A DNA stretch of 64,000 nt from NCBI RefSeq assembly GCF_003096075.1, contig NZ_CP015449.1, positions 1,488,001 through 1,552,000 on the forward strand, in the 5' to 3' direction. Source of the DNA: Dietzia lutea. GTDB taxonomy: Bacteria > Actinomycetota > Actinomycetes > Mycobacteriales > Mycobacteriaceae. Position 1 is the stretch's first letter. Each line of letters opens with the position of its first letter. The position numbers and the translations under genes are program-made. Below are positions 1 to 64,000 of the stretch, one piece after another. The notes under the pieces were generated by a model. The model ran no database searches. It saw nothing but the letters and a program-made list of their open reading frames with translations, and was not told where the DNA came from.

Positions 1-39
1 CGGGTCCGACCGCCGCGCCGCGTCACCGCCACCGGGCGC

Positions 40-51
40 GATACTGGGGTC
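40..51 (+). promoter_or_regulatory. Likely leaderless promoter of the YigZ-family gene
   Basis: A -10-like hexamer GATACT (40-45) is followed by six bases and then the ATG. That spacing puts the transcription start on or next to the start codon, and no Shine-Dalgarno sequence is visible. Leaderless mRNAs are common in Mycobacteriales. The -35 region cannot be judged this close to the window edge. Confidence 0.45.
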
Positions 52-726
52 ATGACCGCATCGCCGCCAGTGCTCAGGCTCTCCGCCGGACCGGACGTGA
101 CGGGGGAGTACGAGGAGAAGCGCTCCAGGTTCGTGGCGGTGTTGAGACGGTGCGACGACGAGGAGGACGCCCGCGCACTGATCGCCGACCTCCGCTCCGC
201 GCATCCGGCGGCTCGCCACCACTGCAGTGCCTTCATCGTGGGCGACCCCGGGGCCGGCCCGATCGAGCGGACCAACGACGACGGCGAGCCGTCCGGCACC
301 GCCGGGACACCCATGCTGGACGTCCTGCGGGGAAGCGGGCTGACCGGCGTGTGCGCGGTGGTCGTCCGGTGGTTCGGTGGCACCAGACTCGGCACCGGCG
401 GCCTCGCCCGCGCCTACTCCGCCGCCGTGAGCGATGCCGTCGAGCAGGCGTGGAGCGACGGGCGCGTCGTGGAGGTGACCCGGACCCCCGCGTGGACGGC
501 CGCGGTCGACCACTCCGTCGCCGGTGGACTCGAGGCGGCCCTGCGCTCGGCCGGCGTCCGTATCCTCGACGTGGACTACGGCCGTCGTGTCGGGTTCACG
601 GTGGCGGGGGAGTTCGGCGTGATCGGGCCGATCCTCGCCGCCCGCACGTCCGGGGGCGTCGAGTGGGAGGCGGCGGGTGTGGCCACCACCGAGGACGCGG
701 CGACGCGCCGGAATGTGGGATCCTGA
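52..726 (+). CDS. YigZ/IMPACT family protein
   Basis: This 224-residue protein has the two-part layout of the YigZ/IMPACT (UPF0029) family. The N-terminal half carries the conserved family signature: KRSRF near residue 25, an HH pair near 61-62, DDGEPSGTAG near 83-92, and VVRWFGGTRLGTGGL near 107-121. The C-terminal half is a ferredoxin-like DUF1949-type domain. Bacterial members are small cytosolic proteins linked to translation or RNA binding, but their exact role is poorly defined. The length is typical. The start is set by an upstream -10 hexamer that makes the ATG a probable leaderless start. A small membrane-protein gene follows 4 nt after the stop and may be co-transcribed. Confidence 0.9.
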   Translation: MTASPPVLRLSAGPDVTGEYEEKRSRFVAVLRRCDDEEDARALIADLRSAHPAARHHCSAFIVGDPGAGPIERTNDDGEPSGTAGTPMLDVLRGSGLTGVCAVVVRWFGGTRLGTGGLARAYSAAVSDAVEQAWSDGRVVEVTRTPAWTAAVDHSVAGGLEAALRSAGVRILDVDYGRRVGFTVAGEFGVIGPILAARTSGGVEWEAAGVATTEDAATRRNVGS

Positions 727-730
727 CGGT

Positions 731-970
731 ATGAGCATGCAGCCCTACCAGCCGAACTCGATCGAGGCCCAGAAGCAGCAGGTCCGCAAGGACGCGCGGA
801 ACACGGCGATTGCGCTGGGTGTGACTGTGGTGTCGCTGCCGATCGCGTTGTTCGCGAGCTCGTTCTTCACGCTGGTGGCGATCATCGCCGGGATCCTGAC
901 GATCTACAACGGCAACAAGGTCCGCAAGGCCATCTCCGGCAAGCCCGACCAGAAGCGCGAGCTGTACTGA
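731..970 (+). CDS. Small membrane protein of unknown function
   Basis: This 79-residue protein has a polar, Gln/Lys-rich N-terminus of about 27 residues. Two closely spaced hydrophobic segments follow (about residues 28-42 and 44-60), and the tail is basic and charged (NKVRKAISGKPDQKREL). It looks like a hairpin inner-membrane protein with both ends in the cytoplasm. The start was chosen as the ATG after the preceding stop; an upstream in-frame extension lies wholly inside the YigZ gene and is less likely. I recognise no family. Co-transcription with the YigZ gene is probable from the 4-nt gap. It converges with the nitroreductase gene. Confidence 0.7.
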   Translation: MSMQPYQPNSIEAQKQQVRKDARNTAIALGVTVVSLPIALFASSFFTLVAIIAGILTIYNGNKVRKAISGKPDQKRELY

Positions 971-1012
971 GCCGTCGCCAGCCGCTCGCCGGCCCGAACG
1001 GCTGGATGCAGG

Positions 1013-1717
1013 TTAACCGTGGCGGCGCACGACGTCGCCCAGGTCCGCGCGCTCGGCGCGGAACGTGTTGGCCGGGTGGTTCTCGTCCGGGTAGCCGAAC
1101 GCGATCCCGCACACGATGAGCCGGTCGTCCGGGATCGACAGGTGCTCGCGGACCGCGTCCGAGTACAGGGCGATCGCGGCCTGCGCGCACGTCGCCACGC
1201 CCAGAGAGGTGGCCGCGGCCAGGAACGTCGACACGTAGCCGCCGCAGTCGACCGCTCCGTAGGTGCCCAGCCCCGCGTCCGAGGTGATGACCGCGACGTG
1301 GGGGGCGCCGAAGAAGCGGTAGTTCTCCAGCATCTGGCGCAGTCGCGCCTCCTGGTCCGACCGCTCGATGCCCAGCGCGGTGTAGAGGCCGTAGCCACTG
1401 GCCCGCCGACGGTCTCCGTAGACGCCGTCGTACCGCTCGGGCGCCGGGAAGTCCGAGCGCATGTCGTTGGCCAGCACGTGTTCGGTGAGGTGCTTGCTGA
1501 ACGCGGCCGTCGCGTCCCCGGTCACGAGGTCGACCTGCCAGGCCTGCGAGTTGCACCACGACGCCGTGCGCTGGGCCATCCGCAGGATCTGCTCGATCGT
1601 CTCCTCCGGCACCGGCTCCGAGGTGAACCCGCGGCAGCTGTAGCGGTCGTCGAGGATCCGCTCGAGCGTGGCGGCGGCGTCGAGTGTGGCCGGGGCGATT
1701 GAGGCGGAGTCGGTCAT
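1013..1717 (-). CDS. Nitroreductase family protein
   Basis: This 234-residue protein belongs to the FMN-dependent nitroreductase superfamily. An N-terminal RYSCRGF motif (about 28-34) matches the phosphate-binding RxSxR region. An ASWCNSQAWQV segment (about 52-62) lines the flavin pocket, and the C-terminal ICGIAFGYPDENHPANTF (about 202-219) is the usual closing GYP segment. Family members reduce nitroaromatics, quinones or enones with NAD(P)H; the physiological substrate here is unknown. A GGAGG sequence lies just upstream of the ATG and supports the start. The gene converges with the small membrane-protein gene. The upstream side is a long intergenic region that includes a structured repeat. 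Confidence 0.88.
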   Translation of the reverse strand: MTDSASIAPATLDAAATLERILDDRYSCRGFTSEPVPEETIEQILRMAQRTASWCNSQAWQVDLVTGDATAAFSKHLTEHVLANDMRSDFPAPERYDGVYGDRRRASGYGLYTALGIERSDQEARLRQMLENYRFFGAPHVAVITSDAGLGTYGAVDCGGYVSTFLAAATSLGVATCAQAAIALYSDAVREHLSIPDDRLIVCGIAFGYPDENHPANTFRAERADLGDVVRRHG

Positions 1718-2161
1718 AGGTCCTCCAGGGGGGCTCCGGGGCAGTGTGATCCCAGTCTCCCACGACGCCTCGGCCGGCGGTGCGAGCGGCCAGCCGGCGT
1801 GGACGGCCCGGTTTGGGCCCTCCGACAGTCCGCCGACAGCCAGGCTTGGCCCGCCGACGTTCTGCCCCTCGGATCGTCATCTGCCCTAGGAACTCCTGGG
1901 GCAACTCGCAACCCGAGGGGCAGAACGCCGGCGGCATCGGCTGGATGTCCACGCTGGTGGGACTTTCGCTCGTCGTGGGCGCGACTCGTGAGGTTCCGGC
2001 TCGCCCGGCCGGAGCTCGTCCACTCGCCGCCCCGCCCGCGGTGATCAGGCAGGTCACTCGGCTGTCCGCACGCAGTCACAGGTGCCGCCGCGATCCACAG
2101 GAGAGCGAGTCGAGCACCGGGATGAGCCGGAACCGGCCCGATGAGCACCGAGGATCTGGCC
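1718..2161. other. Intergenic region with a structured repeat, no credible gene
   Basis: This roughly 440-bp stretch separates the divergent nitroreductase and AbiEi/DUF559-like genes. Open frames here are short or antisense and lack convincing ribosome-binding sites or protein features. The notable content is a 70-nt nested inverted repeat in the middle (1858-1927). The part next to the downstream gene must hold its promoter, but I see no clear -10/-35 pair. Confidence 0.6.
1858..1927. repeat. 70-nt nested-hairpin element, copy A
   Basis: A perfect 15-bp outer inverted repeat (1858-1872 with 1913-1927) encloses a second inner stem (1882-1890 with 1895-1903; one U-G pair if transcribed). The same arrangement recurs, without gaps and with 52 of 70 identical positions, at 3132-3201 on the other side of the AbiEi/DUF559-like gene. 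Two outer-stem positions differ between copies by compensatory changes (T-A to A-T and T-A to C-G). That argues the fold itself is conserved. Confidence 0.85.
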
Positions 2162-3091
2162 ATGGCTACTTTCGATGACCTGCGAGCACTTCTCCACACG
2201 ACTGAGCAGTTGATGGCGGCCGGCTTCAGCACCCAGTCGCTCGGTCGAGCAGTCGCCTCGGGCGATCTGATCCGGCTGCGGCCCGGCTTCTACGTCGAGC
2301 GGTCCACGCGAGAGCTCGGGCGAGAGGAGCGGCACCTGCTCATGGTGCTGGCGGCGGACCGCGCCCTCGGGTGCCCGGTGTTCACGCACTGGTCGGCAGC
2401 ACTCGTCCTCGGGTTGCCGGGCTGGGATCTGCCACTCGGGACCGTGTCGTTGTCCCGCGTGGGGCACGCCCAGAGATCCCGTACCACCAGACTGACCAGG
2501 CATGACGTGACCCCGCTGGCGGAAGACGACATCGACGTGGTCGACGGACTTCGCGTGACCCGCCCAGAACGCACCATCGTGGACGTGGCCAGGACGTGCG
2601 CAGTACCGGCGAGCGTGGCGGTCGCAGACGCAGCCTTCAAGGCGGAGGCGGTCACCGCGGCCTCAGTGGACGACGCGCTGAGCCGCGCGGCCGGTAGGTC
2701 CGGCGTCAAACGCGCGCGGGCCGCGCTGGCCCGAGTCGACGCCCGCAGCGAGAGCGTCGCGGAGACCCGCAGCCGCCTGATCTTCGAGGACTACGGTCTC
2801 CCCGAGCCTCAGACACAGGTCGACATCTTCGATGCCCACGGCCACTTCGTCGCTCGCGTGGACTTCCTCTGGCCGGAGCTCGGTCTGATCGGCGAATGCG
2901 ACGGCTTCGGCAAGTACCTCGATGGCGCGGACGCGGCAGAGGCCCGGCGCCGACTGGGGGTGGAGAAGGATCGCGATGCCGCGCTCATGGCTCTGGGCTA
3001 CCGGGTGCTCCACTGGCGCTGGGCGGATCTCGACAGGCCCCGGCTACTGGCGCAGCGCCTTCGGTGCGTGATGTACCCGGCCGTCGCCTGA
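2162..3091 (+). CDS. AbiEi-type N-terminal domain with DUF559/Vsr-like C-terminal domain protein
   Basis: This 309-residue protein starts with a winged-helix domain like those of AbiEi antitoxin-domain proteins (AAGFSTQSLGRAVASGDLIRLRPGFYV, about 17-43). The central part resembles the AbiEi-4-like region (THWSAALVLGLP, PERTIVDVART). The C-terminal ~100 residues look like a DUF559 restriction-endonuclease-fold domain: E in SRLIFEDYG, D in ARVDFLW, ECDGFGKY, and a final EKDRDAALMALGYRVLHWRW segment. No AbiEii-type nucleotidyltransferase toxin is adjacent, so it is an orphan of unknown function. The ATG at 2162 was preferred because GAGG lies 9 nt upstream; 2141 is an alternative in-frame ATG. 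The gene is bracketed by two copies of a nested hairpin repeat. Confidence 0.8.
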   Translation: MATFDDLRALLHTTEQLMAAGFSTQSLGRAVASGDLIRLRPGFYVERSTRELGREERHLLMVLAADRALGCPVFTHWSAALVLGLPGWDLPLGTVSLSRVGHAQRSRTTRLTRHDVTPLAEDDIDVVDGLRVTRPERTIVDVARTCAVPASVAVADAAFKAEAVTAASVDDALSRAAGRSGVKRARAALARVDARSESVAETRSRLIFEDYGLPEPQTQVDIFDAHGHFVARVDFLWPELGLIGECDGFGKYLDGADAAEARRRLGVEKDRDAALMALGYRVLHWRWADLDRPRLLAQRLRCVMYPAVA

Positions 3092-3131
3092 TTCCGGCAG
3101 CTGACCGTCTCACGATTCGCCCCGCGAACGT

Positions 3132-3201
3132 CGATCCGCCCTCCAGTTATCGATCTGCCCTAGGAACTCCGAGGGCAAATCGTCATCCGAGGGGCGGATC
3201 G
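3132..3201. repeat. 70-nt nested-hairpin element, copy B
   Basis: The outer arms (3132-3141 with 3192-3201) are perfectly complementary over 10 bp. The inner stem pairs 3156-3161 with 3172-3177, then continues past one mismatch by two G-C pairs. It has the same length, orientation and nesting as copy A at 1858-1927, and shares an identical 18-nt core (ATCTGCCCTAGGAACTCC). It begins 40 nt after the stop codon of the AbiEi/DUF559-like gene. Confidence 0.85.
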
Positions 3202-3239
3202 CAATCCGAGGGGCGGATCATCAATCGAAGGGCGAATCG
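3184..3239. repeat. Three imperfect tandem copies of an 18-bp unit
   Basis: The right arm of hairpin copy B (CATCCGAGGGGCGGATCG, 3184-3201) is repeated at 3203-3220 and, more degenerate, at 3223-3239. Each unit keeps an ATC..GGGCG.ATC core. They may be partial duplications of the element's right arm, giving alternative pairing partners for the left arm. Confidence 0.75.
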
Positions 3240-3397
3240 CCGTCCCGAGGCTGCGCGGGCACTTGGAGGCTGCGCGGCGCGCTCGGTAGGCTCCGAGCGC
3301 CCTTGGTAGGCGCCGCGGCGCGCTCGGTCGGCCCCACGGGACACGGCGAGGCACCAGCCGGGCTCTGCGAGAGAGGCGTGGACCGGCGCCGCGCGGT

Positions 3398-3409
3398 TAT
3401 CCTCGGGCC
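3398..3409 (+). promoter_or_regulatory. Likely leaderless promoter of the S4-domain gene
   Basis: A -10-like TATCCT (3398-3403) lies six bases before the ATG, and no ribosome-binding site is present. The arrangement matches a leaderless transcript. Confidence 0.45.
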
Positions 3410-3775
3410 ATGGGTGTGCGGGTGGACGCGTGGACGTGGTCGGTGCGGCTGTTCCCGTCGCGGACCAAGGCTGCGGCCGCCTGTCGGGGTGGCCACGTCA
3501 AGGTCAACGGCGAGGCGGTGCAGCCGTCGAAGAACGTCGTGCCCGGCGACCGGGTCCAGGTGACGGGCGCGCTCGGCCGGATCCGCATCCTCGAGGTGGT
3601 CGAGACGGTGAGTAAGCGGGTCGGCGCCCCGGTGGCCGCGACGTGCTACATCGACCACTCGCCCCCGCCGCCGCCCAAGGAGGTCCTGGCCTCGCAGCCG
3701 CGGCGGGACCGCGGCGCGGGCCGACCCACTAAGCGCGAACGGCGCGAGACCGACCGGCTGCTGGGCCGCGGCTGA
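3410..3775 (+). CDS. S4-domain RNA-binding protein (Hsp15-like)
   Basis: This 121-residue protein begins with a canonical S4 RNA-binding domain: VDAWTWSVRLFPSRTKAAAAC (about 4-24) leads into GGHVKVNGEAVQPSKNVVPGDRV. The central part continues as in Hsp15/YrfH-like proteins. The C-terminus is basic and Arg-rich (RRDRGAGRPTKRERRETDR), as expected for contact with nucleic acid. Hsp15 homologues bind 50S subunits with stalled nascent chains; that role is inferred from the family, not shown here. The gene has its own probable leaderless start and converges with treY. Confidence 0.9.
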   Translation: MGVRVDAWTWSVRLFPSRTKAAAACRGGHVKVNGEAVQPSKNVVPGDRVQVTGALGRIRILEVVETVSKRVGAPVAATCYIDHSPPPPPKEVLASQPRRDRGAGRPTKRERRETDRLLGRG

Positions 3776-3816
3776 ACCCGGGTCCGCCGCCCGGCCCGAA
3801 AGCCGACCGTCCCGCC

Positions 3817-6245
3817 TCAGTCCTCGCGAACGATCACCACGACGGGGCTCGCGCTGAGCAGTTCGCCCACGTCCACGCGGCCGCAGATCGTCGAGCCGTC
3901 CGACCGCACCGCCCACGTCCCCTCCGGTAGCGGGATCACCGTGCCAGCGAGGTCGCGGGCGCTGAGCGCCGCTGTCCGTCGCCGGGCGATCAGACCGACC
4001 GCCGCGCGGCCGTCGACCGACCGCGTGAACGCGACCACGTCCGCGGCCGCGGGACCGTGCACGGGGAGCGGCACGTGCGTTCCGCCGACGAGGTCCGCCG
4101 GGTGCGCGCGGCGGATCCGGAGCAATTCGCGGACCAGCGCGAACTTCGGGTGGCCGGCGCGGGCAACGGCGCCCGAGCGCAGCGGACCGTAGTCCACGAA
4201 CCGCCGGTTGTCCGGGTCGACGAGCGAGTCCTCCCACACCTCCGTGCCCTGGTAGATGTCCGGCACGCCGGGGGAGAGCAGCTGCACGGCCTTGGCGACG
4301 AGTGCGTTGTCGCGTCCGGCCGGGGCGATGCGCTCGACGAACGGGCCGATGAGCGCGGCGCCGGAGTCGAGGAGGGTGTCGATCCACTGGTGCGCGGCGG
4401 ACTCGAACTCGGCGTTCTGCTCGGTCCATCTGGTGTGGACCGCGGCCTCCCGCAGGGCCTTGTCGGCGTAGTCGTGCAGGCGCGAACGCAGCTCGTCGGC
4501 CGGGGCGCCCGGTTCCGGCCACACGCCCACGACGACCTGCAGCAGGAAGTAGCCGGCGTCCTCGGCGGGCGGGGGATAGGCCTCGAACACGCGCGAGACC
4601 AGGTCGGCCCACGCGTCGGGGACCTGCGAGAGCACCGAGATCCGGGCGCGGACGTCCTCGCCGCGCTTGGTGTCGTGAGTGCTCAGAGCGGTCATGGCCA
4701 GCGGTGTGGCGCGGGCGCGTTCGGCCATCGCCAGGTGGAACGCCTCGACGGACATGCCCATCCGCCCGGGCGAGCCGCCGACCTCGTTGAGCGAGACCAG
4801 GCGCCCGAGGCGGTAGAAGAGCCGGTCCTCCTCGGCCTTCGCGGTGGCGGCGCCGGTGACCTGCGCGAGCCGCGTGGAGGCCTCCCCGCCGCGGGCGAGT
4901 GCGCTGGCCACGAGCCGCAGGGCGGGCGCGAGCTCGGGCCGGTCGCGGCGCAGGCCGTCGAGGATGGCTGGGAGGGTGCCCCGCAGGACGGGATAGTCGG
5001 CCCGGTAGAACGGCGTGCGCGCGATCACCGAGACCAGGGCCTCGCGGAGGTCGCCCTCCTCGACGTCGTCGCTCGTCGACCCGCCGTGCCCGGCGGCGGC
5101 CCCGCGACGCACGACACGGGCGAGCCGCGCCAGTTCGGGCGCGAGGTCCTCGGCCACGATCTGCCGTTTGAGCTCGGCGGACTGCGCGTGGACCCGGTCC
5201 TCGTCGCCCGGGTCACCGCTGTAGCGCGCGGCGAGTTCGGACAGCCGGGCCTCGCCGGAGGCGTCGACGAGCAGCTGGTCGACGAGCCGCAGGGCGTCGT
5301 ATCCGGTGGTGCCGTCGACGCCCATGGCGGGCTCGAGGACCTCGTCGGGCGCGAGGATCTTCTCCACCAGCACGAGCCGGTCCGGTCCGACGAGGTCGCG
5401 CAGTCGGCGCGCGTAGCCCACCGGGTCGGACAGTCCGTCCGGGTGGTCGACGCGGATGCCGTCGACGAGGTCCTCCTCGCACCAGCGGCGCACCTCGGCG
5501 TGGCTGGCGTCGAAGACCTCGGGGTCCTCCTGCCGCAGCCCGGCCAGGCCGGTGACGGTGAAGAACCGCCGGTAGCCGAGCAGCGGCTCGCGCCAGTGGA
5601 CGAGCCGGTAGTGCTGGCGGTCGTGTACCTCCTGCGCCGTGCCGTCCCCGGTGCCGGGCGCCACGGGGAAGCGGTGCTCGTAGAAGCGCAGCTCGGCCTC
5701 CCCACTGGGGGAGTCGTCAGGGGCGACGACGACGAGGTCGGCCACGTCCTCCGGGGAGCCCAGGACGGGTATCGCGATCGCGCCGTCCGCCCCGTTGGCC
5801 TCCTCGATGTCGAAGTCGAAGAAGCGGTGGTACACCGAGTCGGGGCCCCGCCGCAGCGCGTCCCACCACCAGGGGTTGGTAGCCGGCTCGTCCACGCCGA
5901 GGTGGTTGGGCACGATGTCGGCGATCAGCCCCAGCCCGTGGGCTCGGCACGCCGCGCGCAGGGACCGCAGGGCGTCGATCCCGCCGAGCTCGGACGAGAC
6001 CTCGGTGGGGTCGACGACGTCGTAACCGTGGGTCGAACCGGGCGTGGCGGTCAGGACGGGCGAGAGGTAGACCGCGCCCACCCCGAGGTCGGCGAGGTAG
6101 GGCACGAGTTCTTCCGCGTCGGCCAGGGTGAAGCCGCGGCCGTCGGGGTCGGAGGCGGGGGTGCGCAGCTGGAGGCGGTAGGTGCTGGAGAGCACGTCGA
6201 CCCGGGCCCGCGGGCCCGACCCCGCACCGTTCGCGGCGTCGCCCA

Positions 6246-6246
<1 letters not shown>
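3817..6246 (-). CDS. treY: Maltooligosyl trehalose synthase
   Basis: TreY (809 residues, usual length) is a GH13 enzyme that converts the reducing-end maltose of a maltooligosaccharide into a trehalosyl unit. Recognisable pieces are the N-terminal STYRLQL start of the barrel, IADIVPNHLG (barrel region I), DGIRVDHPDGLSDP with the nucleophile Asp, VEKILAPDE with the acid Glu, and STHDTKRGEDVRARI. The start ATG overlaps the stop of treX in a TGATG arrangement, so translation is probably coupled. The hydrolase TreZ, which would release trehalose, is not encoded next to treX-treY and must be elsewhere if the pathway is complete. Confidence 0.95.
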
Positions 6247-8390
<2,144 letters not shown>

Positions 8391-8448
8391 GCTGCCCAAG
8401 GGTAGTGCCTTTCGGGCCGGTTGACGTCCCCGTGCGAGGAGGGCTCGG

Positions 8449-10608
8449 TCACCACCAGCCGGTCGCGGGCCCCATCTGACGGGCCAGCTCGCCGGACGCG
8501 GAGCGCACCCAGGAGCCCGACAGGTGATGCGAGTCGTGGTAGACGACCACGTTGCCCACCACGGCGGGGCAGACCTCGGGGTCGCACAGTCCGTCGGTGA
8601 GGTCGAGCAGTCGCACGGAGTCGAGGCCGGCGCCGGCGAGGGCGGCGGGGTTGATGGGGGAGATGGAGCGCTCGCGCGGCATGCCGCACTCGGCGGGGGT
8701 GCCGCCGTCGCCGAGGCAGTCGGAGGCGCGGATCGGGCCGCGGCCGCGGTTGAGCCACGGGGTGTCGCGGATGGCGATGACGCCGATGCCCTGCTCACCG
8801 AGCGCGCGCCACAGGTCGACGTACTGGCGGGGGGTGACGTCGGGTCCGACCACGCCGACGGGGCGGGTAGCGGTGGTGAACACGAAGTCCGGGTTCAGTC
8901 CCACGAGCGCGGCCAGCGCCTCGGGGGTCCACTCGGCGCAGCTCTCGTAGAGCGGTTCGTCGCCGTCGGAGACCGAGGCGTCGAGGGTGAGGGGGCAGCC
9001 CATCTTGAGGACGGTGACCACGCGGAAGCCGTAGTGCCGGCCGACCTCGTCGAGGCCGCTGATCCAGTGCTCGGCGTGGGAGCCGCCGGTGAGCGCGATG
9101 GTGCGGGGGGAGGTGACGTCGCCGTAGACGCACATCTCCACCTCGGACGACTCGAAGGTCGAGATGCAGCCGTCCATGGTGCTGGCGGGCAGGTCGTTGC
9201 TTACCTGGAGCAGGGAGGGGACGTAGCCGACGTCGTCGGGCGCGGGGACGCCCTCGAGGAACGCCCGCGCGCCGGGGTGGTCCGGGTCGGTGGGGGAGTC
9301 GACGTAGGGCACGGCCGAGCGGGAACCGGAGGTGGCGCCCCACCAGCCGACGGTGGCCACGCTGGCAACGGCGGCGACGACGACGAGGGCACTCGCGCGG
9401 ACGAACAGCCTCTGCTCCCGGGCCGGGCGGGCCGGGCCTCCCCGCAGCCGGTCGCGGGCGGCGGCCGCCGGGGTGGTGCGCCCCCGGGCCCGGCTGGCCA
9501 TCCGCAACGGTCGTTCGACGTACTTCTCCGTGGCCAGCGCCAGCACGATCGACACGGCGATGATCACCAGGCCGGAGACGAGCGTGATCTCGGCCTCGCG
9601 GTCGTGGGAGAGCCACAGGATGAGCAGCGGCCAGTGCCACAGGTAGAGCGAGTAGGAGATGTCCCCGAGGCGCCGGAACAGCCGGCCGGACAGCAGCCAG
9701 GTGATCGGGTCCCGGGCCGGGGTGGCGCGCAGGCCGGGCGGCAGGTTCCCGCCGAGGATGATGAGCAGCGCGCCGCCGATGGGGTACCACGCCAGGGGGC
9801 CGGGGAAGTGGCCCGCGCCGTCGAAGAGGAATCCGGTGCTCACCACCAGGAAGAGGCCGGCCGCGGTGGTGAGCAGGCGAAGGGGCCAGGGCAGGACGAT
9901 CCCGGCCAGGATGATCGCCACCAGGCCGCCGACGAGCAGCTCCCACATGCGGGCGGCGGTGTCGTAGTAGTTCCACGGCTGGTTGGTGGACTGTCCGAGT
10001 ACGGCCCACCACGCCGAGGTGGCGGTGCCCGCGGCCACGATCCCGACGAGGACCCACTTCGGGGTACCGCGGCGGACGAGCCGACGCCAGAGCAGGCTCA
10101 CGCCGAGGATCACCGCGAGGGCCACCAGGTAGAACTGGCCCTGGACGGACATCGACCACAGGTGCTGCAGCGGCGAGATGGTCGCGTCGGCGGCCGCGTA
10201 GTCCGAGGCGGTGAGCGCCAGTTCCCAGTTCTGGTAGTACAGCAGCGAGGCCACGGTCTGCTCGAAGATCGCCGACCACTGGGTGGGCGGCTTGATGAGC
10301 ACGGTGCCGAGGACGGTCGCGGCGACCGTCACCACCAGTGCGGGGTACAGCCGGCGGACCAGGCGCTTGAGGTGCGGCAGCGGGTTGAGGGGCGTGTTCG
10401 GATCGCCGGCGCCGCGCAGGAGCGAGCCGAGGAAGAAGAACCCGGACAGGGTGAGGAACACGTCGACGCCGCCGGAGACGCGTCCCATCCAGATGTGGAA
10501 CACCACGACCAGTGCTATCGCCAGTCCTCGCAGGCCGTCGATGTCGTGCCGGTAGGCCATCGTCCCGCGGCGCCGGGGGGCGGGCGCGGGAGCGGGGATG
10601 GAGGCCAC
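8449..10608 (-). CDS. Membrane acyltransferase fused to an SGNH domain (OafB/OatA-like)
   Basis: This 719-residue protein begins with the acyltransferase-3 signature HDIDGLRGLAIALVVVFH, followed by about ten hydrophobic segments to around residue 400. The extracytoplasmic C-terminal half is SGNH-like, with ALTGGSHAEHW as the serine block and HDSHHLSGSW as the terminal Asp/His block. Family members O-acetylate cell-surface sugars or peptidoglycan; the acceptor here is unknown. It sits upstream of treX-treY, so an acceptor related to glucan or trehalose lipids is possible but unproven. The GTG start has AGGAAG about 12 nt upstream; an ATG 16 codons downstream, directly before the conserved motif, is a fair alternative. 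Confidence 0.9.
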   Translation of the reverse strand: MASIPAPAPAPRRRGTMAYRHDIDGLRGLAIALVVVFHIWMGRVSGGVDVFLTLSGFFFLGSLLRGAGDPNTPLNPLPHLKRLVRRLYPALVVTVAATVLGTVLIKPPTQWSAIFEQTVASLLYYQNWELALTASDYAAADATISPLQHLWSMSVQGQFYLVALAVILGVSLLWRRLVRRGTPKWVLVGIVAAGTATSAWWAVLGQSTNQPWNYYDTAARMWELLVGGLVAIILAGIVLPWPLRLLTTAAGLFLVVSTGFLFDGAGHFPGPLAWYPIGGALLIILGGNLPPGLRATPARDPITWLLSGRLFRRLGDISYSLYLWHWPLLILWLSHDREAEITLVSGLVIIAVSIVLALATEKYVERPLRMASRARGRTTPAAAARDRLRGGPARPAREQRLFVRASALVVVAAVASVATVGWWGATSGSRSAVPYVDSPTDPDHPGARAFLEGVPAPDDVGYVPSLLQVSNDLPASTMDGCISTFESSEVEMCVYGDVTSPRTIALTGGSHAEHWISGLDEVGRHYGFRVVTVLKMGCPLTLDASVSDGDEPLYESCAEWTPEALAALVGLNPDFVFTTATRPVGVVGPDVTPRQYVDLWRALGEQGIGVIAIRDTPWLNRGRGPIRASDCLGDGGTPAECGMPRERSISPINPAALAGAGLDSVRLLDLTDGLCDPEVCPAVVGNVVVYHDSHHLSGSWVRSASGELARQMGPATGWW

Positions 10609-10750
10609 TGGCTGCTACTTCCTGACGTCTCGTCCGGGGCGGTCGCGGGTGGCCCGGCCCGGCATCCGGGCGCCACGCCGGGCGGGGCGGAGCCGGGTCC
10701 GATTACACCACAGCGGGTCGGCGTCACCGCCGTTGGTACAGTCGGGCCGC

Positions 10751-11353
10751 ATGACCGGCCCGTCGTCGCCAGGTGTCGTGCGTTCGTCCGACCGTGTGCC
10801 CGGCACCGCCCCACGCGCGGCGGGCACGCTCCTCGCCGTCGTCTCCCCGTTTGTCGCCACACTCGCGCTGTGGGCCGTCGCGGCCCCGCGCTCGGAGCTG
10901 CTGTCCGTCGGTGACGGGCGCGGCCTGCGGCTGGCCGACTCGGGAGCGGACGGTGGCAGCCAGCTGCTCACGCTCATCGTGCTCATCGGCTTCGCCACGG
11001 TGTGCGCGGTGCTCGCGCTCTGGCATCGCCACCCCCGCCTGCGGCGGCCGGGAGGCGTGCCCGCGCTCGCGCTCGTGCCCGGGCTGGCGGCGGCGACGGC
11101 CGCGATGGCCGCCACGCCGCTGGCCGATGTGCTCGCCGCGCCGCCGGAGGACGCCCCGTACGGGCAGGTGGTGCGCCAGGCCCCGGCGGCGGGGGAACTC
11201 TTCTACGACCGGATGATCTACGGACTGTCCGGCCCGGCGTGGGACTGGTTCCCGCCGGGCGTCGGCTGGCTGGCCCTGGGGACGATGATCGCGGCGTTCA
11301 CGGTCGCCGCCCTCGCGTACCTCAGCCCCTCCACGGACCTCGACGATTTCTGA
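10751..11353 (+). CDS. Four-helix membrane protein (DUF2567-like)
   Basis: This 200-residue protein has four predicted membrane segments (about 27-45, 73-92, 107-127 and 165-188). A conserved-looking extracytoplasmic stretch lies between the first pair (APRSELLSVGDGRGLRLADSG), and a larger loop between the last pair contains GPAWDWFPPG. The layout resembles actinobacterial DUF2567 membrane proteins, whose function is unknown; the assignment is tentative. A TACAGT -10-like hexamer lies 8 nt before the ATG, so the mRNA may be nearly leaderless. The gene is divergent from the acyltransferase gene and converges, with only 5 nt between stops, on the next gene. Confidence 0.65.
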   Translation: MTGPSSPGVVRSSDRVPGTAPRAAGTLLAVVSPFVATLALWAVAAPRSELLSVGDGRGLRLADSGADGGSQLLTLIVLIGFATVCAVLALWHRHPRLRRPGGVPALALVPGLAAATAAMAATPLADVLAAPPEDAPYGQVVRQAPAAGELFYDRMIYGLSGPAWDWFPPGVGWLALGTMIAAFTVAALAYLSPSTDLDDF

Positions 11354-11358
11354 AGCCT

Positions 11359-12336
11359 TCACAAACTCCGACGAGAACCGCGGCGGGGTAGCCCGGCCCC
11401 CCAGCCGTCAGTGAGGTCACCGAGATACTGGATCTGGGCCGCGAGGTTAGCTTGAAGGTCGCGGTGCTCCCCGGTCGCGTCGAGGAGATCTTGCCCGTCG
11501 GTGGTGGGCGGGAGTATCTGGTCGAAGGCCGCCGCTCGCTCGGAGAGAACGGCCATCTGGTCGCGTTGTTCCAGAAGGTCGGAGATGAGTTCCAGACGTT
11601 CGCGGTACATGATCATCGCCGCGACCTGCTCGACCAACTCCCCCCGAATCGACTCGATTCGTTCCTGCTCGCGCTGCCACTGTCGACGAAGCTCTGGCTG
11701 TGACCTGGACGGCTTGGGAAGGGCTGTCGAGGCGAACTGGAGAAGGCTCAGCGCTCGTTCCGTCAGCGACTCGAGAGTTCGAGCGATGTCGATGCGATTC
11801 GCACCGCCGAGCTCGTCCGAATTCCAGGCGCGGCTCCCAATGATCGCCGCTGCCTGCCACCTGGCCATCCAGATGATCCGCAGTTCGATGTCCGTCGCAT
11901 CGCCGCGCCCTCCGCGTGCGCCGTCTGAGTCCGGCTCAGTCTCGTCAGGCGGTGCGTTGACCCCGGGTCGGCTCGGCCAGACGAGGACGACGAACCACGC
12001 CACGCCGAGAGCGAGCGACAATGCGGGTAACGCCATGGAAGCCACGGCCGCGACGAAGAGGAGCCAGAGAGCGAAGCGGCGAGCTGGCGGGGATCGACGG
12101 GCGGCACTCACTGCCGCCGGCGGCTGTTCGATTCGAATCGGCAGCGGGATCGGCAAGGGTAGCTGCTCAGTGACGAGCGCACGCCGCTGCGCATGAGTCA
12201 GGTGCCCGGCGCCGGGGTCGAACGGCGGGAGGTCGATGACGCCGGCGATCGGAGCCGTCCGCCTGAGGGCATTATTGACGAGCATGACGGCCTCATCGAA
12301 AGCGTGATCGAGCGGGGGCTCGGGACCGACCTGCAT
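11359..12336 (-). CDS. Hypothetical protein with two membrane segments and a coiled coil
   Basis: This 325-residue protein matches no family I recognise. The first ~80 residues are soluble and Pro-rich. A membrane hairpin follows (about 88-122: FALWLLFVAAVASMALPALSLALGVAWFVVLVWP), then an acidic linker and a long charged helical region. The stretch with RRQWQREQERIESIRGELVEQ (about 218-238) looks like a coiled coil. The start is well supported by AGGAGATCC directly before the ATG. The coding DNA reads as less GC-biased than its neighbours, which may indicate recent acquisition. It is probably membrane-anchored with a cytoplasmic helical domain. Confidence 0.65.
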   Translation of the reverse strand: MQVGPEPPLDHAFDEAVMLVNNALRRTAPIAGVIDLPPFDPGAGHLTHAQRRALVTEQLPLPIPLPIRIEQPPAAVSAARRSPPARRFALWLLFVAAVASMALPALSLALGVAWFVVLVWPSRPGVNAPPDETEPDSDGARGGRGDATDIELRIIWMARWQAAAIIGSRAWNSDELGGANRIDIARTLESLTERALSLLQFASTALPKPSRSQPELRRQWQREQERIESIRGELVEQVAAMIMYRERLELISDLLEQRDQMAVLSERAAAFDQILPPTTDGQDLLDATGEHRDLQANLAAQIQYLGDLTDGWGAGLPRRGSRRSL

Positions 12337-12439
12337 GGATCTCCTAAGGGATGGCTACGCGCTAACGGTAGTGAGTCGCGAGATGGTCCACGCGCGAATC
12401 GCGCTGCCCGTCCCGAGAGTGGGCACCGCCAGCTGCACC

Positions 12440-13147
12440 TCACCACCCGCTGCCGGTCGGCGGGCGGAGGGTGGCGAACTGGTCGGTGATGCGGAGTCGC
12501 CTCTCGGCGAAGCGGTACAGCCCGGCCGGCCGCCCGCCCGCGGGGCCCGGGGGAGCGCTACGCCCGCACGCCACGAGTTCGCGTCGGCGGGTCAGGACGC
12601 GCTGGAGGTTGGTGGGGTCCACCGGATGCCCGAGCGCGGCCGCGTAGAGCTGTGCGAGAAAGGACAGCGTGAACTCCTCCGGCGCGAGGGCGAAGCCGAG
12701 GTTGGAGTAGGACATCTTGGCCGCCAGCCGGTCGCGCGCGAGGGCGACGATTTCCGCGTGGTCGAACACCGTGTCGGGCAGCTCGTCCACGCGGAACCAC
12801 GCGGTGTCGTCGGGCAGGGCCGGGGCGGCATCGCAGGGCAGCACGCCGAGGAAGCCGGAGGCGAACACGCGCCGGCCGGGAACGCGGGCGGGGTCGGAGA
12901 ACTCGGCGACCGGTTCGAGATGGCTCAGTGACCGCACGTCGACCTTCTCGGCGAGCTGCCGGGTGGCGGAGCCGCGCAGATCCTCGTCGTCACGGACCCC
13001 GCCGCCCGGGAGCGCCCACCGGCCGGCGGCGGGCCCCAGGGAGTGTTGCCAGAGCAGCACGTGGAGGGCGGGCGGCGCCACCTCGCCGACCGGCCGCACC
13101 TGGCTCACCACGACGAGCACCTCGTGACCGGTGTTACACTCCGTCAT
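12440..13147 (-). CDS. nrtR: Nudix-related transcriptional regulator of NAD synthesis
   Basis: This 235-residue protein has an N-terminal Nudix-fold domain followed by a C-terminal winged helix (about 150-235). In the Nudix box the catalytic REUXEEXGU part reads RQLAEKVDV, so key Glu and Gly residues are replaced. That is typical of NrtR regulators, which bind rather than hydrolyse a nucleotide. It is divergent from nadA and a GTTTTCGA palindrome sits directly between them. NrtR (NdnR in Corynebacterium) represses NAD biosynthetic genes and responds to a pyridine nucleotide or related metabolite. On the minus strand TATAAT lies 7 nt before the ATG, so its mRNA is probably leaderless and the operator covers its own promoter. 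Confidence 0.9.
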   Translation of the reverse strand: MTECNTGHEVLVVVSQVRPVGEVAPPALHVLLWQHSLGPAAGRWALPGGGVRDDEDLRGSATRQLAEKVDVRSLSHLEPVAEFSDPARVPGRRVFASGFLGVLPCDAAPALPDDTAWFRVDELPDTVFDHAEIVALARDRLAAKMSYSNLGFALAPEEFTLSFLAQLYAAALGHPVDPTNLQRVLTRRRELVACGRSAPPGPAGGRPAGLYRFAERRLRITDQFATLRPPTGSGW

Positions 13148-13162
13148 GTTTTCGATTATAAG
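13134..13162 (+). promoter_or_regulatory. Promoter of nadA-nadC
   Basis: TTACAC (13134-13139) and TATAAG (13157-13162) are separated by exactly 17 bp and point toward nadA. The -10 element lies inside the NrtR palindrome, so repressor binding would block RNA polymerase. On the opposite strand the same AT-rich core reads TATAAT and serves nrtR. Confidence 0.6.
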
Positions 13163-13170
13163 TCGAAAAC
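13148..13170. promoter_or_regulatory. NrtR operator
   Basis: A perfect inverted repeat GTTTTCGA-N7-TCGAAAAC fills the space between the divergent nrtR and nadA genes, starting immediately next to the nrtR start codon. Its AT-rich centre holds the -10 elements of both promoters. Position next to an NrtR-family gene and an NAD synthesis operon supports autoregulation and nad repression. Confidence 0.85.
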
Positions 13171-13225
13171 GCCCCCGGGCGGTTGCCGGAGGGCGCCGTG
13201 AGACTTCACCCGGGAGGGGGCAGCG

Positions 13226-14311
13226 TTGAGCACTGCCACAGGACACAGCACGACGGTCGCGCCGCGGCCCGGCACCGCGATCGGCCGGCTCGATTCGCCG
13301 CTGGCGGAGAAGATCCGTCACGACGGGGCCGTGTACACGGGCGTCGAGCCGGACGCCGAGTGGGCCGCGGAGATCCGTCGCCTCGCCGCGGAGCGGGACG
13401 CGGTGATCCTCGCGCACAACTACGAGATCCCCGCCATCCAGGACATCGCCCACCACGTCGGTGACTCGCTGGCACTGTCGCGCGTCGCGGCGGCGGCCGA
13501 GCAGTCGACCATCGTCTTCTGCGGCGTGCACTTCATGGCCGAGACCGCCAAGATCCTCTCGCCCGACAAGACCGTCCTCATCCCCGACGAGGCGGCCGGC
13601 TGCTCGCTGGCCGACTCGATCACCGCCGAGCAGCTGGCCGAGTGGAAGTCCGAGCACCCGGACTCCGTCGTGGTCTCCTACGTCAACACCACGGCGGCGG
13701 TGAAGGCGCTCACCGACATCTGCTGCACCAGCTCCAACGCCGTGGACGTGGTGGCGTCGATCGACCCCGACCGCGAGGTGCTCTTCCTGCCCGACCAGTT
13801 CCTCGGCGCGCACGTGCGGCGTAAGACCGGCCGCGACAACGTCCTCGTGTGGGCGGGCGAGTGCCACGTCCACGCCGCGATCAACGGTGACCAGCTCACG
13901 GCCAAGGCGGGGGCGCACCCGGGCGCGGAGCTCTTCGTCCACCCCGAGTGCGGCTGCGCCACGAGCGCGCTGCACCTGGCCACCGAGGGCGCCGTGCCGG
14001 CCGATCAGGTCAAGATCCTGTCCACCGGCGGTATGGTCGACGCCGCCCGCGCCTCGGGCGCCCGCGAGGTGCTCGTGGCGACGGAGGTCGGCATGATCCA
14101 CCAGTTGCGCAAGGCGGCGCCGGAGATCGACTTCCTGCCGGTCAACGACCAGGCCAGCTGCCCGTACATGAAGATGATCACCCCGGCCGCGCTGCTGCGC
14201 GCCCTCGTCGAGGGCGCCGACGAGGTCCACGTCGACCCCGTGACCGCCGAGGCCGCGCGCGGGTCGGTCGAGCGGATGATCGCCATCGGCAACCCGGGGT
14301 CGGGGGAGTGA
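13226..14311 (+). CDS. nadA: Quinolinate synthase
   Basis: NadA (361 residues) condenses iminoaspartate with dihydroxyacetone phosphate to quinolinate and uses a [4Fe-4S] cluster. Visible signatures are [20 protein letters not shown] (about 62-81), the cluster Cys in [21 protein letters not shown], and [10 protein letters not shown], all present. The TTG start is preceded by a strong GGGAGGGGG ribosome-binding site about 6 nt upstream. The stop overlaps the GTG of nadC by 4 nt. The usual nadB is missing between them, so the iminoaspartate source must be encoded elsewhere or be another enzyme. Regulation is probably by NrtR through the palindromic operator upstream. Confidence 0.96.
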
Positions 14312-15210
14312 GCCGCCCGGGCCTGCCGGGCGGTGCAGCCGGGGTCGACGACGACGAGTTCCTCGATCCCGACACCCGTGCGGACGCGGTGGTCGCGATC
14401 CGTCGCGCGCTCGAGGAGGACCTGCGATACGGCCCGGACGCCACCTCGCTGGCCACCGTGCCGGCGGACGCCCGGGCCACCGCACGCCTGGCGACCCGGT
14501 CCGACGGCGTGATGGCCGGCCTGCCGCTGATCGAGATGGTGCTGGGCGAGGTGATCGGCTCGGGCTTCTCCGTGACCCTCCACGCCCGCGACGGCGACCG
14601 CGTGACGGCCGGCGACGTCGTGGCCGAGATCAGCGCGCCCACGCTCGGGCTGCTCACCGCCGAGCGCACGCTGCTCAACCTGGTGTGCCACCTGTCCGGG
14701 GTCGCCACCGCCACCCGCGCGTGGGCCGACGAACTCGCCGGCACGAACTGCGCGGTCCGCGACACGCGCAAGACGATGCCCGGAATGCGGCTGCTGCAGA
14801 AGTACGCGGTGCGGTGCGGCGGCGGGGTCAACCACCGCCTGGGCCTGGGCGACGCGGTGCTGGTCAAGGACAACCACGTCGTCGCCGCGGGTGGGGTCCT
14901 CCCGGCGCTGACGGCGGTCCGCGAGCGCTTCCCGGAGCTGCCGTGCGAGGTCGAGGTGGACTCCCTGGAGCAGCTCGACCAGATGCTGGCCGCGGGCGTC
15001 GACCTGGTGCTGCTCGACAACTTCCCGGTGTGGCAGACGCAGATCGCGGTGCAGCGCCGCGACAAGGTCTCGCCGACCACCCGGCTGGAGTCCAGCGGCG
15101 GGCTCACGCTCCATGTGGCCGCGGACTACGCGCGCTGCGGCGTCGACTATCTCGCGGTCGGGGGCCTGACCCATTCGGTCGCGGTCCTGGACCTCGGTCT
15201 GGATATGTGA
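14308..15210 (+). CDS. nadC: Nicotinate-nucleotide pyrophosphorylase (quinolinate phosphoribosyltransferase)
   Basis: NadC (300 residues) converts quinolinate and PRPP to nicotinate mononucleotide. Signatures include [16 protein letters not shown] near the N-terminus, [17 protein letters not shown] (about 111-127), [34 protein letters not shown] and EVEVDSLEQ. The C-terminal [31 protein letters not shown] closes the phosphate-binding barrel. The GTG start overlaps the nadA stop (GTGA), indicating translational coupling. Length and motifs are complete. No third gene follows closely; the next gene has its own promoter-like sequence. Confidence 0.96.
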
Positions 15211-15304
15211 GACGCCCGCGCTTCGGCTTGACGCGTGTGAGGTCCGCCCCACGGGGGCGTTCGGGCTCGGGCGCCGGGCGGGAGGCCGCGTAAAGTCGTC
15301 TGCC

Positions 15305-15826
15305 ATGACGGGGTTCTGGGACTCAGGCGAGAAGAGCACGGCGGCGGAGCGACGACTGCAGCGGATGGAGGAGGCCCGGCGCCGCGTCGAGGCCGGGGAG
15401 AACACCTCTCCGCCCCCGCCCCCCGCGCCCGCCAAGGCCACCCGCACCCGGTCCGCCCGCGCGCCGAAGGCCGCGACCGTCGACCCGCTGTCGGTGTCCG
15501 GCGCGCAGTTCGCGGTGTGGCGCAGCGTGCAGCACTTCTGCATCACCGACTCGACGCCCGACGCCCGCGGCGGGAACCTCGACCTGCTGGTCGCGTGGTC
15601 GGACTCCATCCAGCCGTTCCGCCTCCGCCAGCGGATCGTCGCCCGCCTGGACGACGAGGGCGCCTGGCTGCCGGTGTGCTACGCCAAGGACGGCTCCCGC
15701 GAACCCATCAGCCAGGCGCAGGCCGAGCGGTACAAGGAGGCCCGCCTCGGCGAGACCACCCTGTCCGGTGGGGCGCAGAAGCCGCTCAAGGACACCGACC
15801 ACCCGGACGAGACCGTCACCCTGTAG
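15305..15826 (+). CDS. Hypothetical protein
   Basis: This 173-residue protein has a charged helical N-terminus (TAAERRLQRMEEARRRVEAGE, about 12-32), a Pro/Ala/Arg linker (33-60), and one folded domain of roughly 100 residues. That domain contains AVWRSVQHFCITDSTPDARGGNLDLLVAW and a C-terminal SQAQAERYKEARLGE helix. I recognise no family and see no membrane segment or signal peptide, so it is presumably cytosolic. A TAAAGT hexamer (15291-15296) lies 8 nt before the ATG, suggesting a near-leaderless mRNA separate from nadAC. It converges with the next hypothetical gene. Confidence 0.65.
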   Translation: MTGFWDSGEKSTAAERRLQRMEEARRRVEAGENTSPPPPPAPAKATRTRSARAPKAATVDPLSVSGAQFAVWRSVQHFCITDSTPDARGGNLDLLVAWSDSIQPFRLRQRIVARLDDEGAWLPVCYAKDGSREPISQAQAERYKEARLGETTLSGGAQKPLKDTDHPDETVTL

Positions 15827-15862
15827 GACGCCCCGCCGGGTCCGGTCCCGCCGGCGAGGCGG

Positions 15863-16366
15863 TCAGCGGTCCGCCAGCGAGAAACGCCGCCCCTCCGGCT
15901 GCGGGCCCGTCGCGACGACGACCTCCTCGGCCCCGGCCTCCGCGGCTGCCGCGTCGGTGGTCTCCTTGGCGGCGGTGACCTCGTCGTCGTCGTGGTCATC
16001 TCCCGCAGGGTCCCCCTCGCCGGTGGCGCGGACCATCTCACCGTCGCCGGGCAGCGGTTCGACCGCGACGATCGTCCCCTCGTCGAGTAGCGCGATGATC
16101 GCCGTGCGCGCGGCGCGGGCGTAGCGCAGGTTGCGCAGGGCGGGCGTGTCGGTGTCTGGGGCGGACGGGTCGACGTCGACCAGACGCAGCGGCTCGCCCG
16201 AGTGGGCTTCGTACGCCTCGCACACCGATTCGATCAGCTCGTCGAGTCCCAGGCTGTCGCGCTCGCCGAGCTTGTCCACGATGATCATGCGGGCCCGCTC
16301 CAGCGCGGGCTGCTCGGGCTCGGTGGCGGCGTCGATGGCGGTGCGGATGTCGTCGAGTGTGCTCAT
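15863..16366 (-). CDS. Hypothetical acidic protein
   Basis: This 167-residue acidic protein has an N-terminal helical domain (about 1-100). A region resembling a small winged helix reads GLDELIESVCEAYEAHSGEPLRLVDVD, followed by LRNLRYARAARTAIIALLDEGTIVAVE. The remainder is low-complexity and Asp/Glu/Ala-rich (GDDHDDDEVTAAKETTDAAA). I do not recognise a family. No ribosome-binding site is obvious before the ATG; a CAGTCT hexamer six bases upstream could be a leaderless -10. The function is unknown. Confidence 0.6.
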   Translation of the reverse strand: MSTLDDIRTAIDAATEPEQPALERARMIIVDKLGERDSLGLDELIESVCEAYEAHSGEPLRLVDVDPSAPDTDTPALRNLRYARAARTAIIALLDEGTIVAVEPLPGDGEMVRATGEGDPAGDDHDDDEVTAAKETTDAAAAEAGAEEVVVATGPQPEGRRFSLADR

Positions 16367-16435
16367 GCCCCGAGACTGCCAGCCCGCACGGCGATCCGCA
16401 GCCGGTGCAGGGCCGGTGCGCGGCCGGTGCGCGCG

Positions 16436-17410
16436 TCAACACGGCCGGTGCGCGTCCAACACCTCCGGCACGACCGTGACCACCACGTCCTCGATCTTCC
16501 AGCTCAGCTGCGCCAACCCCCGCCGGACCTCCGACAGCCGCTCGACGGTGACCTCCCGGCCCTCCGCGGGGACGAGGAAGGCCTCCACGTGGAAGACGTG
16601 TCCCTCGTCACGCACGCGCGCGCCGCGGTCGACGGCCCAGTCGACCTCGGCCAGCAGCTCGTCGATCTCGTAGACGAGCGGGTGTGGGTCGGTGCCGTCG
16701 AAGCGGGTGGGGCGCGCGTCGGCCAGCCCCTCGATCGCGCCGCGCATGTTGGACCAGCCGTCGCTGAGGATCGACACGCTCACCACCAGCGCCGCGACCG
16801 CATCCGCCCACCACAGCCCCAGGCCGATCCCGAACACCCCGACGATCGTGGCCAGACCGGTCTTCCAGTCGGCACGGTTCATGGCGGCGTCGGCGAAGAG
16901 CACCTTGTCGTGCAGCGCCTCGGCCGGCGCGAGCTTCATGCGGCCGAGGATGAACGGCCCGATGACCGACAGCGCCATCACCGCGACCATCAGCCATCCG
17001 GACCAGATGACGTGCCCGCCGAGCTCCACCACACCCAGCGGCGGCCGCTCGCCGGTGATCAGCCCGCTACCCGAGTCGACGATGAGGAACACGCCCATGG
17101 CCAGCAGCGACACCCCGGCCACGAGATGCCCGATGCCCACCGCCCGGTGGCGCCCGTACGGGAACCGCGCGCTCGGCGGGATCCTCGACACGCGTACGGC
17201 CACGAGGAACGCGATCGGCGGAAGGAAGGACAGCGAGTCCTCGATCCACGCCGCCTTCATCGCCTGCGACTGACCCGACACGGCATACACCGCCGCGACC
17301 GTCACGGCGAGAACGGCGAGGGTCACCCACTCCAGCCGGATCGCGCGGCGCAGTGCGGCCTGCTGCTCGTCGGGTAGGTCCCGACCGCCGAGCGCCGTCT
17401 TCCCGCTCAC
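16436..17410 (-). CDS. CDF-like cation transporter with a non-canonical metal site
   Basis: This 324-residue protein has six predicted membrane segments and a C-terminal cytoplasmic ferredoxin-like domain, as in cation diffusion facilitators. In helix 2 the family's DxxxD reads D-S-L-S-F (WIEDSLSFLPP), and in helix 5 HxxxD reads M-N-R-A-D (FADAAMNRADW). Two of the four usual site-A ligands therefore seem absent. It belongs to a divergent subgroup whose substrate cannot be called. It is the last gene of a five-gene co-directional run, 13 nt after a binding-protein-like lipoprotein, which suggests a functional pair. Confidence 0.82.
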   Translation of the reverse strand: MSGKTALGGRDLPDEQQAALRRAIRLEWVTLAVLAVTVAAVYAVSGQSQAMKAAWIEDSLSFLPPIAFLVAVRVSRIPPSARFPYGRHRAVGIGHLVAGVSLLAMGVFLIVDSGSGLITGERPPLGVVELGGHVIWSGWLMVAVMALSVIGPFILGRMKLAPAEALHDKVLFADAAMNRADWKTGLATIVGVFGIGLGLWWADAVAALVVSVSILSDGWSNMRGAIEGLADARPTRFDGTDPHPLVYEIDELLAEVDWAVDRGARVRDEGHVFHVEAFLVPAEGREVTVERLSEVRRGLAQLSWKIEDVVVTVVPEVLDAHRPC

Positions 17411-17423
17411 GATGCCTCCCCGC

Positions 17424-17957
17424 TCATGACGCCTCCCCGGTTCCGGCGAGGTACGTCTCCAGCTCCACGAGCAGGGCGTTCTCGCCGAGCGGCGTGGCCA
17501 TCACCATCTGCTCGGTGTCGCCGTCCGGCGTGACCTCATCGGCGTAGGGCCGGGTCACCGCCACCTCTTTCTCCCACGGCGTATCGGACGTCAGCCCGCC
17601 GACGACCACGTCGAGATCGCCGCGGACCATCGCCATCACCAGTTCGCTCTCCGCGCCGGGCGTCCACTCCACGTCGGCTCCCTGCCGGGCGGCGAACCCA
17701 CGCACCAGGTCGACCTCCCGCCCGGCGACGCGCCCGTCGTCGTACACCTCGGTCCACGGCGGGTTCTCCGAGACGCCCACCCGCAGCACGCCTCCGGTGA
17801 TCCTGTCGAGGCTGCCGTCGGTGTCCCTGGGGAACGGCCCGCCGCAGGCGGCGGTGAGGGCGCCGGTGAGGGCGAGGAGGAGGACGACGACGAGCGCGTT
17901 CGGGCGCCCGGCCCGGCGCGACCGGCCGACCGGGATCCCACGATGCCGGACCTGCAT
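17424..17957 (-). CDS. Short binding-protein-like lipoprotein (single lobe)
   Basis: This 177-residue precursor has a basic N-terminus, a hydrophobic core and a lipobox LTGALTAAC, so it is probably anchored to the outer face of the membrane. The mature part matches the start of an SBP-family-3 solute-binding protein (GVLRVGVSENPPWTEV, EVDLVRGFA, RGDLDVVVGGLTSDTPWEKEVAVTRPY). It then jumps directly to the closing segment (MATPLGENALLVELETYL). The second lobe, normally about 90 residues, is missing, so it is unlikely to bind solute by the usual two-lobe closure. The ATG was chosen because GGGAGG lies 9 nt upstream; a GTG three codons earlier abuts that site. The adjacent transporter gene may be its partner. 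Confidence 0.75.
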   Translation of the reverse strand: MQVRHRGIPVGRSRRAGRPNALVVVLLLALTGALTAACGGPFPRDTDGSLDRITGGVLRVGVSENPPWTEVYDDGRVAGREVDLVRGFAARQGADVEWTPGAESELVMAMVRGDLDVVVGGLTSDTPWEKEVAVTRPYADEVTPDGDTEQMVMATPLGENALLVELETYLAGTGEAS

Positions 17958-17982
17958 GACTGACACCCTCCCGACGGTCTGC

Positions 17983-18918
17983 TCAGGACGAGAGTTCTAC
18001 CAGGATCCCCGGCACCTCGGGGAGCAGCTCGCGGGCGAGGAAACCCGTGGGGCCGGTCCGCGCGGACAGGCGCTCGCCGGCCCGGCCGTGGCTGTAGGTG
18101 GCCCACGCGGCGGCCTGTGCCGGATCGGCCCCTCGGGCCAACAGTCCGGCGATGATGCCGGCCTTGACGTCGCCGGAGCCGGACACGCCGAGTCCGAACG
18201 ACCCCGACTCGTCCCGCCAGAGCCTGCCGTCCGGGGTGGCGATCCACGACGTCGCGGTGCCGGACACCACGACCGCCCCGGCGCGGCGCGCGAGTTCGAT
18301 GGCGTGCGCGGGCGTGTCGGCCTCGACGTCGTCCTCGTCGACGCCCAGGGTGCGAGAGAGCTCCTTGGGGTTCGGGCTGAGGACCACGCGGCCGTCGAGG
18401 TGCCTGAGGCCGTTGGGGTTCTCGGTCACGTACGCCATGCCGAGCGCGTCCAGCACCAAGGTGGTCTCCAGCCTGGGGATCACCTCGGCGAGCAGGTCCG
18501 TCGCGGCGGACTTGTCCCCGATGCCGGGGCCGAGGACCACGGCGTCGCAGGACTTCGCTAGCCCGACGATCGTCTCGGCGCTCACCGCCGCGAGCTCACC
18601 GTCCTCGCGCTCGGGCAGGCCGACGGTCTTGGATTCGGGGATGTGGATCGCCAGACCGGGCGCGACCGTCTCGGCCGTGGCGATCTGCAACTTGCCCGCG
18701 CCGCTGCGTAGCGCGGCCTCGCCGGCCAGTTTCACCGCCCCCGGGGTGGCCCGGCTGCCGCCCACGACGATCACCCGTCCGCGGCCCTCCTTACCCCCGC
18801 CGGGCGCGGGCAGTGGCCAGCCCCGCAGCAGATGAGGCGTGAGGACCGTCTCGGCCCCGCTCGCACCGTCGGATCGGCCGCCCGCCATGTCGCCGCCGGT
18901 CATGTCGCCGCGGTTCAT
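17983..18918 (-). CDS. nnrD: ADP/ATP-dependent (S)-NAD(P)H-hydrate dehydratase
   Basis: This 311-residue ribokinase-like protein repairs hydrated NADH and NADPH by nucleotide-driven dehydration. Signatures are GRVIVVGGSRATPGAVKLAGEAALRSGAGK (about 47-76), AVVLGPGIGD, LDALGM, LSPNPKELSRTLG and the active-site SGSGDVKAGIIAGLLARG. It is the stand-alone NnrD domain without the NnrE epimerase. The first ~30 residues (MNRGDMTGGDMAGG...) are low-complexity and the real start could be slightly downstream. The annotated ATG overlaps the stop of the phosphatase gene (ATGA), which favours it. It is part of a run with the alcohol dehydrogenase, an NAD(H)-linked enzyme. Confidence 0.92.
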   Translation of the reverse strand: MNRGDMTGGDMAGGRSDGASGAETVLTPHLLRGWPLPAPGGGKEGRGRVIVVGGSRATPGAVKLAGEAALRSGAGKLQIATAETVAPGLAIHIPESKTVGLPEREDGELAAVSAETIVGLAKSCDAVVLGPGIGDKSAATDLLAEVIPRLETTLVLDALGMAYVTENPNGLRHLDGRVVLSPNPKELSRTLGVDEDDVEADTPAHAIELARRAGAVVVSGTATSWIATPDGRLWRDESGSFGLGVSGSGDVKAGIIAGLLARGADPAQAAAWATYSHGRAGERLSARTGPTGFLARELLPEVPGILVELSS

Positions 18919-19664
18919 GTCGCAGCCCCCTCCTGCGTCGTCGGCGTCTCACGCGTCGTCGGCGCGTCCGCCCGCTCTACAGCCGTCGTGTCAGCGTAGC
19001 GCTCGAGTTCGAGCTGGTCGTCCGACCGCTGGTAGGTCGTCACCGAGCAGTTCGGCAGCGGGTCCTCGCGGTCGATCGTCAGGACGTCATGCTCGGCCAT
19101 CTGCTCGAGGGCCACGCGGAAGCACATGATGACCGCCTGGTGGCTGAACACGCACACCCGCTCGCCGGCGTACTGCTGCCGCAGGTCGGTGAGCAGGTAG
19201 CGCACGCGCAGCAGCACGTCGGTCCAGCTCTCGCCGCCGGGCGGGCGGTAGTAGAATTTGCCGATCCGGTCACGCCGCTCGGCCTCCTCCGGGTGGCGCT
19301 CCCGGATGCCCCGGCCTGTGTAGCCGTCCAGGACCCCCAGATCGCGCTCCCGCAGACGCTCGTCGGTGAGCAGGGTCGCCCCGCCCGTCGCCCCGCCCGC
19401 CGCCTCGAGGGCTGTAGACGCGGTGTCGGCCGCGCGGCGGTACGGCGAGGTCAGCCACACGGTGGGGCGGAGCTCCTCCGGTAGCTCGCCGAGCCAGGCG
19501 CCCACCGCGCGGGCCTGGCCGACGCCGGCCTCCGAGAGCGGGGTGTCGGCGTCGCGGTGGTCCAGGTCGAGGCGGTGGGCGCCGGCGGCGCGGGCTCGGT
19601 CGTCGGCGACGTTGCCGATGCTCTGTCCGTGACGGATCAGTAGGAGCCGCGCGAGTTCTGTCAC
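18915..19664 (-). CDS. Histidine phosphatase family protein
   Basis: This 249-residue protein begins with the LIRHGQS phosphohistidine motif. It also has the second Arg block TSPYRRAADTA, the Glu of RERDLGVLDGYTGRGI and the second active-site His in FSHQAVIMCFR. It therefore looks like an active phosphoglycerate-mutase-like phosphatase of unknown substrate. The C-terminal ~30 residues are Thr-rich and variable. The GTG start overlaps the stop of the alcohol dehydrogenase gene and the stop overlaps nnrD, so all three genes are translationally coupled. Confidence 0.9.
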   Translation of the reverse strand: MTELARLLLIRHGQSIGNVADDRARAAGAHRLDLDHRDADTPLSEAGVGQARAVGAWLGELPEELRPTVWLTSPYRRAADTASTALEAAGGATGGATLLTDERLRERDLGVLDGYTGRGIRERHPEEAERRDRIGKFYYRPPGGESWTDVLLRVRYLLTDLRQQYAGERVCVFSHQAVIMCFRVALEQMAEHDVLTIDREDPLPNCSVTTYQRSDDQLELERYADTTAVERADAPTTRETPTTQEGAAT

Positions 19665-20842
19665 GGCTCGAGGACCACCTTCACCGCACCGTCCTCCTTT
19701 TTCTGGAACATCTCGTACGCGCGCGGGGCGTCCGCCAGCGGCAGCCGGTGGGTGGCGAAGTCGTCGACGCCCAGCGGGTCCTCGTCGGTGAGCAGCGGCA
19801 TGATGTCGGGCACCCAGCGCTTGACGTTGGCCTGGCCCATCTTCAGCGTGATCTGCTTGTCGAACAGCGTGAGCATGGGCAGGGGATCGGCGCTGCCGCC
19901 GTACACGCCGGACAGGGAGATGGTCCCTCCGCGGCGGACGATGTCGATCGCCGAGTAGAACGCGCCGAGGCGGTCGACGCCAGCGTTCTCCATCATCTTC
20001 TTGCCGAGGAACTTCGGCATCATGCCCACGGCCGCGTGCGCGGCGCTGGCGGCCGGGGAGCCGTGGGCCTCCATGCCGACGGCGTCGACGACCGAGTCGG
20101 GGCCGCGGCCGCCCGTCATGTCGCGGATGACGTCGCCCAGTTCGCCGGGCACATCCGTGGGATCGATGACCTCGACGCCGCGGTGGGCCTGGCGTGCGCG
20201 CCGCTCGGGGACGGGATCCACACCGATGACGCGGTGTCCGTGGTGGGCGGCGATGCGGGCCGCCATGTCACCGATCGGCCCGAGGCCCAGCACGGCGACC
20301 GTCCCGCCGTCGGGGATCTCGGCGTAGTCGACCGCCTGCCACGCGGTGGGCAGGACGTCCGACAGGTAGAGGTAGCGGTCGTCGGCGTGCTCGTGCGGCA
20401 CCTTGATGGTCGTGTTCTGCGCCTGGGGCACGCGCAGGTACTCGGCCTGGCCGCCGGAGACGCTGCCGTACAGCTCGGAGTAGCCGAACAGCATCGCGCC
20501 CATACCCTGGTCGCGCACCTGGGTGGTCTCGCACTGGGTGTTCAGTCCCTTGTCGCACATGTAGCAGTGCCCGCAGGAGATCTGGAACGGCATCACCACC
20601 CGGTCTCCGGGCTTGAGGCCGGTCACCTCGGCGCCGACCTCCTCGACGATCCCCATGGGCTCGTGGCCGAGGATGTCCCCCTCGTGCATGAACGGCCCGA
20701 GGACCTCGTACAGGTGCAGGTCGGAACCGCAGATGTTCGTGCTCGTGATCTTGACGATCGCGTCGGTCGGCTCCTGGATCCGGGGATCGGGGACGTCCTC
20801 GACGCGGACGTCGCGCTTGCCGTGCCAGGTGACTGCCTTCAT
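19661..20842 (-). CDS. Zinc-dependent alcohol dehydrogenase
   Basis: This 393-residue MDR-family dehydrogenase keeps the catalytic zinc ligands (NICGSDLHL and GHEPMGIVEEVG) and a structural-zinc lobe Cys cluster (ISCGHCYMCDKGLNTQC). The NAD-binding Rossmann motif is VLGLGPIGDMAARIAAHHGHRVIGVD. The long insert after the Rossmann domain resembles glutathione-independent formaldehyde or aldehyde-dismutating dehydrogenases, but the substrate is not certain. AGAGGAGCC lies upstream of the ATG. It is the first gene of a coupled run that continues with a phosphatase and NAD(P)H-hydrate repair. Confidence 0.92.
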   Translation of the reverse strand: MKAVTWHGKRDVRVEDVPDPRIQEPTDAIVKITSTNICGSDLHLYEVLGPFMHEGDILGHEPMGIVEEVGAEVTGLKPGDRVVMPFQISCGHCYMCDKGLNTQCETTQVRDQGMGAMLFGYSELYGSVSGGQAEYLRVPQAQNTTIKVPHEHADDRYLYLSDVLPTAWQAVDYAEIPDGGTVAVLGLGPIGDMAARIAAHHGHRVIGVDPVPERRARQAHRGVEVIDPTDVPGELGDVIRDMTGGRGPDSVVDAVGMEAHGSPAASAAHAAVGMMPKFLGKKMMENAGVDRLGAFYSAIDIVRRGGTISLSGVYGGSADPLPMLTLFDKQITLKMGQANVKRWVPDIMPLLTDEDPLGVDDFATHRLPLADAPRAYEMFQKKEDGAVKVVLEP

Positions 20843-20969
20843 GTTCGGGCTCCTCTCTGGTCGTGCTATGCGCCTTCACGCATGTTCCCGACCGTAGTAA
20901 CGACGCCGTCTGCCCGCATCCGGTGGACGGCCCCCGCGGCGTGCACGAGCGGCGCGGCCGGTCGCGGCC

Positions 20970-21455
20970 TCAGCCCAGTGCGCGCAGGACGCCCGAATGC
21001 GTCGTCACCTGGTCGGTGAAGGTCGTGACCACTACCTGACGCAGCACCGTCGCGCCGCTCTCCTGCCACACCGAGGCGAGCGTCGACGCGGTGAGCTCGT
21101 GAGGGCCCACGCGGAACTCGCCGAGGGTGTCCGAGACCAGGTGGCCGCGGCCGTCCTCCACCCGGTCGGTGGCCCGCACCCGCCAGCGTTCGAGCGTCGC
21201 AGCCGTATCCGCGAGTCGGTCGAGGAGCGTGTCGCGGTCGACCGCGGGGGTGACGCGTGCCAGCGAGATGATGACGGTCGGCTGGAATCCTTCGCGGTAC
21301 AACCCGGGGTGTCCCCAGATCGCGACGTTGTCCACCGGCGCGGTCTGTTCGACCAGTCGCCAGCCGGGGCCCGGGTCGAGCTGGGCGAGTGACGCGTCAT
21401 CCAGCGGTTCGAGGATGCGGTCACCGGCGTCGAGGAACTCGAACAATGACGTCAT
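20970..21455 (-). CDS. LpqN/LpqT-like small protein of a secretion-associated cassette
   Basis: This 161-residue protein has no signal peptide. The pattern GWRLVEQTAPVDNVAIWGHPGLYREGFQPTVIISLARVTP, followed by a single long helix and C-terminal strands (VLRQVVVTTFTDQVTTHSGVLRALG), suggests a Mog1/PsbP-like fold. LpqN/LpqT and ESX-associated proteins of Mycobacteriales share that fold. The call is a resemblance, not a firm match. It is the last of four tightly packed genes starting with an EspC-like substrate, and its start overlaps the stop of the upstream membrane-protein gene by 4 nt. Such proteins may act as chaperones for a secreted partner. Confidence 0.55.
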   Translation of the reverse strand: MTSLFEFLDAGDRILEPLDDASLAQLDPGPGWRLVEQTAPVDNVAIWGHPGLYREGFQPTVIISLARVTPAVDRDTLLDRLADTAATLERWRVRATDRVEDGRGHLVSDTLGEFRVGPHELTASTLASVWQESGATVLRQVVVTTFTDQVTTHSGVLRALG

Positions 21456-22402
21456 GAGAGCTCTTGTGCGCCCGCGCGTGGCCCGTCGGCCCGGATGATC
21501 GTTCCGCTCACGCGGTCCCAGCGGTCGCCGACTCGCATCTTGCGACGCATGTTCCAGTCCGGCCCCACGAAGAGCTCGGCGCCCTCGGGGGAGTCCAGCA
21601 GCGGCCGTAGTTCGGGGTTCTGCACCAGCAGGTAGATGGCGTTGACGAGGGTGTTCGGCTCGATCACGTACCCGGAGCAGTCGATGTTGATCACATCCGT
21701 ACCGTTGATGTGGAAGCGCTTCCCCCTGCCACGGCTCAACGCCCCGTCACCAACCGCCACCTGGACACCGGCCCGCAGATTCCGTCGACTGGGTAGGTGG
21801 ACGCGGCTGCGGCGGCCGGACTTGAGGTTGGCGTCAGCGACTGGCCGGAGATCTCGAATCTCGTCCCAGGGGATAGTGGCCTGGAACCGCCCGCGACGGT
21901 GTTCCAACTCGTGCGGGGTGAACCTGAGGTGGTGCCGGTGGCCGGCCACGACGAACGACGCAGCAGCGAACCCGTAGCACCCCACCGCGATCACGAGAAG
22001 GCGATTCGGCGTGAGTTCGGAGCCGACGGTCATCCGGGGATGCAGGTACTCGAGGGTCGCGAACATCGCCGTCGCGATGAGCCCCGTGAGTGTCGGTACA
22101 TGTGTGCGCCAGAGGTGGGTCGTGGGCACGGGCTCTGACGGCAGTCCGGGCATTCTGGTGCTTCGCAGGTGGGTGAAGCCACCGACGACGGGGCCGATTG
22201 AGCCGAGGCACAGAAGAACGATCGCGGCACACAGAGAAGAAGCCGTCGCCCAGCCCGGGTCGGTGAGGAACGGCTCCAGGCCCAACGCTCCCACCAGCAG
22301 CACGAAGAGGGTTGCAGGGAGCCAGATCCACCGCGGATTCTGGGCCACGCGGTATGTCCACTGGTGACCGGCCGTCGGCGGTTGCACATGGTCGAGAGGC
22401 AT
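21452..22402 (-). CDS. Hypothetical four-helix membrane protein with PH-like C-terminal domain
   Basis: This 316-residue protein has four hydrophobic segments (about 26-45, 52-75, 98-115 and 132-153). A soluble region follows (about 158-316) with alternating strands, HHLRFTPHELEHRRGRFQATIPWDEI, resembling the PH-like domains found in actinobacterial membrane proteins. I know no function. It overlaps the downstream gene by 4 nt and lies 4 nt after the gene upstream, so it is an integral part of the cassette. Its coding DNA is a little less GC-rich than the flanking metabolic genes. Confidence 0.6.
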   Translation of the reverse strand: MPLDHVQPPTAGHQWTYRVAQNPRWIWLPATLFVLLVGALGLEPFLTDPGWATASSLCAAIVLLCLGSIGPVVGGFTHLRSTRMPGLPSEPVPTTHLWRTHVPTLTGLIATAMFATLEYLHPRMTVGSELTPNRLLVIAVGCYGFAAASFVVAGHRHHLRFTPHELEHRRGRFQATIPWDEIRDLRPVADANLKSGRRSRVHLPSRRNLRAGVQVAVGDGALSRGRGKRFHINGTDVINIDCSGYVIEPNTLVNAIYLLVQNPELRPLLDSPEGAELFVGPDWNMRRKMRVGDRWDRVSGTIIRADGPRAGAQELS

Positions 22403-22406
22403 GGTG

Positions 22407-23297
22407 TCACCTGCCCTGTCGCTGGTCGTCGAAGTGATCGCGAATTAGGCTCGACGTGACGACACTCGCACCAGCGGTGAGAAGGATTCCGAATGCGGCA
22501 CCGGCGACGGTCCCGGCGCCGGGGACCACGCTTCCCGCGGCTGCCCCATAACCGGCAGCCGCGGCCAGCCCTGCCACGAACCCGCTTCCCTCTGCGATGA
22601 GCGTTTCGGACATCGGCTCGTCGTCAGGCGCACCGGCTATGCCCGCCGCGAGGCCCAGGGCACTACCGAAGGGCCCCAGCCCCTTGGCGACGGCGCGCGT
22701 CCCGGGTAACCCGTCGTCGCCAGCCCGGATCATGTCTTCGAGAGGCCGGGTCATGGCGTTGATGACCACTCCTGCGACGGTGGTCCGAAGATCGGCGTTG
22801 TCGCTGTAGTCGGCGATCGACCCGTGGAGGCGGTTGAGCTTGTCCGCCGTCTCGACGTCCAGAGAGTCGATCGCGCGGAGCGCGTCCTTGATGGTCACTT
22901 CGAGCTCGCGGAGTTCTCGCACTCGGGTCGCCTCCATGTCGGGAGGACACACCACGCTCCCGTCCTCCGCGACGGTCGCCCCCTGTCGGAGTGCCGCCTC
23001 GACGCCCGCCCGCAGCCGATCCCGGTGGATGGCGACGGATCGCGCGAACGAGGACAACGGATTCGCCGTACTGCGCAGGTCGTCTCCGAGTGCGAATGTG
23101 CGCCTACGCAGATCCTGAACCGATGAGCGCGCCGCGTCGACGGAGTGACCCTCCATCCCGTCCAGGACCCTCTCCGCATCGTCCCGCAGTCGGTCCGCGA
23201 CGTCATTCGTCGCGGTGATACCCGCGCGGACCGCGCTCAGGCGCGATTCTGCGTCGTCCACCTGCCAGGCGAGTGCGTCGCTGACTCGTATCGGCAC
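22407..23297 (-). CDS. Large helical type VII-secretion-like protein with glycine-zipper C-terminus
   Basis: This 296-residue protein has a long helical N-terminal half (about 1-150) of the kind seen in WXG/LXG-like proteins: ALAWQVDDAESRLSAVRAG, then DDAERVLDGMEGHSVDAARSSVQDLRRR. The centre is neutral (GTRAVAKGLGPFGSALGLAAGIAGAP). The C-terminal region is Gly/Ala-rich (SGFVAGLAAAAGYGAAAGSVVPGAGTVAGAAFGILLTAG) and could insert into a membrane like glycine-zipper proteins. Together with an EspC-like partner 4 nt upstream it looks like a secreted pair. No enzymatic toxin domain is visible. The function is unknown. Confidence 0.6.
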   Translation of the reverse strand: MPIRVSDALAWQVDDAESRLSAVRAGITATNDVADRLRDDAERVLDGMEGHSVDAARSSVQDLRRRTFALGDDLRSTANPLSSFARSVAIHRDRLRAGVEAALRQGATVAEDGSVVCPPDMEATRVRELRELEVTIKDALRAIDSLDVETADKLNRLHGSIADYSDNADLRTTVAGVVINAMTRPLEDMIRAGDDGLPGTRAVAKGLGPFGSALGLAAGIAGAPDDEPMSETLIAEGSGFVAGLAAAAGYGAAAGSVVPGAGTVAGAAFGILLTAGASVVTSSLIRDHFDDQRQGR

Positions 23298-23301
23298 GGG
23301 T

Positions 23302-23595
23302 TCACCTCCCGCCGAACATCGCGGCGTTCTCTCCGTCCGTCATGACGATCACCCCGGTCGCGGTCCGGAGGCGGCCCGCCTCCTCCGACAAGTCGGAGCT
23401 CAGCCTGTCGGCCGACTGACTCAGCCGCGCGCCGAGCGTGCTCGCGATGGCCGCGACGCTGCTGCCCCTCAGACCACTCGCCAGCGTGGTGAGGTCGCCC
23501 TCCGGAGTGATCCCGCCGATCTGGTCGCCGTATCCGTCCACGCGCCGGGCGAGATCAGTCAGCTCGACCGGCGTGACGTCGAGAGGCCCGGTCAT
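23302..23595 (-). CDS. EspC/WXG100-like type VII secretion target
   Basis: This 97-residue protein is predicted to be two amphipathic helices around a short turn: VTPVELTDLARRVDGYGDQIGG, then LASGLRGSSVAAIASTLGARLSQSADRLSSDLSEEAGRLRTA. The size and shape match EspC-like ESX substrates. No classical WXG motif is seen; the turn region is GLRGSS. A short loop and a last segment (TDGENAAMFGGR) follow. It is the first of four closely spaced genes, and I infer export by a type VII system encoded elsewhere. Confidence 0.65.
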   Translation of the reverse strand: MTGPLDVTPVELTDLARRVDGYGDQIGGITPEGDLTTLASGLRGSSVAAIASTLGARLSQSADRLSSDLSEEAGRLRTATGVIVMTDGENAAMFGGR

Positions 23596-23923
23596 CGTGG
23601 CCCCACCGTGGGTCCGACCACCGGCCGCGCCGATTCCCTCTGACGGTCCCGCGCATCCCGGTGGAAGCAGCCCGGTGCTCTGGTGGCGCTCGTCGTCGTC
23701 GTCGTTCTCATACCCGCGTTCTCATATTCGCCTCGCTGGCCGTGGTGGCGTCGCTGTTGGTTCTGTGCGATCTGTCCGTGCACCCTGTTCGACGCGCGGG
23801 ATCGGCGGTTCGGTTCCACGCTTCGCGGAGTCGAAACCGAGTCATCGTCACTCCACTGCGGATGAAGTAATCGTCATTCTGATCGGATTGGTCGGTGACC
23901 CGGCCCTGTCGACGGTGGTGGAC
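23596..23923. other. Gene-free divergent region
   Basis: This 328-bp stretch separates the type VII-like cassette from the divergent anchored-protein gene. It is less GC-rich than its surroundings and contains a short direct repeat (TTCTCATA twice, near 23707 and 23720) after a run of GTC/GTT triplets. Short open frames on both strands have Arg/Thr-rich, non-protein-like composition. It probably holds both promoters, but I cannot point to clear hexamers. Confidence 0.5.
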
Positions 23924-24592
23924 ATGACCAGATCGCCCGGGAACGGTTGGGACACCGATGACTGGCGGTACGCGCCGTACAACGACATCCGGGCCCCGCC
24001 TCGGAACACCGCGGTTTGGGTGCTGGGCGGGATCGTCGTGGTGTTGCTCCTCGTACTCGCGGCGGGGGTCGGCTACCTGGTCGCGTCCCCGGACGATCAG
24101 CCCGCCGCTGCACCCGGCGCGACTCCCATCGCTGCTCCCGTAGCGACGGAGAGCCCGATCGTCCCGTCGGCGGAGGCACCGAGCTCGCCGTCCGCGCCGA
24201 CGCCACGGGCGGCACCGGCGGCACCGGGGGCGCCGGCCGCGCCGGAACCCGCCGTGGCCGTCGGTGACCTGGGGCTCGACACGCCCATGTCACGACCGGC
24301 GTGTGACGGCCGGGGTATCGTCGTCCTCTACTCGGCGGTCACCCCGGGCGCCTACGCCCAGGAGATCGCCTCTGGCTTGGCCAGGTACCCAGGAGCGTCC
24401 TACCTGCGGACGGACATGGCGTGCCCGTCCCTGCGCCCGCGCGACGAGAACGGCAACGTCATCTACGCGGTCTACCGGGCGTCGGGTTACACCCGGCAGG
24501 AACTGTGCGCGGACGTCCGCGCGGCGGGGCCCCCGGCCTACGGTCGGTGGCTGGACACCACCAGCGATCCGTCGGTTCTCGTCACCTGCTGA
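23924..24592 (+). CDS. Membrane-anchored extracytoplasmic protein with kinase-associated C-terminal domain
   Basis: This 222-residue protein has a ~30-residue cytoplasmic N-terminus and one membrane helix (AVWVLGGIVVVLLLVLAAGVGYLVA, about 29-53). An Ala/Pro-rich spacer (55-115) leads to a compact C-terminal domain with three Cys. The domain pattern (GIVVLYSAVTPGAYAQEIASGL, YPGASYLRTDMACPSLR, NGNVIYAVYRASGYTRQELC) resembles the outer domain attached to some actinobacterial Ser/Thr protein kinases and SPOR-like domains. Here it occurs without a kinase domain. The ATG was chosen because it precedes the charged N-terminus and membrane helix; the ribosome-binding site is weak. It converges with the phosphodiesterase gene. 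Confidence 0.65.
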   Translation: MTRSPGNGWDTDDWRYAPYNDIRAPPRNTAVWVLGGIVVVLLLVLAAGVGYLVASPDDQPAAAPGATPIAAPVATESPIVPSAEAPSSPSAPTPRAAPAAPGAPAAPEPAVAVGDLGLDTPMSRPACDGRGIVVLYSAVTPGAYAQEIASGLARYPGASYLRTDMACPSLRPRDENGNVIYAVYRASGYTRQELCADVRAAGPPAYGRWLDTTSDPSVLVTC

Positions 24593-24611
24593 CGCCGGCG
24601 CTGTGCCGGGA

Positions 24612-25757
24612 TCACCGGAGGATGAGCGGGATGTGCTGCTCGGCCGCGGTGTTGGCGCCGTGATGGCCCAGGAGGGACGACTCCATCGGCTCGTGCTCCG
24701 ACCGCGCGAGGATGACGCCGCCGCTCGCGATGGCGATGACATCACCGAGCCGGTCGGCGTAGGCGCGATCGGGACCGAAGAGGCGCTCGTCGAGGGCCTG
24801 CTCGCGGCTGATCACGCGGGCGTGACCGGCCAGTTCGGCTCGCCACGCGTGGAGGACGTCGTCGGCTGCACCCGGGCGGGCGTACGCGTGGCGGACGCGA
24901 GCTTCGCCGGCGACTATCTCGACATCGGCGAGGAGGGAGGGAGTCTGGTCGATATCGACGACGGTCTCGGCGCTGACCATTCCGTGATCCGCGGTGACGA
25001 TGAGTCTGCAGTCGCGGGGGAGGTCGGTGGCGAGGTCGGCGATGAAGGCGTCGACATCGCGGAGCGACTCCAGCCATTCGGGAGAACCGGGGCCGTGAAT
25101 GTGGCCGATGAGGTCGAGGTCTCCGTAGTACGCGTAGACGAAGCGCCTGGTTTTCGAGGGGCGGCCGACCGCGTCGATCACTCCCCGATTCACCTCGTCG
25201 AGAGAGATGGCAGAGCGGAATTCGCCGTCCGCCCGGAAGGCCGCTCGGGTCAGTCCCGATTCGCGGAACTCCTCACGCATCACGTAGGTGACGTCGACGC
25301 CGTCTGAGGCGAGGAGTTCGAGCAGGCTCGGCTGCCGCTGGATCCGGCGGGGAGGGAAGCGGTCCATCGCCGACGGACCGCCCGCCGAGTCGAGGGTCCA
25401 GCGCAATGGATTGAACGAGACGGCGGTGTCGTCGCCGTCGTCCGAGACTCGGAAGCTGTACCCCACGATCCCGTGTGTGGAGCACGGAGCGCCTACGGCG
25501 AGGCTCGTCAGGCTGGTCGCGGTCGTCGCCGGGAAGCCGGCGGAGATCATCCGGGTGGACATGGCGGCGAGAGTCGGGGCGTCGGCGGAGTACCGGCGAA
25601 TCAGCTCGGCGCCGAGTCCGTCGACGAGGACCAGCACCGCGTCGCGAGCTGGTGCGATCCCGAGCGAGTTGTGCTGGCCGCAGCCCAGCGACGCAGCGAC
25701 AGACGGCATGACATCGGCCAGCGAATGGGCAGAGGGCTCGATCGGGATCTCTGTCAT
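24612..25757 (-). CDS. Alkaline phosphatase family nucleotide pyrophosphatase/phosphodiesterase
   Basis: This 381-residue protein has the metal-site and nucleophile layout of the NPP/type I phosphodiesterase group: VLVLVDGLGAELI (first Asp), GFPATTATSLTSLAVG (nucleophilic Thr), YGDLDLIGHIHGPGS (Asp/His ligands), VTADHGMV (Asp-His) and a terminal LLGHHGANTAAEQHIPLIL. Members hydrolyse phosphodiester or nucleotide bonds; the substrate is unknown. No signal peptide is seen. The ATG at 25757 has GGTGA about 6 nt upstream; an ATG six codons earlier is possible. The gene is 68 nt downstream of the HNH gene in the same direction. Confidence 0.88.
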   Translation of the reverse strand: MTEIPIEPSAHSLADVMPSVAASLGCGQHNSLGIAPARDAVLVLVDGLGAELIRRYSADAPTLAAMSTRMISAGFPATTATSLTSLAVGAPCSTHGIVGYSFRVSDDGDDTAVSFNPLRWTLDSAGGPSAMDRFPPRRIQRQPSLLELLASDGVDVTYVMREEFRESGLTRAAFRADGEFRSAISLDEVNRGVIDAVGRPSKTRRFVYAYYGDLDLIGHIHGPGSPEWLESLRDVDAFIADLATDLPRDCRLIVTADHGMVSAETVVDIDQTPSLLADVEIVAGEARVRHAYARPGAADDVLHAWRAELAGHARVISREQALDERLFGPDRAYADRLGDVIAIASGGVILARSEHEPMESSLLGHHGANTAAEQHIPLILR

Positions 25758-25825
25758 GACTTCACCATCCCTCATCCGCCGCTGGTGAGGGCGGTAACCG
25801 GCGGCTCGCCCCCGTGGTGGCTGCC

Positions 25826-27694
25826 TCAGAAGGGTGGTGGTGGTTGGAGGAGTTCGTCGAGGTGGGCGTGGAGGGCGTGGAGGATGGCTTTTTCCAGGGC
25901 GCTGTCGGTGGGTTTGTTGCGTTGCCACCAGCGGCTGGCCGCGGCGGGGGTCATCCGTTCGCGCGTGGCAGAGATCGAGTCCGGGCCTGGGGTGGTGTCG
26001 GCGGTGGGCTCGGTTGGTGTGGTGCCGGCGTCGGTGGTGTTGCGGGCGGTGGCGCGGGCGCGTTCGCGGGCCAGGCGTTGGGCGCGGCGGGCGAAGTAGG
26101 TCGCCTCGTCCAGGATGCTGGCGCCGAAGACGGGGGCGGGGTTGCGGCGTTGCTGACGCGCCCAGGCGTCGGCTTCGTCGCGTTGGTGCTCGCGCCGGTA
26201 CTGGGCCAGGGGGCCGTCGGGGCGGGTGAGCATGGTGGTGCCGTCGGGGGTGGTCACGATCAGGGTGCCGTCGGACTGCAACGTGTAGGTCCAGTCGGAG
26301 AAGGTTTTGAACCGGTGGTGGCGCCGGCACTGGCTCACCAGATTGGCCTCGACCGTGTGGCCGCCGCTGGCGGGGTCGGCGTGGTTGAACGGCACGACAT
26401 GATCCAGGTCGCAGTCGTCGGCGGGGACCGCGCATCCGGGGTGGCGGCAGGTGCCGTCGCGGAGCCGGACCCGGCGCGCCAACTCGGCGCCGGGCCGGTA
26501 TTTCAGGGCCGCGCTGGTGTCGTCGGCGGCGCCGATGCGGGGGTCGACCTGCTCGAACGAGGCGCCATCTGCGGTGGCGAGCATCTCCAGCAGGGTCTGC
26601 AGGGCGGCCTCGCCGGTGCGGGTGAACTCCACTCGCGCGCCGTGTTCGTCGCGGCCGTTGTCGCCGGTGGCGATGACGGTGACCTTCGGCCGCAACACCG
26701 GCGCCTGACCGCCGCCGGTGGGGGCGCTCGGGCCGCCCGGGCGACTCGGCGCGCCCGCGGGACCGCCGTCGGCGTCATCGGTGTCGGTGCCTGGGTGGGT
26801 GGGGGTGTCGCCGCAGATCAGGGACATCAGGGCGTCGGCGCGGCGTTCGGCCTTCGAGTAGTGCGGCTCCGGTTCGTCCGGGTCGGTATCGGGGTCGGCG
26901 GCCCGCGCCGCGGCCTGGGCGGCGGCTGCGCCTGCGTCGGCGGCGTCGTGTTCGGCGACCCGCTGATCCAGGGCTTCGGCCAGCACGGCGGCTTCCTCGG
27001 TCGCCAACAACGCGGAGACGCTGGACATGCCGTCGACGCCTTTGCCGATGCGCACGCCGCGGGTGCGGCTGGCGTCTTCTTTGCGTAGGCGGATGGCGTC
27101 GGGGTCGTGGCGGCCGATGACGGCGTCGATCTCATCGCGCAGGGCTTTGTCGCCCAGACGGATACCGGCGGCGACGCCGCCCAGGTAGTCCTCGACGGCC
27201 TGGCGCTGGATCTGCTCGAGAACATCGCCGCGGACGGTGGACATCTGCCGGGTGAGCAGCTCGGCGACGCGTTGTTCCATCAGGCCGGCGGCCATCGCCT
27301 CCAGGATCGCCGGGTAGCGGGTGTGCAGCTCCCACGAGAAGGACAGCATCTTCTCCGCGCGCCTAGCGGAGATCGACATCGCTGCCACCACATACCCGGC
27401 GGCGGCGACAAGGCCGTCAACAACAGCGTGGCCGGGGCGGGCCTCGTGGCTGCCGTCGATACCGTGCCCGTACTCGCGCCAGCATTCCTGCAGCAGGGCG
27501 TAGCAGGCGACCAGGCGCTGCGCGGCGGCGCGGTTCTCTGCCGCCCAGCCCTCACGCGCCGCCGCCGTCAAGCCCGTCAACGCCGAAGCACCGGACGGGC
27601 CGGCGGGGCCGGACGAGTCGGCAGAGCCGGATGAGTCAGCAGAGCCGGAAGGGGACGCGGGGCCGCCGGTCGTGCGCCCGGTGTCGCCGTCCAT
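25826..27694 (-). CDS. DUF222 and HNH endonuclease domain protein (13E12-repeat type)
   Basis: This 622-residue protein has a low-complexity Ser/Gly/Pro/Ala N-terminus (about 8-45), a large helical DUF222 region (about 50-320) and an HNH nuclease motif. The motif includes LRDGTCRHPGCAVPADDCDLDHVVPFNHADP, then NLVSQCRRHHRFKT (about 415-465), with the zinc Cys and catalytic His in place. Mycobacterial relatives form the multicopy REP13E12 family, some of which are DNA-damage induced. An SOS-box-like site lies in the upstream region next to a TAGAAT -10 element. Its role is unknown; a part in DNA repair or mobile-element biology is suspected for the family. Confidence 0.9.
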   Translation of the reverse strand: MDGDTGRTTGGPASPSGSADSSGSADSSGPAGPSGASALTGLTAAAREGWAAENRAAAQRLVACYALLQECWREYGHGIDGSHEARPGHAVVDGLVAAAGYVVAAMSISARRAEKMLSFSWELHTRYPAILEAMAAGLMEQRVAELLTRQMSTVRGDVLEQIQRQAVEDYLGGVAAGIRLGDKALRDEIDAVIGRHDPDAIRLRKEDASRTRGVRIGKGVDGMSSVSALLATEEAAVLAEALDQRVAEHDAADAGAAAAQAAARAADPDTDPDEPEPHYSKAERRADALMSLICGDTPTHPGTDTDDADGGPAGAPSRPGGPSAPTGGGQAPVLRPKVTVIATGDNGRDEHGARVEFTRTGEAALQTLLEMLATADGASFEQVDPRIGAADDTSAALKYRPGAELARRVRLRDGTCRHPGCAVPADDCDLDHVVPFNHADPASGGHTVEANLVSQCRRHHRFKTFSDWTYTLQSDGTLIVTTPDGTTMLTRPDGPLAQYRREHQRDEADAWARQQRRNPAPVFGASILDEATYFARRAQRLARERARATARNTTDAGTTPTEPTADTTPGPDSISATRERMTPAAASRWWQRNKPTDSALEKAILHALHAHLDELLQPPPPF

Positions 27695-27739
27695 GCCCCA
27701 CCCCCCGTGGTCGACTGTGCGGTCGCGCCGCGACTCGTC

Positions 27740-27755
27740 TCGAATACGTGTTCTA
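27740..27755. promoter_or_regulatory. SOS (LexA) box upstream of the HNH gene
   Basis: TCGAAT-ACGT-GTTCTA matches 10 of the 12 defined positions of the mycobacterial consensus TCGAAC-N4-GTTCGA. On the minus strand it follows directly after a -10-like TAGAAT (27760-27755), so LexA binding would block transcription of the DUF222-HNH gene. It could also influence the divergent secreted-protein gene. Confidence 0.65.
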
Positions 27756-27910
27756 TTCTACGCTCACGTGTTCGGCACCACAAGGGCTACGTCGGGAGAC
27801 CCGCTACAGATCACGCATCGGCAACGACGCTTCGTGGACTCGAGATTTATGGGACCCTCATTAGTCGATCGGGGGAGACCGCCCGACGCACCGGAGTTCG
27901 GAGGCTCACC

Positions 27911-28480
27911 ATGTCCAAGTCAATCGCTTACGTCGGCGCTCTGGCCGCCGCACTGCTCGTCGCCTCGGCGGGTACCGCAGCAGCTCAGAGCTCCGATCCT
28001 GCGGACACCGGCTCGATCCCGGGCTCCGCGGCCGCCGATGGCGAGAACGGTACGGGTGCCGAGAGCGGTGCCGGCGCCGAGGACGGCGGGACCGGCCAGC
28101 TGGGCGAACTCGGTGAGTTGCTGCCCGGCTCGGTCACGGGCTCGCTGCCCGGTTATGCCTCCGGGCCGCTGGGCTCCGCGGCGACCTTCGCCTGCAACGC
28201 CGGCAGCGCCGCCGGGCTGGCCGCGAATGCGATCGGCGCACCGCTGCAGGTGCCGGTCGGCGTGATCTGCGCGGTCCTCAACCCGGCTGCCCGGTCCGCA
28301 GACGCTCTGCTGGCGGGAGACGTCGATGGATCGGTCAGCGCGGTCCTCGGCGGTGTGCCGCTCGTGGGCGGCTCGCTGGCGGATCAGCTCGAGACCTCCT
28401 CGGCCACCGAGTCGGTCGAGGGATCGGTGGGCGAGCAGCCCGGCTCGCTGACCGAGACGTCGTTGTCGCCCGCGAACTGA
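27911..28480 (+). CDS. Secreted Gly/Ser/Ala-rich protein of unknown function
   Basis: This 189-residue precursor has a clear Sec signal peptide (SKSIAYVGALAAALLVASAGTAAAQ, cleavage near residue 26). An acidic low-complexity stretch follows (DGENGTGAESGAGAEDGG), then a neutral region with two Cys spaced about 25 residues apart (TFACNAGSAAG... and VGVICAVLNPAARSADALLAGD). I recognise no family; the Cys pair may form a disulfide outside the cell. The ATG has GGAGG 6 nt upstream. Short tandem repeats and a terminator hairpin follow directly after the stop. Confidence 0.7.
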   Translation: MSKSIAYVGALAAALLVASAGTAAAQSSDPADTGSIPGSAAADGENGTGAESGAGAEDGGTGQLGELGELLPGSVTGSLPGYASGPLGSAATFACNAGSAAGLAANAIGAPLQVPVGVICAVLNPAARSADALLAGDVDGSVSAVLGGVPLVGGSLADQLETSSATESVEGSVGEQPGSLTETSLSPAN

Positions 28481-28560
28481 GCCGCGGCGGCGCCTGACAG
28501 CACGCGGCGGCGCCTGACAGCACGCGGCGGCGCCTGACAGCACGCGGCGGCGCCTGACAG
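28481..28560. repeat. Four tandem copies of a 20-bp unit
   Basis: A 20-bp unit ending in GGCGGCGCCTGACAG is repeated four times head to tail; the last three copies are identical and the first differs at two positions. The repeats lie between two convergent stop codons. Each copy carries CCTGACAG, which can pair with the CTGTCAGG arm at 28573-28580, so every copy is a potential left arm of a terminator hairpin. Confidence 0.9.
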
Positions 28561-28581
28561 CGCCTGACCGCGCTGTCAGGC
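28552..28581. terminator. Bidirectional terminator hairpin
   Basis: An 11-bp perfect stem (GCCTGACAGCG, 28552-28562, with 28571-28581) and an 8-nt loop lie between the secreted-protein gene and the convergent MmcQ/YjbR gene. The right arm includes the stop codon of the latter. No U-run follows, as is common in GC-rich actinobacteria. Confidence 0.65.
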
Positions 28582-28965
28582 CCGCTGGCCGCGGCCGAAG
28601 GTCTCCGGCTCGACGGGCTGCTGGTCCTTCGGCAGCCCGGCCACGACGAGTCGGTAGGACTCGGTGACGAGCTCGGCGACCATCTCGGCGGTCAGCGTGC
28701 CGCCCGGGTACAGCGAGATCCAGTGCTGCTTGTTCATGTGGTAACCGGGCGTGATGTCGGCATGGGCGGCGCGTAGGGACATCGAGTCCGACGGCAACGC
28801 CTTGAGGACCACCTGGGGCTCGCCCTCGACCTCGGCGTGGAACATGAACATCTTGCCGCGGACCTTGAACACGTCGTAGTCCGGGCCGAACGGGAACTCC
28901 AGGGTGGACGTCGGCAGCTCGCGCGCCCGCGCGGCCGCGCACCTCTGGAGTTCCCGTCCGTTCAT
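28576..28965 (-). CDS. MmcQ/YjbR family protein
   Basis: This 129-residue protein matches the MmcQ/YjbR fold: TLEFPFGPDYDVFKVRGKMFMFHAEVEGEPQVVLKALP (about 21-58), then HADITPGYHMNKQHWISLYPGGTLTAEMVAELVTESYRLVVAGLP. The fold resembles CyaY-like DNA-binding proteins, but the role of the family is uncertain. The start overlaps the stop of the siderophore synthetase gene by 4 nt, so it is probably the last gene of the iron-regulated biosynthetic operon. Whether it has a role in siderophore metabolism is unknown. Confidence 0.9.
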   Translation of the reverse strand: MNGRELQRCAAARARELPTSTLEFPFGPDYDVFKVRGKMFMFHAEVEGEPQVVLKALPSDSMSLRAAHADITPGYHMNKQHWISLYPGGTLTAEMVAELVTESYRLVVAGLPKDQQPVEPETFGRGQRA

Positions 28966-31559
28966 GCGGTCGACGCTACCGTCACCCCACGGGTGTCGGG
29001 TTGTGCTGCCGACACGGCGCCCGCCTCGCCGCGGACGCCGGGACCTGTCGCCTCGTCGACCGCCTCCCCGAACCGCGCCGCCAGCGGGTTCGCCAGGGTG
29101 CCCGCGAACTGCAGAGATCCGGCCTGGTCGGTCAGGTCCACCATCTGCTTGGTGTTGCGCAACTGCAGCCGGTTGAGGCACGAGTGCTTGAACCGTGGGG
29201 AGAACAGCGCCTCCCACGTGGGACGGTGCACCTCGCCGTCGTCGCCCGCCCCACCACGCCCGCCCGCGTCGTCGCCCGCGTCACCAGGGGCGAGCACCTC
29301 CAGGCACCGGCGCGTCTCGTCCCAGAACGCCGCGGCGTCGAGCACGCCGGCGGCGTCGAGGATCGCGGCGAGGTGGCGCAGCACCCCGTCCATCACGTCG
29401 GTCTGGATGCTCAGGGCGGCGGTCTCGGCGTCCACGACGTGACGGACGCGCTCGATGCCGTCGGGCAGCGGCAGGTCGCGGACCATCGCGACCTCCTCGC
29501 CGATGTCCTTGAACAGCGCGCGCCGCGGCGTGTGGTCGGGGCCCAGCACGACGATGACGTTCTCGCCGTGCGGCATGAACACGAGCCCGTGCGCGAGGAG
29601 GCACCGCGCGACCGGCAGCACGTAGGCGTCGAGCAGCGCGCGGAGCCACGTGCGGGCGTCGTGGCCGGAGCGCTCGAGGTGTTCGACGGCGAGGGCACGC
29701 CCGTGCAGGTCCACGTGCAGCATCGAGGCCAGCGTGACGGCCCGCTCGCCGTCGGCCAGCCGGGGGACCGGACTCTCCCGCCACAGTGCGGCGATCATCT
29801 TGGTGTGCGGACCCTCGTCGGACACGCCCGCGGCGGCCGCCCGGTGATAGGCGTCGCCGGTGTAGCCGACCGCGGCGACCTCGCGCAGGATCCCGAAGTC
29901 GAGCGCCCGTAGGACGGGGTCGGAGTCGACGATCCCGGCCACCCAGTCGTTGACCGCGGGGGTGTCGTGCATGTATTTCGGCGACAGGCCGCGGGTGAAG
30001 CCCATGTTCTGCACGGCCAGGGCGGTCTTGACATAGCCGCGGTCGGGGCGGGTGACGTCGAAGAACGTGCGCACGGACTGCTGGGGCCGGTATTCGCTGT
30101 CGGACTCGCCGAGGTACACCAGGTCGCGGCGGGCGAGGTCGGGGGCGAACGCCACCGCGATCTTGTGCTCCCACTGCCACGGGTGGACGGGCAGGACGCG
30201 GTATCCGGCGGGGTCGAGCCCGAGCGCGCGCAGGCGGTCGTCGCACCGCTCGAGGGCCTCGGCGCCGAACTCACGGGTGTAGAGCTCGCGCTCGTCGAGG
30301 CCGGCGACGGTGGCCAGGTGGCTGAGGTCGCGGCGCGCGGCGAGCCACACCAGCCGGACCGTCGAGCGGGACTCCGGCGTGTAGTGGTGCCGGTCGGTCA
30401 GTCCGAGGCCCACGCGTCCGTTGTTGGCGACGAAGCCGGGGTGGCCCTCGGTCATCGCCCCTTCGACCTCCTGGAGACCGGACTCGGCGAGCTGCTGCGC
30501 GGGCCGGTCGCGGTGGTGCAGGCAGAACGCGGCCGAGCCGAGCGTCGCGGCGATCTCCTCGAGGTAGACGCCGAGCAGCGTCTCCGGGATGTCCAGTTCC
30601 GGCGCGAGCGCGATGATGAGCTCCTGCGCGTCCGGTTCCGCCGACGCGCCGCCGACCTCGCGACGCAGCGACGCCTCGTCGATCACCCAGTGCTCCAGCG
30701 GCAGCACGCGGGCGCGGAACGACCACCGCTCGTCGCCGGCGCGGACCGTGTAGGTGTCCGTCGCGGCGTCGTGGACGGGCGCGAGGAGCCGTTCGTGGGA
30801 GAACTCGGCGAGGGCCTTGACGCACAGGTGACGGTGGGCGCGGCGCATGGCGTGTCCGGTGAGATGAGCGTGGCCGGTCAGGTGGGGGCGTCCGTGCCCG
30901 GCGTGGGTATCCGACGGCGACGACGACGAGATCACCCGCGTCCCGGCACCGATCTCCGACTCGCGGAACGCGTCGGCACCACAGAACGAGAGCAGTGCCG
31001 TCTTGTCGGGCAGGTCGACGGGGCCCGCCTCGTGGAAGCCGGCGCGGGCGTTGAGCCGGTGCACGGCCGTGTTCCGGATGTCGGGCTCCACGACCACCCG
31101 GCGGGCCGGCGAGCCGCCGATCATCGGGATCGCGAACGCCGTCTCGCAGATGGCGCCCATGACCGCGGCCGTGGTGCCGGGGACCGGGGTGCGGGTCGGC
31201 GCGACGAGCAGGTGCATGCCGAGGTCGCCGGGTTCGTGCGGGTACCGGCCGTTGAGCTCGACCTCGGCGGGGTCGTAGAACACGGCCAGGCCGGCGCGGA
31301 GGCCGTCGATGCGGACGATGAGCACCCGGCGGTGCGGGTCCGACGACCAGTCGGCGAGAAACTCCTCGACCTCCGCCGGCGTCGCTCCCTGCATACCCCA
31401 GTAGGCCGAGCTCGGATGGTCGAGCCAGGCATGCAGCGTGCGGAGGGTGTCTGTGCTGTCTGTGCTGCTTCCGAGGGAGAGCGGCTCGAGCGTGACGATC
31501 CCGGCCGGGGTGTGGACTGTGCTGACCGGGGTAGGAACTGTGCTGACGGGGTGGCTCAT
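28962..31559 (-). CDS. GNAT acyltransferase fused to an IucA/IucC (NIS) siderophore synthetase
   Basis: This 865-residue fusion carries out the last two steps of hydroxamate siderophore assembly. Residues about 20-205 form an AlcB/IucB-type GNAT domain (LDHPSSAYWGMQGATPAEVEEFLADW, GDLGMHLLVAPT, RRVVVEPDIRNTAVHRLNARAGF) expected to acylate the N-hydroxylated amine. Residues about 250-840 form the NIS synthetase (EGHPGFVANNGRVGLG, LPVHPWQWEHKIAVAFAPDL, SVRTFFDVTRPDRGYVKTALAVQNMGFTRGLSPKYM, VFMPHGENVIVVLG, RLQLRNTKQMVDL). Streptomyces encodes these as separate DesC and DesD. The start overlaps the monooxygenase stop by 4 nt. Expression is probably controlled by the IdeR-type box upstream of the operon. 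A desferrioxamine-like product is inferred. Confidence 0.92.
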   Translation of the reverse strand: MSHPVSTVPTPVSTVHTPAGIVTLEPLSLGSSTDSTDTLRTLHAWLDHPSSAYWGMQGATPAEVEEFLADWSSDPHRRVLIVRIDGLRAGLAVFYDPAEVELNGRYPHEPGDLGMHLLVAPTRTPVPGTTAAVMGAICETAFAIPMIGGSPARRVVVEPDIRNTAVHRLNARAGFHEAGPVDLPDKTALLSFCGADAFRESEIGAGTRVISSSSPSDTHAGHGRPHLTGHAHLTGHAMRRAHRHLCVKALAEFSHERLLAPVHDAATDTYTVRAGDERWSFRARVLPLEHWVIDEASLRREVGGASAEPDAQELIIALAPELDIPETLLGVYLEEIAATLGSAAFCLHHRDRPAQQLAESGLQEVEGAMTEGHPGFVANNGRVGLGLTDRHHYTPESRSTVRLVWLAARRDLSHLATVAGLDERELYTREFGAEALERCDDRLRALGLDPAGYRVLPVHPWQWEHKIAVAFAPDLARRDLVYLGESDSEYRPQQSVRTFFDVTRPDRGYVKTALAVQNMGFTRGLSPKYMHDTPAVNDWVAGIVDSDPVLRALDFGILREVAAVGYTGDAYHRAAAAGVSDEGPHTKMIAALWRESPVPRLADGERAVTLASMLHVDLHGRALAVEHLERSGHDARTWLRALLDAYVLPVARCLLAHGLVFMPHGENVIVVLGPDHTPRRALFKDIGEEVAMVRDLPLPDGIERVRHVVDAETAALSIQTDVMDGVLRHLAAILDAAGVLDAAAFWDETRRCLEVLAPGDAGDDAGGRGGAGDDGEVHRPTWEALFSPRFKHSCLNRLQLRNTKQMVDLTDQAGSLQFAGTLANPLAARFGEAVDEATGPGVRGEAGAVSAAQPDTRGVTVASTA

Positions 31560-32953
31560 CGTGCCTCCTGGTGCCGGGTGGTCGGCGAGTCGTGTGCGGG
31601 GGCGGGCTGGGCGGGGTCGGCACCGTCGGCAGGCGCGCCGAACTGCTGGAACGCGATCGACGTCTCGACCGGGTAGACCTCGCGCCCGCAGATCGAGCGC
31701 AGGATGACGCTGTTGCGCATCGCCCCCATGCCCAGGTCCGGGGCGGTGAGCCCGTGCGTGTGCTCCTCCGCGTTCTGGACGTGGATCGTCGAGTGCGCCC
31801 GGTCGACGGTGTGGTCGCGGGCCACGCGGTACCGACCCCGCTCGTCGCGGTCGATCTCGTCGGCGATTCCCTCCAGGAACCGCGGCGGCGTGGGGGAGTA
31901 GCCGGTCGCCAAGACCAGCCCGTCGGTGTGATGCGTCCAGAACCGGCCGGTGTCGGCGCAGCTCAGGTCGAGTCGCAGCGCGCCGGGCGGGTCGTCCGCA
32001 CGGGCCGCACCGACCGCACGGGCCGCGCCGTCCAGGGTGGTGGCCGCCGCGAGCAGGCCGCTGGCGAGGCCGTGGACCGAGCGGCGGTACAGCAGATCGT
32101 GGATCTCGTTGATGAGGTCGGCGTTGATGCCCTTGTACAGCGAGCGCTGCTCCCTCAGCATCCGGTCGCGCTGATCCGCGGGCAGCGCGTAGAAGTGGTC
32201 GATGTATTCCGGCGACGTCATCTCCAACGTGAGCTTGGTGTACTCCATCGGGAAGAACCGCGGGGACCTCGTCACCCAGTCGATGCGTGGGCCGTCGACG
32301 CCGGCGGACGAAAGCAGGTCGTGGTAGATCTCCGCGGCCGACTGGCCACTGCCCACCACCGTCACCGATCCCAGCGACAGCAGTTCGTCCCGCCGGTGCA
32401 GGTAATCGCTCGCGTGGAGCGCCACCGACCCGTCACCGTCCAGCGGCTCCCGGTCGATCGGCGCCCACGGGGCCGTCCCGATCCCCAGCACCAGGTGCCG
32501 GGTGCGGTAGGTCTCGGTGCCCTCCGGGGTGATGGCCGTGACCCGGTAGACGGGGGCCTCGTCGTCGTCGCCCCGTTCTTCTCGTCGGACGTCGACCACC
32601 TCCCGGCCCCAGCGCAGGCCGCCGACCCGTTCGGACGCCCAGCGGCAGTAGGCGTCGTACTCCGCGCGCAGCGGCTGGAAGTCTTCACGGATGTAGAAGG
32701 GGTACAGGCGCCCGATCTGCTTGAGGTAGTTCAGGAACGAGTACGGCGACGTCGGGTCGGCGAGCGTCACCAGGTCGGCCAGGAACGGCACCTGGATGGT
32801 GGCGTCGTCGAACATCAGCCCGTGGTACCACGCGAAGCCGTCGCGGGCGTCGAGGAAGACCGCGTCCAACCCCAGCGGCTCGGCCAGGCACGCCAGACCC
32901 AGGTTGAACGGGCCGATCCCCACGCCCAGCAGGTCGTGGACCTCCCCCGTCAC
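31556..32953 (-). CDS. desB: L-lysine/diamine N-hydroxylase (SidA/IucD/DesB family)
   Basis: This 465-residue FAD/NADPH-dependent monooxygenase hydroxylates the terminal amine of lysine, ornithine or a diamine for siderophore synthesis. The FAD site is LGVGIGPFNLGLACLAEPLGLDAVFLD at the N-terminus, with the substrate-side GLMFDDATIQVPFLADLVTLADPTSPYSFLNYL. The NADPH site is VTVVGSGQSAAEIYHDLL, and the late ATGYSPTPP and HTHGLTAPDLGMGAMRNSVIL segments are typical. With a decarboxylase upstream, cadaverine (or putrescine) is the likely substrate. The GTG start overlaps the decarboxylase stop (GTGA). Confidence 0.93.
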   Translation of the reverse strand: MTGEVHDLLGVGIGPFNLGLACLAEPLGLDAVFLDARDGFAWYHGLMFDDATIQVPFLADLVTLADPTSPYSFLNYLKQIGRLYPFYIREDFQPLRAEYDAYCRWASERVGGLRWGREVVDVRREERGDDDEAPVYRVTAITPEGTETYRTRHLVLGIGTAPWAPIDREPLDGDGSVALHASDYLHRRDELLSLGSVTVVGSGQSAAEIYHDLLSSAGVDGPRIDWVTRSPRFFPMEYTKLTLEMTSPEYIDHFYALPADQRDRMLREQRSLYKGINADLINEIHDLLYRRSVHGLASGLLAAATTLDGAARAVGAARADDPPGALRLDLSCADTGRFWTHHTDGLVLATGYSPTPPRFLEGIADEIDRDERGRYRVARDHTVDRAHSTIHVQNAEEHTHGLTAPDLGMGAMRNSVILRSICGREVYPVETSIAFQQFGAPADGADPAQPAPAHDSPTTRHQEAR

Positions 32954-34449
32954 GTCAGCACCCCCGCGGTCGTGGCCTCGCGCATCCCGGCGGCCAGGTA
33001 CCGGGCGGCGGTACGGACGTCGGCCAGGACGGCGGCGACGTCCTCGTCGGCGAGAGTGGGGTCGAGGACGGTCAGCTTGAGGCACGGTCGCCCGTCCACG
33101 ACGGTCGCGGCGACCAGCGAGCGGCCCGCTGCGAAGAGGGCGTCCCGGATCGGGCGGACCAGCGCGTCCGACTCGTCGTCGGAGACGGGGCGACCGTCCG
33201 CGCCGGCCGGGCGGGGGCGGAACAGCACCGTCGACAGGGCCGGCACGCGGACCAGTTCGAGCTCGGCGTCCGCGTCGACGGTGCGGCCGATGCGCGCCGC
33301 GACGTCGATCGCGCCGTCCAGCAGCCGGCCGATTCCGTCGGCGCCCATCACCCGCAGGGTCATCCACAGCTTGAGCGCGTCGAAGCGCCGGGTCGTCTGC
33401 AGGGACTTGTCCACCGCGTGGTCGTCACCGTCGGCGGGGTTGAGGTAGTCCGCGCTCACCGTGGAGTGTCGGAAGCCGGAGCCGTCGCGGAGCAGCAGCG
33501 CCGACGCGGCGACCGGCAGGAAGAAGGTCTTGTGGAAGTCCACGGTCACCGAGTCCGCCAGGTCGACCCCGTCGAGGAGGTCGCGGCGGGTGGGGGAGAC
33601 CAGTAGCCCGCCGCCGTACGCGGCGTCCACGTGCATCCACACGTCGTGGCGGCGGCAGACCTCGCCGACCGCGCGCAGCGGGTCGATCGCGCCGTGGTCC
33701 GTGGTGCCGGCGAGGGCCACGACGGCCGCGACCTCGTGCCCGGCGTCCGCCAAGGTGGACAGCATGCGGTCGAGGGTGGCCGGATCCATCCGGTCGCCGT
33801 CGCCGGGCAGCGTCACCACGGCGTCCGGGGCCAGGCCCAGCAGGCGCGCGGCCTTGACCACGCTGAGATGGGCGTGCTCGCCGGTGACGATCCGCAGGCC
33901 CGGCAGCCGCGCGCAGCGGTCGCCGGTGTCGTCGCCCCCCGGCGCCGGCCGGCTGAGCCGGTCCTCGCGGGCGGTGAACAGGCCCTGGAGGTTGGACGCG
34001 GTGCCGCCGGTCGTGAACACCCCGTCGGGACGCCCGGACCCGTCGAACCCGATGAGGTCGGTGACCCAGTGGATGAGCTTCTGCTCGATGAGGCACGCGG
34101 ACGTGCCCTGGTCCCACGTCTCCACGGCGGTGTTCACCGATGTCGCCAGGGCCTCGGCGGCGACGGCGGGGATCGTGATGGGACAGTTCAGGTGCGCGAG
34201 GTATCGCGGATGGTGGTAGCCCACGGCGTGGTCGAGGTACAGCTCACGGACCTCCTCGAGCGCCTTGTCGAGGGTGCCGAGCGGGGCGGACAGGTCGACG
34301 GCCGCGGTCTGCGCGGCCAACGCCGACGGAGACGCCGGGGATCGCGGCGTGGTCCGACCGTCGAGGTACCGGCTGACCTCGGCGGTCGCCGCCGCCAGGG
34401 CCGCGGCGTGGGCCTCCCGGTTCTCGCTGCTCAACAATGGATCGTTCAC
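32950..34449 (-). CDS. desA: PLP-dependent decarboxylase (DesA-like, group II)
   Basis: This 499-residue enzyme belongs to the pyridoxal-5-phosphate group II decarboxylases. Signatures are HHPRYLAHLNCPITIPAVAAEAL (about 79-101), FTTGGTASNLQGLFTARE, GEHAHLSVVKAARLLGL, WMHVDAAYGGG, and DFHKTFFLP with the Schiff-base Lys. At the head of a siderophore operon it probably makes cadaverine from lysine, as DesA does; ornithine or diaminobutyrate remain possible. The intergenic region upstream carries an IdeR/DtxR-type box reading toward this gene, so iron repression is expected. Confidence 0.92.
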   Translation of the reverse strand: MNDPLLSSENREAHAAALAAATAEVSRYLDGRTTPRSPASPSALAAQTAAVDLSAPLGTLDKALEEVRELYLDHAVGYHHPRYLAHLNCPITIPAVAAEALATSVNTAVETWDQGTSACLIEQKLIHWVTDLIGFDGSGRPDGVFTTGGTASNLQGLFTAREDRLSRPAPGGDDTGDRCARLPGLRIVTGEHAHLSVVKAARLLGLAPDAVVTLPGDGDRMDPATLDRMLSTLADAGHEVAAVVALAGTTDHGAIDPLRAVGEVCRRHDVWMHVDAAYGGGLLVSPTRRDLLDGVDLADSVTVDFHKTFFLPVAASALLLRDGSGFRHSTVSADYLNPADGDDHAVDKSLQTTRRFDALKLWMTLRVMGADGIGRLLDGAIDVAARIGRTVDADAELELVRVPALSTVLFRPRPAGADGRPVSDDESDALVRPIRDALFAAGRSLVAATVVDGRPCLKLTVLDPTLADEDVAAVLADVRTAARYLAAGMREATTAGVLT

Positions 34450-34494
34450 TGGTACTCCGACCTACTCGGGGACTTCGGTACCGGCGAACGCTAA

Positions 34495-34513
34495 GCAGGT
34501 TAGGCTTACCTAA
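34495..34513 (-). promoter_or_regulatory. IdeR/DtxR iron box of the siderophore biosynthesis operon
   Basis: On the minus strand TTAGGTAAGCCTAACCTGC matches 16 of 19 positions of the DtxR/IdeR consensus TWAGGTTAGSCTAACCTWA. It lies 46 nt upstream of the decarboxylase start, a promoter-proximal position suited to iron-dependent repression. Confidence 0.85.
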
Positions 34514-34616
34514 ACAACCGTTGGGTGAGATGAATCACTTTCTCGCTCAACGAATATGGAAATCTTTCTCGTGACCCTTGCGTTATGGCGCGCCTCGCCT
34601 CTACTGTGGCGCCTGG

Positions 34617-34635
34617 CCAGGTTAGCCAAGCCTAA
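34617..34635 (+). promoter_or_regulatory. IdeR/DtxR iron box of the siderophore uptake operon
   Basis: CCAGGTTAGCCAAGCCTAA matches 15 of 19 consensus positions and lies 37 nt before the start of the binding-protein gene. Together with the box at 34495-34513 it gives each divergent operon its own iron switch. Confidence 0.8.
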
Positions 34636-34671
34636 CTAGCCAAAGCGATCGTTTCAGTGGACGGAGATCCC

Positions 34672-35781
34672 ATGACTGCACCCGCCCGGCGTTCCCGACT
34701 CGAGGCGGCGGTGTCCGACACGGCCCGCCCGAGGGCCCGGGCGGTGCTGTTCGTACTCACCGCGATCGCCGCGCTGCTGGCCCTGCTCGCGGGCTGTTCG
34801 ACGGGATCCGTCGACGGGGGCGGCGAGTCTGCCGACACGACCGGCGTCGAGCGGCAGGGCGAGTTCCCGCGCACCATCACCCACGCCTACGGCGAGACGG
34901 AGATCCCGGAGGCCCCGCAGCGCGTCGCCACGATCTCCTGGGTCAACGCGGACGTCTCCCTGGCGCTGGGCGTCGTCCCGGTCGGCATGCCCCGTAACTC
35001 GTTCGGGGCCAACGCCAACGGTTCGACCGACTGGTTCGACGCCGAGCTCGAGGCGGTGGGTGGCGAGATGCCCGAGCTGTACTCCGAGACCGACGGCATC
35101 AACACCGAGGCGATCGCGGCGCTCGAGCCCGACCTCATCCTGGGGGCGTACTCCGGCATGACCGCCGAGGAGTACGAGACCCTGTCCAAGATCGCGCCGA
35201 CCATCGCGATGCCCGAGGGCGACGTGCCGTTCGGCACCGCCTGGCAGGACTCGACCCGACTGATCGGTGAGGCGCTCGGCCGCAGCGAGGCCGCCGAGGA
35301 GCTCATCACCGAGGTGGAGGGCCAGATCCAGCAGGTCGCCGAGGACAACCCGGCCATCGAGGGCACGACCTTCGTCTGGGCCACCGTCGACCCCGAGGCC
35401 GCGGAGAAGATCTACGCGTTCACCGACGTCGACAACCGCCCGCGCTTCCTCACCCAGCTCGGGATGGAGCAGGCCCCGGTCGTCGCCGAGGCCTCCAGCG
35501 GCTCGCCCGACCAGTTCGCCGTCACGTGGTCGCCCGAGCGCGCCGACGAGCTCGCCTCCGACATCCTCATCACCTACGCGACCTCGCCCGAGGTCCGGCA
35601 GGCCATCGAGTCCGACCCGCTGCTCGGCCGCATCCCCGCGGTCGAGGCCGGCCGGATGGTCGTCCAGACCGACGAGCAGCAGGTGCTGTCGATCTCCGCG
35701 TCCTCCCCGCTGAGCCTGCCGTGGGCCCTGGAGAACGTCGTCCCCGACATCCTCGCGGCCGCAGAGCAAGAGCAGGCCTGA
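34672..35781 (+). CDS. Iron-siderophore ABC transporter substrate-binding lipoprotein
   Basis: This 369-residue precursor has a long basic N-terminus and a hydrophobic stretch ending in the lipobox ALLAGC (about 43-48). The mature part is a FecB/FhuD-type binding protein: RTITHAYGETEIPEAPQRVATISWVNADVSLALGVVPVG, EAIAALEPDLILGAYSGMTAEEYETLSKIAPTIA, and a C-terminal ADELASDILITYATSPEVRQAIESDPLLGRIPAVEAGRM. It captures the ferric siderophore at the outer face of the membrane. The ATG was chosen because GGAG lies 5 nt upstream; a GTG five codons earlier precedes that site. The permease gene begins 5 nt after the stop. Confidence 0.93.
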   Translation: MTAPARRSRLEAAVSDTARPRARAVLFVLTAIAALLALLAGCSTGSVDGGGESADTTGVERQGEFPRTITHAYGETEIPEAPQRVATISWVNADVSLALGVVPVGMPRNSFGANANGSTDWFDAELEAVGGEMPELYSETDGINTEAIAALEPDLILGAYSGMTAEEYETLSKIAPTIAMPEGDVPFGTAWQDSTRLIGEALGRSEAAEELITEVEGQIQQVAEDNPAIEGTTFVWATVDPEAAEKIYAFTDVDNRPRFLTQLGMEQAPVVAEASSGSPDQFAVTWSPERADELASDILITYATSPEVRQAIESDPLLGRIPAVEAGRMVVQTDEQQVLSISASSPLSLPWALENVVPDILAAAEQEQA

Positions 35782-35786
35782 CGACT

Positions 35787-36899
35787 GTGACCAGCCCCGC
35801 GACGCTCACGACCGCGCCCGCCCCCTCGGTGGGCGGGCCGATCGTGCCGGCCGCACCCGGACGCCGCCGTGTCGTGATCGGCACGGTGGCGTCGCTGGTG
35901 TTGCTCGTCGTGGGGATCGCGGCGTCGCTGTTCGTCGGCGCCCGTACGGTCGACCCCGCCGTCGTGTGGTCGGTGTTGGGCGCGCTGCCCGGCCAGCTGC
36001 TCTCCGGCGACCTCGCCGCCGCCGTCGCGCCCGGTTCGGGTGCGGGCATGGACGAGGTCGTCGTGGCCGCCCGCGTCCCCCGGACCATCACCGCGGTCCT
36101 CGTGGGCGCCGCGCTGGCCGTGGCGGGCGCGGGACTGCAGGGGGCCACCCGCAATCCCCTCGGCGATCCCGGGCTGCTCGGCCTCACCGCCGGCGCCGCG
36201 CTCGGCGTGGTGCTGGGTCTGGCCTTCGCCCCGGCCGCCGGTCCGTCCGTGGTCGCCCTGTTCTCCGTCATCGGCGCGCTGGTGGCCGGGATGGTGGTCG
36301 TGGGCGCGGGCCGACTCGGTGCCGACTCCGGGACCGGGCTCGTGCTCGCCGGGGCCGCCGTCACCGCCGGCTGCACCGCGGTCACGTCCTCACTGGTCAT
36401 CGCGCTGCCCGGCGTGCTCGACCGCTTCCGCTTCTGGGGCCTGGGCTCCGTGGCCCGCTCGGGCGCCCCGGAGATCGGCGCGGCCGTCCCCTTCCTGCTC
36501 CTCGGGCTCGTCCTGGTCCTCGCCGGTGCCGCGGCCCTCGACGCGCTCGCGCTGGGGGACGACATGGCCCGCGGGCTCGGCGTCGGCCCGGTCGCCGGGC
36601 GCGCCGTCGTCCTGGGCGGGGTCGTCATCCTGTCCGGGGTCGCCACCGCGCTCGCCGGCCCCATCGCGTTCCTCGGTCTGCTCGTGCCGCATCTGCTGCG
36701 CAGGTTGGTCGGGGTGGGCAACCGCGTGGTCCTGGGCCTGTCCGTACTCGTCGGGCCGGCAGTGCTGCTGTTCGCCGACACGATCGGCCGCGTCATCGCG
36801 CCGCCCGGGGAGATCGCCGTGGGCGTGATGACCGTGGCGATCGGCGTGCCCTTCCTCATCGCCCTCCTGCGCGCCAACCGGGGGGTGAGCACCTCGTGA
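35787..36899 (+). CDS. FecCD-type iron-siderophore permease, first subunit
   Basis: This 370-residue membrane protein has about ten helices and FecCD signatures: [48 protein letters not shown] (about 91-138), SVARSGAPEIGAAVPFLL, and GPIAFLGLLVPHLLRRLVGVGNR with the ATPase-coupling loop. With the second FecCD protein it forms the membrane channel of the ferric-siderophore importer. The GTG start follows the binding-protein stop by 5 nt, and the gene overlaps the second permease gene by 4 nt. Confidence 0.94.
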   Translation: MTSPATLTTAPAPSVGGPIVPAAPGRRRVVIGTVASLVLLVVGIAASLFVGARTVDPAVVWSVLGALPGQLLSGDLAAAVAPGSGAGMDEVVVAARVPRTITAVLVGAALAVAGAGLQGATRNPLGDPGLLGLTAGAALGVVLGLAFAPAAGPSVVALFSVIGALVAGMVVVGAGRLGADSGTGLVLAGAAVTAGCTAVTSSLVIALPGVLDRFRFWGLGSVARSGAPEIGAAVPFLLLGLVLVLAGAAALDALALGDDMARGLGVGPVAGRAVVLGGVVILSGVATALAGPIAFLGLLVPHLLRRLVGVGNRVVLGLSVLVGPAVLLFADTIGRVIAPPGEIAVGVMTVAIGVPFLIALLRANRGVSTS

Positions 36900-37957
36900 G
36901 CACGGCCGTCCTCGACCGTCCCGCCGAGCACGCCGAGACCGAACGGGTGGTCCGTCGGCTCTCGGCCCACCGTCGGCGGCACGCGCTCGGAGTCGTCGTC
37001 GGACTCGCCGCCCTCCTCGTGGTGGTCATGGCGGTGCGCGTCCTGCTGGGCCGCTACACGGTGACCATCCCCGACTTCTTCGCCATCCTCAGCGGCGCGA
37101 CGATCCCCGGCGCGACGTTCGTCGTGATGGAGGACAAGCTGCCGCGCGCGGTGCTCGGCGCGCTCGCCGGCCTGGCGTTCGGCGCGTCCGGCGCGCTGTT
37201 CCGGCGCGTCCTGGGCAACCCGCTGGCCAGCCCCGACATCCTCGGCATCTCCCACGGGGCGTCCGCCGGCGCGGTGGCCGGGATGGCCCTGTGGGGTCTG
37301 CGCGGGGTCGGCGTCGTGCCCGCCGCGCTGGTGGGCTCCGCGGTCGCGCTCGCGATCGTCCTGGGGGCCTCCGCCGGCCGGCACACCGGCATCGTGGGCC
37401 AGCGCTTCCTCATCGGCGGCGTCGCGGTCGCCGCGCTGGGCACCGCCGTGGTCACCCAGCTCATCGCGCGCCTCCCGCTGACCGGCGCCCAGGAGGCCGC
37501 GGTGTGGACCGTGGGGTCGCTGTCCGGGGCGTCGGGCCAGCGCATCGCGTGGCTCGCCGTCGCGCTGGCCGTGCTGCTCCCGCTGGGCGGGTGGCTGCAC
37601 ACCGCACTCCGGCCCGCCGAGCTGGGGCCGGAGCTCGCCGTCGGCCTCGGATCCCGTCCCGTCCCCACCCGCGCCGCGGCCCTGGGCGTGGGCAGCCTGC
37701 TCGCCGCCGCGGCCACCGCGGTGGCCGGCCCGCTCGCCTTCGTCGCCCTGCTCTCCACCCCCGTCGCGGCCGCTATCGGTCGCGGCCGCCCGTCCATCGG
37801 CGCCGCCGCCCTTACCGGGGCCGTCATCGTGGTCGCCGCCGACATCGTGGCCTCCGAGGCGCTGAGCACCGTCGACCTCCCCACCGGCGTGGTGACCGGC
37901 GCCCTGGGTGCGCCAGCCATGCTGTGGATCCTCCTGCGTTCGAGAAAGGTGGCCTGA
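36896..37957 (+). CDS. FecCD-type iron-siderophore permease, second subunit
   Basis: This 353-residue protein is also of the FecCD family. After a 40-residue cytoplasmic start come about ten helices, with DKLPRAVLGALAGLAFGASGALFRRVLGNPLASPDILGISHGASAGAV (about 79-126) and AVAGPLAFVALLSTPVAAAIGRGRP as the coupling-loop region. In the latter the usual vPHlaR pattern reads STPVAAAIGR, so it is less canonical than in subunit one. It pairs with the preceding permease as a heterodimer. The GTG start overlaps the previous stop, and the stop overlaps the ATPase start (TGATG). Confidence 0.93.
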   Translation: MSTAVLDRPAEHAETERVVRRLSAHRRRHALGVVVGLAALLVVVMAVRVLLGRYTVTIPDFFAILSGATIPGATFVVMEDKLPRAVLGALAGLAFGASGALFRRVLGNPLASPDILGISHGASAGAVAGMALWGLRGVGVVPAALVGSAVALAIVLGASAGRHTGIVGQRFLIGGVAVAALGTAVVTQLIARLPLTGAQEAAVWTVGSLSGASGQRIAWLAVALAVLLPLGGWLHTALRPAELGPELAVGLGSRPVPTRAAALGVGSLLAAAATAVAGPLAFVALLSTPVAAAIGRGRPSIGAAALTGAVIVVAADIVASEALSTVDLPTGVVTGALGAPAMLWILLRSRKVA

Positions 37958-38847
37958 TGAGCATTCCCTCGCCCGTCGCGCCCGTGCTACGCGCCCTGCC
38001 GATGGACCCGGAGCCCGAGCCCGATCCGGCCTTCCGGCTGCGTGGCCTCACGCTGGGCTACGGCACCGAGTCGGTGATCCGCGACCTCGACCTCGACATC
38101 CCCGCGGGCCGGACGACCGTGTTCATCGGCGCCAACGGCTGCGGCAAGTCCACCATCCTGCGCGCCCTGGGCCGCCAGCTGCGGCCGCTGTCGGGGACGA
38201 TCGAGACCGGCGGGCGCGACGTCGCGTCGGTGAAGGCGCGCGAACACGCGCGCTCGGTCGCGTTCCTGCCGCAGTCGCCCCTCGTGCCCGAGGGACTCAC
38301 CGTCGCCGAGCTGGTCGCCCGGGGTCGGCACCCGCACCGTCGCTGGTGGGGAGGGGGCGACGACGACGACACGGCCGTCGCCGAGGCGCTGACCATGACC
38401 GGCACCGCCGGATTCGCCCACCGGCGGGTCGACGAACTGTCCGGCGGTCAACGGCAACGCGTCTGGGTCGCGCTCGTCCTGGCGCAGGCCACGCCCACGC
38501 TGCTGCTGGACGAACCGTGCTCGTTCCTCGACCTCGCGCACCAGCTCGACATCCTGGACCTGGTCCGCGACCTGCCGTTGCCCGCAAGCCACCGCGGGAA
38601 CGGGGGAGAGGGCACCGGCCGGCGCACGGTCGTGGCGGTGCTGCACGAGCTCAGCCTGGCCGCGCGAGTGGCCGATCACCTGGTGGCCGTGGCCGAGGGC
38701 GGCGTCGTCGCCGCGGGCCCGCCGGACCGGGTGATCACCAAGGAGACACTGCGTCGCGTGTTCGACCTGGACGCCGACATCATCACCGACCCGGCCACCG
38801 GCCACCCCGTGGTGCTGCCGCGGGGACGACGGAAGGGGACCACATGA
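37957..38847 (+). CDS. Iron-siderophore ABC transporter ATP-binding protein
   Basis: This 296-residue FecE/FhuC-type ATPase has Walker A GANGCGKST (about 58-66), the Q-loop FLPQSPLVPEGLTVAELVARGRHPH, signature DELSGGQRQRVW, Walker B LLLDEPCSFLDL with D-loop, and the switch His in VLHELSLAARVADH. A Gly-rich insert (SHRGNGGEGTGRR) sits just before the switch strand. It powers the two FecCD permeases encoded directly upstream, which it overlaps by 1 nt, and it overlaps the reductase gene downstream by 4 nt. Confidence 0.95.
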   Translation: MSIPSPVAPVLRALPMDPEPEPDPAFRLRGLTLGYGTESVIRDLDLDIPAGRTTVFIGANGCGKSTILRALGRQLRPLSGTIETGGRDVASVKAREHARSVAFLPQSPLVPEGLTVAELVARGRHPHRRWWGGGDDDDTAVAEALTMTGTAGFAHRRVDELSGGQRQRVWVALVLAQATPTLLLDEPCSFLDLAHQLDILDLVRDLPLPASHRGNGGEGTGRRTVVAVLHELSLAARVADHLVAVAEGGVVAAGPPDRVITKETLRRVFDLDADIITDPATGHPVVLPRGRRKGTT

Positions 38848-39794
38848 CCGCCATCGCCGTAGAGACACCGATCGTCGTCTCGCAGACCCGGGTCCTCGAG
38901 GCCTGCGATCTCGGGGACTCGTTCGTCCGCCTCGTGGTCGCGGGACCCGACCTGCACCGGTGGTCGGCCGAGGTCGTCGACCCCGGCACGGTGCGCGACT
39001 GCTACATCAAGCTCATCGTGCCGCCGCCCGGCGGGGGCGGCGTCATCCCCGACGCCGACGGCATCCGGGACTGGCTCGCGCTGCCCGAGGGGGAGCGGGG
39101 CTGGATGCGCACCTACACCGTGCGCCGCGCCGACACCGTCGACCTCGACGGCGAGGCCGTGCCCGCGCTCACGGTGGACATGGTGGTACACCCCGGCGAC
39201 GACGAGGGGCCGGGCTCGGCCTGGGCGCGGACCGTCCGGCCGGGCGAGACCGTCCACATCGCCGGCCCCGGACGCGGACACGCGCCGTGGGCGGCCTGGG
39301 CTCCCGGGCGGGCCGCGCGTGTCGTGTGCGCGGGCGACGAGACCGCCGCCCCGGCCCTGCTGGCGATCGCCGACGAGCTCGCCGAGGAGCGGGCCGCGGC
39401 CGGGGCCGCCCCGGGCGCAGCCCCCGAGCGGCACGTGCAGATCGTGATCGAGGTGCCCACCACCGGCGATGCCGTGGCACTCGCCGACGGCGCCCCCGAC
39501 TTCGTCACCGTGCTACCCCGCGCGGGCGAGCCCGGCGCCGCGGTGGCGCGGCACCTGGCCGGCGTGCTGGACCTGGGCGACGAGTGCGTGCAGACCGTCC
39601 TGGGCGGGCGGCGTCCCGCCGAGCGCGAGTGGCAGCCCGCCACCGCCGTGTCGGCCGGCGACCCGTACGTGTTCCTCGCCGGGGAGGCGAGCCTGGTCCG
39701 GGCCATGCGCCGACTCGCCGTGGACGCCGCCGGGGTGCCCAAGGAGGCCGTGGCGTTCATGGGCTACTGGAGGCGCGGCGCCGCGGAGTGCTAG
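38844..39794 (+). CDS. Siderophore-interacting protein (FAD-binding ferric-siderophore reductase)
   Basis: This 316-residue protein matches the ViuB/SIP family. The FAD-binding barrel includes DCYIKLIVPPPGGGG and MRTYTVRRAD (about 91-100, the RxYTxR flavin signature), followed by MVVHPGDDEGPGSAWARTVRPGETVHIAGPG. The C-terminal NAD(P)H-binding part includes VCAGDETAAPALLAIADEL and a final AGEASLVRAMRRLAVDAAGVPKEAVAFMGYWRRG. It releases iron from imported ferric siderophore by reduction in the cytoplasm. It is the last gene of the uptake operon. A weak GCCCC-GTC-GGGGC hairpin (39794-39806) follows. Confidence 0.94.
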   Translation: MTAIAVETPIVVSQTRVLEACDLGDSFVRLVVAGPDLHRWSAEVVDPGTVRDCYIKLIVPPPGGGGVIPDADGIRDWLALPEGERGWMRTYTVRRADTVDLDGEAVPALTVDMVVHPGDDEGPGSAWARTVRPGETVHIAGPGRGHAPWAAWAPGRAARVVCAGDETAAPALLAIADELAEERAAAGAAPGAAPERHVQIVIEVPTTGDAVALADGAPDFVTVLPRAGEPGAAVARHLAGVLDLGDECVQTVLGGRRPAEREWQPATAVSAGDPYVFLAGEASLVRAMRRLAVDAAGVPKEAVAFMGYWRRGAAEC

Positions 39795-39827
39795 CCCCGT
39801 CGGGGCCTGGCCTGATCCCGGCGCCGC

Positions 39828-40562
39828 CTAGGAGCCGTCCGGCGGCGGGTACGACGGATCCCGCAGCGCCCTGAGGACATGCGGATAGCGCGACCCGGGG
39901 AGACGGTTACCGACTGGGTCGAAGTGCAGGTCCTCGTCGTCGTCCTCCCATGTGTCCACCGTGAGGCGGCCCAGCGTCCGCCACCTGCCGAGGGGCGTGG
40001 CGTGCTGCAGCGTCCACGTGCCGCCGTCGCCGCCGGGGATCGCGGCCAGCAGGAGCGGGCGGCCGGCGATGAGCACGGGGAACATCGAGGTCATCGTGCG
40101 GCCGGTCGTGCGCCAGCCCGCGGTGAGGACGTAGCGGCTCAGCGGGCCCGTCCCCGTACTGGCCAGAAGGATGTCCACGGGTCGCTCGGCGTGGATTCGG
40201 ACGGCCATGCCGCCGATGTCGGGGACCGCGTCCGGCAGTCCCACCGCCCGCGAGAAGCGGACGGTCGCCGGCCAGCGGCCCGTGATGTCCAGCAACGGGG
40301 AGCCCGTGCGTCCGACCCCCGTCACGCTCAGCGTGGCCTTCGCGATGACGCCCTTGGGATGCAGCGCCTTGGGGCGGGCCAGTCGCGCTAACGCGGCCAC
40401 CGCGCCGAAGGCCGTTCCCACAAGGCTGGACACCGGCGCCGACCGCAGTGCCACCTCCTTGGACTCGCGCGTCGAGGGCACGAGCGCGGACGAGGCGGCG
40501 GAGTCGTCCGTGTCGGCCGGGGTGGGTCGGCCGCGGCCGGGTTTCCGGGTCTCTCGGGACAT
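39828..40562 (-). CDS. Short catalase-superfamily-like protein
   Basis: This 244-residue protein contains a short version of the catalase core. LHPKGVIAKATLSVTG (about 80-95) aligns with the distal-His block, and ATVRFSRAVGLPDAVPDIGGMAVRI (about 111-135) with the FSRF...GTADTVRDVRGFAVKF segment. It lacks the length and the visible proximal Tyr block of real catalases, so activity is doubtful; a heme- or lipid-binding relative is possible. The ATG was taken where a basic N-terminus starts. It converges on the siderophore uptake operon but has its own direction and need not be related to it. Confidence 0.6.
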   Translation of the reverse strand: MSRETRKPGRGRPTPADTDDSAASSALVPSTRESKEVALRSAPVSSLVGTAFGAVAALARLARPKALHPKGVIAKATLSVTGVGRTGSPLLDITGRWPATVRFSRAVGLPDAVPDIGGMAVRIHAERPVDILLASTGTGPLSRYVLTAGWRTTGRTMTSMFPVLIAGRPLLLAAIPGGDGGTWTLQHATPLGRWRTLGRLTVDTWEDDDEDLHFDPVGNRLPGSRYPHVLRALRDPSYPPPDGS

Positions 40563-40641
40563 GAGGCCACGATACCCAGCGGCGAGCGGACGGGAGTGGT
40601 GCTGATCACACGCCGGGGAGGGGCGCTCACGTCGTGCGGGC

Positions 40642-41241
40642 TCAGTCGTCGACGCCGCGGGCGGCCAGGGCGTCGCCGAGCTGGTCGGCCGTCGTGAGCG
40701 CGCCGAGGACGGTGGGCACCACGAGCGCACGGATCGACATGCCCAGGCCTCGCGCCCTGCGGGCCTCGGTGACCTGCTGCAGCCGGCGGGCGATGAGCGG
40801 GATCGCACGGATCGTCAGCACGAGCACCAGTGCGATGCGGTCCGGCGAGACGCCGACGTGGCGCAGAGGACCGGCGGCGCGCGTGACCGCGTCGAGCATG
40901 TCGGAGATGCGGGTCGTCAGGGCGACGAGGCCTGCCACCGCGATGGCCACCAGCAGTGCACCGCACACCCGCAGGGCGGTGTCGAGGTCGGCGACGATCC
41001 ACTGCAGCACGAGGATCGCGAGCAGCATCGGCAGGACCGGCCGGACCTGATCCCACGCCGCGCGCGGGCGGATGCGACCGATCGCGTACAGCACCGCGGT
41101 CAGGGCCAGGGCGGGGAGGACGTGCCACGGCTCGCGGATCAGCAGGGTCGCGGCCAGGACGAGCACGCACACCAGCAGGATCTTCAGCCCGGCGGGAAGG
41201 CGGTGCAGCAGCGAGTCCCCGGGGATGTACGTCGCGAACAC
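40642..41241 (-). CDS. bioN: Energy-coupling factor transmembrane protein of the biotin transporter
   Basis: This 199-residue EcfT-type protein has five predicted helices and the two C-terminal coupling motifs ARRARG (about 161-166) and the terminal ARG. The N-terminus YIPGDSLLHRLPAGLKIL is typical of the family. It links the S-component BioY to the ATPase BioM. The GTG start lies 1 nt after the bioM stop. The three genes bioY-bioM-bioN form one operon on the minus strand. Confidence 0.92.
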   Translation of the reverse strand: MFATYIPGDSLLHRLPAGLKILLVCVLVLAATLLIREPWHVLPALALTAVLYAIGRIRPRAAWDQVRPVLPMLLAILVLQWIVADLDTALRVCGALLVAIAVAGLVALTTRISDMLDAVTRAAGPLRHVGVSPDRIALVLVLTIRAIPLIARRLQQVTEARRARGLGMSIRALVVPTVLGALTTADQLGDALAARGVDD

Positions 41242-41242
41242 G

Positions 41243-41959
41243 TCAGCGCTCCAGCGCGATGCGCCGGTAGCCGGCCAGCGCGGGCCCGGGGGAGTCGTCG
41301 ATCACCACGCGGCCGCCGTCGACCACCAGCACGCGATCGAAATCGGCGACCAGGTCGAGATCGTGGGTGACCACGATCAGCTGCTGCTCGAGCGCGGCGA
41401 ACGTCTCCGCCACCAACTGGCGGTTGCGCAGGTCGAGGAGGGTCGTGGGCTCGTCGGCCACGATCACCGCGGGCTCGATCACCAGCACCGCCGCCAGCGC
41501 GAGCAACTGCTTCTGCCCCCCGGAGAGGAGATGGCACGGATGACCGGCATGCCCGGCGAGGCCGAAGGTCTCGAGCACCCGGGCGACTCGTCGTCGTCGT
41601 TCCTCCTTGCCCATCCCGGAGCGCCGTAGGGAGAAGTCCACGTCCTCCGCCACGGTGGGCATGACGATCTGGGTGTCCGGATCGGTGAAGCAGAAGCCCA
41701 CCCGGCGCCGGACCTGCGCGCCCTTGCGGCGGGTGTCCAGACCGTCGACCGTCACGGTACCGGACGTGGGGACGACCAGCCCGTTGATCATGCGCGCCAG
41801 CGTGGACTTGCCGCCGCCGTTGACGCCGACGATGCCGATGCGGCGCTCGGTGAGGGTGAGGTCGACGTCGGTGAGGACTGGCCGGTCGCCGTAGGCGTGA
41901 CCGACTCCGTCGAAGCGGATCTCGGCGCCGCGCGGGCCGGGGTCGTCGGGGCCGCTCAC
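41243..41959 (-). CDS. bioM: Biotin ECF transporter ATPase
   Basis: This 238-residue ABC ATPase has Walker A GVNGGGKST (about 43-51), the Q-loop FCFTDPDTQIVMPTVAEDVDFSL, signature LLSGGQKQLLALAAVL, Walker B VIVADEPTTLLDL and switch His VVTHDLDL. FTDPDTQIVMPTVAEDVDF is characteristic of ECF (EcfA) ATPases. The GTG start overlaps the bioY stop. It probably works as a homodimer with BioN and BioY to import biotin. Confidence 0.93.
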   Translation of the reverse strand: MSGPDDPGPRGAEIRFDGVGHAYGDRPVLTDVDLTLTERRIGIVGVNGGGKSTLARMINGLVVPTSGTVTVDGLDTRRKGAQVRRRVGFCFTDPDTQIVMPTVAEDVDFSLRRSGMGKEERRRRVARVLETFGLAGHAGHPCHLLSGGQKQLLALAAVLVIEPAVIVADEPTTLLDLRNRQLVAETFAALEQQLIVVTHDLDLVADFDRVLVVDGGRVVIDDSPGPALAGYRRIALER

Positions 41960-42558
41960 GCCGCCGTGGAACGCTGCCCGCGCAGCGGGGCGATCAGCCC
42001 GGGACGTGCGCGGTGCACCTGCGACGCCACGATCGCGGTGACCACCGCCTTGAGCAGGTCGCCGGGCAGGAAGACCGTGTTGGCGGCGATCGCGCCGGTG
42101 CCGGTGAGCTCGGTGCGGATAAGCATCCCGGCAACGCCCACCGCGTAGATCACCCCGATGCCGCCGACGATGTTGATGAGCAACCCCGGCAGCACGCGGT
42201 AGCGCGGCAGGACCCACGCCGTGAGCAGGCCGATCACGATCACCGCCGGGATCCAGCCGATGAGGAAACCCGCCGTGGGGCCGGCCAGCGAGGTCAGGGT
42301 GGTGCGGCCACCCGCGAGCACCGGCAGCGCCAGGCCGATGACCATCACCGCGACCACCGACAGGGCGCCCTTGCGCCAGCCGAGCAGGGACCCGGCCAGC
42401 ATCACGCCGAGGGTCTGGAGGGTGATGGGCACGCCCGCCGAGCCGATGCTGATCTGGCCGGGCAGCCCGAGCACCACGATGAGGGCGGCGAACACCGCGA
42501 TCTGGGCGAGGTCCCGGGTCGCGCTGCGGGCCGGTGCCGTGTCGATCGACATGCTCAT
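41956..42558 (-). CDS. bioY: Biotin transporter substrate-binding component
   Basis: This 200-residue membrane protein has six helices and BioY signatures: ALIVVLGLPGQISIGSAGVPITLQTLGVMLAGSLLGWRKGALSV (about 25-68), LAGPTAGFLIGWIPA, and FLPGDLLKAVVTAIVASQVHR. It binds biotin in the membrane. The ATG is preceded by AAGGAG at ideal spacing. A TGAAC-N3-GTTCA palindrome upstream matches the BioQ operator, so the operon is expected to be repressed when biotin is sufficient. Confidence 0.95.
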   Translation of the reverse strand: MSMSIDTAPARSATRDLAQIAVFAALIVVLGLPGQISIGSAGVPITLQTLGVMLAGSLLGWRKGALSVVAVMVIGLALPVLAGGRTTLTSLAGPTAGFLIGWIPAVIVIGLLTAWVLPRYRVLPGLLINIVGGIGVIYAVGVAGMLIRTELTGTGAIAANTVFLPGDLLKAVVTAIVASQVHRARPGLIAPLRGQRSTAA

Positions 42559-42594
42559 GACACTCCTTGGTGACGCTGCGGCCGCAGGGCGACC

Positions 42595-42607
42595 TGAACA
42601 CCGTTCA
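42595..42607. promoter_or_regulatory. BioQ-type operator upstream of bioYMN
   Basis: TGAAC-ACC-GTTCA is a perfect inverted repeat 36 nt upstream of the bioY start. It matches the TetR-family BioQ site reported for corynebacteria and mycobacteria (TGAAC-N3-GTTAC/GTTCA). Its position suits direct repression. Confidence 0.8.
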
Positions 42608-42697
42608 TTGTGGCACGGGCAGCGGCCCGGCGCACAGTGGGGTCGGCGGGAGCGGCGCTGCGCCGGACGTGGCACCCCTCGAGGTCCGGATCCCGGA

Positions 42698-42716
42698 TAG
42701 AGTGATCTGGATCACA
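42698..42716 (+). promoter_or_regulatory. Promoter element with overlapping CRP/GlxR-type site
   Basis: A -10-like TAGAGT (42698-42703) overlaps AGTGA-TCTGGA-TCACA (42701-42716), which matches the CRP/GlxR consensus TGTGA-N6-TCACA except for the first base. Because the site covers the -10 and start region, binding would be expected to repress the downstream secreted-protein gene. Confidence 0.6.
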
Positions 42717-42736
42717 TCGGGGCGTAGGGGGAGGCT

Positions 42737-44068
42737 GTGACGAGTCGATCAGATGTCGCGCCACGCCACCGGGTCGCCGCCGTAGTCGTGGCCGTGATGG
42801 TCGCACTGGCGACGGTCGCGTCGCCCGCACCCGTCGGCGCGCAGCCGTACACCCGCGATCTCGACATCTCCTATCTCGACATCGCCGCGGACAACCCGCA
42901 CGGCGAGCGGCCGGGCGGATTCACGACCGCGTTGCCCACCGATCCCGACGAGCTGCGGTCCGCGTTGGAGTCCGCGCGCGCGGCCGGGGTGGCGCCCGAA
43001 CGCTACGGCACCCTCACGCGGCAGTACTGGCTGGCCGTGGGCGCCGAGAACGCCGGCATCGACCTGGGCGGGTGGGATCCCGCGCGCGGGCTCGAGGCCA
43101 CCCTCGACACGGTCGACAAGGTGTACGTCAACTACCTCCGGCTCCACAATTCCCACGACGGCTTCTGGTGGACCGGCATGGCGGGACTCGCCGGCATGTC
43201 CTTCGCCGCCGGATTCTGGGACCTCGACGACGTGGGTGGCCTGCTCGGCGTCCCCGGGGTGCACGAACTCGGCGCCGGGGTCGGCGGCGCGCTCGTCGGG
43301 ATTCCGTGGGAACAGGCACAGGACATGCCGGCCGACGTCCGTCTGCTGGCCACCGTCGGGCCGACGCTGCGGCAGGCCGACGTCGACTGGTACCTGCACC
43401 GGCTCCTGATCATGCAGCGCAACATCTTCATGGACATGGTCCCGATGCACGAGGCGTACGCCGCGGAGGGCATGCCCGCCATCGAGGAGCTCGCGGCGAG
43501 CGGTGCCTACGACGACTACGTGGTCGAGGCGTGGCGGCAGCTCGACAGCGGCACCCCGGAGGGCCGCTCCGAGGCGCTGATGCGGATGGCGTCGCGGGAG
43601 CAGAACCAGATCATCGCGGACCAGTGGGACGCCACCGCCGCGGGCCGCGGCGACGTCGGGCGGGTGCTGACCTACATCACCACCATCGGCGGCGCGCCCG
43701 ACATCCCGGGCGCCTCCGCGCTCGGCGCGTTCGGGCCGCTGACCGTCCGCGCCGACGTGGGAGGGCGGCCGACCGTCCTGCACACGCCGCTGCCGGGGTT
43801 CAACTGGGCCGACCGGGAACCCCGGTGGGAGTACATCGAACAGGATTTGGTGCCGGCGTTCCGGTCACTGGTGCGCGACCGGCCCCACGAGGTCCCGCGG
43901 TACCTCGGCGTCGAGTTCCGGCCCCGGGCCGAGCAGAACCGGATCCTCGCGCGGTTGCCGGCCTTCGTCGGCCAGATGACGACCGGGTGGGTGATCGCCC
44001 CCGCGCCGGTGCCGCCCGTGCCCGCGCCGGCGCCCGGGGCCCCGACGTCAGAGGTCCTGGCCGGGTAG
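42737..44068 (+). CDS. Secreted protein of unknown function
   Basis: This 443-residue precursor has a Sec-type signal peptide (HRVAAVVVAVMVALATVASPAPVGAQ, cleavage near residue 36). The mature protein is mostly helical, with a Trp/His-rich core: NSHDGFWWTGMAGLAGMSFAAGFWDLDD (about 138-165), YLHRLLIMQRNIFMDMVPMHEAYAAEG, and ASREQNQIIADQWDATAAGRG. It ends in an Ala/Pro-rich tail. I do not recognise the family; a cell-wall or lipid-related role is only a guess. The GTG start has a GGGGGAGG ribosome-binding site. The 3' end overlaps the convergent DUF1801 gene by 21 nt. Confidence 0.7.
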   Translation: MTSRSDVAPRHRVAAVVVAVMVALATVASPAPVGAQPYTRDLDISYLDIAADNPHGERPGGFTTALPTDPDELRSALESARAAGVAPERYGTLTRQYWLAVGAENAGIDLGGWDPARGLEATLDTVDKVYVNYLRLHNSHDGFWWTGMAGLAGMSFAAGFWDLDDVGGLLGVPGVHELGAGVGGALVGIPWEQAQDMPADVRLLATVGPTLRQADVDWYLHRLLIMQRNIFMDMVPMHEAYAAEGMPAIEELAASGAYDDYVVEAWRQLDSGTPEGRSEALMRMASREQNQIIADQWDATAAGRGDVGRVLTYITTIGGAPDIPGASALGAFGPLTVRADVGGRPTVLHTPLPGFNWADREPRWEYIEQDLVPAFRSLVRDRPHEVPRYLGVEFRPRAEQNRILARLPAFVGQMTTGWVIAPAPVPPVPAPAPGAPTSEVLAG

Positions 44069-44476
44069 CCGGCTGGCCTGCTCGATCCACGAGCGCAGCA
44101 GGTCGTCGTCCAGCTGGTCGTCGCGACGGATGTCGAAGTACCGCATCTCCGGATGCGTGGATCCCTTCGGGGGCATCGGGTCGAGCGAGGTCCCCCGGTA
44201 GAACTGCAGCTGCACGTAGTGGGTGAAACACCGGAACGACAGGAACCACCCGGCGCCCTCGTGGCCGTAGATGGGTTGGTTCCACTTGACGCCCTTGTGC
44301 ACGTCCGGGACGGTCCGGACGATCAGGTCGTCGAGGTGCTGTCCGATCGCCTGCTTCCACTCCGGCATCGCCGCGATGTAGTCGCGGACCGGGCCGGGGC
44401 CCTCGCCCTTGGGGATCTGCGGGTTGCCGCCGCTGAGCAGTTTCGGGCTGTCGGCGGACGGGCCGTCGGTGGTCAT
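44048..44476 (-). CDS. DUF1801 domain protein
   Basis: This 142-residue protein has the DUF1801 pattern: VRDYIAAMPEWKQAIGQHLDDLIVRTVPDVHKGVKWNQPIYGHEGAGWFLSFRCFTHYVQLQFYRGTSL (about 30-98, read in segments), then RYFDIRRDDQLDDDLLRSWIEQAS. The family is small, cytosolic and functionally uncharacterised. The stop lies inside the 3' end of the convergent secreted-protein gene. An AGGAG-like sequence upstream of the ATG supports the start. Confidence 0.88.
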   Translation of the reverse strand: MTTDGPSADSPKLLSGGNPQIPKGEGPGPVRDYIAAMPEWKQAIGQHLDDLIVRTVPDVHKGVKWNQPIYGHEGAGWFLSFRCFTHYVQLQFYRGTSLDPMPPKGSTHPEMRYFDIRRDDQLDDDLLRSWIEQASRLPGQDL

Positions 44477-44556
44477 GGCGCACTCCTCCCTGGTGGCGAC
44501 CGTGCTCGCCGAGTGGGGGCGAGCCGATCACCGTGCCATGTCCACGGTACGACCGA

Positions 44557-45144
44557 TCAGTCCCTCGCGGTGCTGGCCCGGATATGCGCCCGTTCGCCCT
44601 GCCGACCCACGAGGCTGAGGAACTCCACCGGGCCGGCGCTGGTGGCGCCGAACCAGTGCGGGGTGCGGGTGTCGAACTCGGCCGCCTCGCCGGGGGTGAG
44701 GATGAGGTCGTGCTCGCCGAGGACCAGTCGGAGCCGGCCGTCCAGGACGAACACCCAGTCGTGGCCGTCGTGGACGTGGAGGTGCGGCTCGTCGTCGTCC
44801 CTCCCACGGGGTAGCACGAACTTGTACGCCTGAATCCCGCCCGGCCGGCGTGACAACGGGATGACGGTGGCGCCGTAGTCGGTGGTGAAGGGCCGCAGGG
44901 CGACGCGGGGGTCGCCGGTCGGCGGGGCGTCGACGAGGTGGTCCAGCGTGACGCCGTGCGCCCGCGCGAGCGGCAGCAGCAGTTCGAGCGTGGGACGGCG
45001 CTGTCCCGACTCGAGTCGGGAGAGGGTGCTGGGGGAGACGCCGGTCTTGTCGGCGAGCTCGGCGAGGGTCATGTCGCGGCGTCGTCGCAGGGACCGCAGG
45101 CGGGGTCCCACGCCGGTGAGGGTCTGGGCGGTCGGGTCGGTCAT
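44557..45144 (-). CDS. XRE-family regulator with C-terminal cupin domain
   Basis: This 195-residue protein has an N-terminal helix-turn-helix (LRSLRRRRDMTLAELADKTGVSPSTLSRLESGQRRPTLELLLPLA, about 16-60) and a C-terminal cupin (DEPHLHVHDGHDWVFVLDGRLRLVLGEHDLILTPGEAAEFDTRTPHWF, about 117-164) with several possible metal-binding His. Such regulators sense a small ligand in the cupin. The gene is divergent from a thioredoxin-reductase-like gene, and a TTGCC-N5-GGCAA palindrome lies between them. It is therefore a likely local regulator of that operon. Confidence 0.9.
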   Translation of the reverse strand: MTDPTAQTLTGVGPRLRSLRRRRDMTLAELADKTGVSPSTLSRLESGQRRPTLELLLPLARAHGVTLDHLVDAPPTGDPRVALRPFTTDYGATVIPLSRRPGGIQAYKFVLPRGRDDDEPHLHVHDGHDWVFVLDGRLRLVLGEHDLILTPGEAAEFDTRTPHWFGATSAGPVEFLSLVGRQGERAHIRASTARD

Positions 45145-45153
45145 CCACCCAGT

Positions 45154-45168
45154 TTGCCACTTCGGCAA
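45154..45168. promoter_or_regulatory. Candidate operator of the XRE-cupin regulator
   Basis: TTGCC-ACTTC-GGCAA is a perfect inverted repeat 9 nt upstream of the regulator's start codon and 84 nt before the divergent flavoprotein gene. Location and symmetry suggest autoregulation. The identity of the binding protein is inferred. Confidence 0.5.
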
Positions 45169-45252
45169 GGAATGTTGCGCCGCCGATGCGCGGCCGTCAT
45201 CGTCGAGGGACGAGGGCCGCGACCGCCGGCCCGGAGCGGGGGAGACGGACAG

Positions 45253-46251
45253 ATGAGTACACGGAGCGACGACCTACGGGACGTGGTCGTGGTGGGCGGC
45301 GCGGCGGCCGGGTTGAGCGCCGGTCTCACACTGGCGCGCGCACGGCGCCGCGTGACGGTCATTGACGTGGGGCGGCCGCGCAACGCCCCGGCCGAGGGGA
45401 TCCACGGTCTCCTCGCGCTGGACGGGGTGGCGCCGCGGGAGTACCTCGCGCGGGGGCGCGCGGAGGTGGAGAGGTACGACGGCGAGGTCGTCGACGGCGA
45501 GGTCGTGGACACCCGCCCGGCCGGGCACGGGTTCGACGTCATCCTGGCCGACGGGACGGTGCTGCCCACGCGCACGCTCGTCCTCGCGATCGGGGTGACC
45601 GACGAGCTGCCGGACGTGCCCGGGGTCCGCGAGCAGTGGGGGCACGGCGTCCTGCACTGCCCGTACTGCCACGGCTGGGAGGTTCGCGACCAGCGGATCG
45701 GCGTCATCGCGACCGGCCCGATGTCCGTGCACCAGGCCGTGCTGTTCCACCAGTGGAGCCGCGACATTACCTTCCTCGCCGGCGGGCGGCCGCTCGACGA
45801 GCAGGACCGCGTCCATCTGGACGCGCTCGGGATCGGAGTCGTCGAGGGTGTGATCTCGCGGGTGGAGACCGACGGTGGGCGCGTGGTCGGCGTCCGTGTC
45901 GACGACGACGAGGTCATCGATCTCGACGCGGTGGTGGTGGGCAGTCGGATGACCGTGCGGGTCGAGCCGTACATCGCGATCGGCGTGACGGCGGACGACC
46001 ACCCCGTGGGCACGTTCATCGCCACCGACGAGACCGGCGCCACCTCGGTGCCGGGCGTGTGGGCGGCCGGCAACTGCGCGGACCTCATGGCGCAGGTCGG
46101 AGCGGCGGCCGCTCACGGTGCCCGCGTCGCGCAGTTCCTCAACGCCGCGCTGGTGACGGCCGACCTCGAGCGCGCTGTCGCGGAGCAGGCTGTCACCGAG
46201 CAGGCCGTCGAGGCGCAGGCGGGTGAGGCGGCCGATGGCGCACGAGTTTGA
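45253..46251 (+). CDS. Thioredoxin-reductase-like NAD(P)/FAD oxidoreductase
   Basis: This 332-residue flavoprotein has an N-terminal FAD motif (VVVVGGAAAGLSAGLTLARARRRVTVID), a CPYCHGWE redox Cys pair (about 137-144), a central NAD(P)-binding region in which the usual GxGxxG is degenerate (IGVIATGPMSVHQAVLF), and a C-terminal FAD segment GVWAAGNCADLMAQVGAAAAHGARVAQFLNA. The degenerate dinucleotide site suggests a special electron donor or low activity. The last ~30 residues are an Ala/Glu/Val-rich tail. The stop lies 17 nt inside the methyltransferase gene; these genes form an operon with the NERD helicase. Confidence 0.88.
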   Translation: MSTRSDDLRDVVVVGGAAAGLSAGLTLARARRRVTVIDVGRPRNAPAEGIHGLLALDGVAPREYLARGRAEVERYDGEVVDGEVVDTRPAGHGFDVILADGTVLPTRTLVLAIGVTDELPDVPGVREQWGHGVLHCPYCHGWEVRDQRIGVIATGPMSVHQAVLFHQWSRDITFLAGGRPLDEQDRVHLDALGIGVVEGVISRVETDGGRVVGVRVDDDEVIDLDAVVVGSRMTVRVEPYIAIGVTADDHPVGTFIATDETGATSVPGVWAAGNCADLMAQVGAAAAHGARVAQFLNAALVTADLERAVAEQAVTEQAVEAQAGEAADGARV

Positions 46252-46900
46252 TCGTCGGTACTGGGACCGCGTCTGGTCAGGCGCGGCGGACGCCGGGAAC
46301 GCTGGGAACGCCGGGGACGCTGGCCGGGCGTCCGCGATGGCCACGAGCCCGCCCAATCCGCACCTCGTCCGGGAGATCGCGGGGCTGAGCCCCGGGACGG
46401 CGCTCGAGGCCGGGTGCGGGGCGGGGGCCGAGGCGTTGTGGCTGGCGTCGAGGGGCTGGCGCGTGACGGGCGTCGACATCGCGGCCGGGGCGCTCGAGGT
46501 CGCGGCGCGTCGTGCGGCGGCGGCCGGCCTGGTCGACCGGGTGTCGTGGCTCGAGGCGGACCTGTCCGTCTGGCAGCCCGACGGCCGGTTCGACCTGGTC
46601 ACCACGCATTACGCCCACCCCTCGGTCCCGCAGCTGGACTTCTACGAGCGGCTCGCGGGCTGGGTGGCCCCGGGCGGCACGCTGTTCATCGTGGGTCACC
46701 TCCACCACGGCGGGCACGGGCGTCACGGAGCCCACCCGCCCGCCGAGGCCAGCGCGACCGCCGCCGGGATCACGGCAGTGCTCGGGCAGGACCGGTGGGA
46801 AATCGCCACGGCGCTTCAAGGTTCACGTGAGATGGCCGGGCGCGGCGGCGCCGCCGTGACCGTGCACGACGTCGTCGTGAGGGCCACCCGGAGGTCGTGA
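46235..46900 (+). CDS. Class I SAM-dependent methyltransferase
   Basis: This 221-residue protein has the Rossmann-like SAM motifs ALEAGCGAGAEALWLASRGWRVTGVDIA (about 56-83) and WLEADLSVW, followed by FDLVTTHYAHPSVPQLDFYERLAGWVAPGG. An N-terminal Gly/Asn/Ala insert (AADAGNAGNAGDAGRAS) interrupts the usual RYWDxxW start. The substrate is unknown; some relatives methylate tellurite, thiopurines or small metabolites. The ATG lies inside the preceding gene, with GAGGCGG just upstream. The stop overlaps the helicase start (GTGA). Confidence 0.87.
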   Translation: MAHEFDRRYWDRVWSGAADAGNAGNAGDAGRASAMATSPPNPHLVREIAGLSPGTALEAGCGAGAEALWLASRGWRVTGVDIAAGALEVAARRAAAAGLVDRVSWLEADLSVWQPDGRFDLVTTHYAHPSVPQLDFYERLAGWVAPGGTLFIVGHLHHGGHGRHGAHPPAEASATAAGITAVLGQDRWEIATALQGSREMAGRGGAAVTVHDVVVRATRRS

Positions 46901-48477
46901 CCGCCCCGGCGTGCACCGGGACCGCCGACGGGGCGGGTGGGGTAACTGTTCTCACATGCCTCGTGGTGGTGGGGCAGCGGGTGTCGACGGCGGAGAAGGA
47001 GCACGAGGTCGACGCCCTCGTCGCGATGCCCGGGGCCGGGATCGTGGCCATCGAGATCAAGTCCGGGCAGATCGCCGTCGAGGACGGACGCTGGGTGCAG
47101 GGCAGTGCCGGGAAGCAGTTCATGATCGACCCGGTGACGCAGTGCCGCGAGGCGCTGTACGCCCTGCGCGGTTACGTCAGCGAGGACCCGCGCTGGCCGC
47201 GACAGCACCAGCGCTGGACCCACCTGCTCGTCTTCCCCAACGCCTCGATCCCCGACGACTTCGCGTTGCCGCAGATCAGCCGCGACCGGATCGTGGACCG
47301 GGACCAGCTCGATCAGCTCGCGTCGGTCGCGCACCGGGTCGGGCGGGAGTCCGGTCCGGCCGATCGCCCGTTCCTCGCCGCGGAGACGGTCGACAGGCTG
47401 GCCGAGATCCTCGGCGGGCGCGGGCTGCCGCAGCGCGACGTGGTGGCACGCGCCGCGGAGAACGCCGACATCGCAGACGCGCTCACCCGCGAACAGTCGG
47501 TGCTGCTGCGCGCGGTCGACGCCCTCCCGCGCGTCGAGATCCGCGGCGGCGCCGGGAGCGGCAAGACCTACCTCGCGCTCGAACAGGCCCGCCGGCTGTC
47601 GCGGGACGGGCAGCGGGTGGCGCTGATCTGCTATTCCCACGGCCTGGCCAGCTACCTCAGGCGCGTCACCGCCGGCTGGAAACGGCGCGAACGCCCCGCC
47701 TACGTCGGGGAGTTCCACGCCCTGGGGGTGGAGTGGGGCGCCCCGGCGGGACCCGACGAGCGCATCCGGTCCGCCGAGTCGGTGCGGTGGTGGGAGGAGG
47801 AGCTTCCGCGGTTGATGTCCGAGTTGGCCGACGGGCTCCCCGATGGTCGGCGATTCGACGCCGTGATCGTGGACGAGGCGCAGGATTTCGCGGACAGCTG
47901 GTGGCAGCCCGTGATCGGGGCCCTGCGCGACCGGGAGGACGGTCGCCTCATGATCGTCGGTGACGTCGGGCAGAGCGTGTTCCAGCGGGCGGGTCGACCG
48001 CCCGTGGACCTCGTGCCGCTCGTGCTGGACCACAATCTCCGCAACACCCGGCAGATCGCCAGCGCGTTCCTCCCACTCGTCGGACACCGCATGGAGCTGC
48101 GGGGAGGGACCGGCCCCGCCGTGCGGTACGTCGACGTCCCGGAGGGGGCCGACCCGATCGCGGTGGGTGACGACGAGGCCATGCGGCTGTTGGACGAGGG
48201 CTGGCAACCCGGCGACGTCGCCCTGCTGACGATCGGCTCACGCCACCCGATGCAGGTCGAGCTGCAGGAGGACGGCAACGACGCCTACTGGGAGACGTTC
48301 TGGAGCGGCGAGGACATCTTCTACGGACATGTCCTGGGCTTCAAGGGACTCGAGCGGCGGGCGGTCGTGCTGGTGTGCAACGGGTACGAGGGCATCGACC
48401 GCTTCCGCGAGCGCATCTACGTGGGACTCTCGCGGGCGACCGACGTACTCGTCGTGGTGGGGGAGATCGACTGCTGA
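46897..48477 (+). CDS. NERD nuclease-domain protein with UvrD-like helicase domain
   Basis: This 526-residue protein couples an N-terminal NERD nuclease-like domain (HEVDALVAMPGAGIVAIEIKSGQI, about 31-55, with D and ExK residues) to a superfamily 1 helicase. The helicase has Walker A GGAGSGKTYLA (about 217), DEAQDF Walker B, GDVGQSVFQRAG, LGFKGLERRAVVLV and the final YVGLSRATDVLVVVG. The usual first helix of NERD, with a conserved Glu, seems missing, because the GTG start lies too close to the core. NERD-helicase proteins occur in DNA repair and phage defence (for example Nhi). The gene is coupled to the methyltransferase upstream and ends before a strong terminator. Confidence 0.87.
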   Translation: MTAPACTGTADGAGGVTVLTCLVVVGQRVSTAEKEHEVDALVAMPGAGIVAIEIKSGQIAVEDGRWVQGSAGKQFMIDPVTQCREALYALRGYVSEDPRWPRQHQRWTHLLVFPNASIPDDFALPQISRDRIVDRDQLDQLASVAHRVGRESGPADRPFLAAETVDRLAEILGGRGLPQRDVVARAAENADIADALTREQSVLLRAVDALPRVEIRGGAGSGKTYLALEQARRLSRDGQRVALICYSHGLASYLRRVTAGWKRRERPAYVGEFHALGVEWGAPAGPDERIRSAESVRWWEEELPRLMSELADGLPDGRRFDAVIVDEAQDFADSWWQPVIGALRDREDGRLMIVGDVGQSVFQRAGRPPVDLVPLVLDHNLRNTRQIASAFLPLVGHRMELRGGTGPAVRYVDVPEGADPIAVGDDEAMRLLDEGWQPGDVALLTIGSRHPMQVELQEDGNDAYWETFWSGEDIFYGHVLGFKGLERRAVVLVCNGYEGIDRFRERIYVGLSRATDVLVVVGEIDC

Positions 48478-48490
48478 CTCCGGTGCCCCG

Positions 48491-48542
48491 GACATGCCCC
48501 ACCGCCCCGACCTCGCGGGAGGACGGGGCGGTGGGGCATGTC
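48491..48542. terminator. Strong bidirectional terminator
   Basis: A perfect 19-bp inverted repeat (48491-48509 with 48524-48542) closes a 14-nt loop between the convergent helicase and Hsp20 genes. The stem is far longer than most in the window. No U-run follows, but the symmetric placement suits termination from both sides. Confidence 0.8.
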
Positions 48543-48571
48543 GGCGCCGTTCGTCGGTCCGAGGCGGGAGG

Positions 48572-49030
48572 TCAGCTCCCGAGGTCGGACGAACCCTCGA
48601 CGATCTCGGCCTGCTCGGTGCGCTGGGTGCCGTGCGAGACGGCGATCTTGCGCGGCTGCGCCTCCTCGGCCACCGGGATCACCAGCCGGAGGACGCCGTC
48701 GGTGTAGTCGGCCTCGATCTTGTCGGTGGCCAGGCCCTTGCCCAGAGCGAGTTGGCGGGCGAACGCGCCCGACTGGCGCTCGTGCATGAGCCACTGGCCG
48801 TCGCCGTCGATCGGGGAGCGGCGCTCGGCCCGCACGGTCAGCGTGCGGTCCTCCACGTCGATGTCGATGCTCGCCGGATCGACGCCGGGCATGTCGATGA
48901 GGCCGATGAAGCGGTCACCCTCGCGGTAGAGGTCCATGGGCAGGGAGGTCGAGCCGGTCGCGCTGCGCAACCCCTCCCCCAGGAGGCGGTCGAGCTCACG
49001 GAACGGATCGAAGCGATTGCTGGTGGCCAT
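48572..49030 (-). CDS. Hsp20/alpha-crystallin family small heat-shock protein
   Basis: This 152-residue chaperone has a short N-terminal arm, an alpha-crystallin domain (about 30-125) with MDLYREGDRFIGLIDMPGVDPASIDIDVEDRTLTVRAERR, and the conserved ADYTDGVLRLVIPVAEEAQPRKIAV ending. It prevents aggregation of unfolded proteins. A GGAGAC-type ribosome-binding site precedes the ATG. A HAIR-like inverted repeat about 80 nt upstream suggests HspR repression and heat induction. Confidence 0.95.
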   Translation of the reverse strand: MATSNRFDPFRELDRLLGEGLRSATGSTSLPMDLYREGDRFIGLIDMPGVDPASIDIDVEDRTLTVRAERRSPIDGDGQWLMHERQSGAFARQLALGKGLATDKIEADYTDGVLRLVIPVAEEAQPRKIAVSHGTQRTEQAEIVEGSSDLGS

Positions 49031-49105
49031 GGCAGGTCTCCTTCAGGACTGATCGGGGAGCGCCCGGTCTCTCCGGGATCGCACCCCGTTCAACGGAGCC
49101 CATGC

Positions 49106-49126
49106 GTTGAGTATTCCCGACTCACC
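49106..49126 (-). promoter_or_regulatory. HAIR (HspR-associated inverted repeat)
   Basis: GTTGAGT-ATTCCCG-ACTCACC matches 11 of 14 positions of the HspR consensus CTTGAGT-N7-ACTCAAG with exact 7-nt spacing. It lies upstream of the hsp20 start codon on the minus strand. Confidence 0.7.
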
Positions 49127-49144
49127 TTTCCTCGTCGCGAGAAG

Positions 49145-49858
49145 TCAGGGAGCCGGGGATCGCTGCTTCTCCAGGACCACCCGGAAGTCGACGGTGCCGT
49201 CCGGCGCGACGGTGACGAATCCCAGACTGGGCGGTTCCACCCCCAGGTCGGTCCACGTCACCGGTATCGCGCCTGAGGCGATGAGTTGATCGCCCGAGCG
49301 GAGCACCGTGACGTCGATGGGGGAGCGGAGCGTGGTGTCCTTGACGGTGAGGTCGACCTGCATCGACACGGTCGCGGTGGTGCCGTCGTCGGGAACGGCG
49401 CCGAGGTCGACGGGGTCGGCCACCTCGAGGGTCGAGACGGGGTGCCCGGCCACGTCGAGGATGTCGGCCGAGCGGGCCCTTTCGTCGCGGGCGCCGATGT
49501 CAGTGGACAGGCCGCCCATGTCCACCTCGAAGCGGCCCGTCTCGAGCACGCCCTGCGCGATCACGGCCTCGCCGCTCACCTTGTTCGTCGTGCCGACGAC
49601 CGTCACCGGTTCGCCGCGGAGCACCTCGTCGACCGTGTACCCGGCGACGGTCCCGTTGGGAGGGGCGCCGGGCACGACGTCCCAGGTGCCGTCGAGGTCG
49701 GTCGCCGCGGCGTCGGCGGCCTCGACATCGATCACCGTCGGCGCGGTGTCGTCCCCGCCGCGAGCGGCCTTGTAGACGAACGGTGCGGCGAGGATGACGA
49801 CGAGGACGACGGCGAGGGCGCCGACCACCCACAGGAGTTTCCGCATGCCGACGAGCAT
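49145..49858 (-). CDS. YceI family protein, membrane-anchored
   Basis: This 237-residue protein has one N-terminal membrane helix ([22 protein letters not shown], about 7-28). The extracytoplasmic part is a YceI-like lipocalin barrel: [53 protein letters not shown], and [34 protein letters not shown]. YceI proteins bind isoprenoid-type lipids; the ligand here is unknown. An ATG four codons downstream of the chosen start is an equal alternative; neither has a clear ribosome-binding site. The gene is divergent from hisD and 114 nt upstream of hsp20 in the same direction. Confidence 0.88.
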
Positions 49859-50087
49859 AGAAAGCGGGGGCCGCGGAAAGATGAGTGTCCGCTGACAATC
49901 CGTGCGCGGGGCCTGAGTGGGGGGCGCGAACCGCCCGGTGGTCACCCGGGCAGGTGGCCCGAGTCGCGGACCCCGTCAGCGTCACTAGACTGTTCGGGTG
50001 GCCGCGCGGGTCATGGCCGACCGTGTCCTCGCGACACGGGCGCCGATCCGGCCCGCGGCCACGGTGCTCCCGAGGAAAGGCCACACC

Positions 50088-53183
<3,096 letters not shown>

Positions 53184-53190
53184 TGCCGGC

Positions 53191-54438
53191 GTGAGCGCGC
53201 GAGTAGAGAACCCGGGGGCGTTCGCACGCCTGGTCCGCACCCCCGGCGTCCCCGCGGCCTTCGTCCTGGTCCTGCTGGCCTTCGGCGGATTCTCGCTGCT
53301 CCTGCCGGTCGTCCCGCTGGCGGTCGTCCGCGGCGGGGGCAGCGAGTTCGTCGCCGGCGCCACGACAGGCGTGTTCATGACGGTGACCGTCCTGTTCCAG
53401 CTGGCCACCCCGCGGCTGACGGGCGTGATCGGCTATCGGTGGGTGCTCGGGATCGGCAGTTCCCTGCTGGGCCTGCCCTCCGGGCTGCTCGCCCTGTTCG
53501 ACAGTCCGTTCGCCGTCCTGGCCATCAGCGGCGTCCGCGGTGCGGGATTCGGCATGATGACGGTCGCCGGCTCCGCGCTCGTCGCCGAACTCGCGCCGCC
53601 CGGGATGCTCGGACGCGCCACCTCGCTGATCGGCCTCGCCGTGGGTATCTCGGAGGCGCTCTTCCTCCCCGTGGGCCTGTGGCTGCTCGATCTCTTCGGG
53701 CTGCCGACGGTGGCGTGGGCCGCCACTGCGTTCGGCGTCGTCGGCCTGGTCGCCTCGGCTCGACTGCCCCACGTCTACCCGACCCCGCCCGAGGAGTCCG
53801 ACCGCGCGGAGATCGGCCCCCGACGGGTGCTGTTCCTCCTGGCCGGTCCGTTCATCGTCATGGTCGCCGTGACCCTGCCCTACGGCGCGGCGGCCTCGTT
53901 CCTGTCGCCGGCTCTCGACTCGATCGCCTCCGGCAGCGGCGCCGTCGTCGCCGGGCTCGGGCTCGGCCTGCTGGGCGCCGGCGTGATCGTCGGTCGCACC
54001 GTCGCGGGGCTCGTGTCGGACCGGCGCGGCCCCGGTGCGCTGGTGTGGCCGGGACTGGGTGTCGCAGCTCTCGGAATGCTGGGCATCGCCTGGCTGTTGA
54101 CACTGGAGGCGAACCCCTGGTGGTTCCTCGTCCCGACCGTGGTCTTCGGCCTCGGGTTCGGCGCCATCCAGAACGAGGCCCTCGTGGGCTCGTTCGAGCG
54201 GATGCCGCGTTCCCGGCTGGGCACCGCGTCCGCGTCGTGGAACATCTCCTTCGACGCCGGCACCGGGCTCGGGTCGGTGGTCATGGGCGGGTTCGCGGGC
54301 TTCGGTTACGTCGTGCTGTTCACCGTCGCGGCCGGGATCGTCCTCGTGGTGGGCGGCCCCGCGGCGGTGGGTGCACGCCGCACGCGGCCCGTACGAGATC
54401 TGGCCTCCGACGACAGCGGCGATAAGGTGAACTCATGA
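53191..54438 (+). CDS. MFS transporter inside the his operon
   Basis: This 415-residue major facilitator protein has 12 predicted helices and a loop 2-3-like segment [17 protein letters not shown]. The second-half repeat includes [21 protein letters not shown]. The substrate is unknown. Corynebacteria also carry an MFS gene between hisB and hisH, so a histidine-related export or precursor transport role is possible. The GTG start is 7 nt after hisB and the stop overlaps hisH by 4 nt, confirming it belongs to the operon. Confidence 0.9.
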
Positions 54439-55100
54439 CGAAGACGGCCCCGCGGGTAGCGCTCCTGGACTACGGCTCCGGCAACCTGCGCTCGGCTCAT
54501 CGCGCTCTCGAGCGTGTCGGCGCCCCGGTGGAGCTGACCTCCGACCCGCGCGTGGCGACCGAGGCCGAGGCGCTCGTGGTGCCCGGCGTCGGGGCGTTCG
54601 CCGCCTGCATGAAGGGGCTCGAGGCGGTCAAGGGGCCCCGCATCATCGGAGAGCGTCTCGCGGGCGGTCGCCCGGTCCTGGGCATCTGTGTGGGCATGCA
54701 GGTGATGTTCGAGCGCGGCACCGAGTTCTCGGACGGGGAGCACGAAGACTCTCCCGGTGCCCCCGGTTGCGGGGAGTGGCCCGGTGTCGTGGAGAAGCTC
54801 GACGCCCCCGTCCTCCCGCACATGGGATGGAACACCGTCGAGGCGCCCGCGAACACCGTCCTGTTCGCCGGCATGCCCGCCGACGAGCGCTTCTACTTCG
54901 TGCACTCCTACGGCGTCCAGCGGTGGGAGATGGAGCCCTCCGACCACCTGCGGGCCCCCGACGTCACGTGGGCCGAGCACGGGACCCGGTTCATCGCCGC
55001 GGTGGAGAACGGCCCGCTGTCGGCCACCCAGTTCCACCCCGAGAAGTCCGGGGACGCCGGCCTGCAGCTCCTCGAGAACTGGATCCGCTCTGTCGCCTGA
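54435..55100 (+). CDS. hisH: Imidazole glycerol phosphate synthase glutamine amidotransferase subunit
   Basis: HisH (221 residues) is a class I amidotransferase. It has [13 protein letters not shown] near the N-terminus, VPGVGAF, the nucleophile Cys in [14 protein letters not shown] (about 77-90), and the His-Glu pair in [11 protein letters not shown]. It feeds ammonia to HisF, encoded three genes downstream. The start ATG overlaps the MFS stop by 4 nt. An insert [18 protein letters not shown] follows the Cys block. Confidence 0.96.
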
Positions 55101-55122
55101 GAGCGACCGCGGCCCGGCCACG

Positions 55123-55374
55123 GTGTCGTTCGCCGCGCTCGCCTTGGCGGTGGCCGGGGCGGGCGTCCTGGTTCTCGCGCTCACCGCACTCGCGGTCGCA
55201 CTGCTGCCCCTACCGGCCGCCGGGCGCGCCGTCGTCGCCCTCGTCGGCGTCGTCGCGACGGCGGTGGCGATGGGCCTGATGTCGCGCCGGATCACCGAGC
55301 GCGCGATCCGCGCCGAGTACGGCGAGGAGCCCGGCGGTCAGGCGGAGCGCCCCGCTGACGACGGACTAGGCTGA
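55123..55374 (+). CDS. Small membrane protein between hisH and hisA
   Basis: This 83-residue protein has two helices: [26 protein letters not shown] (about 4-29), then [21 protein letters not shown] charged tail ([18 protein letters not shown]) follows. I recognise no function. The stop overlaps the hisA ATG (TGATG), which argues strongly that it is translated. The GTG start is the best candidate after hisH; a CTG inside the hisH end is unlikely. No clear ribosome-binding site is visible. Confidence 0.65.
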
Positions 55375-56129
55375 TGCCCGTGACCAACGCCAGATACCTC
55401 GAACTCCTGCCCGCCGTCGACGTCGCCGACGGGCAGGCCGTCCGCCTCGTCCAGGGCGAGGCCGGGACGGAGACCTCCTACGGTGCACCGCTGGACGCGG
55501 CGATGCAGTGGCAGAACGACGGCGCCGAGTGGGTCCACCTGGTGGACCTGGACGCCGCGTTCGGACGGGGCACCAACCGGGAGCTCCTCGCCGAGGTCGT
55601 TGGGGCGCTCGACGTCAAGGTCGAGATGTCCGGCGGGATCCGCGATGACGAGTCGCTCGATGCCGCGCTCGCCACCGGGTGCGCGCGCGTCAACCTGGGC
55701 ACGGCCGCGCTCGAGAACCCCGAGTGGTGCGCCTCGGCCATCGCCCGCCACGGTGACCGCATCGCGGTGGGCCTCGACGTGCGGGTCATCGACGGCGAGC
55801 CGCGGCTGCGTGGTCGGGGATGGGTCTCCGACGGCGGCAACCTCTGGGAGGTCCTCGAGCGCCTCGACAAGGACGGGTGTGCCCGCTACGTCGTCACCGA
55901 CGTGTCCAAGGACGGCATGCTCAACGGGCCCAACCTGGAGATGCTCTCCCAGGTGTGCGCGGCCACCGACGCACCGGTGGTCGCCTCCGGTGGCGTCTCG
56001 TCCGTCGCGGACCTCGAGGCCATCGCCTCGCTGGTGCCGCAGGGCGTGGAAGGGGCCATCGTGGGCAAGGCCCTCTACGCCGGTCGGTTCACCCTTCCCG
56101 AAGCGCTCGCCGCCGTCAGCGGCCGCTGA
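55374..56129 (+). CDS. priA: HisA isomerase, probably bifunctional PriA
   Basis: This 251-residue beta/alpha-barrel isomerises ProFAR to PRFAR. In Actinobacteria the PriA form also does the TrpF step (phosphoribosylanthranilate isomerisation). Visible residues are the catalytic Asp in [30 protein letters not shown], the [20 protein letters not shown] stretch typical of PriA, and the second catalytic Asp in [14 protein letters not shown]. No trpF occurs in the adjacent trp genes, which supports the dual role. It overlaps the small membrane-protein gene by 1 nt. Confidence 0.94.
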
Positions 56130-56194
56130 ATCCGTCGAGCGCCGTGCCCACCCGGTAGCTCCACCCCCGCACGACCTCGAGCAGGAGGCCCGAG

Positions 56195-57109
56195 ATGTCA
56201 GATGAGACCGGAAACACCCTGCCGACGGATCTCCCCGTCGACCCCGCCGAGGCGCTCGCGTCGGCGACGCGGGTGCTCGACGAGGTGACGCCCCGGTTCG
56301 TCGAGGGCGTCGGCGCCCCCGGCGTCCAGAACAAGGGCGCACGGAACGACTTCGCCACCGAGCTGGACCTGGAACTGGAGCGCCGGATCTCCGACGCGCT
56401 GCGTGAGGGGACGGGCCTCGAGGTGCACGGTGAGGAGTTCGGCGGCCCGCCCGTGAACGAGGGCACCCTGTGGGTGGTCGACCCGATCGACGGCACCGCG
56501 AACTACTCGTTGGGTATCCCCACCGCGGGGATCCTGGTCGCGTTGGTGCACGAGCGCCAGCCGGTGCTCGGCCTGACGTGGCTGCCGCTGCTCGGCCTGA
56601 CGTTCACCTCGATCGCCGGTGGGCCACTCATGGAGAACGGCGTCGAGTCCCCGCGGATGTCGGACGTCTCTATCCGCGACGTGGCACTCGGACTCGGCTC
56701 GCTCAACACCGGCGCCCGGACCACGTACCCGCCGGCCTACCGCCGTGAGGTGTTCGAGCAGCTCACCCTCGACGCCGCGCGGACGCGCAAGTTCGGCTCG
56801 ACCGGTGTCGACCTGTCGTTCGTCGCGTCGGGCCGGCTCTCCGCCGCGGTGAGCTTCGGCAACTACGCCTGGGACAACGCCGCGGGCGCCTCCCACATCC
56901 GCGCCGCGGGCGGTATCGTCACCGACCTCACGGGTGAGCCGTGGTCCATCGACTCGCCCTCGCTGCTGGCGGCGGCCCCGCGCGCCCACGCGGAGGTGTT
57001 GGACACCGTCCGGCAGCTCGGTGAGCCGGGGAACTTCTTCGAGGCCGGTCGGCGCCGGTCCACGCCGGAACCGGAGAGTCCCCGCCCGTGGCTCGCCGGG
57101 GAGCGGTGA
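56195..57109 (+). CDS. impA: Inositol monophosphatase family protein (ImpA-like)
   Basis: This 304-residue phosphatase has the metal-binding motifs VHGEEFG (about 75), [12 protein letters not shown] (about 91-102) and [17 protein letters not shown] near the C-terminus. Corynebacteria have an impA gene at the same place between hisA and hisF. The substrate may be histidinol phosphate or inositol phosphate; position suggests the former but the sequence does not decide. The C-terminal ~40 residues are a non-conserved Arg/Pro-rich tail. The ATG has CAGGAGG upstream. Confidence 0.9.
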
Positions 57110-57116
57110 TCCGGCC

Positions 57117-57890
57117 ATGACACTCGCCACCAGGGTCATCCCCTGTCTAGACGTCGACGCCGGCCGCGTGGTCAAGGGCGTGAACTTCCTCGATCTACGC
57201 GACGCCGGCGATCCCGTGGAGCTCGCTGCGGCCTATGACGCGCAGGGAGCGGACGAGCTCACGTTCCTCGATGTCACCGCGTCGTCCGCGGGCCGCGGCA
57301 CCATGATCGACGTGGTCCGCCGCACCGCCGAGCAGGTCTTCATCCCCCTCACCGTGGGCGGCGGCGTCCGCACCGAGGAGGACGTCGATCAGTTGCTGCG
57401 GGCCGGCGCCGACAAGGTCAGCGTGAACACCGCGGCCATCGCCCGGCCGGAGCTCCTCGGTGAGCTCAGTCGGCGCTTCGGCTCGCAGTGCATCGTGCTC
57501 TCCGTCGACGCGCGCACCGTGCCCGAGGGCTCCGAGCCGACGCCGTCGGGGTGGGAGGTCACCACGCACGGTGGCCGCCGCGGCACCGGAATCGACGCCG
57601 TCGAGTGGGCCAGGCGCGGGCAGGAGCTGGGCGTGGGGGAGATCCTGCTCAACTCGATGGACGCCGACGGCACCAAGGAGGGCTTCGACCTGGCGATGGT
57701 GCGGGCGGCCCGCGAGGCCGTCTCGATCCCCGTCATCGCCTCGGGCGGAGCGGGCGCGGTGGAGCACTTCGCGCCCGCCGTCCACGCCGGGGCGGACGCG
57801 GTCCTCGCCGCCAGCGTCTTCCACTTCGGTGAGATGACCGTCGGCGACGTCAAGAAGGCGCTCGCGGCCGAGGGGATCACGGTCCGATGA
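57117..57890 (+). CDS. hisF: Imidazole glycerol phosphate synthase cyclase subunit
   Basis: HisF (257 residues) is the barrel subunit that closes the imidazole ring. Catalytic Asp residues are in [19 protein letters not shown] and in [17 protein letters not shown]. The phosphate-binding loops [10 protein letters not shown] and [11 protein letters not shown] are present. It partners with HisH. The start is 7 nt after impA and the stop overlaps hisI by 4 nt. Confidence 0.97.
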
Positions 57891-58240
57891 CCGCGCACGT
57901 CCTGGACCGGTCCATCGCCGAGCGGCTCTCGCGCAACGCCGACGGTCTGGTCGCGGCGGTCGTGCAGGACGTCACCTCGGGCCGGGTGCTCATGATGGCG
58001 TGGATGGACGACGCCGCCCTCGCCGAGACCTTGGCGACCCGCCGCGGCGTGTACTACTCGCGCTCGCGCGGGCAGCGTTGGGTCAAGGGGGAGACCTCGG
58101 GCCACGTGCAGCACGTCCGTAGCGTGGAGATCGACTGTGACGGGGACACCGTCCTGCTCCGCGTGGACCAGACCGGGGCGGCCTGCCACAACGGCACCAC
58201 CAGTTGTTTCGACACCGCCACACTTCTCGGGGAGGACTGA
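57887..58240 (+). CDS. hisI: Phosphoribosyl-AMP cyclohydrolase
   Basis: HisI (117 residues) is the single-domain cyclohydrolase. It has [46 protein letters not shown], and the metal-binding Asp/Cys set [28 protein letters not shown]. The HisE pyrophosphatase is not fused and is encoded elsewhere, as usual in this order. The start overlaps hisF by 4 nt. Confidence 0.97.
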
Positions 58241-58245
58241 TCGCC

Positions 58246-58425
58246 GTGCCTTTCATCCAGATCAATCAGCTCGACGGGATGACCGCGGAGGGCAAGGCCC
58301 GCGTCATCGAGGCCGTCACCGCGGCGTACGCGGAGGTCTCGGGCAAGGACCCCGCGAAGGTGTGGGTCCACATCAACGACATGCCGCACGACTCCTTCGG
58401 CATCGGCGGCAAGGCCCTCGGATGA
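58246..58425 (+). CDS. 4-oxalocrotonate tautomerase family enzyme
   Basis: This is a very short protein (59 residues before Met removal). Residue 2 is Pro (VPFIQINQL), the catalytic N-terminal proline of the tautomerase superfamily. [43 protein letters not shown] matches the rest of the fold. The GTG start is fixed by the need for Pro next, with GGGGAGG about 10 nt upstream. The substrate is unknown. It sits between hisI and trpE and overlaps trpE by 4 nt. Confidence 0.9.
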
Positions 58426-59963
58426 GCACCGCGACCACCACGTTGGAACAGTTCCGCGCGCTCGCCGCGGGGCACCGGGTGGTGCCGGTCGTGCGCACGG
58501 TGCTCGCCGACTCCGAGACCCCGCTGTCGGCCTACGTCAAGCTGGCGGGGGACCGTCCGGGCACGTTCCTGCTGGAGTCGGCCGAGCACGGGCGTTCCTG
58601 GTCGCGGTGGTCGTTCATCGGCTGTGGCGCGGCGGCCGCGCTGACGGTCGACGAGGCCGGCGAGGCGACGTGGTGGGGTAGCGTCCCCGCCGGCGCCCCG
58701 ACCGGCGGCGATCCGCTGGACGCCCTCAGGCGGACCCTCGACCTGCTGCGGACCGATCAGATCGTGGGCCTGCCGCCGCTGACGTCCGGGATGGTCGGCT
58801 ACCTGGGGTACGACATCGTCCGCAGGCTCGAGCGGATCGCCCCCGACACGGTCGACGACCTGCGCGTACCGGAGCTCGTCCAGCTGCTGGCCACGAATCT
58901 GGCCGCCTTCGACCACCACGAGGGCCGGATCTATCTCATCGCCAACGCCGTCAACTGGGACGGCAGCGACGAGCGGGTGGACGAGGCGTATGCGGACGCG
59001 GTCGAGCGGCTGGAGTCGATGACGGCGCGTCTCGCCGAGCCGGGCGCCGGCGGGGTGAGCGTGTTCGACACCCCCGATCTCCAGGTGCGTCGTTGCACCG
59101 ACGAGCCCACCTATCACGCGCGGGTCGCCGACATCATCGAGCAGATCCACGCGGGCGAGGCGTTCCAGGTGGTGCTGAGCCAGCGCTTCGAGGTCGACAC
59201 CGCCGCCTCGCCGCGCGATGTGTACCGCATCCTGCGGACCACCAACCCCAGTCCGTACATGTTCCTCATGACGATCCCGGACGGCACCGGGCCGGACGGG
59301 TTCGGCGGGACGGCGTTCACGATCGTGGGATCGAGCCCGGAGGCTCTGGTCACCGTGGTCGACGGCGTCGCCACGACCCACCCGATCGCGGGGACGAGGC
59401 CCAGGGGTGACGACGACGAGCACGACATCCTGCTCGCCAAGGATCTGGTGGACGACGCCAAGGAGAACGCCGAGCATCTGATGTTGGTCGACCTCGGGCG
59501 CAACGACCTGGGCCGCGTCTGTGTCCCGGGCACGGTCGAGGTGACCGAGTTTCGCCAAGTGGAGCGGTACAGCCACGTGATGCACCTCGTGTCGACGGTG
59601 ACGGGGCGCCTGGCCGACGGGCGGACGGGCATCGACGCGGTGACCGCGTGCTTCCCGGCCGGCACTCTCTCAGGTTCCCCGAAGCCGCGGGCCCTGCAGA
59701 TCATCGAGGACCTGGAGGACACCCGCCGCGGCGTGTACGGCGGCGTGGTCGGGTACGTGGATTTCGCGGGCAACACCGATCAGGCCATCGCGATCCGCTC
59801 GGCGGTGATCAAGGACGGCACCGCGTTCGTCCAGGCCGGGGCCGGGATCGTCGCGGACTCGGTGGCGGCCTCGGAGGACGCCGAGTGTCGGAACAAGGCG
59901 ATGGCGGTCCTGCGGGCCGTCTCCGCCGCGGAGACGCTGCGGCCGGCAGGGGAGTCCCGGTGA
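58422..59963 (+). CDS. trpE: Anthranilate synthase component I
   Basis: TrpE (513 residues) makes anthranilate from chorismate. The N-terminal part has [19 protein letters not shown] with the LLES motif, where tryptophan feedback inhibition acts. The C-terminal chorismate-binding part has [53 protein letters not shown] and [19 protein letters not shown]. The glutaminase TrpG and TrpD are not adjacent. The start overlaps the tautomerase stop by 4 nt, so his and trp genes appear joined in one transcript. Confidence 0.97.
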
Positions 59964-60688
59964 GCCGTCGCGCCCGGCTCCTGGCGCCCGTCGTCCTGCT
60001 GCTCGTCGGCGCGGCCCTGCTGTGGATCGCCTCCCGGATGGTGTGGCTCGACGTGGCGGCGTTCAACGACCAGTCGGGCGAGGCCCGGCGCGCGCTCACC
60101 GGCGCCGAGTGGCAGCCGGCTCTGGTGCCACTCGCGCTGGGCGCCCTGGCCGCGATCGCGGCGGTGGCGTTGGTACGGGGGCTCGCCGCCCGCGCGGTGG
60201 GGGCGGTCATCGCCCTGCTCGGGGTGGCGACCGTGACGTTGCTGGTCTCTTCGGTGGGCGGAGTCGACGCAGAGCGGGTCCATACGGTGATCATGAGTGA
60301 CGAGGGGGTCGCCCGGACCAACGCGGGACCGGGCGCCGAGGGCTCGGAGTCGATCCCGGAGTGGTCCAGGATCACCGAGTTGTCGACCCGACCGGTGGGC
60401 CCGGCGCTCACCGGCGCCGGCGCGGCCGCGCTGCTCGCGGCGGGGATCGTCGTCCTCGCGCGGCCGGCGCGTCCCGTGCGGCGCGACGACCGGTACGTCA
60501 CGCCCGCAGTACGCCGCGAGGAGGCGGCCGCCGGCGGTACCGCGGGCGGCGGCACCGGCGGAACCCGCGGCACCGGCGGAGCCCGCGGTACCTCCGGAAC
60601 CGGCGGCGAAGTGGAGGGTGACGCGGACGGCGACGCCGGTCGTGACCTCTGGCTGGAGCTCGACGAGGGACGCGATCCGACCGGCTGA
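59960..60688 (+). CDS. Trp-region conserved membrane protein (TIGR02234-like)
   Basis: This 242-residue protein has four hydrophobic segments (about 8-25, 50-70, 75-97 and 152-169). The N-terminal [31 protein letters not shown] and the central extracytoplasmic loop [16 protein letters not shown] match the trp-operon-associated membrane protein family of Actinobacteria. The function is unknown. The C-terminal ~60 residues are Gly/Thr/Arg repeats ([20 protein letters not shown]). The GTG start overlaps the trpE stop by 4 nt. Confidence 0.85.
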
Positions 60689-60736
60689 CCACATCGGGGT
60701 GGACCCGATTCGGGAACCCGGCTCCGGACCTCTATT

Positions 60737-60752
60737 GTTGATCTCGATCACA
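60737..60752. promoter_or_regulatory. CRP/GlxR-like site upstream of trpC
   Basis: GTTGA-TCTCGA-TCACA matches the CRP/GlxR consensus TGTGA-N6-TCACA with its second half perfect. It overlaps a possible -10 TATTGT (60733-60738) in the 98-nt gap before trpC. Its resemblance to the site at 42701-42716 supports a shared regulator. Confidence 0.45.
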
Positions 60753-60786
60753 CTTTCCGCCCCGATCACTGCTGAGGGAGGTCACG

Positions 60787-61599
60787 GTGGGTACCGTGCT
60801 GGACTCGATTCTCGACGGGGTCCGCGAGGACGTCGCGGCCCGCGAGGCCGTCATCGACCTGGAGTCGGTGAAGAAGGCGGCCCTGTCCGCCCCGGACCCG
60901 CTCGACGCGCTCAAGGCGCTGCGTGTCCCGGGCGTGGGCGTCATCGCCGAGGTGAAGAGGGCGAGCCCGTCCAAGGGGGCGTTGGCCGACATCCCGGATC
61001 CGGCGGTGCTGGCCCGCATGTACGAGGACGGCGGGGCGCGGGTCATCTCGTGCCTGACCGAGGAGCGCCGCTTCCACGGCAGCCTGGCCGATCTCGACGC
61101 GGTCCGGCGCGCGGTCGACATCCCGGTCCTGCGCAAGGACTTCGTCGTGGGGCCCTACCAGATCCACGAGGCGCGGGCGCACGGAGCGGATCTGATCCTG
61201 CTCATCGTGGCAGCCCTCGAGCAGGACGCCCTGGTGTCCCTGCTGGACCGTACCGAGTCGCTCGGGATGACCGCGCTGGTGGAGGTGCACACCGAGGAGG
61301 AGGCGGACCGCGCACTGGAGGCCGGGGCCAGCGTCATCGGCGTCAACGCCCGCAACCTCAAGACCCTCGAGGTCGACCGGGACGTGTTCTCCCGCATCGC
61401 ACCGGGCCTGCCGTCGGACGTCGTGAAGATCGCCGAGTCGGGTGTCCGGGACGCCTCGGACCTCCTGGCGTACGCCAGCGTGGGAGCGGACGCGGTCCTC
61501 GTCGGCGAGGGACTGGTGACGCAGGGCGACCCGCGCGCGGCCTGCAACGCGCTGGCCACGGCGGGTGCCCACCCCTCCTGCCCGCAGGGACCCCGCTAG
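60787..61599 (+). CDS. trpC: Indole-3-glycerol phosphate synthase
   Basis: TrpC (270 residues) is a barrel enzyme with [18 protein letters not shown] (about 50-67), [58 protein letters not shown] and [12 protein letters not shown], including the catalytic Lys and Glu residues. It is not fused to TrpF. The GTG start has GGGAGG about 6 nt upstream. A 98-nt gap before it may contain an internal promoter. Confidence 0.97.
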
Positions 61600-61633
61600 G
61601 CCCCGGTGGTGGGCTTCCGGCAGACTGGGAGTC

Positions 61634-62962
61634 GTGAACTCCAAGGATCTGACGTCACTGCCCACCATGGGGGAGGTGCTCCGGACCGCCACCGGACACG
61701 AGCCTGACCAGCGCGGCCACTGGGGGCCGTTCGGGGGCCGTTACGTTCCCGAGGCGCTGATGGCGGTCGTAGACGAGGTGACCGACGCCTACGCCAAGGC
61801 CCGCGCGGACGAGGAGTACCTCGACCAGCTCGACCGGCTACAGAAGCATTATTCGGGTCGGCCGTCCCCTCTGTACGAGGCCACGCGGTTCGGTGAGGAG
61901 ATCGGCGCCCGGGTCTTCCTCAAGCGCGAGGACCTCAACCACACCGGCTCGCACAAGATCAACAACGTGCTCGGTCAGGCGCTGCTCGCCCAGCGGATGG
62001 GTAAGAACCGCGTGATCGCGGAGACCGGCGCCGGTCAGCACGGGGTGGCCACCGCCACCGCGTGTGCGTTGCTGGGGTTGGAGTGCAAGATCTACATGGG
62101 CGCGGTGGACGTGCGTCGTCAGGCGCTCAACGTCGCCCGGATGCGTCTGCTCGGCGCGGAGGTCGAGGCCGTGGAGATCGGCTCGGCCACCCTCAAGGAC
62201 GCGATCAACGAGGCGATGCGGGACTGGGTCGCACACGCCGACGACACCTATTACGCGTTCGGCACCGCAGCCGGGCCGCACCCGTTCCCGACGATGGTCC
62301 GCGACTTCCAGCGGGTCGTCGGTGCCGAGGCGCGGATGCAGATCCTCGAGCAGGCGGGACGGCTGCCGGACGCCGCGGTCGCGTGCGTCGGCGGTGGTTC
62401 CAACGCGATCGGTCTGTTTCACCCGTTCATCGAGGACGAGTCCGTGCGCCTCGTCGGCTGCGAGGCCGGCGGCGACGGCGTGGACACCGGGCGCACCGCG
62501 GCGACCGTCAACGCCGGCAGGCCCGGCGTGTTCCAGGGTTCTTACGCCCACCTCATGCAGGACGAGGACGGTCAGACGATCGAGTCGCATTCCATCTCCG
62601 CCGGCCTGGACTACCCGGGCGTCGGGCCGGAGCACTCGCGGCTGTCCGAGATCGGTCGCGGAGAGTACCGGCCGATCACCGACACGCAGGCCATGGACGC
62701 CTTCGCGCAGTTGTGCCGTACGGAGGGCATCATCCCGGCCATCGAATCCGCGCACGCGGTCGCGGGAGCGGCCCAGCTCGCCGCCGAGGGGGTCGGCCTG
62801 ATCCTGGTCAACGTCTCCGGCCGCGGGGACAAGGACGTCGACACCGCTGCGCGGTGGTTCGGGTTGTTGGGCGGTGGTGAACCGGCGGAGGCCGGGGTGG
62901 ATTCGAGTCAGGGCGCCGACGACGGCGAGGGTGCGTACGCGGACGGGGGAGTCGAGGGATGA
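61634..62962 (+). CDS. trpB: Tryptophan synthase beta subunit
   Basis: TrpB (442 residues) condenses indole and serine. It has [16 protein letters not shown] at the N-terminus, [20 protein letters not shown] with the PLP Lys, [34 protein letters not shown], and [14 protein letters not shown]. The C-terminal ~30 residues are an acidic Gly-rich extension beyond the usual end. The GTG start was chosen for a usual N-terminus; a CAGACT hexamer 7 nt before it could be a leaderless -10, and an ATG eleven codons downstream is an alternative. It overlaps trpA by 4 nt. Confidence 0.96.
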
Positions 62963-63750
62963 GCGTTCTCAGTGACGTGTTCGAGCGGTGCCGGACGGAG
63001 AACCGGGCCGCGCTCATCGGCTACTACCCGGCCGGCTACCCGACCCTCGAGGGCTCGATCGAGGCCGTCCGGACGATGGTCGAGGGCGGCTGCGACATCA
63101 TCGAGGTCGGGATCCCGTACTCCGACCCCATGATGGACGGCCCCACCATCCAGGCCGCCGCCGACACCGCCCTCGGGGCGGGATTCCGGGTGGCGGACAC
63201 CTTCGACGTGGTCCGCGCGGTCGCCGACGCCGGCGCGGTGCCCGTGGTGATGACCTACTGGAATCCGGTGCTGCAATACGGGGTCGACCGGTTCGCCGCC
63301 GATCTCGCGGCGGCCGGCGGCACCGGCGTCATCACTCCCGACCTCATCCCCGACGAGGCGGACGACTGGATCGCCGCCTCCGACGCACACGGCATCGACC
63401 GGGTCTTCCTCGTGGCCCCGTCGTCCACCCCGGAACGACTGGCGATGACGCTGTCGCGCACGGGCGGCTTCGTCTACGTCCAGGCGGTGATGGGTGTGAC
63501 CGGTGCGCGGGACGTGGTCTCCGACGCGCCACGCACGCTCACCGGACGCGTGCGCGAGATCTCGGGTCTGGCCTGTGGTGTGGGCCTGGGCGTGCGCAAC
63601 GGCGACCAGGCCGCTGAGATCGCGTCCTACGCCGACGGCGTCATCGTCGGTTCGGCGCTCATCACGGCGGCGACCGAGGGGCCGGACGCGCTCAGGCGTC
63701 TGACGGCGGAGCTGGCCGAGGGTGTCCGCCGCCGCGGGGTGCGGTCGTGA
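62959..63750 (+). CDS. trpA: Tryptophan synthase alpha subunit
   Basis: TrpA (263 residues) cleaves indole-3-glycerol phosphate. The catalytic Glu and Asp are in [19 protein letters not shown] (about 47-65). Other typical pieces are [42 protein letters not shown], and [28 protein letters not shown]. Both ends overlap neighbours by 4 nt (trpB and lgt), so the block is translationally coupled. Confidence 0.97.
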
Positions 63751-64000
63751 TCCCGAGCCCTCCCCAGGGCGTGTGGGAGATCGGCCCGTTCCCGCTGCGC
63801 GCCTACGCGTTGTGGATCATCCTCGGCATCGTCATCGCCGTCTGGTGGGGCGAGAAGCGCTGGGTCGCGCGTGGTGGGCGGGCGGGCGTCGTGCTCGACA
63901 CCGCGCTGTGGGCGATCCCGTTCGGGCTCGTCGGCGGGCGCATCTACCACGTGGCCACCGACTGGTACCGCTACTTCGGTGAGGGCCGCAACCCGATCGA
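63747..64000 (+). CDS. lgt: Prolipoprotein diacylglyceryl transferase, N-terminal part
   Basis: The gene runs off the end of the window; 84 residues are visible. They begin [38 protein letters not shown], the standard Lgt start with the first membrane helix. ALWAIPFGLVGGRIYHVATDW follows, with the conserved GxRxYH-like motif. Lgt transfers diacylglycerol to the lipobox Cys of lipoproteins. lgt downstream of trpA is a familiar actinobacterial order. The GTG start overlaps the trpA stop by 4 nt. Confidence 0.93.
   Translation, partial: MIPSPPQGVWEIGPFPLRAYALWIILGIVIAVWWGEKRWVARGGRAGVVLDTALWAIPFGLVGGRIYHVATDWYRYFGEGRNPI

What the first reader, a model, noticed from the sequence alone, without database searches (positions are those of the whole stretch)
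1858..3201. Two co-oriented 70-nt nested hairpins bracket an AbiEi/DUF559-like gene
Elements at 1858-1927 and 3132-3201 have identical length, orientation and stem-in-stem architecture. They align without gaps at 52 of 70 positions. Two outer-stem base pairs change in a compensatory way between copies (T-A to A-T at positions 3/68, T-A to C-G at 6/65), so structure appears selected. They flank a single gene with a nuclease-like domain, giving a 1.34-kb unit. This recalls REP/RAYT or MITE-like arrangements, where palindromes are substrates of a nearby protein, but here the protein is AbiEi/DUF559-like. That pairing is inference and may be undescribed.
Basis: partly seen in the sequence, partly recalled or inferred. 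Interest (0 to 1): 0.8.

Follow-up and report, generated by a model that had tools for sequence, protein, structure and literature searches.

The report
Nuclease gene bracketed by cognate palindromes
A likely DNA-cutting-enzyme gene sits between two folded-back DNA repeats that change together with it and, in this genus, are also scattered around the genome, which looks like an undescribed repeat-keeping system.

Summary
Two 70-nt nested palindromes (1858-1927, 3132-3201) bracket a 316-aa gene joining an AbiEi-like DNA-binding region to a Vsr/homing-endonuclease-like nuclease fold. It is not a local oddity. In Dietzia (27 of 47 genes) and across Actinobacteria (37 of 80 loci) such genes have strong ~70-nt palindromes beside them, built from a short motif repeated at 19-20 bp. 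Palindrome sequence differs between loci, yet the two copies of one locus match each other best in 39 of 44 loci: they change in concert. In Dietzia gene-less copies are dispersed, mainly in genomes holding the cognate gene, with exceptions, often between convergent genes, with covarying stems. Empty sites and a gene-less remnant exist. The genes are mostly vertically inherited. Best reading: a system that behaves like REPIN/RAYT but uses an unrelated enzyme, closest in fold to homing endonucleases. Binding, cutting and copying are inferred. Dispersal is shown only in Dietzia; 400 kb of one other genome had no dispersed copy. Eight aimed paper searches found no description.

The parts
1851..1934 (.).
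2162..3091 (+). AbiEi-nuclease gene; ORF opens at 2141, but the Met at residue 8 (2162) is shared by 78 of 80 rows and is the likelier start
2171..2320 (+). Winged-helix (AbiEi_4) part, about residues 11-60
   Evidence: boundaries approximate
2321..2740 (+). AbiEi middle region, about residues 61-200, nucleotidyltransferase-like fold
2747..3088 (+). Nuclease domain, residues 203-316, with E208, D241, E252, D254, K258
3132..3201 (.). Downstream nested palindrome (type A); inverted arms can be drawn out to 3114-3219
3191..3217 (+). Further tandem half-unit 19 bp after the one at 3172
   Evidence: family D2
3210..3236 (+). Possible further, decayed half-unit
   Evidence: read by eye; weak

Best explanation
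A chromosomal unit of about 1.2-1.3 kb: one gene between two cognate ~70-nt palindromes and, in Dietzia, a set of gene-less palindromes of the same sequence type elsewhere in the genome. SHOWN by comparison: the association; the 19-20 bp motif spacing; locus-specific sequence with concerted change of the two copies; dispersed cognate copies; covarying stems; empty and differently occupied sites; a nuclease fold with conserved acidic residues. INFERRED: the AbiEi-like part binds the motif array; the nuclease nicks or cuts in or beside the palindrome (as duplex, cruciform or single-strand hairpin); repair from another copy homogenises the pair, now and then seeds a new intergenic copy, and rarely moves or replaces the unit. 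It works like REPIN/RAYT with an unrelated, homing-endonuclease-like enzyme.
Against: No binding, cutting or movement was observed. At the strict threshold 20 of 47 Dietzia and 43 of 80 named loci show no palindrome on either side. G005 and G009 hold many type D copies with no context-2 gene found; G013 and G014 hold the gene with 2-3 matches; four genomes with a context-1-clade gene (G001, G002, G003, G019) have 0-2 type B matches and G007 has 4 without one. No dispersed copy in 400 kb of G149. Two of five covariation measures are within reach of shuffles, 55 and 65 of 500. Copies within a genome are only slightly more alike than between genomes. A RAYT elsewhere in Dietzia was not searched for.
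Confidence: 0.55

Rival explanations
1. Operator model: the palindromes are binding sites by which the AbiEi-like protein regulates its own gene and perhaps others; the two copies stay alike because both follow one DNA-binding specificity, not because they are copied.
For: AbiEi antitoxins are DNA-binding autoregulators (recalled; Pfam calls the family a transcriptional regulator). Motif arrays with 19-20 bp spacing suit a multimeric binder. DNA-binding parts change faster than the nuclease.
Against: A matching palindrome also lies downstream of the gene; dispersed copies lie mostly between convergent genes and 0 of 25 between divergent ones; the nuclease residues are conserved; stems covary at variable columns.
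Confidence: 0.2
2. Three-prime-end model: the palindromes are bidirectional terminators or transcript stabilisers kept between convergent genes, and the link with the gene is by descent only.
For: 14 of 25 type D copies lie between convergent genes (against 7 of 23 window gaps, Fisher p 0.015). Many copies are old and shared between species. Type D ends in AAA...TTT.
Against: No terminator-like site in 1700-3420; types A and B lack a T tract (by eye); one palindrome lies upstream of the gene; sequence is private to each locus. Absence of strand bias (G.T 172, A.C 172) does not decide, since both strands may be transcribed.
Confidence: 0.1
3. Whole-unit transposon: gene plus terminal palindromes move together and the gene-less copies are remnants.
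For: Compact unit, median 1281 nt in 21 Dietzia and 1172 nt in 18 other loci. G003 keeps one decayed palindrome without gene at the context-0 site. Related clades occur in different contexts.
Against: Clade and context mostly agree; no near-identical second unit in the own genome; no relative in viral contigs, phages or plasmids. Target-site duplications were not examined.
Confidence: 0.1

Closest known systems
REPIN/RAYT (REP-associated tyrosine transposase, TnpA-REP)
   Same: Gene flanked by hairpin-forming palindromes; non-autonomous palindromes dispersed outside genes and commoner where the gene is present; gene vertically inherited and not seen on plasmids (PMC3116915 abstract; PMC8049555 passages)
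   Different: The enzyme is AbiEi plus a PD-(D/E)XK-like nuclease, not a HUH tyrosine transposase; palindromes are ~70 nt with a motif four times at 19-20 bp; GTAG occurs in type D only (by eye)
EDxHD homing endonucleases (I-Bth0305I)
   Different: Here the DNA-binding part is AbiEi-like, the gene is free-standing between palindromes, and homing was not tested
Vsr mismatch endonuclease and DUF559
   Different: Fused to an AbiEi region; three ordinary DUF559 genes of the genome lack strong palindromes
AbiE type IV toxin-antitoxin (AbiEi antitoxin)
   Different: Neighbours are nitroreductase and S4 genes, not an AbiEii toxin; carries a nuclease

Membership tests
REP/RAYT | Protein is a HUH (Y1) tyrosine transposase | tested here: not met
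   Pfam finds AbiEi and DUF559 families in 30 members and no transposase; fold matches Vsr and homing endonuclease
REP/RAYT | Palindromes dispersed mainly outside genes | tested here: met
   Dietzia only; 20 of 25 placed outside genes, 4 called inside, 1 with no right neighbour
REP/RAYT | Inverted doublets forming hairpins | tested here: met
REP/RAYT | GTAG or CGTC tag | tested here: inconclusive
   GTAG in type D, none seen by eye in types A, B and C; not scanned
REP/RAYT | Gene vertically inherited and not on plasmids | tested here: met
   tree and contexts; no plasmid match at E 1e-15
REP/RAYT | Protein cuts its own palindrome | not testable with these tools
   needs biochemistry
EDxHD homing endonuclease | Catalytic-domain fold | tested here: met
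   [not shown]
EDxHD homing endonuclease | EDxHD residues in the active site | tested here: inconclusive
   E208, D241, E252, D254, K258 conserved; not superposed residue by residue
EDxHD homing endonuclease | Copies itself into empty sites | not testable with these tools
   empty sites exist
AbiE type IV toxin-antitoxin | AbiEii toxin gene next to it | tested here: not met
   window neighbours are nitroreductase and S4; other loci not checked
DUF559 (PF04480) | Match above Pfam cut-off | tested here: inconclusive
   not in the window protein; in 8 of 30 members at E 0.01
Insertion sequence | Several near-identical copies in a genome | tested here: not met
   own genome only: best paralogue pieces 54 and 62% identical
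Insertion sequence | Target-site duplication | not tested
   not examined

The most novel reading that the evidence does not exclude
A phylum-wide, undescribed class of intragenomic repeat system in Actinobacteria: a homing-endonuclease-like enzyme with a fast-changing AbiEi DNA-binding part that keeps converting and spreading its own palindromes, so that each protein and its palindromes form a private pair. It would be an independent invention of the REPIN/RAYT way of life, with break-and-repair conversion in place of HUH transposition.
Probability: 0.35. Interest if true: 0.93.

Novelty: new variant of a known kind. Interest (0 to 1): 0.82.

Why it matters
REPIN/RAYT is the textbook case of a nuclease gene living with a population of palindromes. 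A second system with an unrelated enzyme would show that this way of life arose more than once and would give a bacterial model for concerted evolution of repeats. It would also give a role to a very common gene family (119 of 150 sampled genomes of the order have a relative at E 1e-30) now labelled antitoxin or unknown, and offer many natural pairs of DNA-binding domain and long target.

Tried and rejected
RNA family: no Rfam match at gathering scores in 7 sources. Strand bias of stem mismatches: none (G.T 172, A.C 172), which disfavours an RNA made from the gene strand only. Type IV toxin-antitoxin: no AbiEii neighbour in the window. Carriage by plasmid or phage: nothing found (the plasmid search used one protein and E 1e-15). 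Intrinsic terminator: none in 1700-3420. PDB by sequence: no match up to E 1. Plain Foldseek against the PDB was never accepted; the viral structure library and a covariance model were not tried. NCBIfam gave nothing useful.

Papers: eight searches aimed at prior description and two for background. None of the listed titles or abstract starts described this association; the library holds open papers only, so earlier description is not excluded. Seen: PMC3116915 abstract and outline; passages of PMC8049555, PMC8266576 and PMC3943268; PMC3733652 searched for six actinobacterial names, 0 hits (93); other papers as search listings only.

Weak points: one search gave 54 matches, 52 places; five (L133, L135, L161, L172, L173) were dropped as split or partial, leaving 47. 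Of the 20 of 47 without a strict palindrome, 14 have a weaker one by my eye, not by rule. The 29 order-level loci overlap the named set (L255 shows the same palindromes as L185, L274 as L198). A1 holds 30 of the 47 proteins. A2 was gathered with a peptide pattern over residues 250-259, so their invariance is partly built in; E208, D241, E275 and R278 lie outside it. Matches often count both strands of one palindrome and were not reduced to sites. In one search G013 was scored as holding the context-2 gene because its partial locus has the same palindromes as G014. The gene caller is a rough one of mine.

Full report
OBSERVATION. The two elements are as described: 52 of 70 positions identical, both named pairs changed on both sides, stem-in-stem folds far below shuffles. 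Direct orientation carries little weight. Its genus is taken as Dietzia because several same-genus contigs match named Dietzia records in length and match position.

ASSOCIATION. In 23 genus genomes 21 have relatives, 54 matches. In the own genome the relatives at 1041, 2678 and 621 kb are also flanked, each by palindromes of its own sequence. Over 47 intact Dietzia genes, strict palindromes number 19 in 18.1 kb upstream, 21 in 18.6 kb downstream, 0 in 45.0 kb of gene and 2 in 297 kb farther off; up 18 of 43, down 21 of 46, both 12 of 42, either 27 of 47. Over 80 named loci of many actinobacterial genera, 8 of them Dietzia: up 26, down 26, both 15, either 37; 5 in 423 kb farther off and 5 in 75.7 kb of gene. 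Over 29 order-level loci: up 6, down 9, both 3, either 12. Intergenic control: 1 in 43.9 kb. Three other DUF559 genes of the own genome have none at score 16; one has a match of 13.8 downstream.

ARCHITECTURE. Within an arm a short motif recurs 19-20 bp away. A 9-bp repeat (one mismatch allowed) at lag 19 is in 38 of 89 Dietzia flanks against 38 of 685 controls, and in 66 of 142 other flanks against 58 of 937; at lag 20 in 31 of 89 against 32 of 685, and 42 of 142 against 45 of 937. Other lags are raised less: up to about 5-fold in Dietzia and 3-fold elsewhere. In the order-level set lag 19 is in 29 of 57 and lag 20 in 27 of 57, against 4 and 10 of 114 intergenic controls. Median palindrome length is 70 nt.

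CONCERTED CHANGE. In 44 loci with both palindromes at a looser threshold the two copies score 43.4 against each other and 9.0 against other loci; the true partner is best in 39 and in the top three in 43 of 44. For proteins 50-75% identical, copies score 16.7 (up-up) and 17.7 (down-down) between loci. So the pair stays alike while its sequence drifts between species.

DISPERSED COPIES. Type B query from the own genome: 15, 22, 10, 17, 6 and 4 matches in G000, G004, G005, G009, G006 and G007, 0-2 in the other 17. Type D query from G019: 31, 29, 20, 28, 24, 30 and 13 in G000, G004, G005, G008, G009, G019 and G020, 0-3 in the other 16. The tie to the cognate gene has p 7e-4 and 4e-4, kinship ignored; exceptions are listed under evidence against. 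Of the 9 type B places of the own genome examined, 8 have a counterpart in G004 or G009. All 40 type D copies examined fit one 72-nt frame; at 11 variable pair columns 259 of 440 cells pair against 213.6 in shuffles, highest of 2000 being 244 (orthologous copies included). MAFFT aligned 25 of them (12 from G000, 13 from G019) without gaps: 84.4% of cells pair; 43 cells change on both sides against 28.1 in shuffles; 0 of 500 shuffles reach these or the covariation score, while the counts of pairs and of pair types are reached by 55 and 65. Of those 25, 14 lie between convergent genes, 6 tandem, 0 divergent, 4 called inside a gene, 1 with one neighbour; window gaps of 80 bp or more are 7 convergent, 10 tandem, 6 divergent. 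Within-genome identity exceeds between-genome identity by 0.02 (3 of 2000 permutations). In 400 kb of G149 the unit's palindrome had no further copy.

SITES. Twelve Dietzia loci share the unit's chromosomal context. Between nitroreductase and S4 genes (named), G020, G016, G007 and G017 have no such gene; G003 has no gene but a decayed palindrome read by eye. G001 (contig edge), G010 and G018 (something else between the two genes) and G022 (no nitroreductase found) say nothing clear. At one convergent intergenic site 19 genomes could be read: G019 and G008 hold type D; G000, G004 and G009 type B; G002 its own B-like form; G016, G007, G020 and G001 other forms by eye; nine show no palindrome (for G010 and G018 only about 80 bp were available). 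At 3369 kb G004 and G009 carry a type A array that the own genome lacks.

INHERITANCE. In a tree of 47 proteins clade and context mostly agree; the context-0 protein of G002 falls in the context-1 clade (100/99) and the two context-7 proteins inside a clade of context-0 proteins (96/89). No relative in viral contigs (51 pattern matches, none confirmed), phages (E 1e-3) or plasmids (E 1e-15).

MECHANISM. Best reading: a resident nuclease recognises its palindromes by its AbiEi part and by cutting and repair keeps the pair alike and slowly disperses it. Each biochemical step is inference. Analogies: RAYTs are single-copy, vertically inherited and not seen on plasmids, and REPINs are commoner in genomes with the RAYT (PMC8049555 passages); I-Bth0305I dimerises on a target of nearly 60 bp (PMC3943268 passages). 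It is not a REP/RAYT member, since the enzyme differs. Operator, terminator and whole-unit transposon models remain as rivals.

Noticed in passing
window 48491-48542: A palindrome with 24-nt arms shortly after a stop codon, looks like an ordinary terminator-type hairpin.
   Followed up: partly
L018; G000:C1:1041187-1041979: The own genome's type B gene is split between two frames, while its hairpins remain; the G004 relative is one open frame.
   Followed up: no
L017 3262-3345 and 3446-3515; L168; L169; L350: Type A and type B gene-less palindromes often lie next to each other in the same intergenic gap.
   Followed up: partly
window 3247-3350: GC-rich degenerate direct repeats downstream of palindrome 2 (D3 and D9), perhaps decayed units.
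   Followed up: no
L365-L404: The type D motif contains GTAG, the tag of one REP superfamily; perhaps chance. A RAYT in Dietzia was not searched for.
   Followed up: no
[not shown]
   Followed up: no
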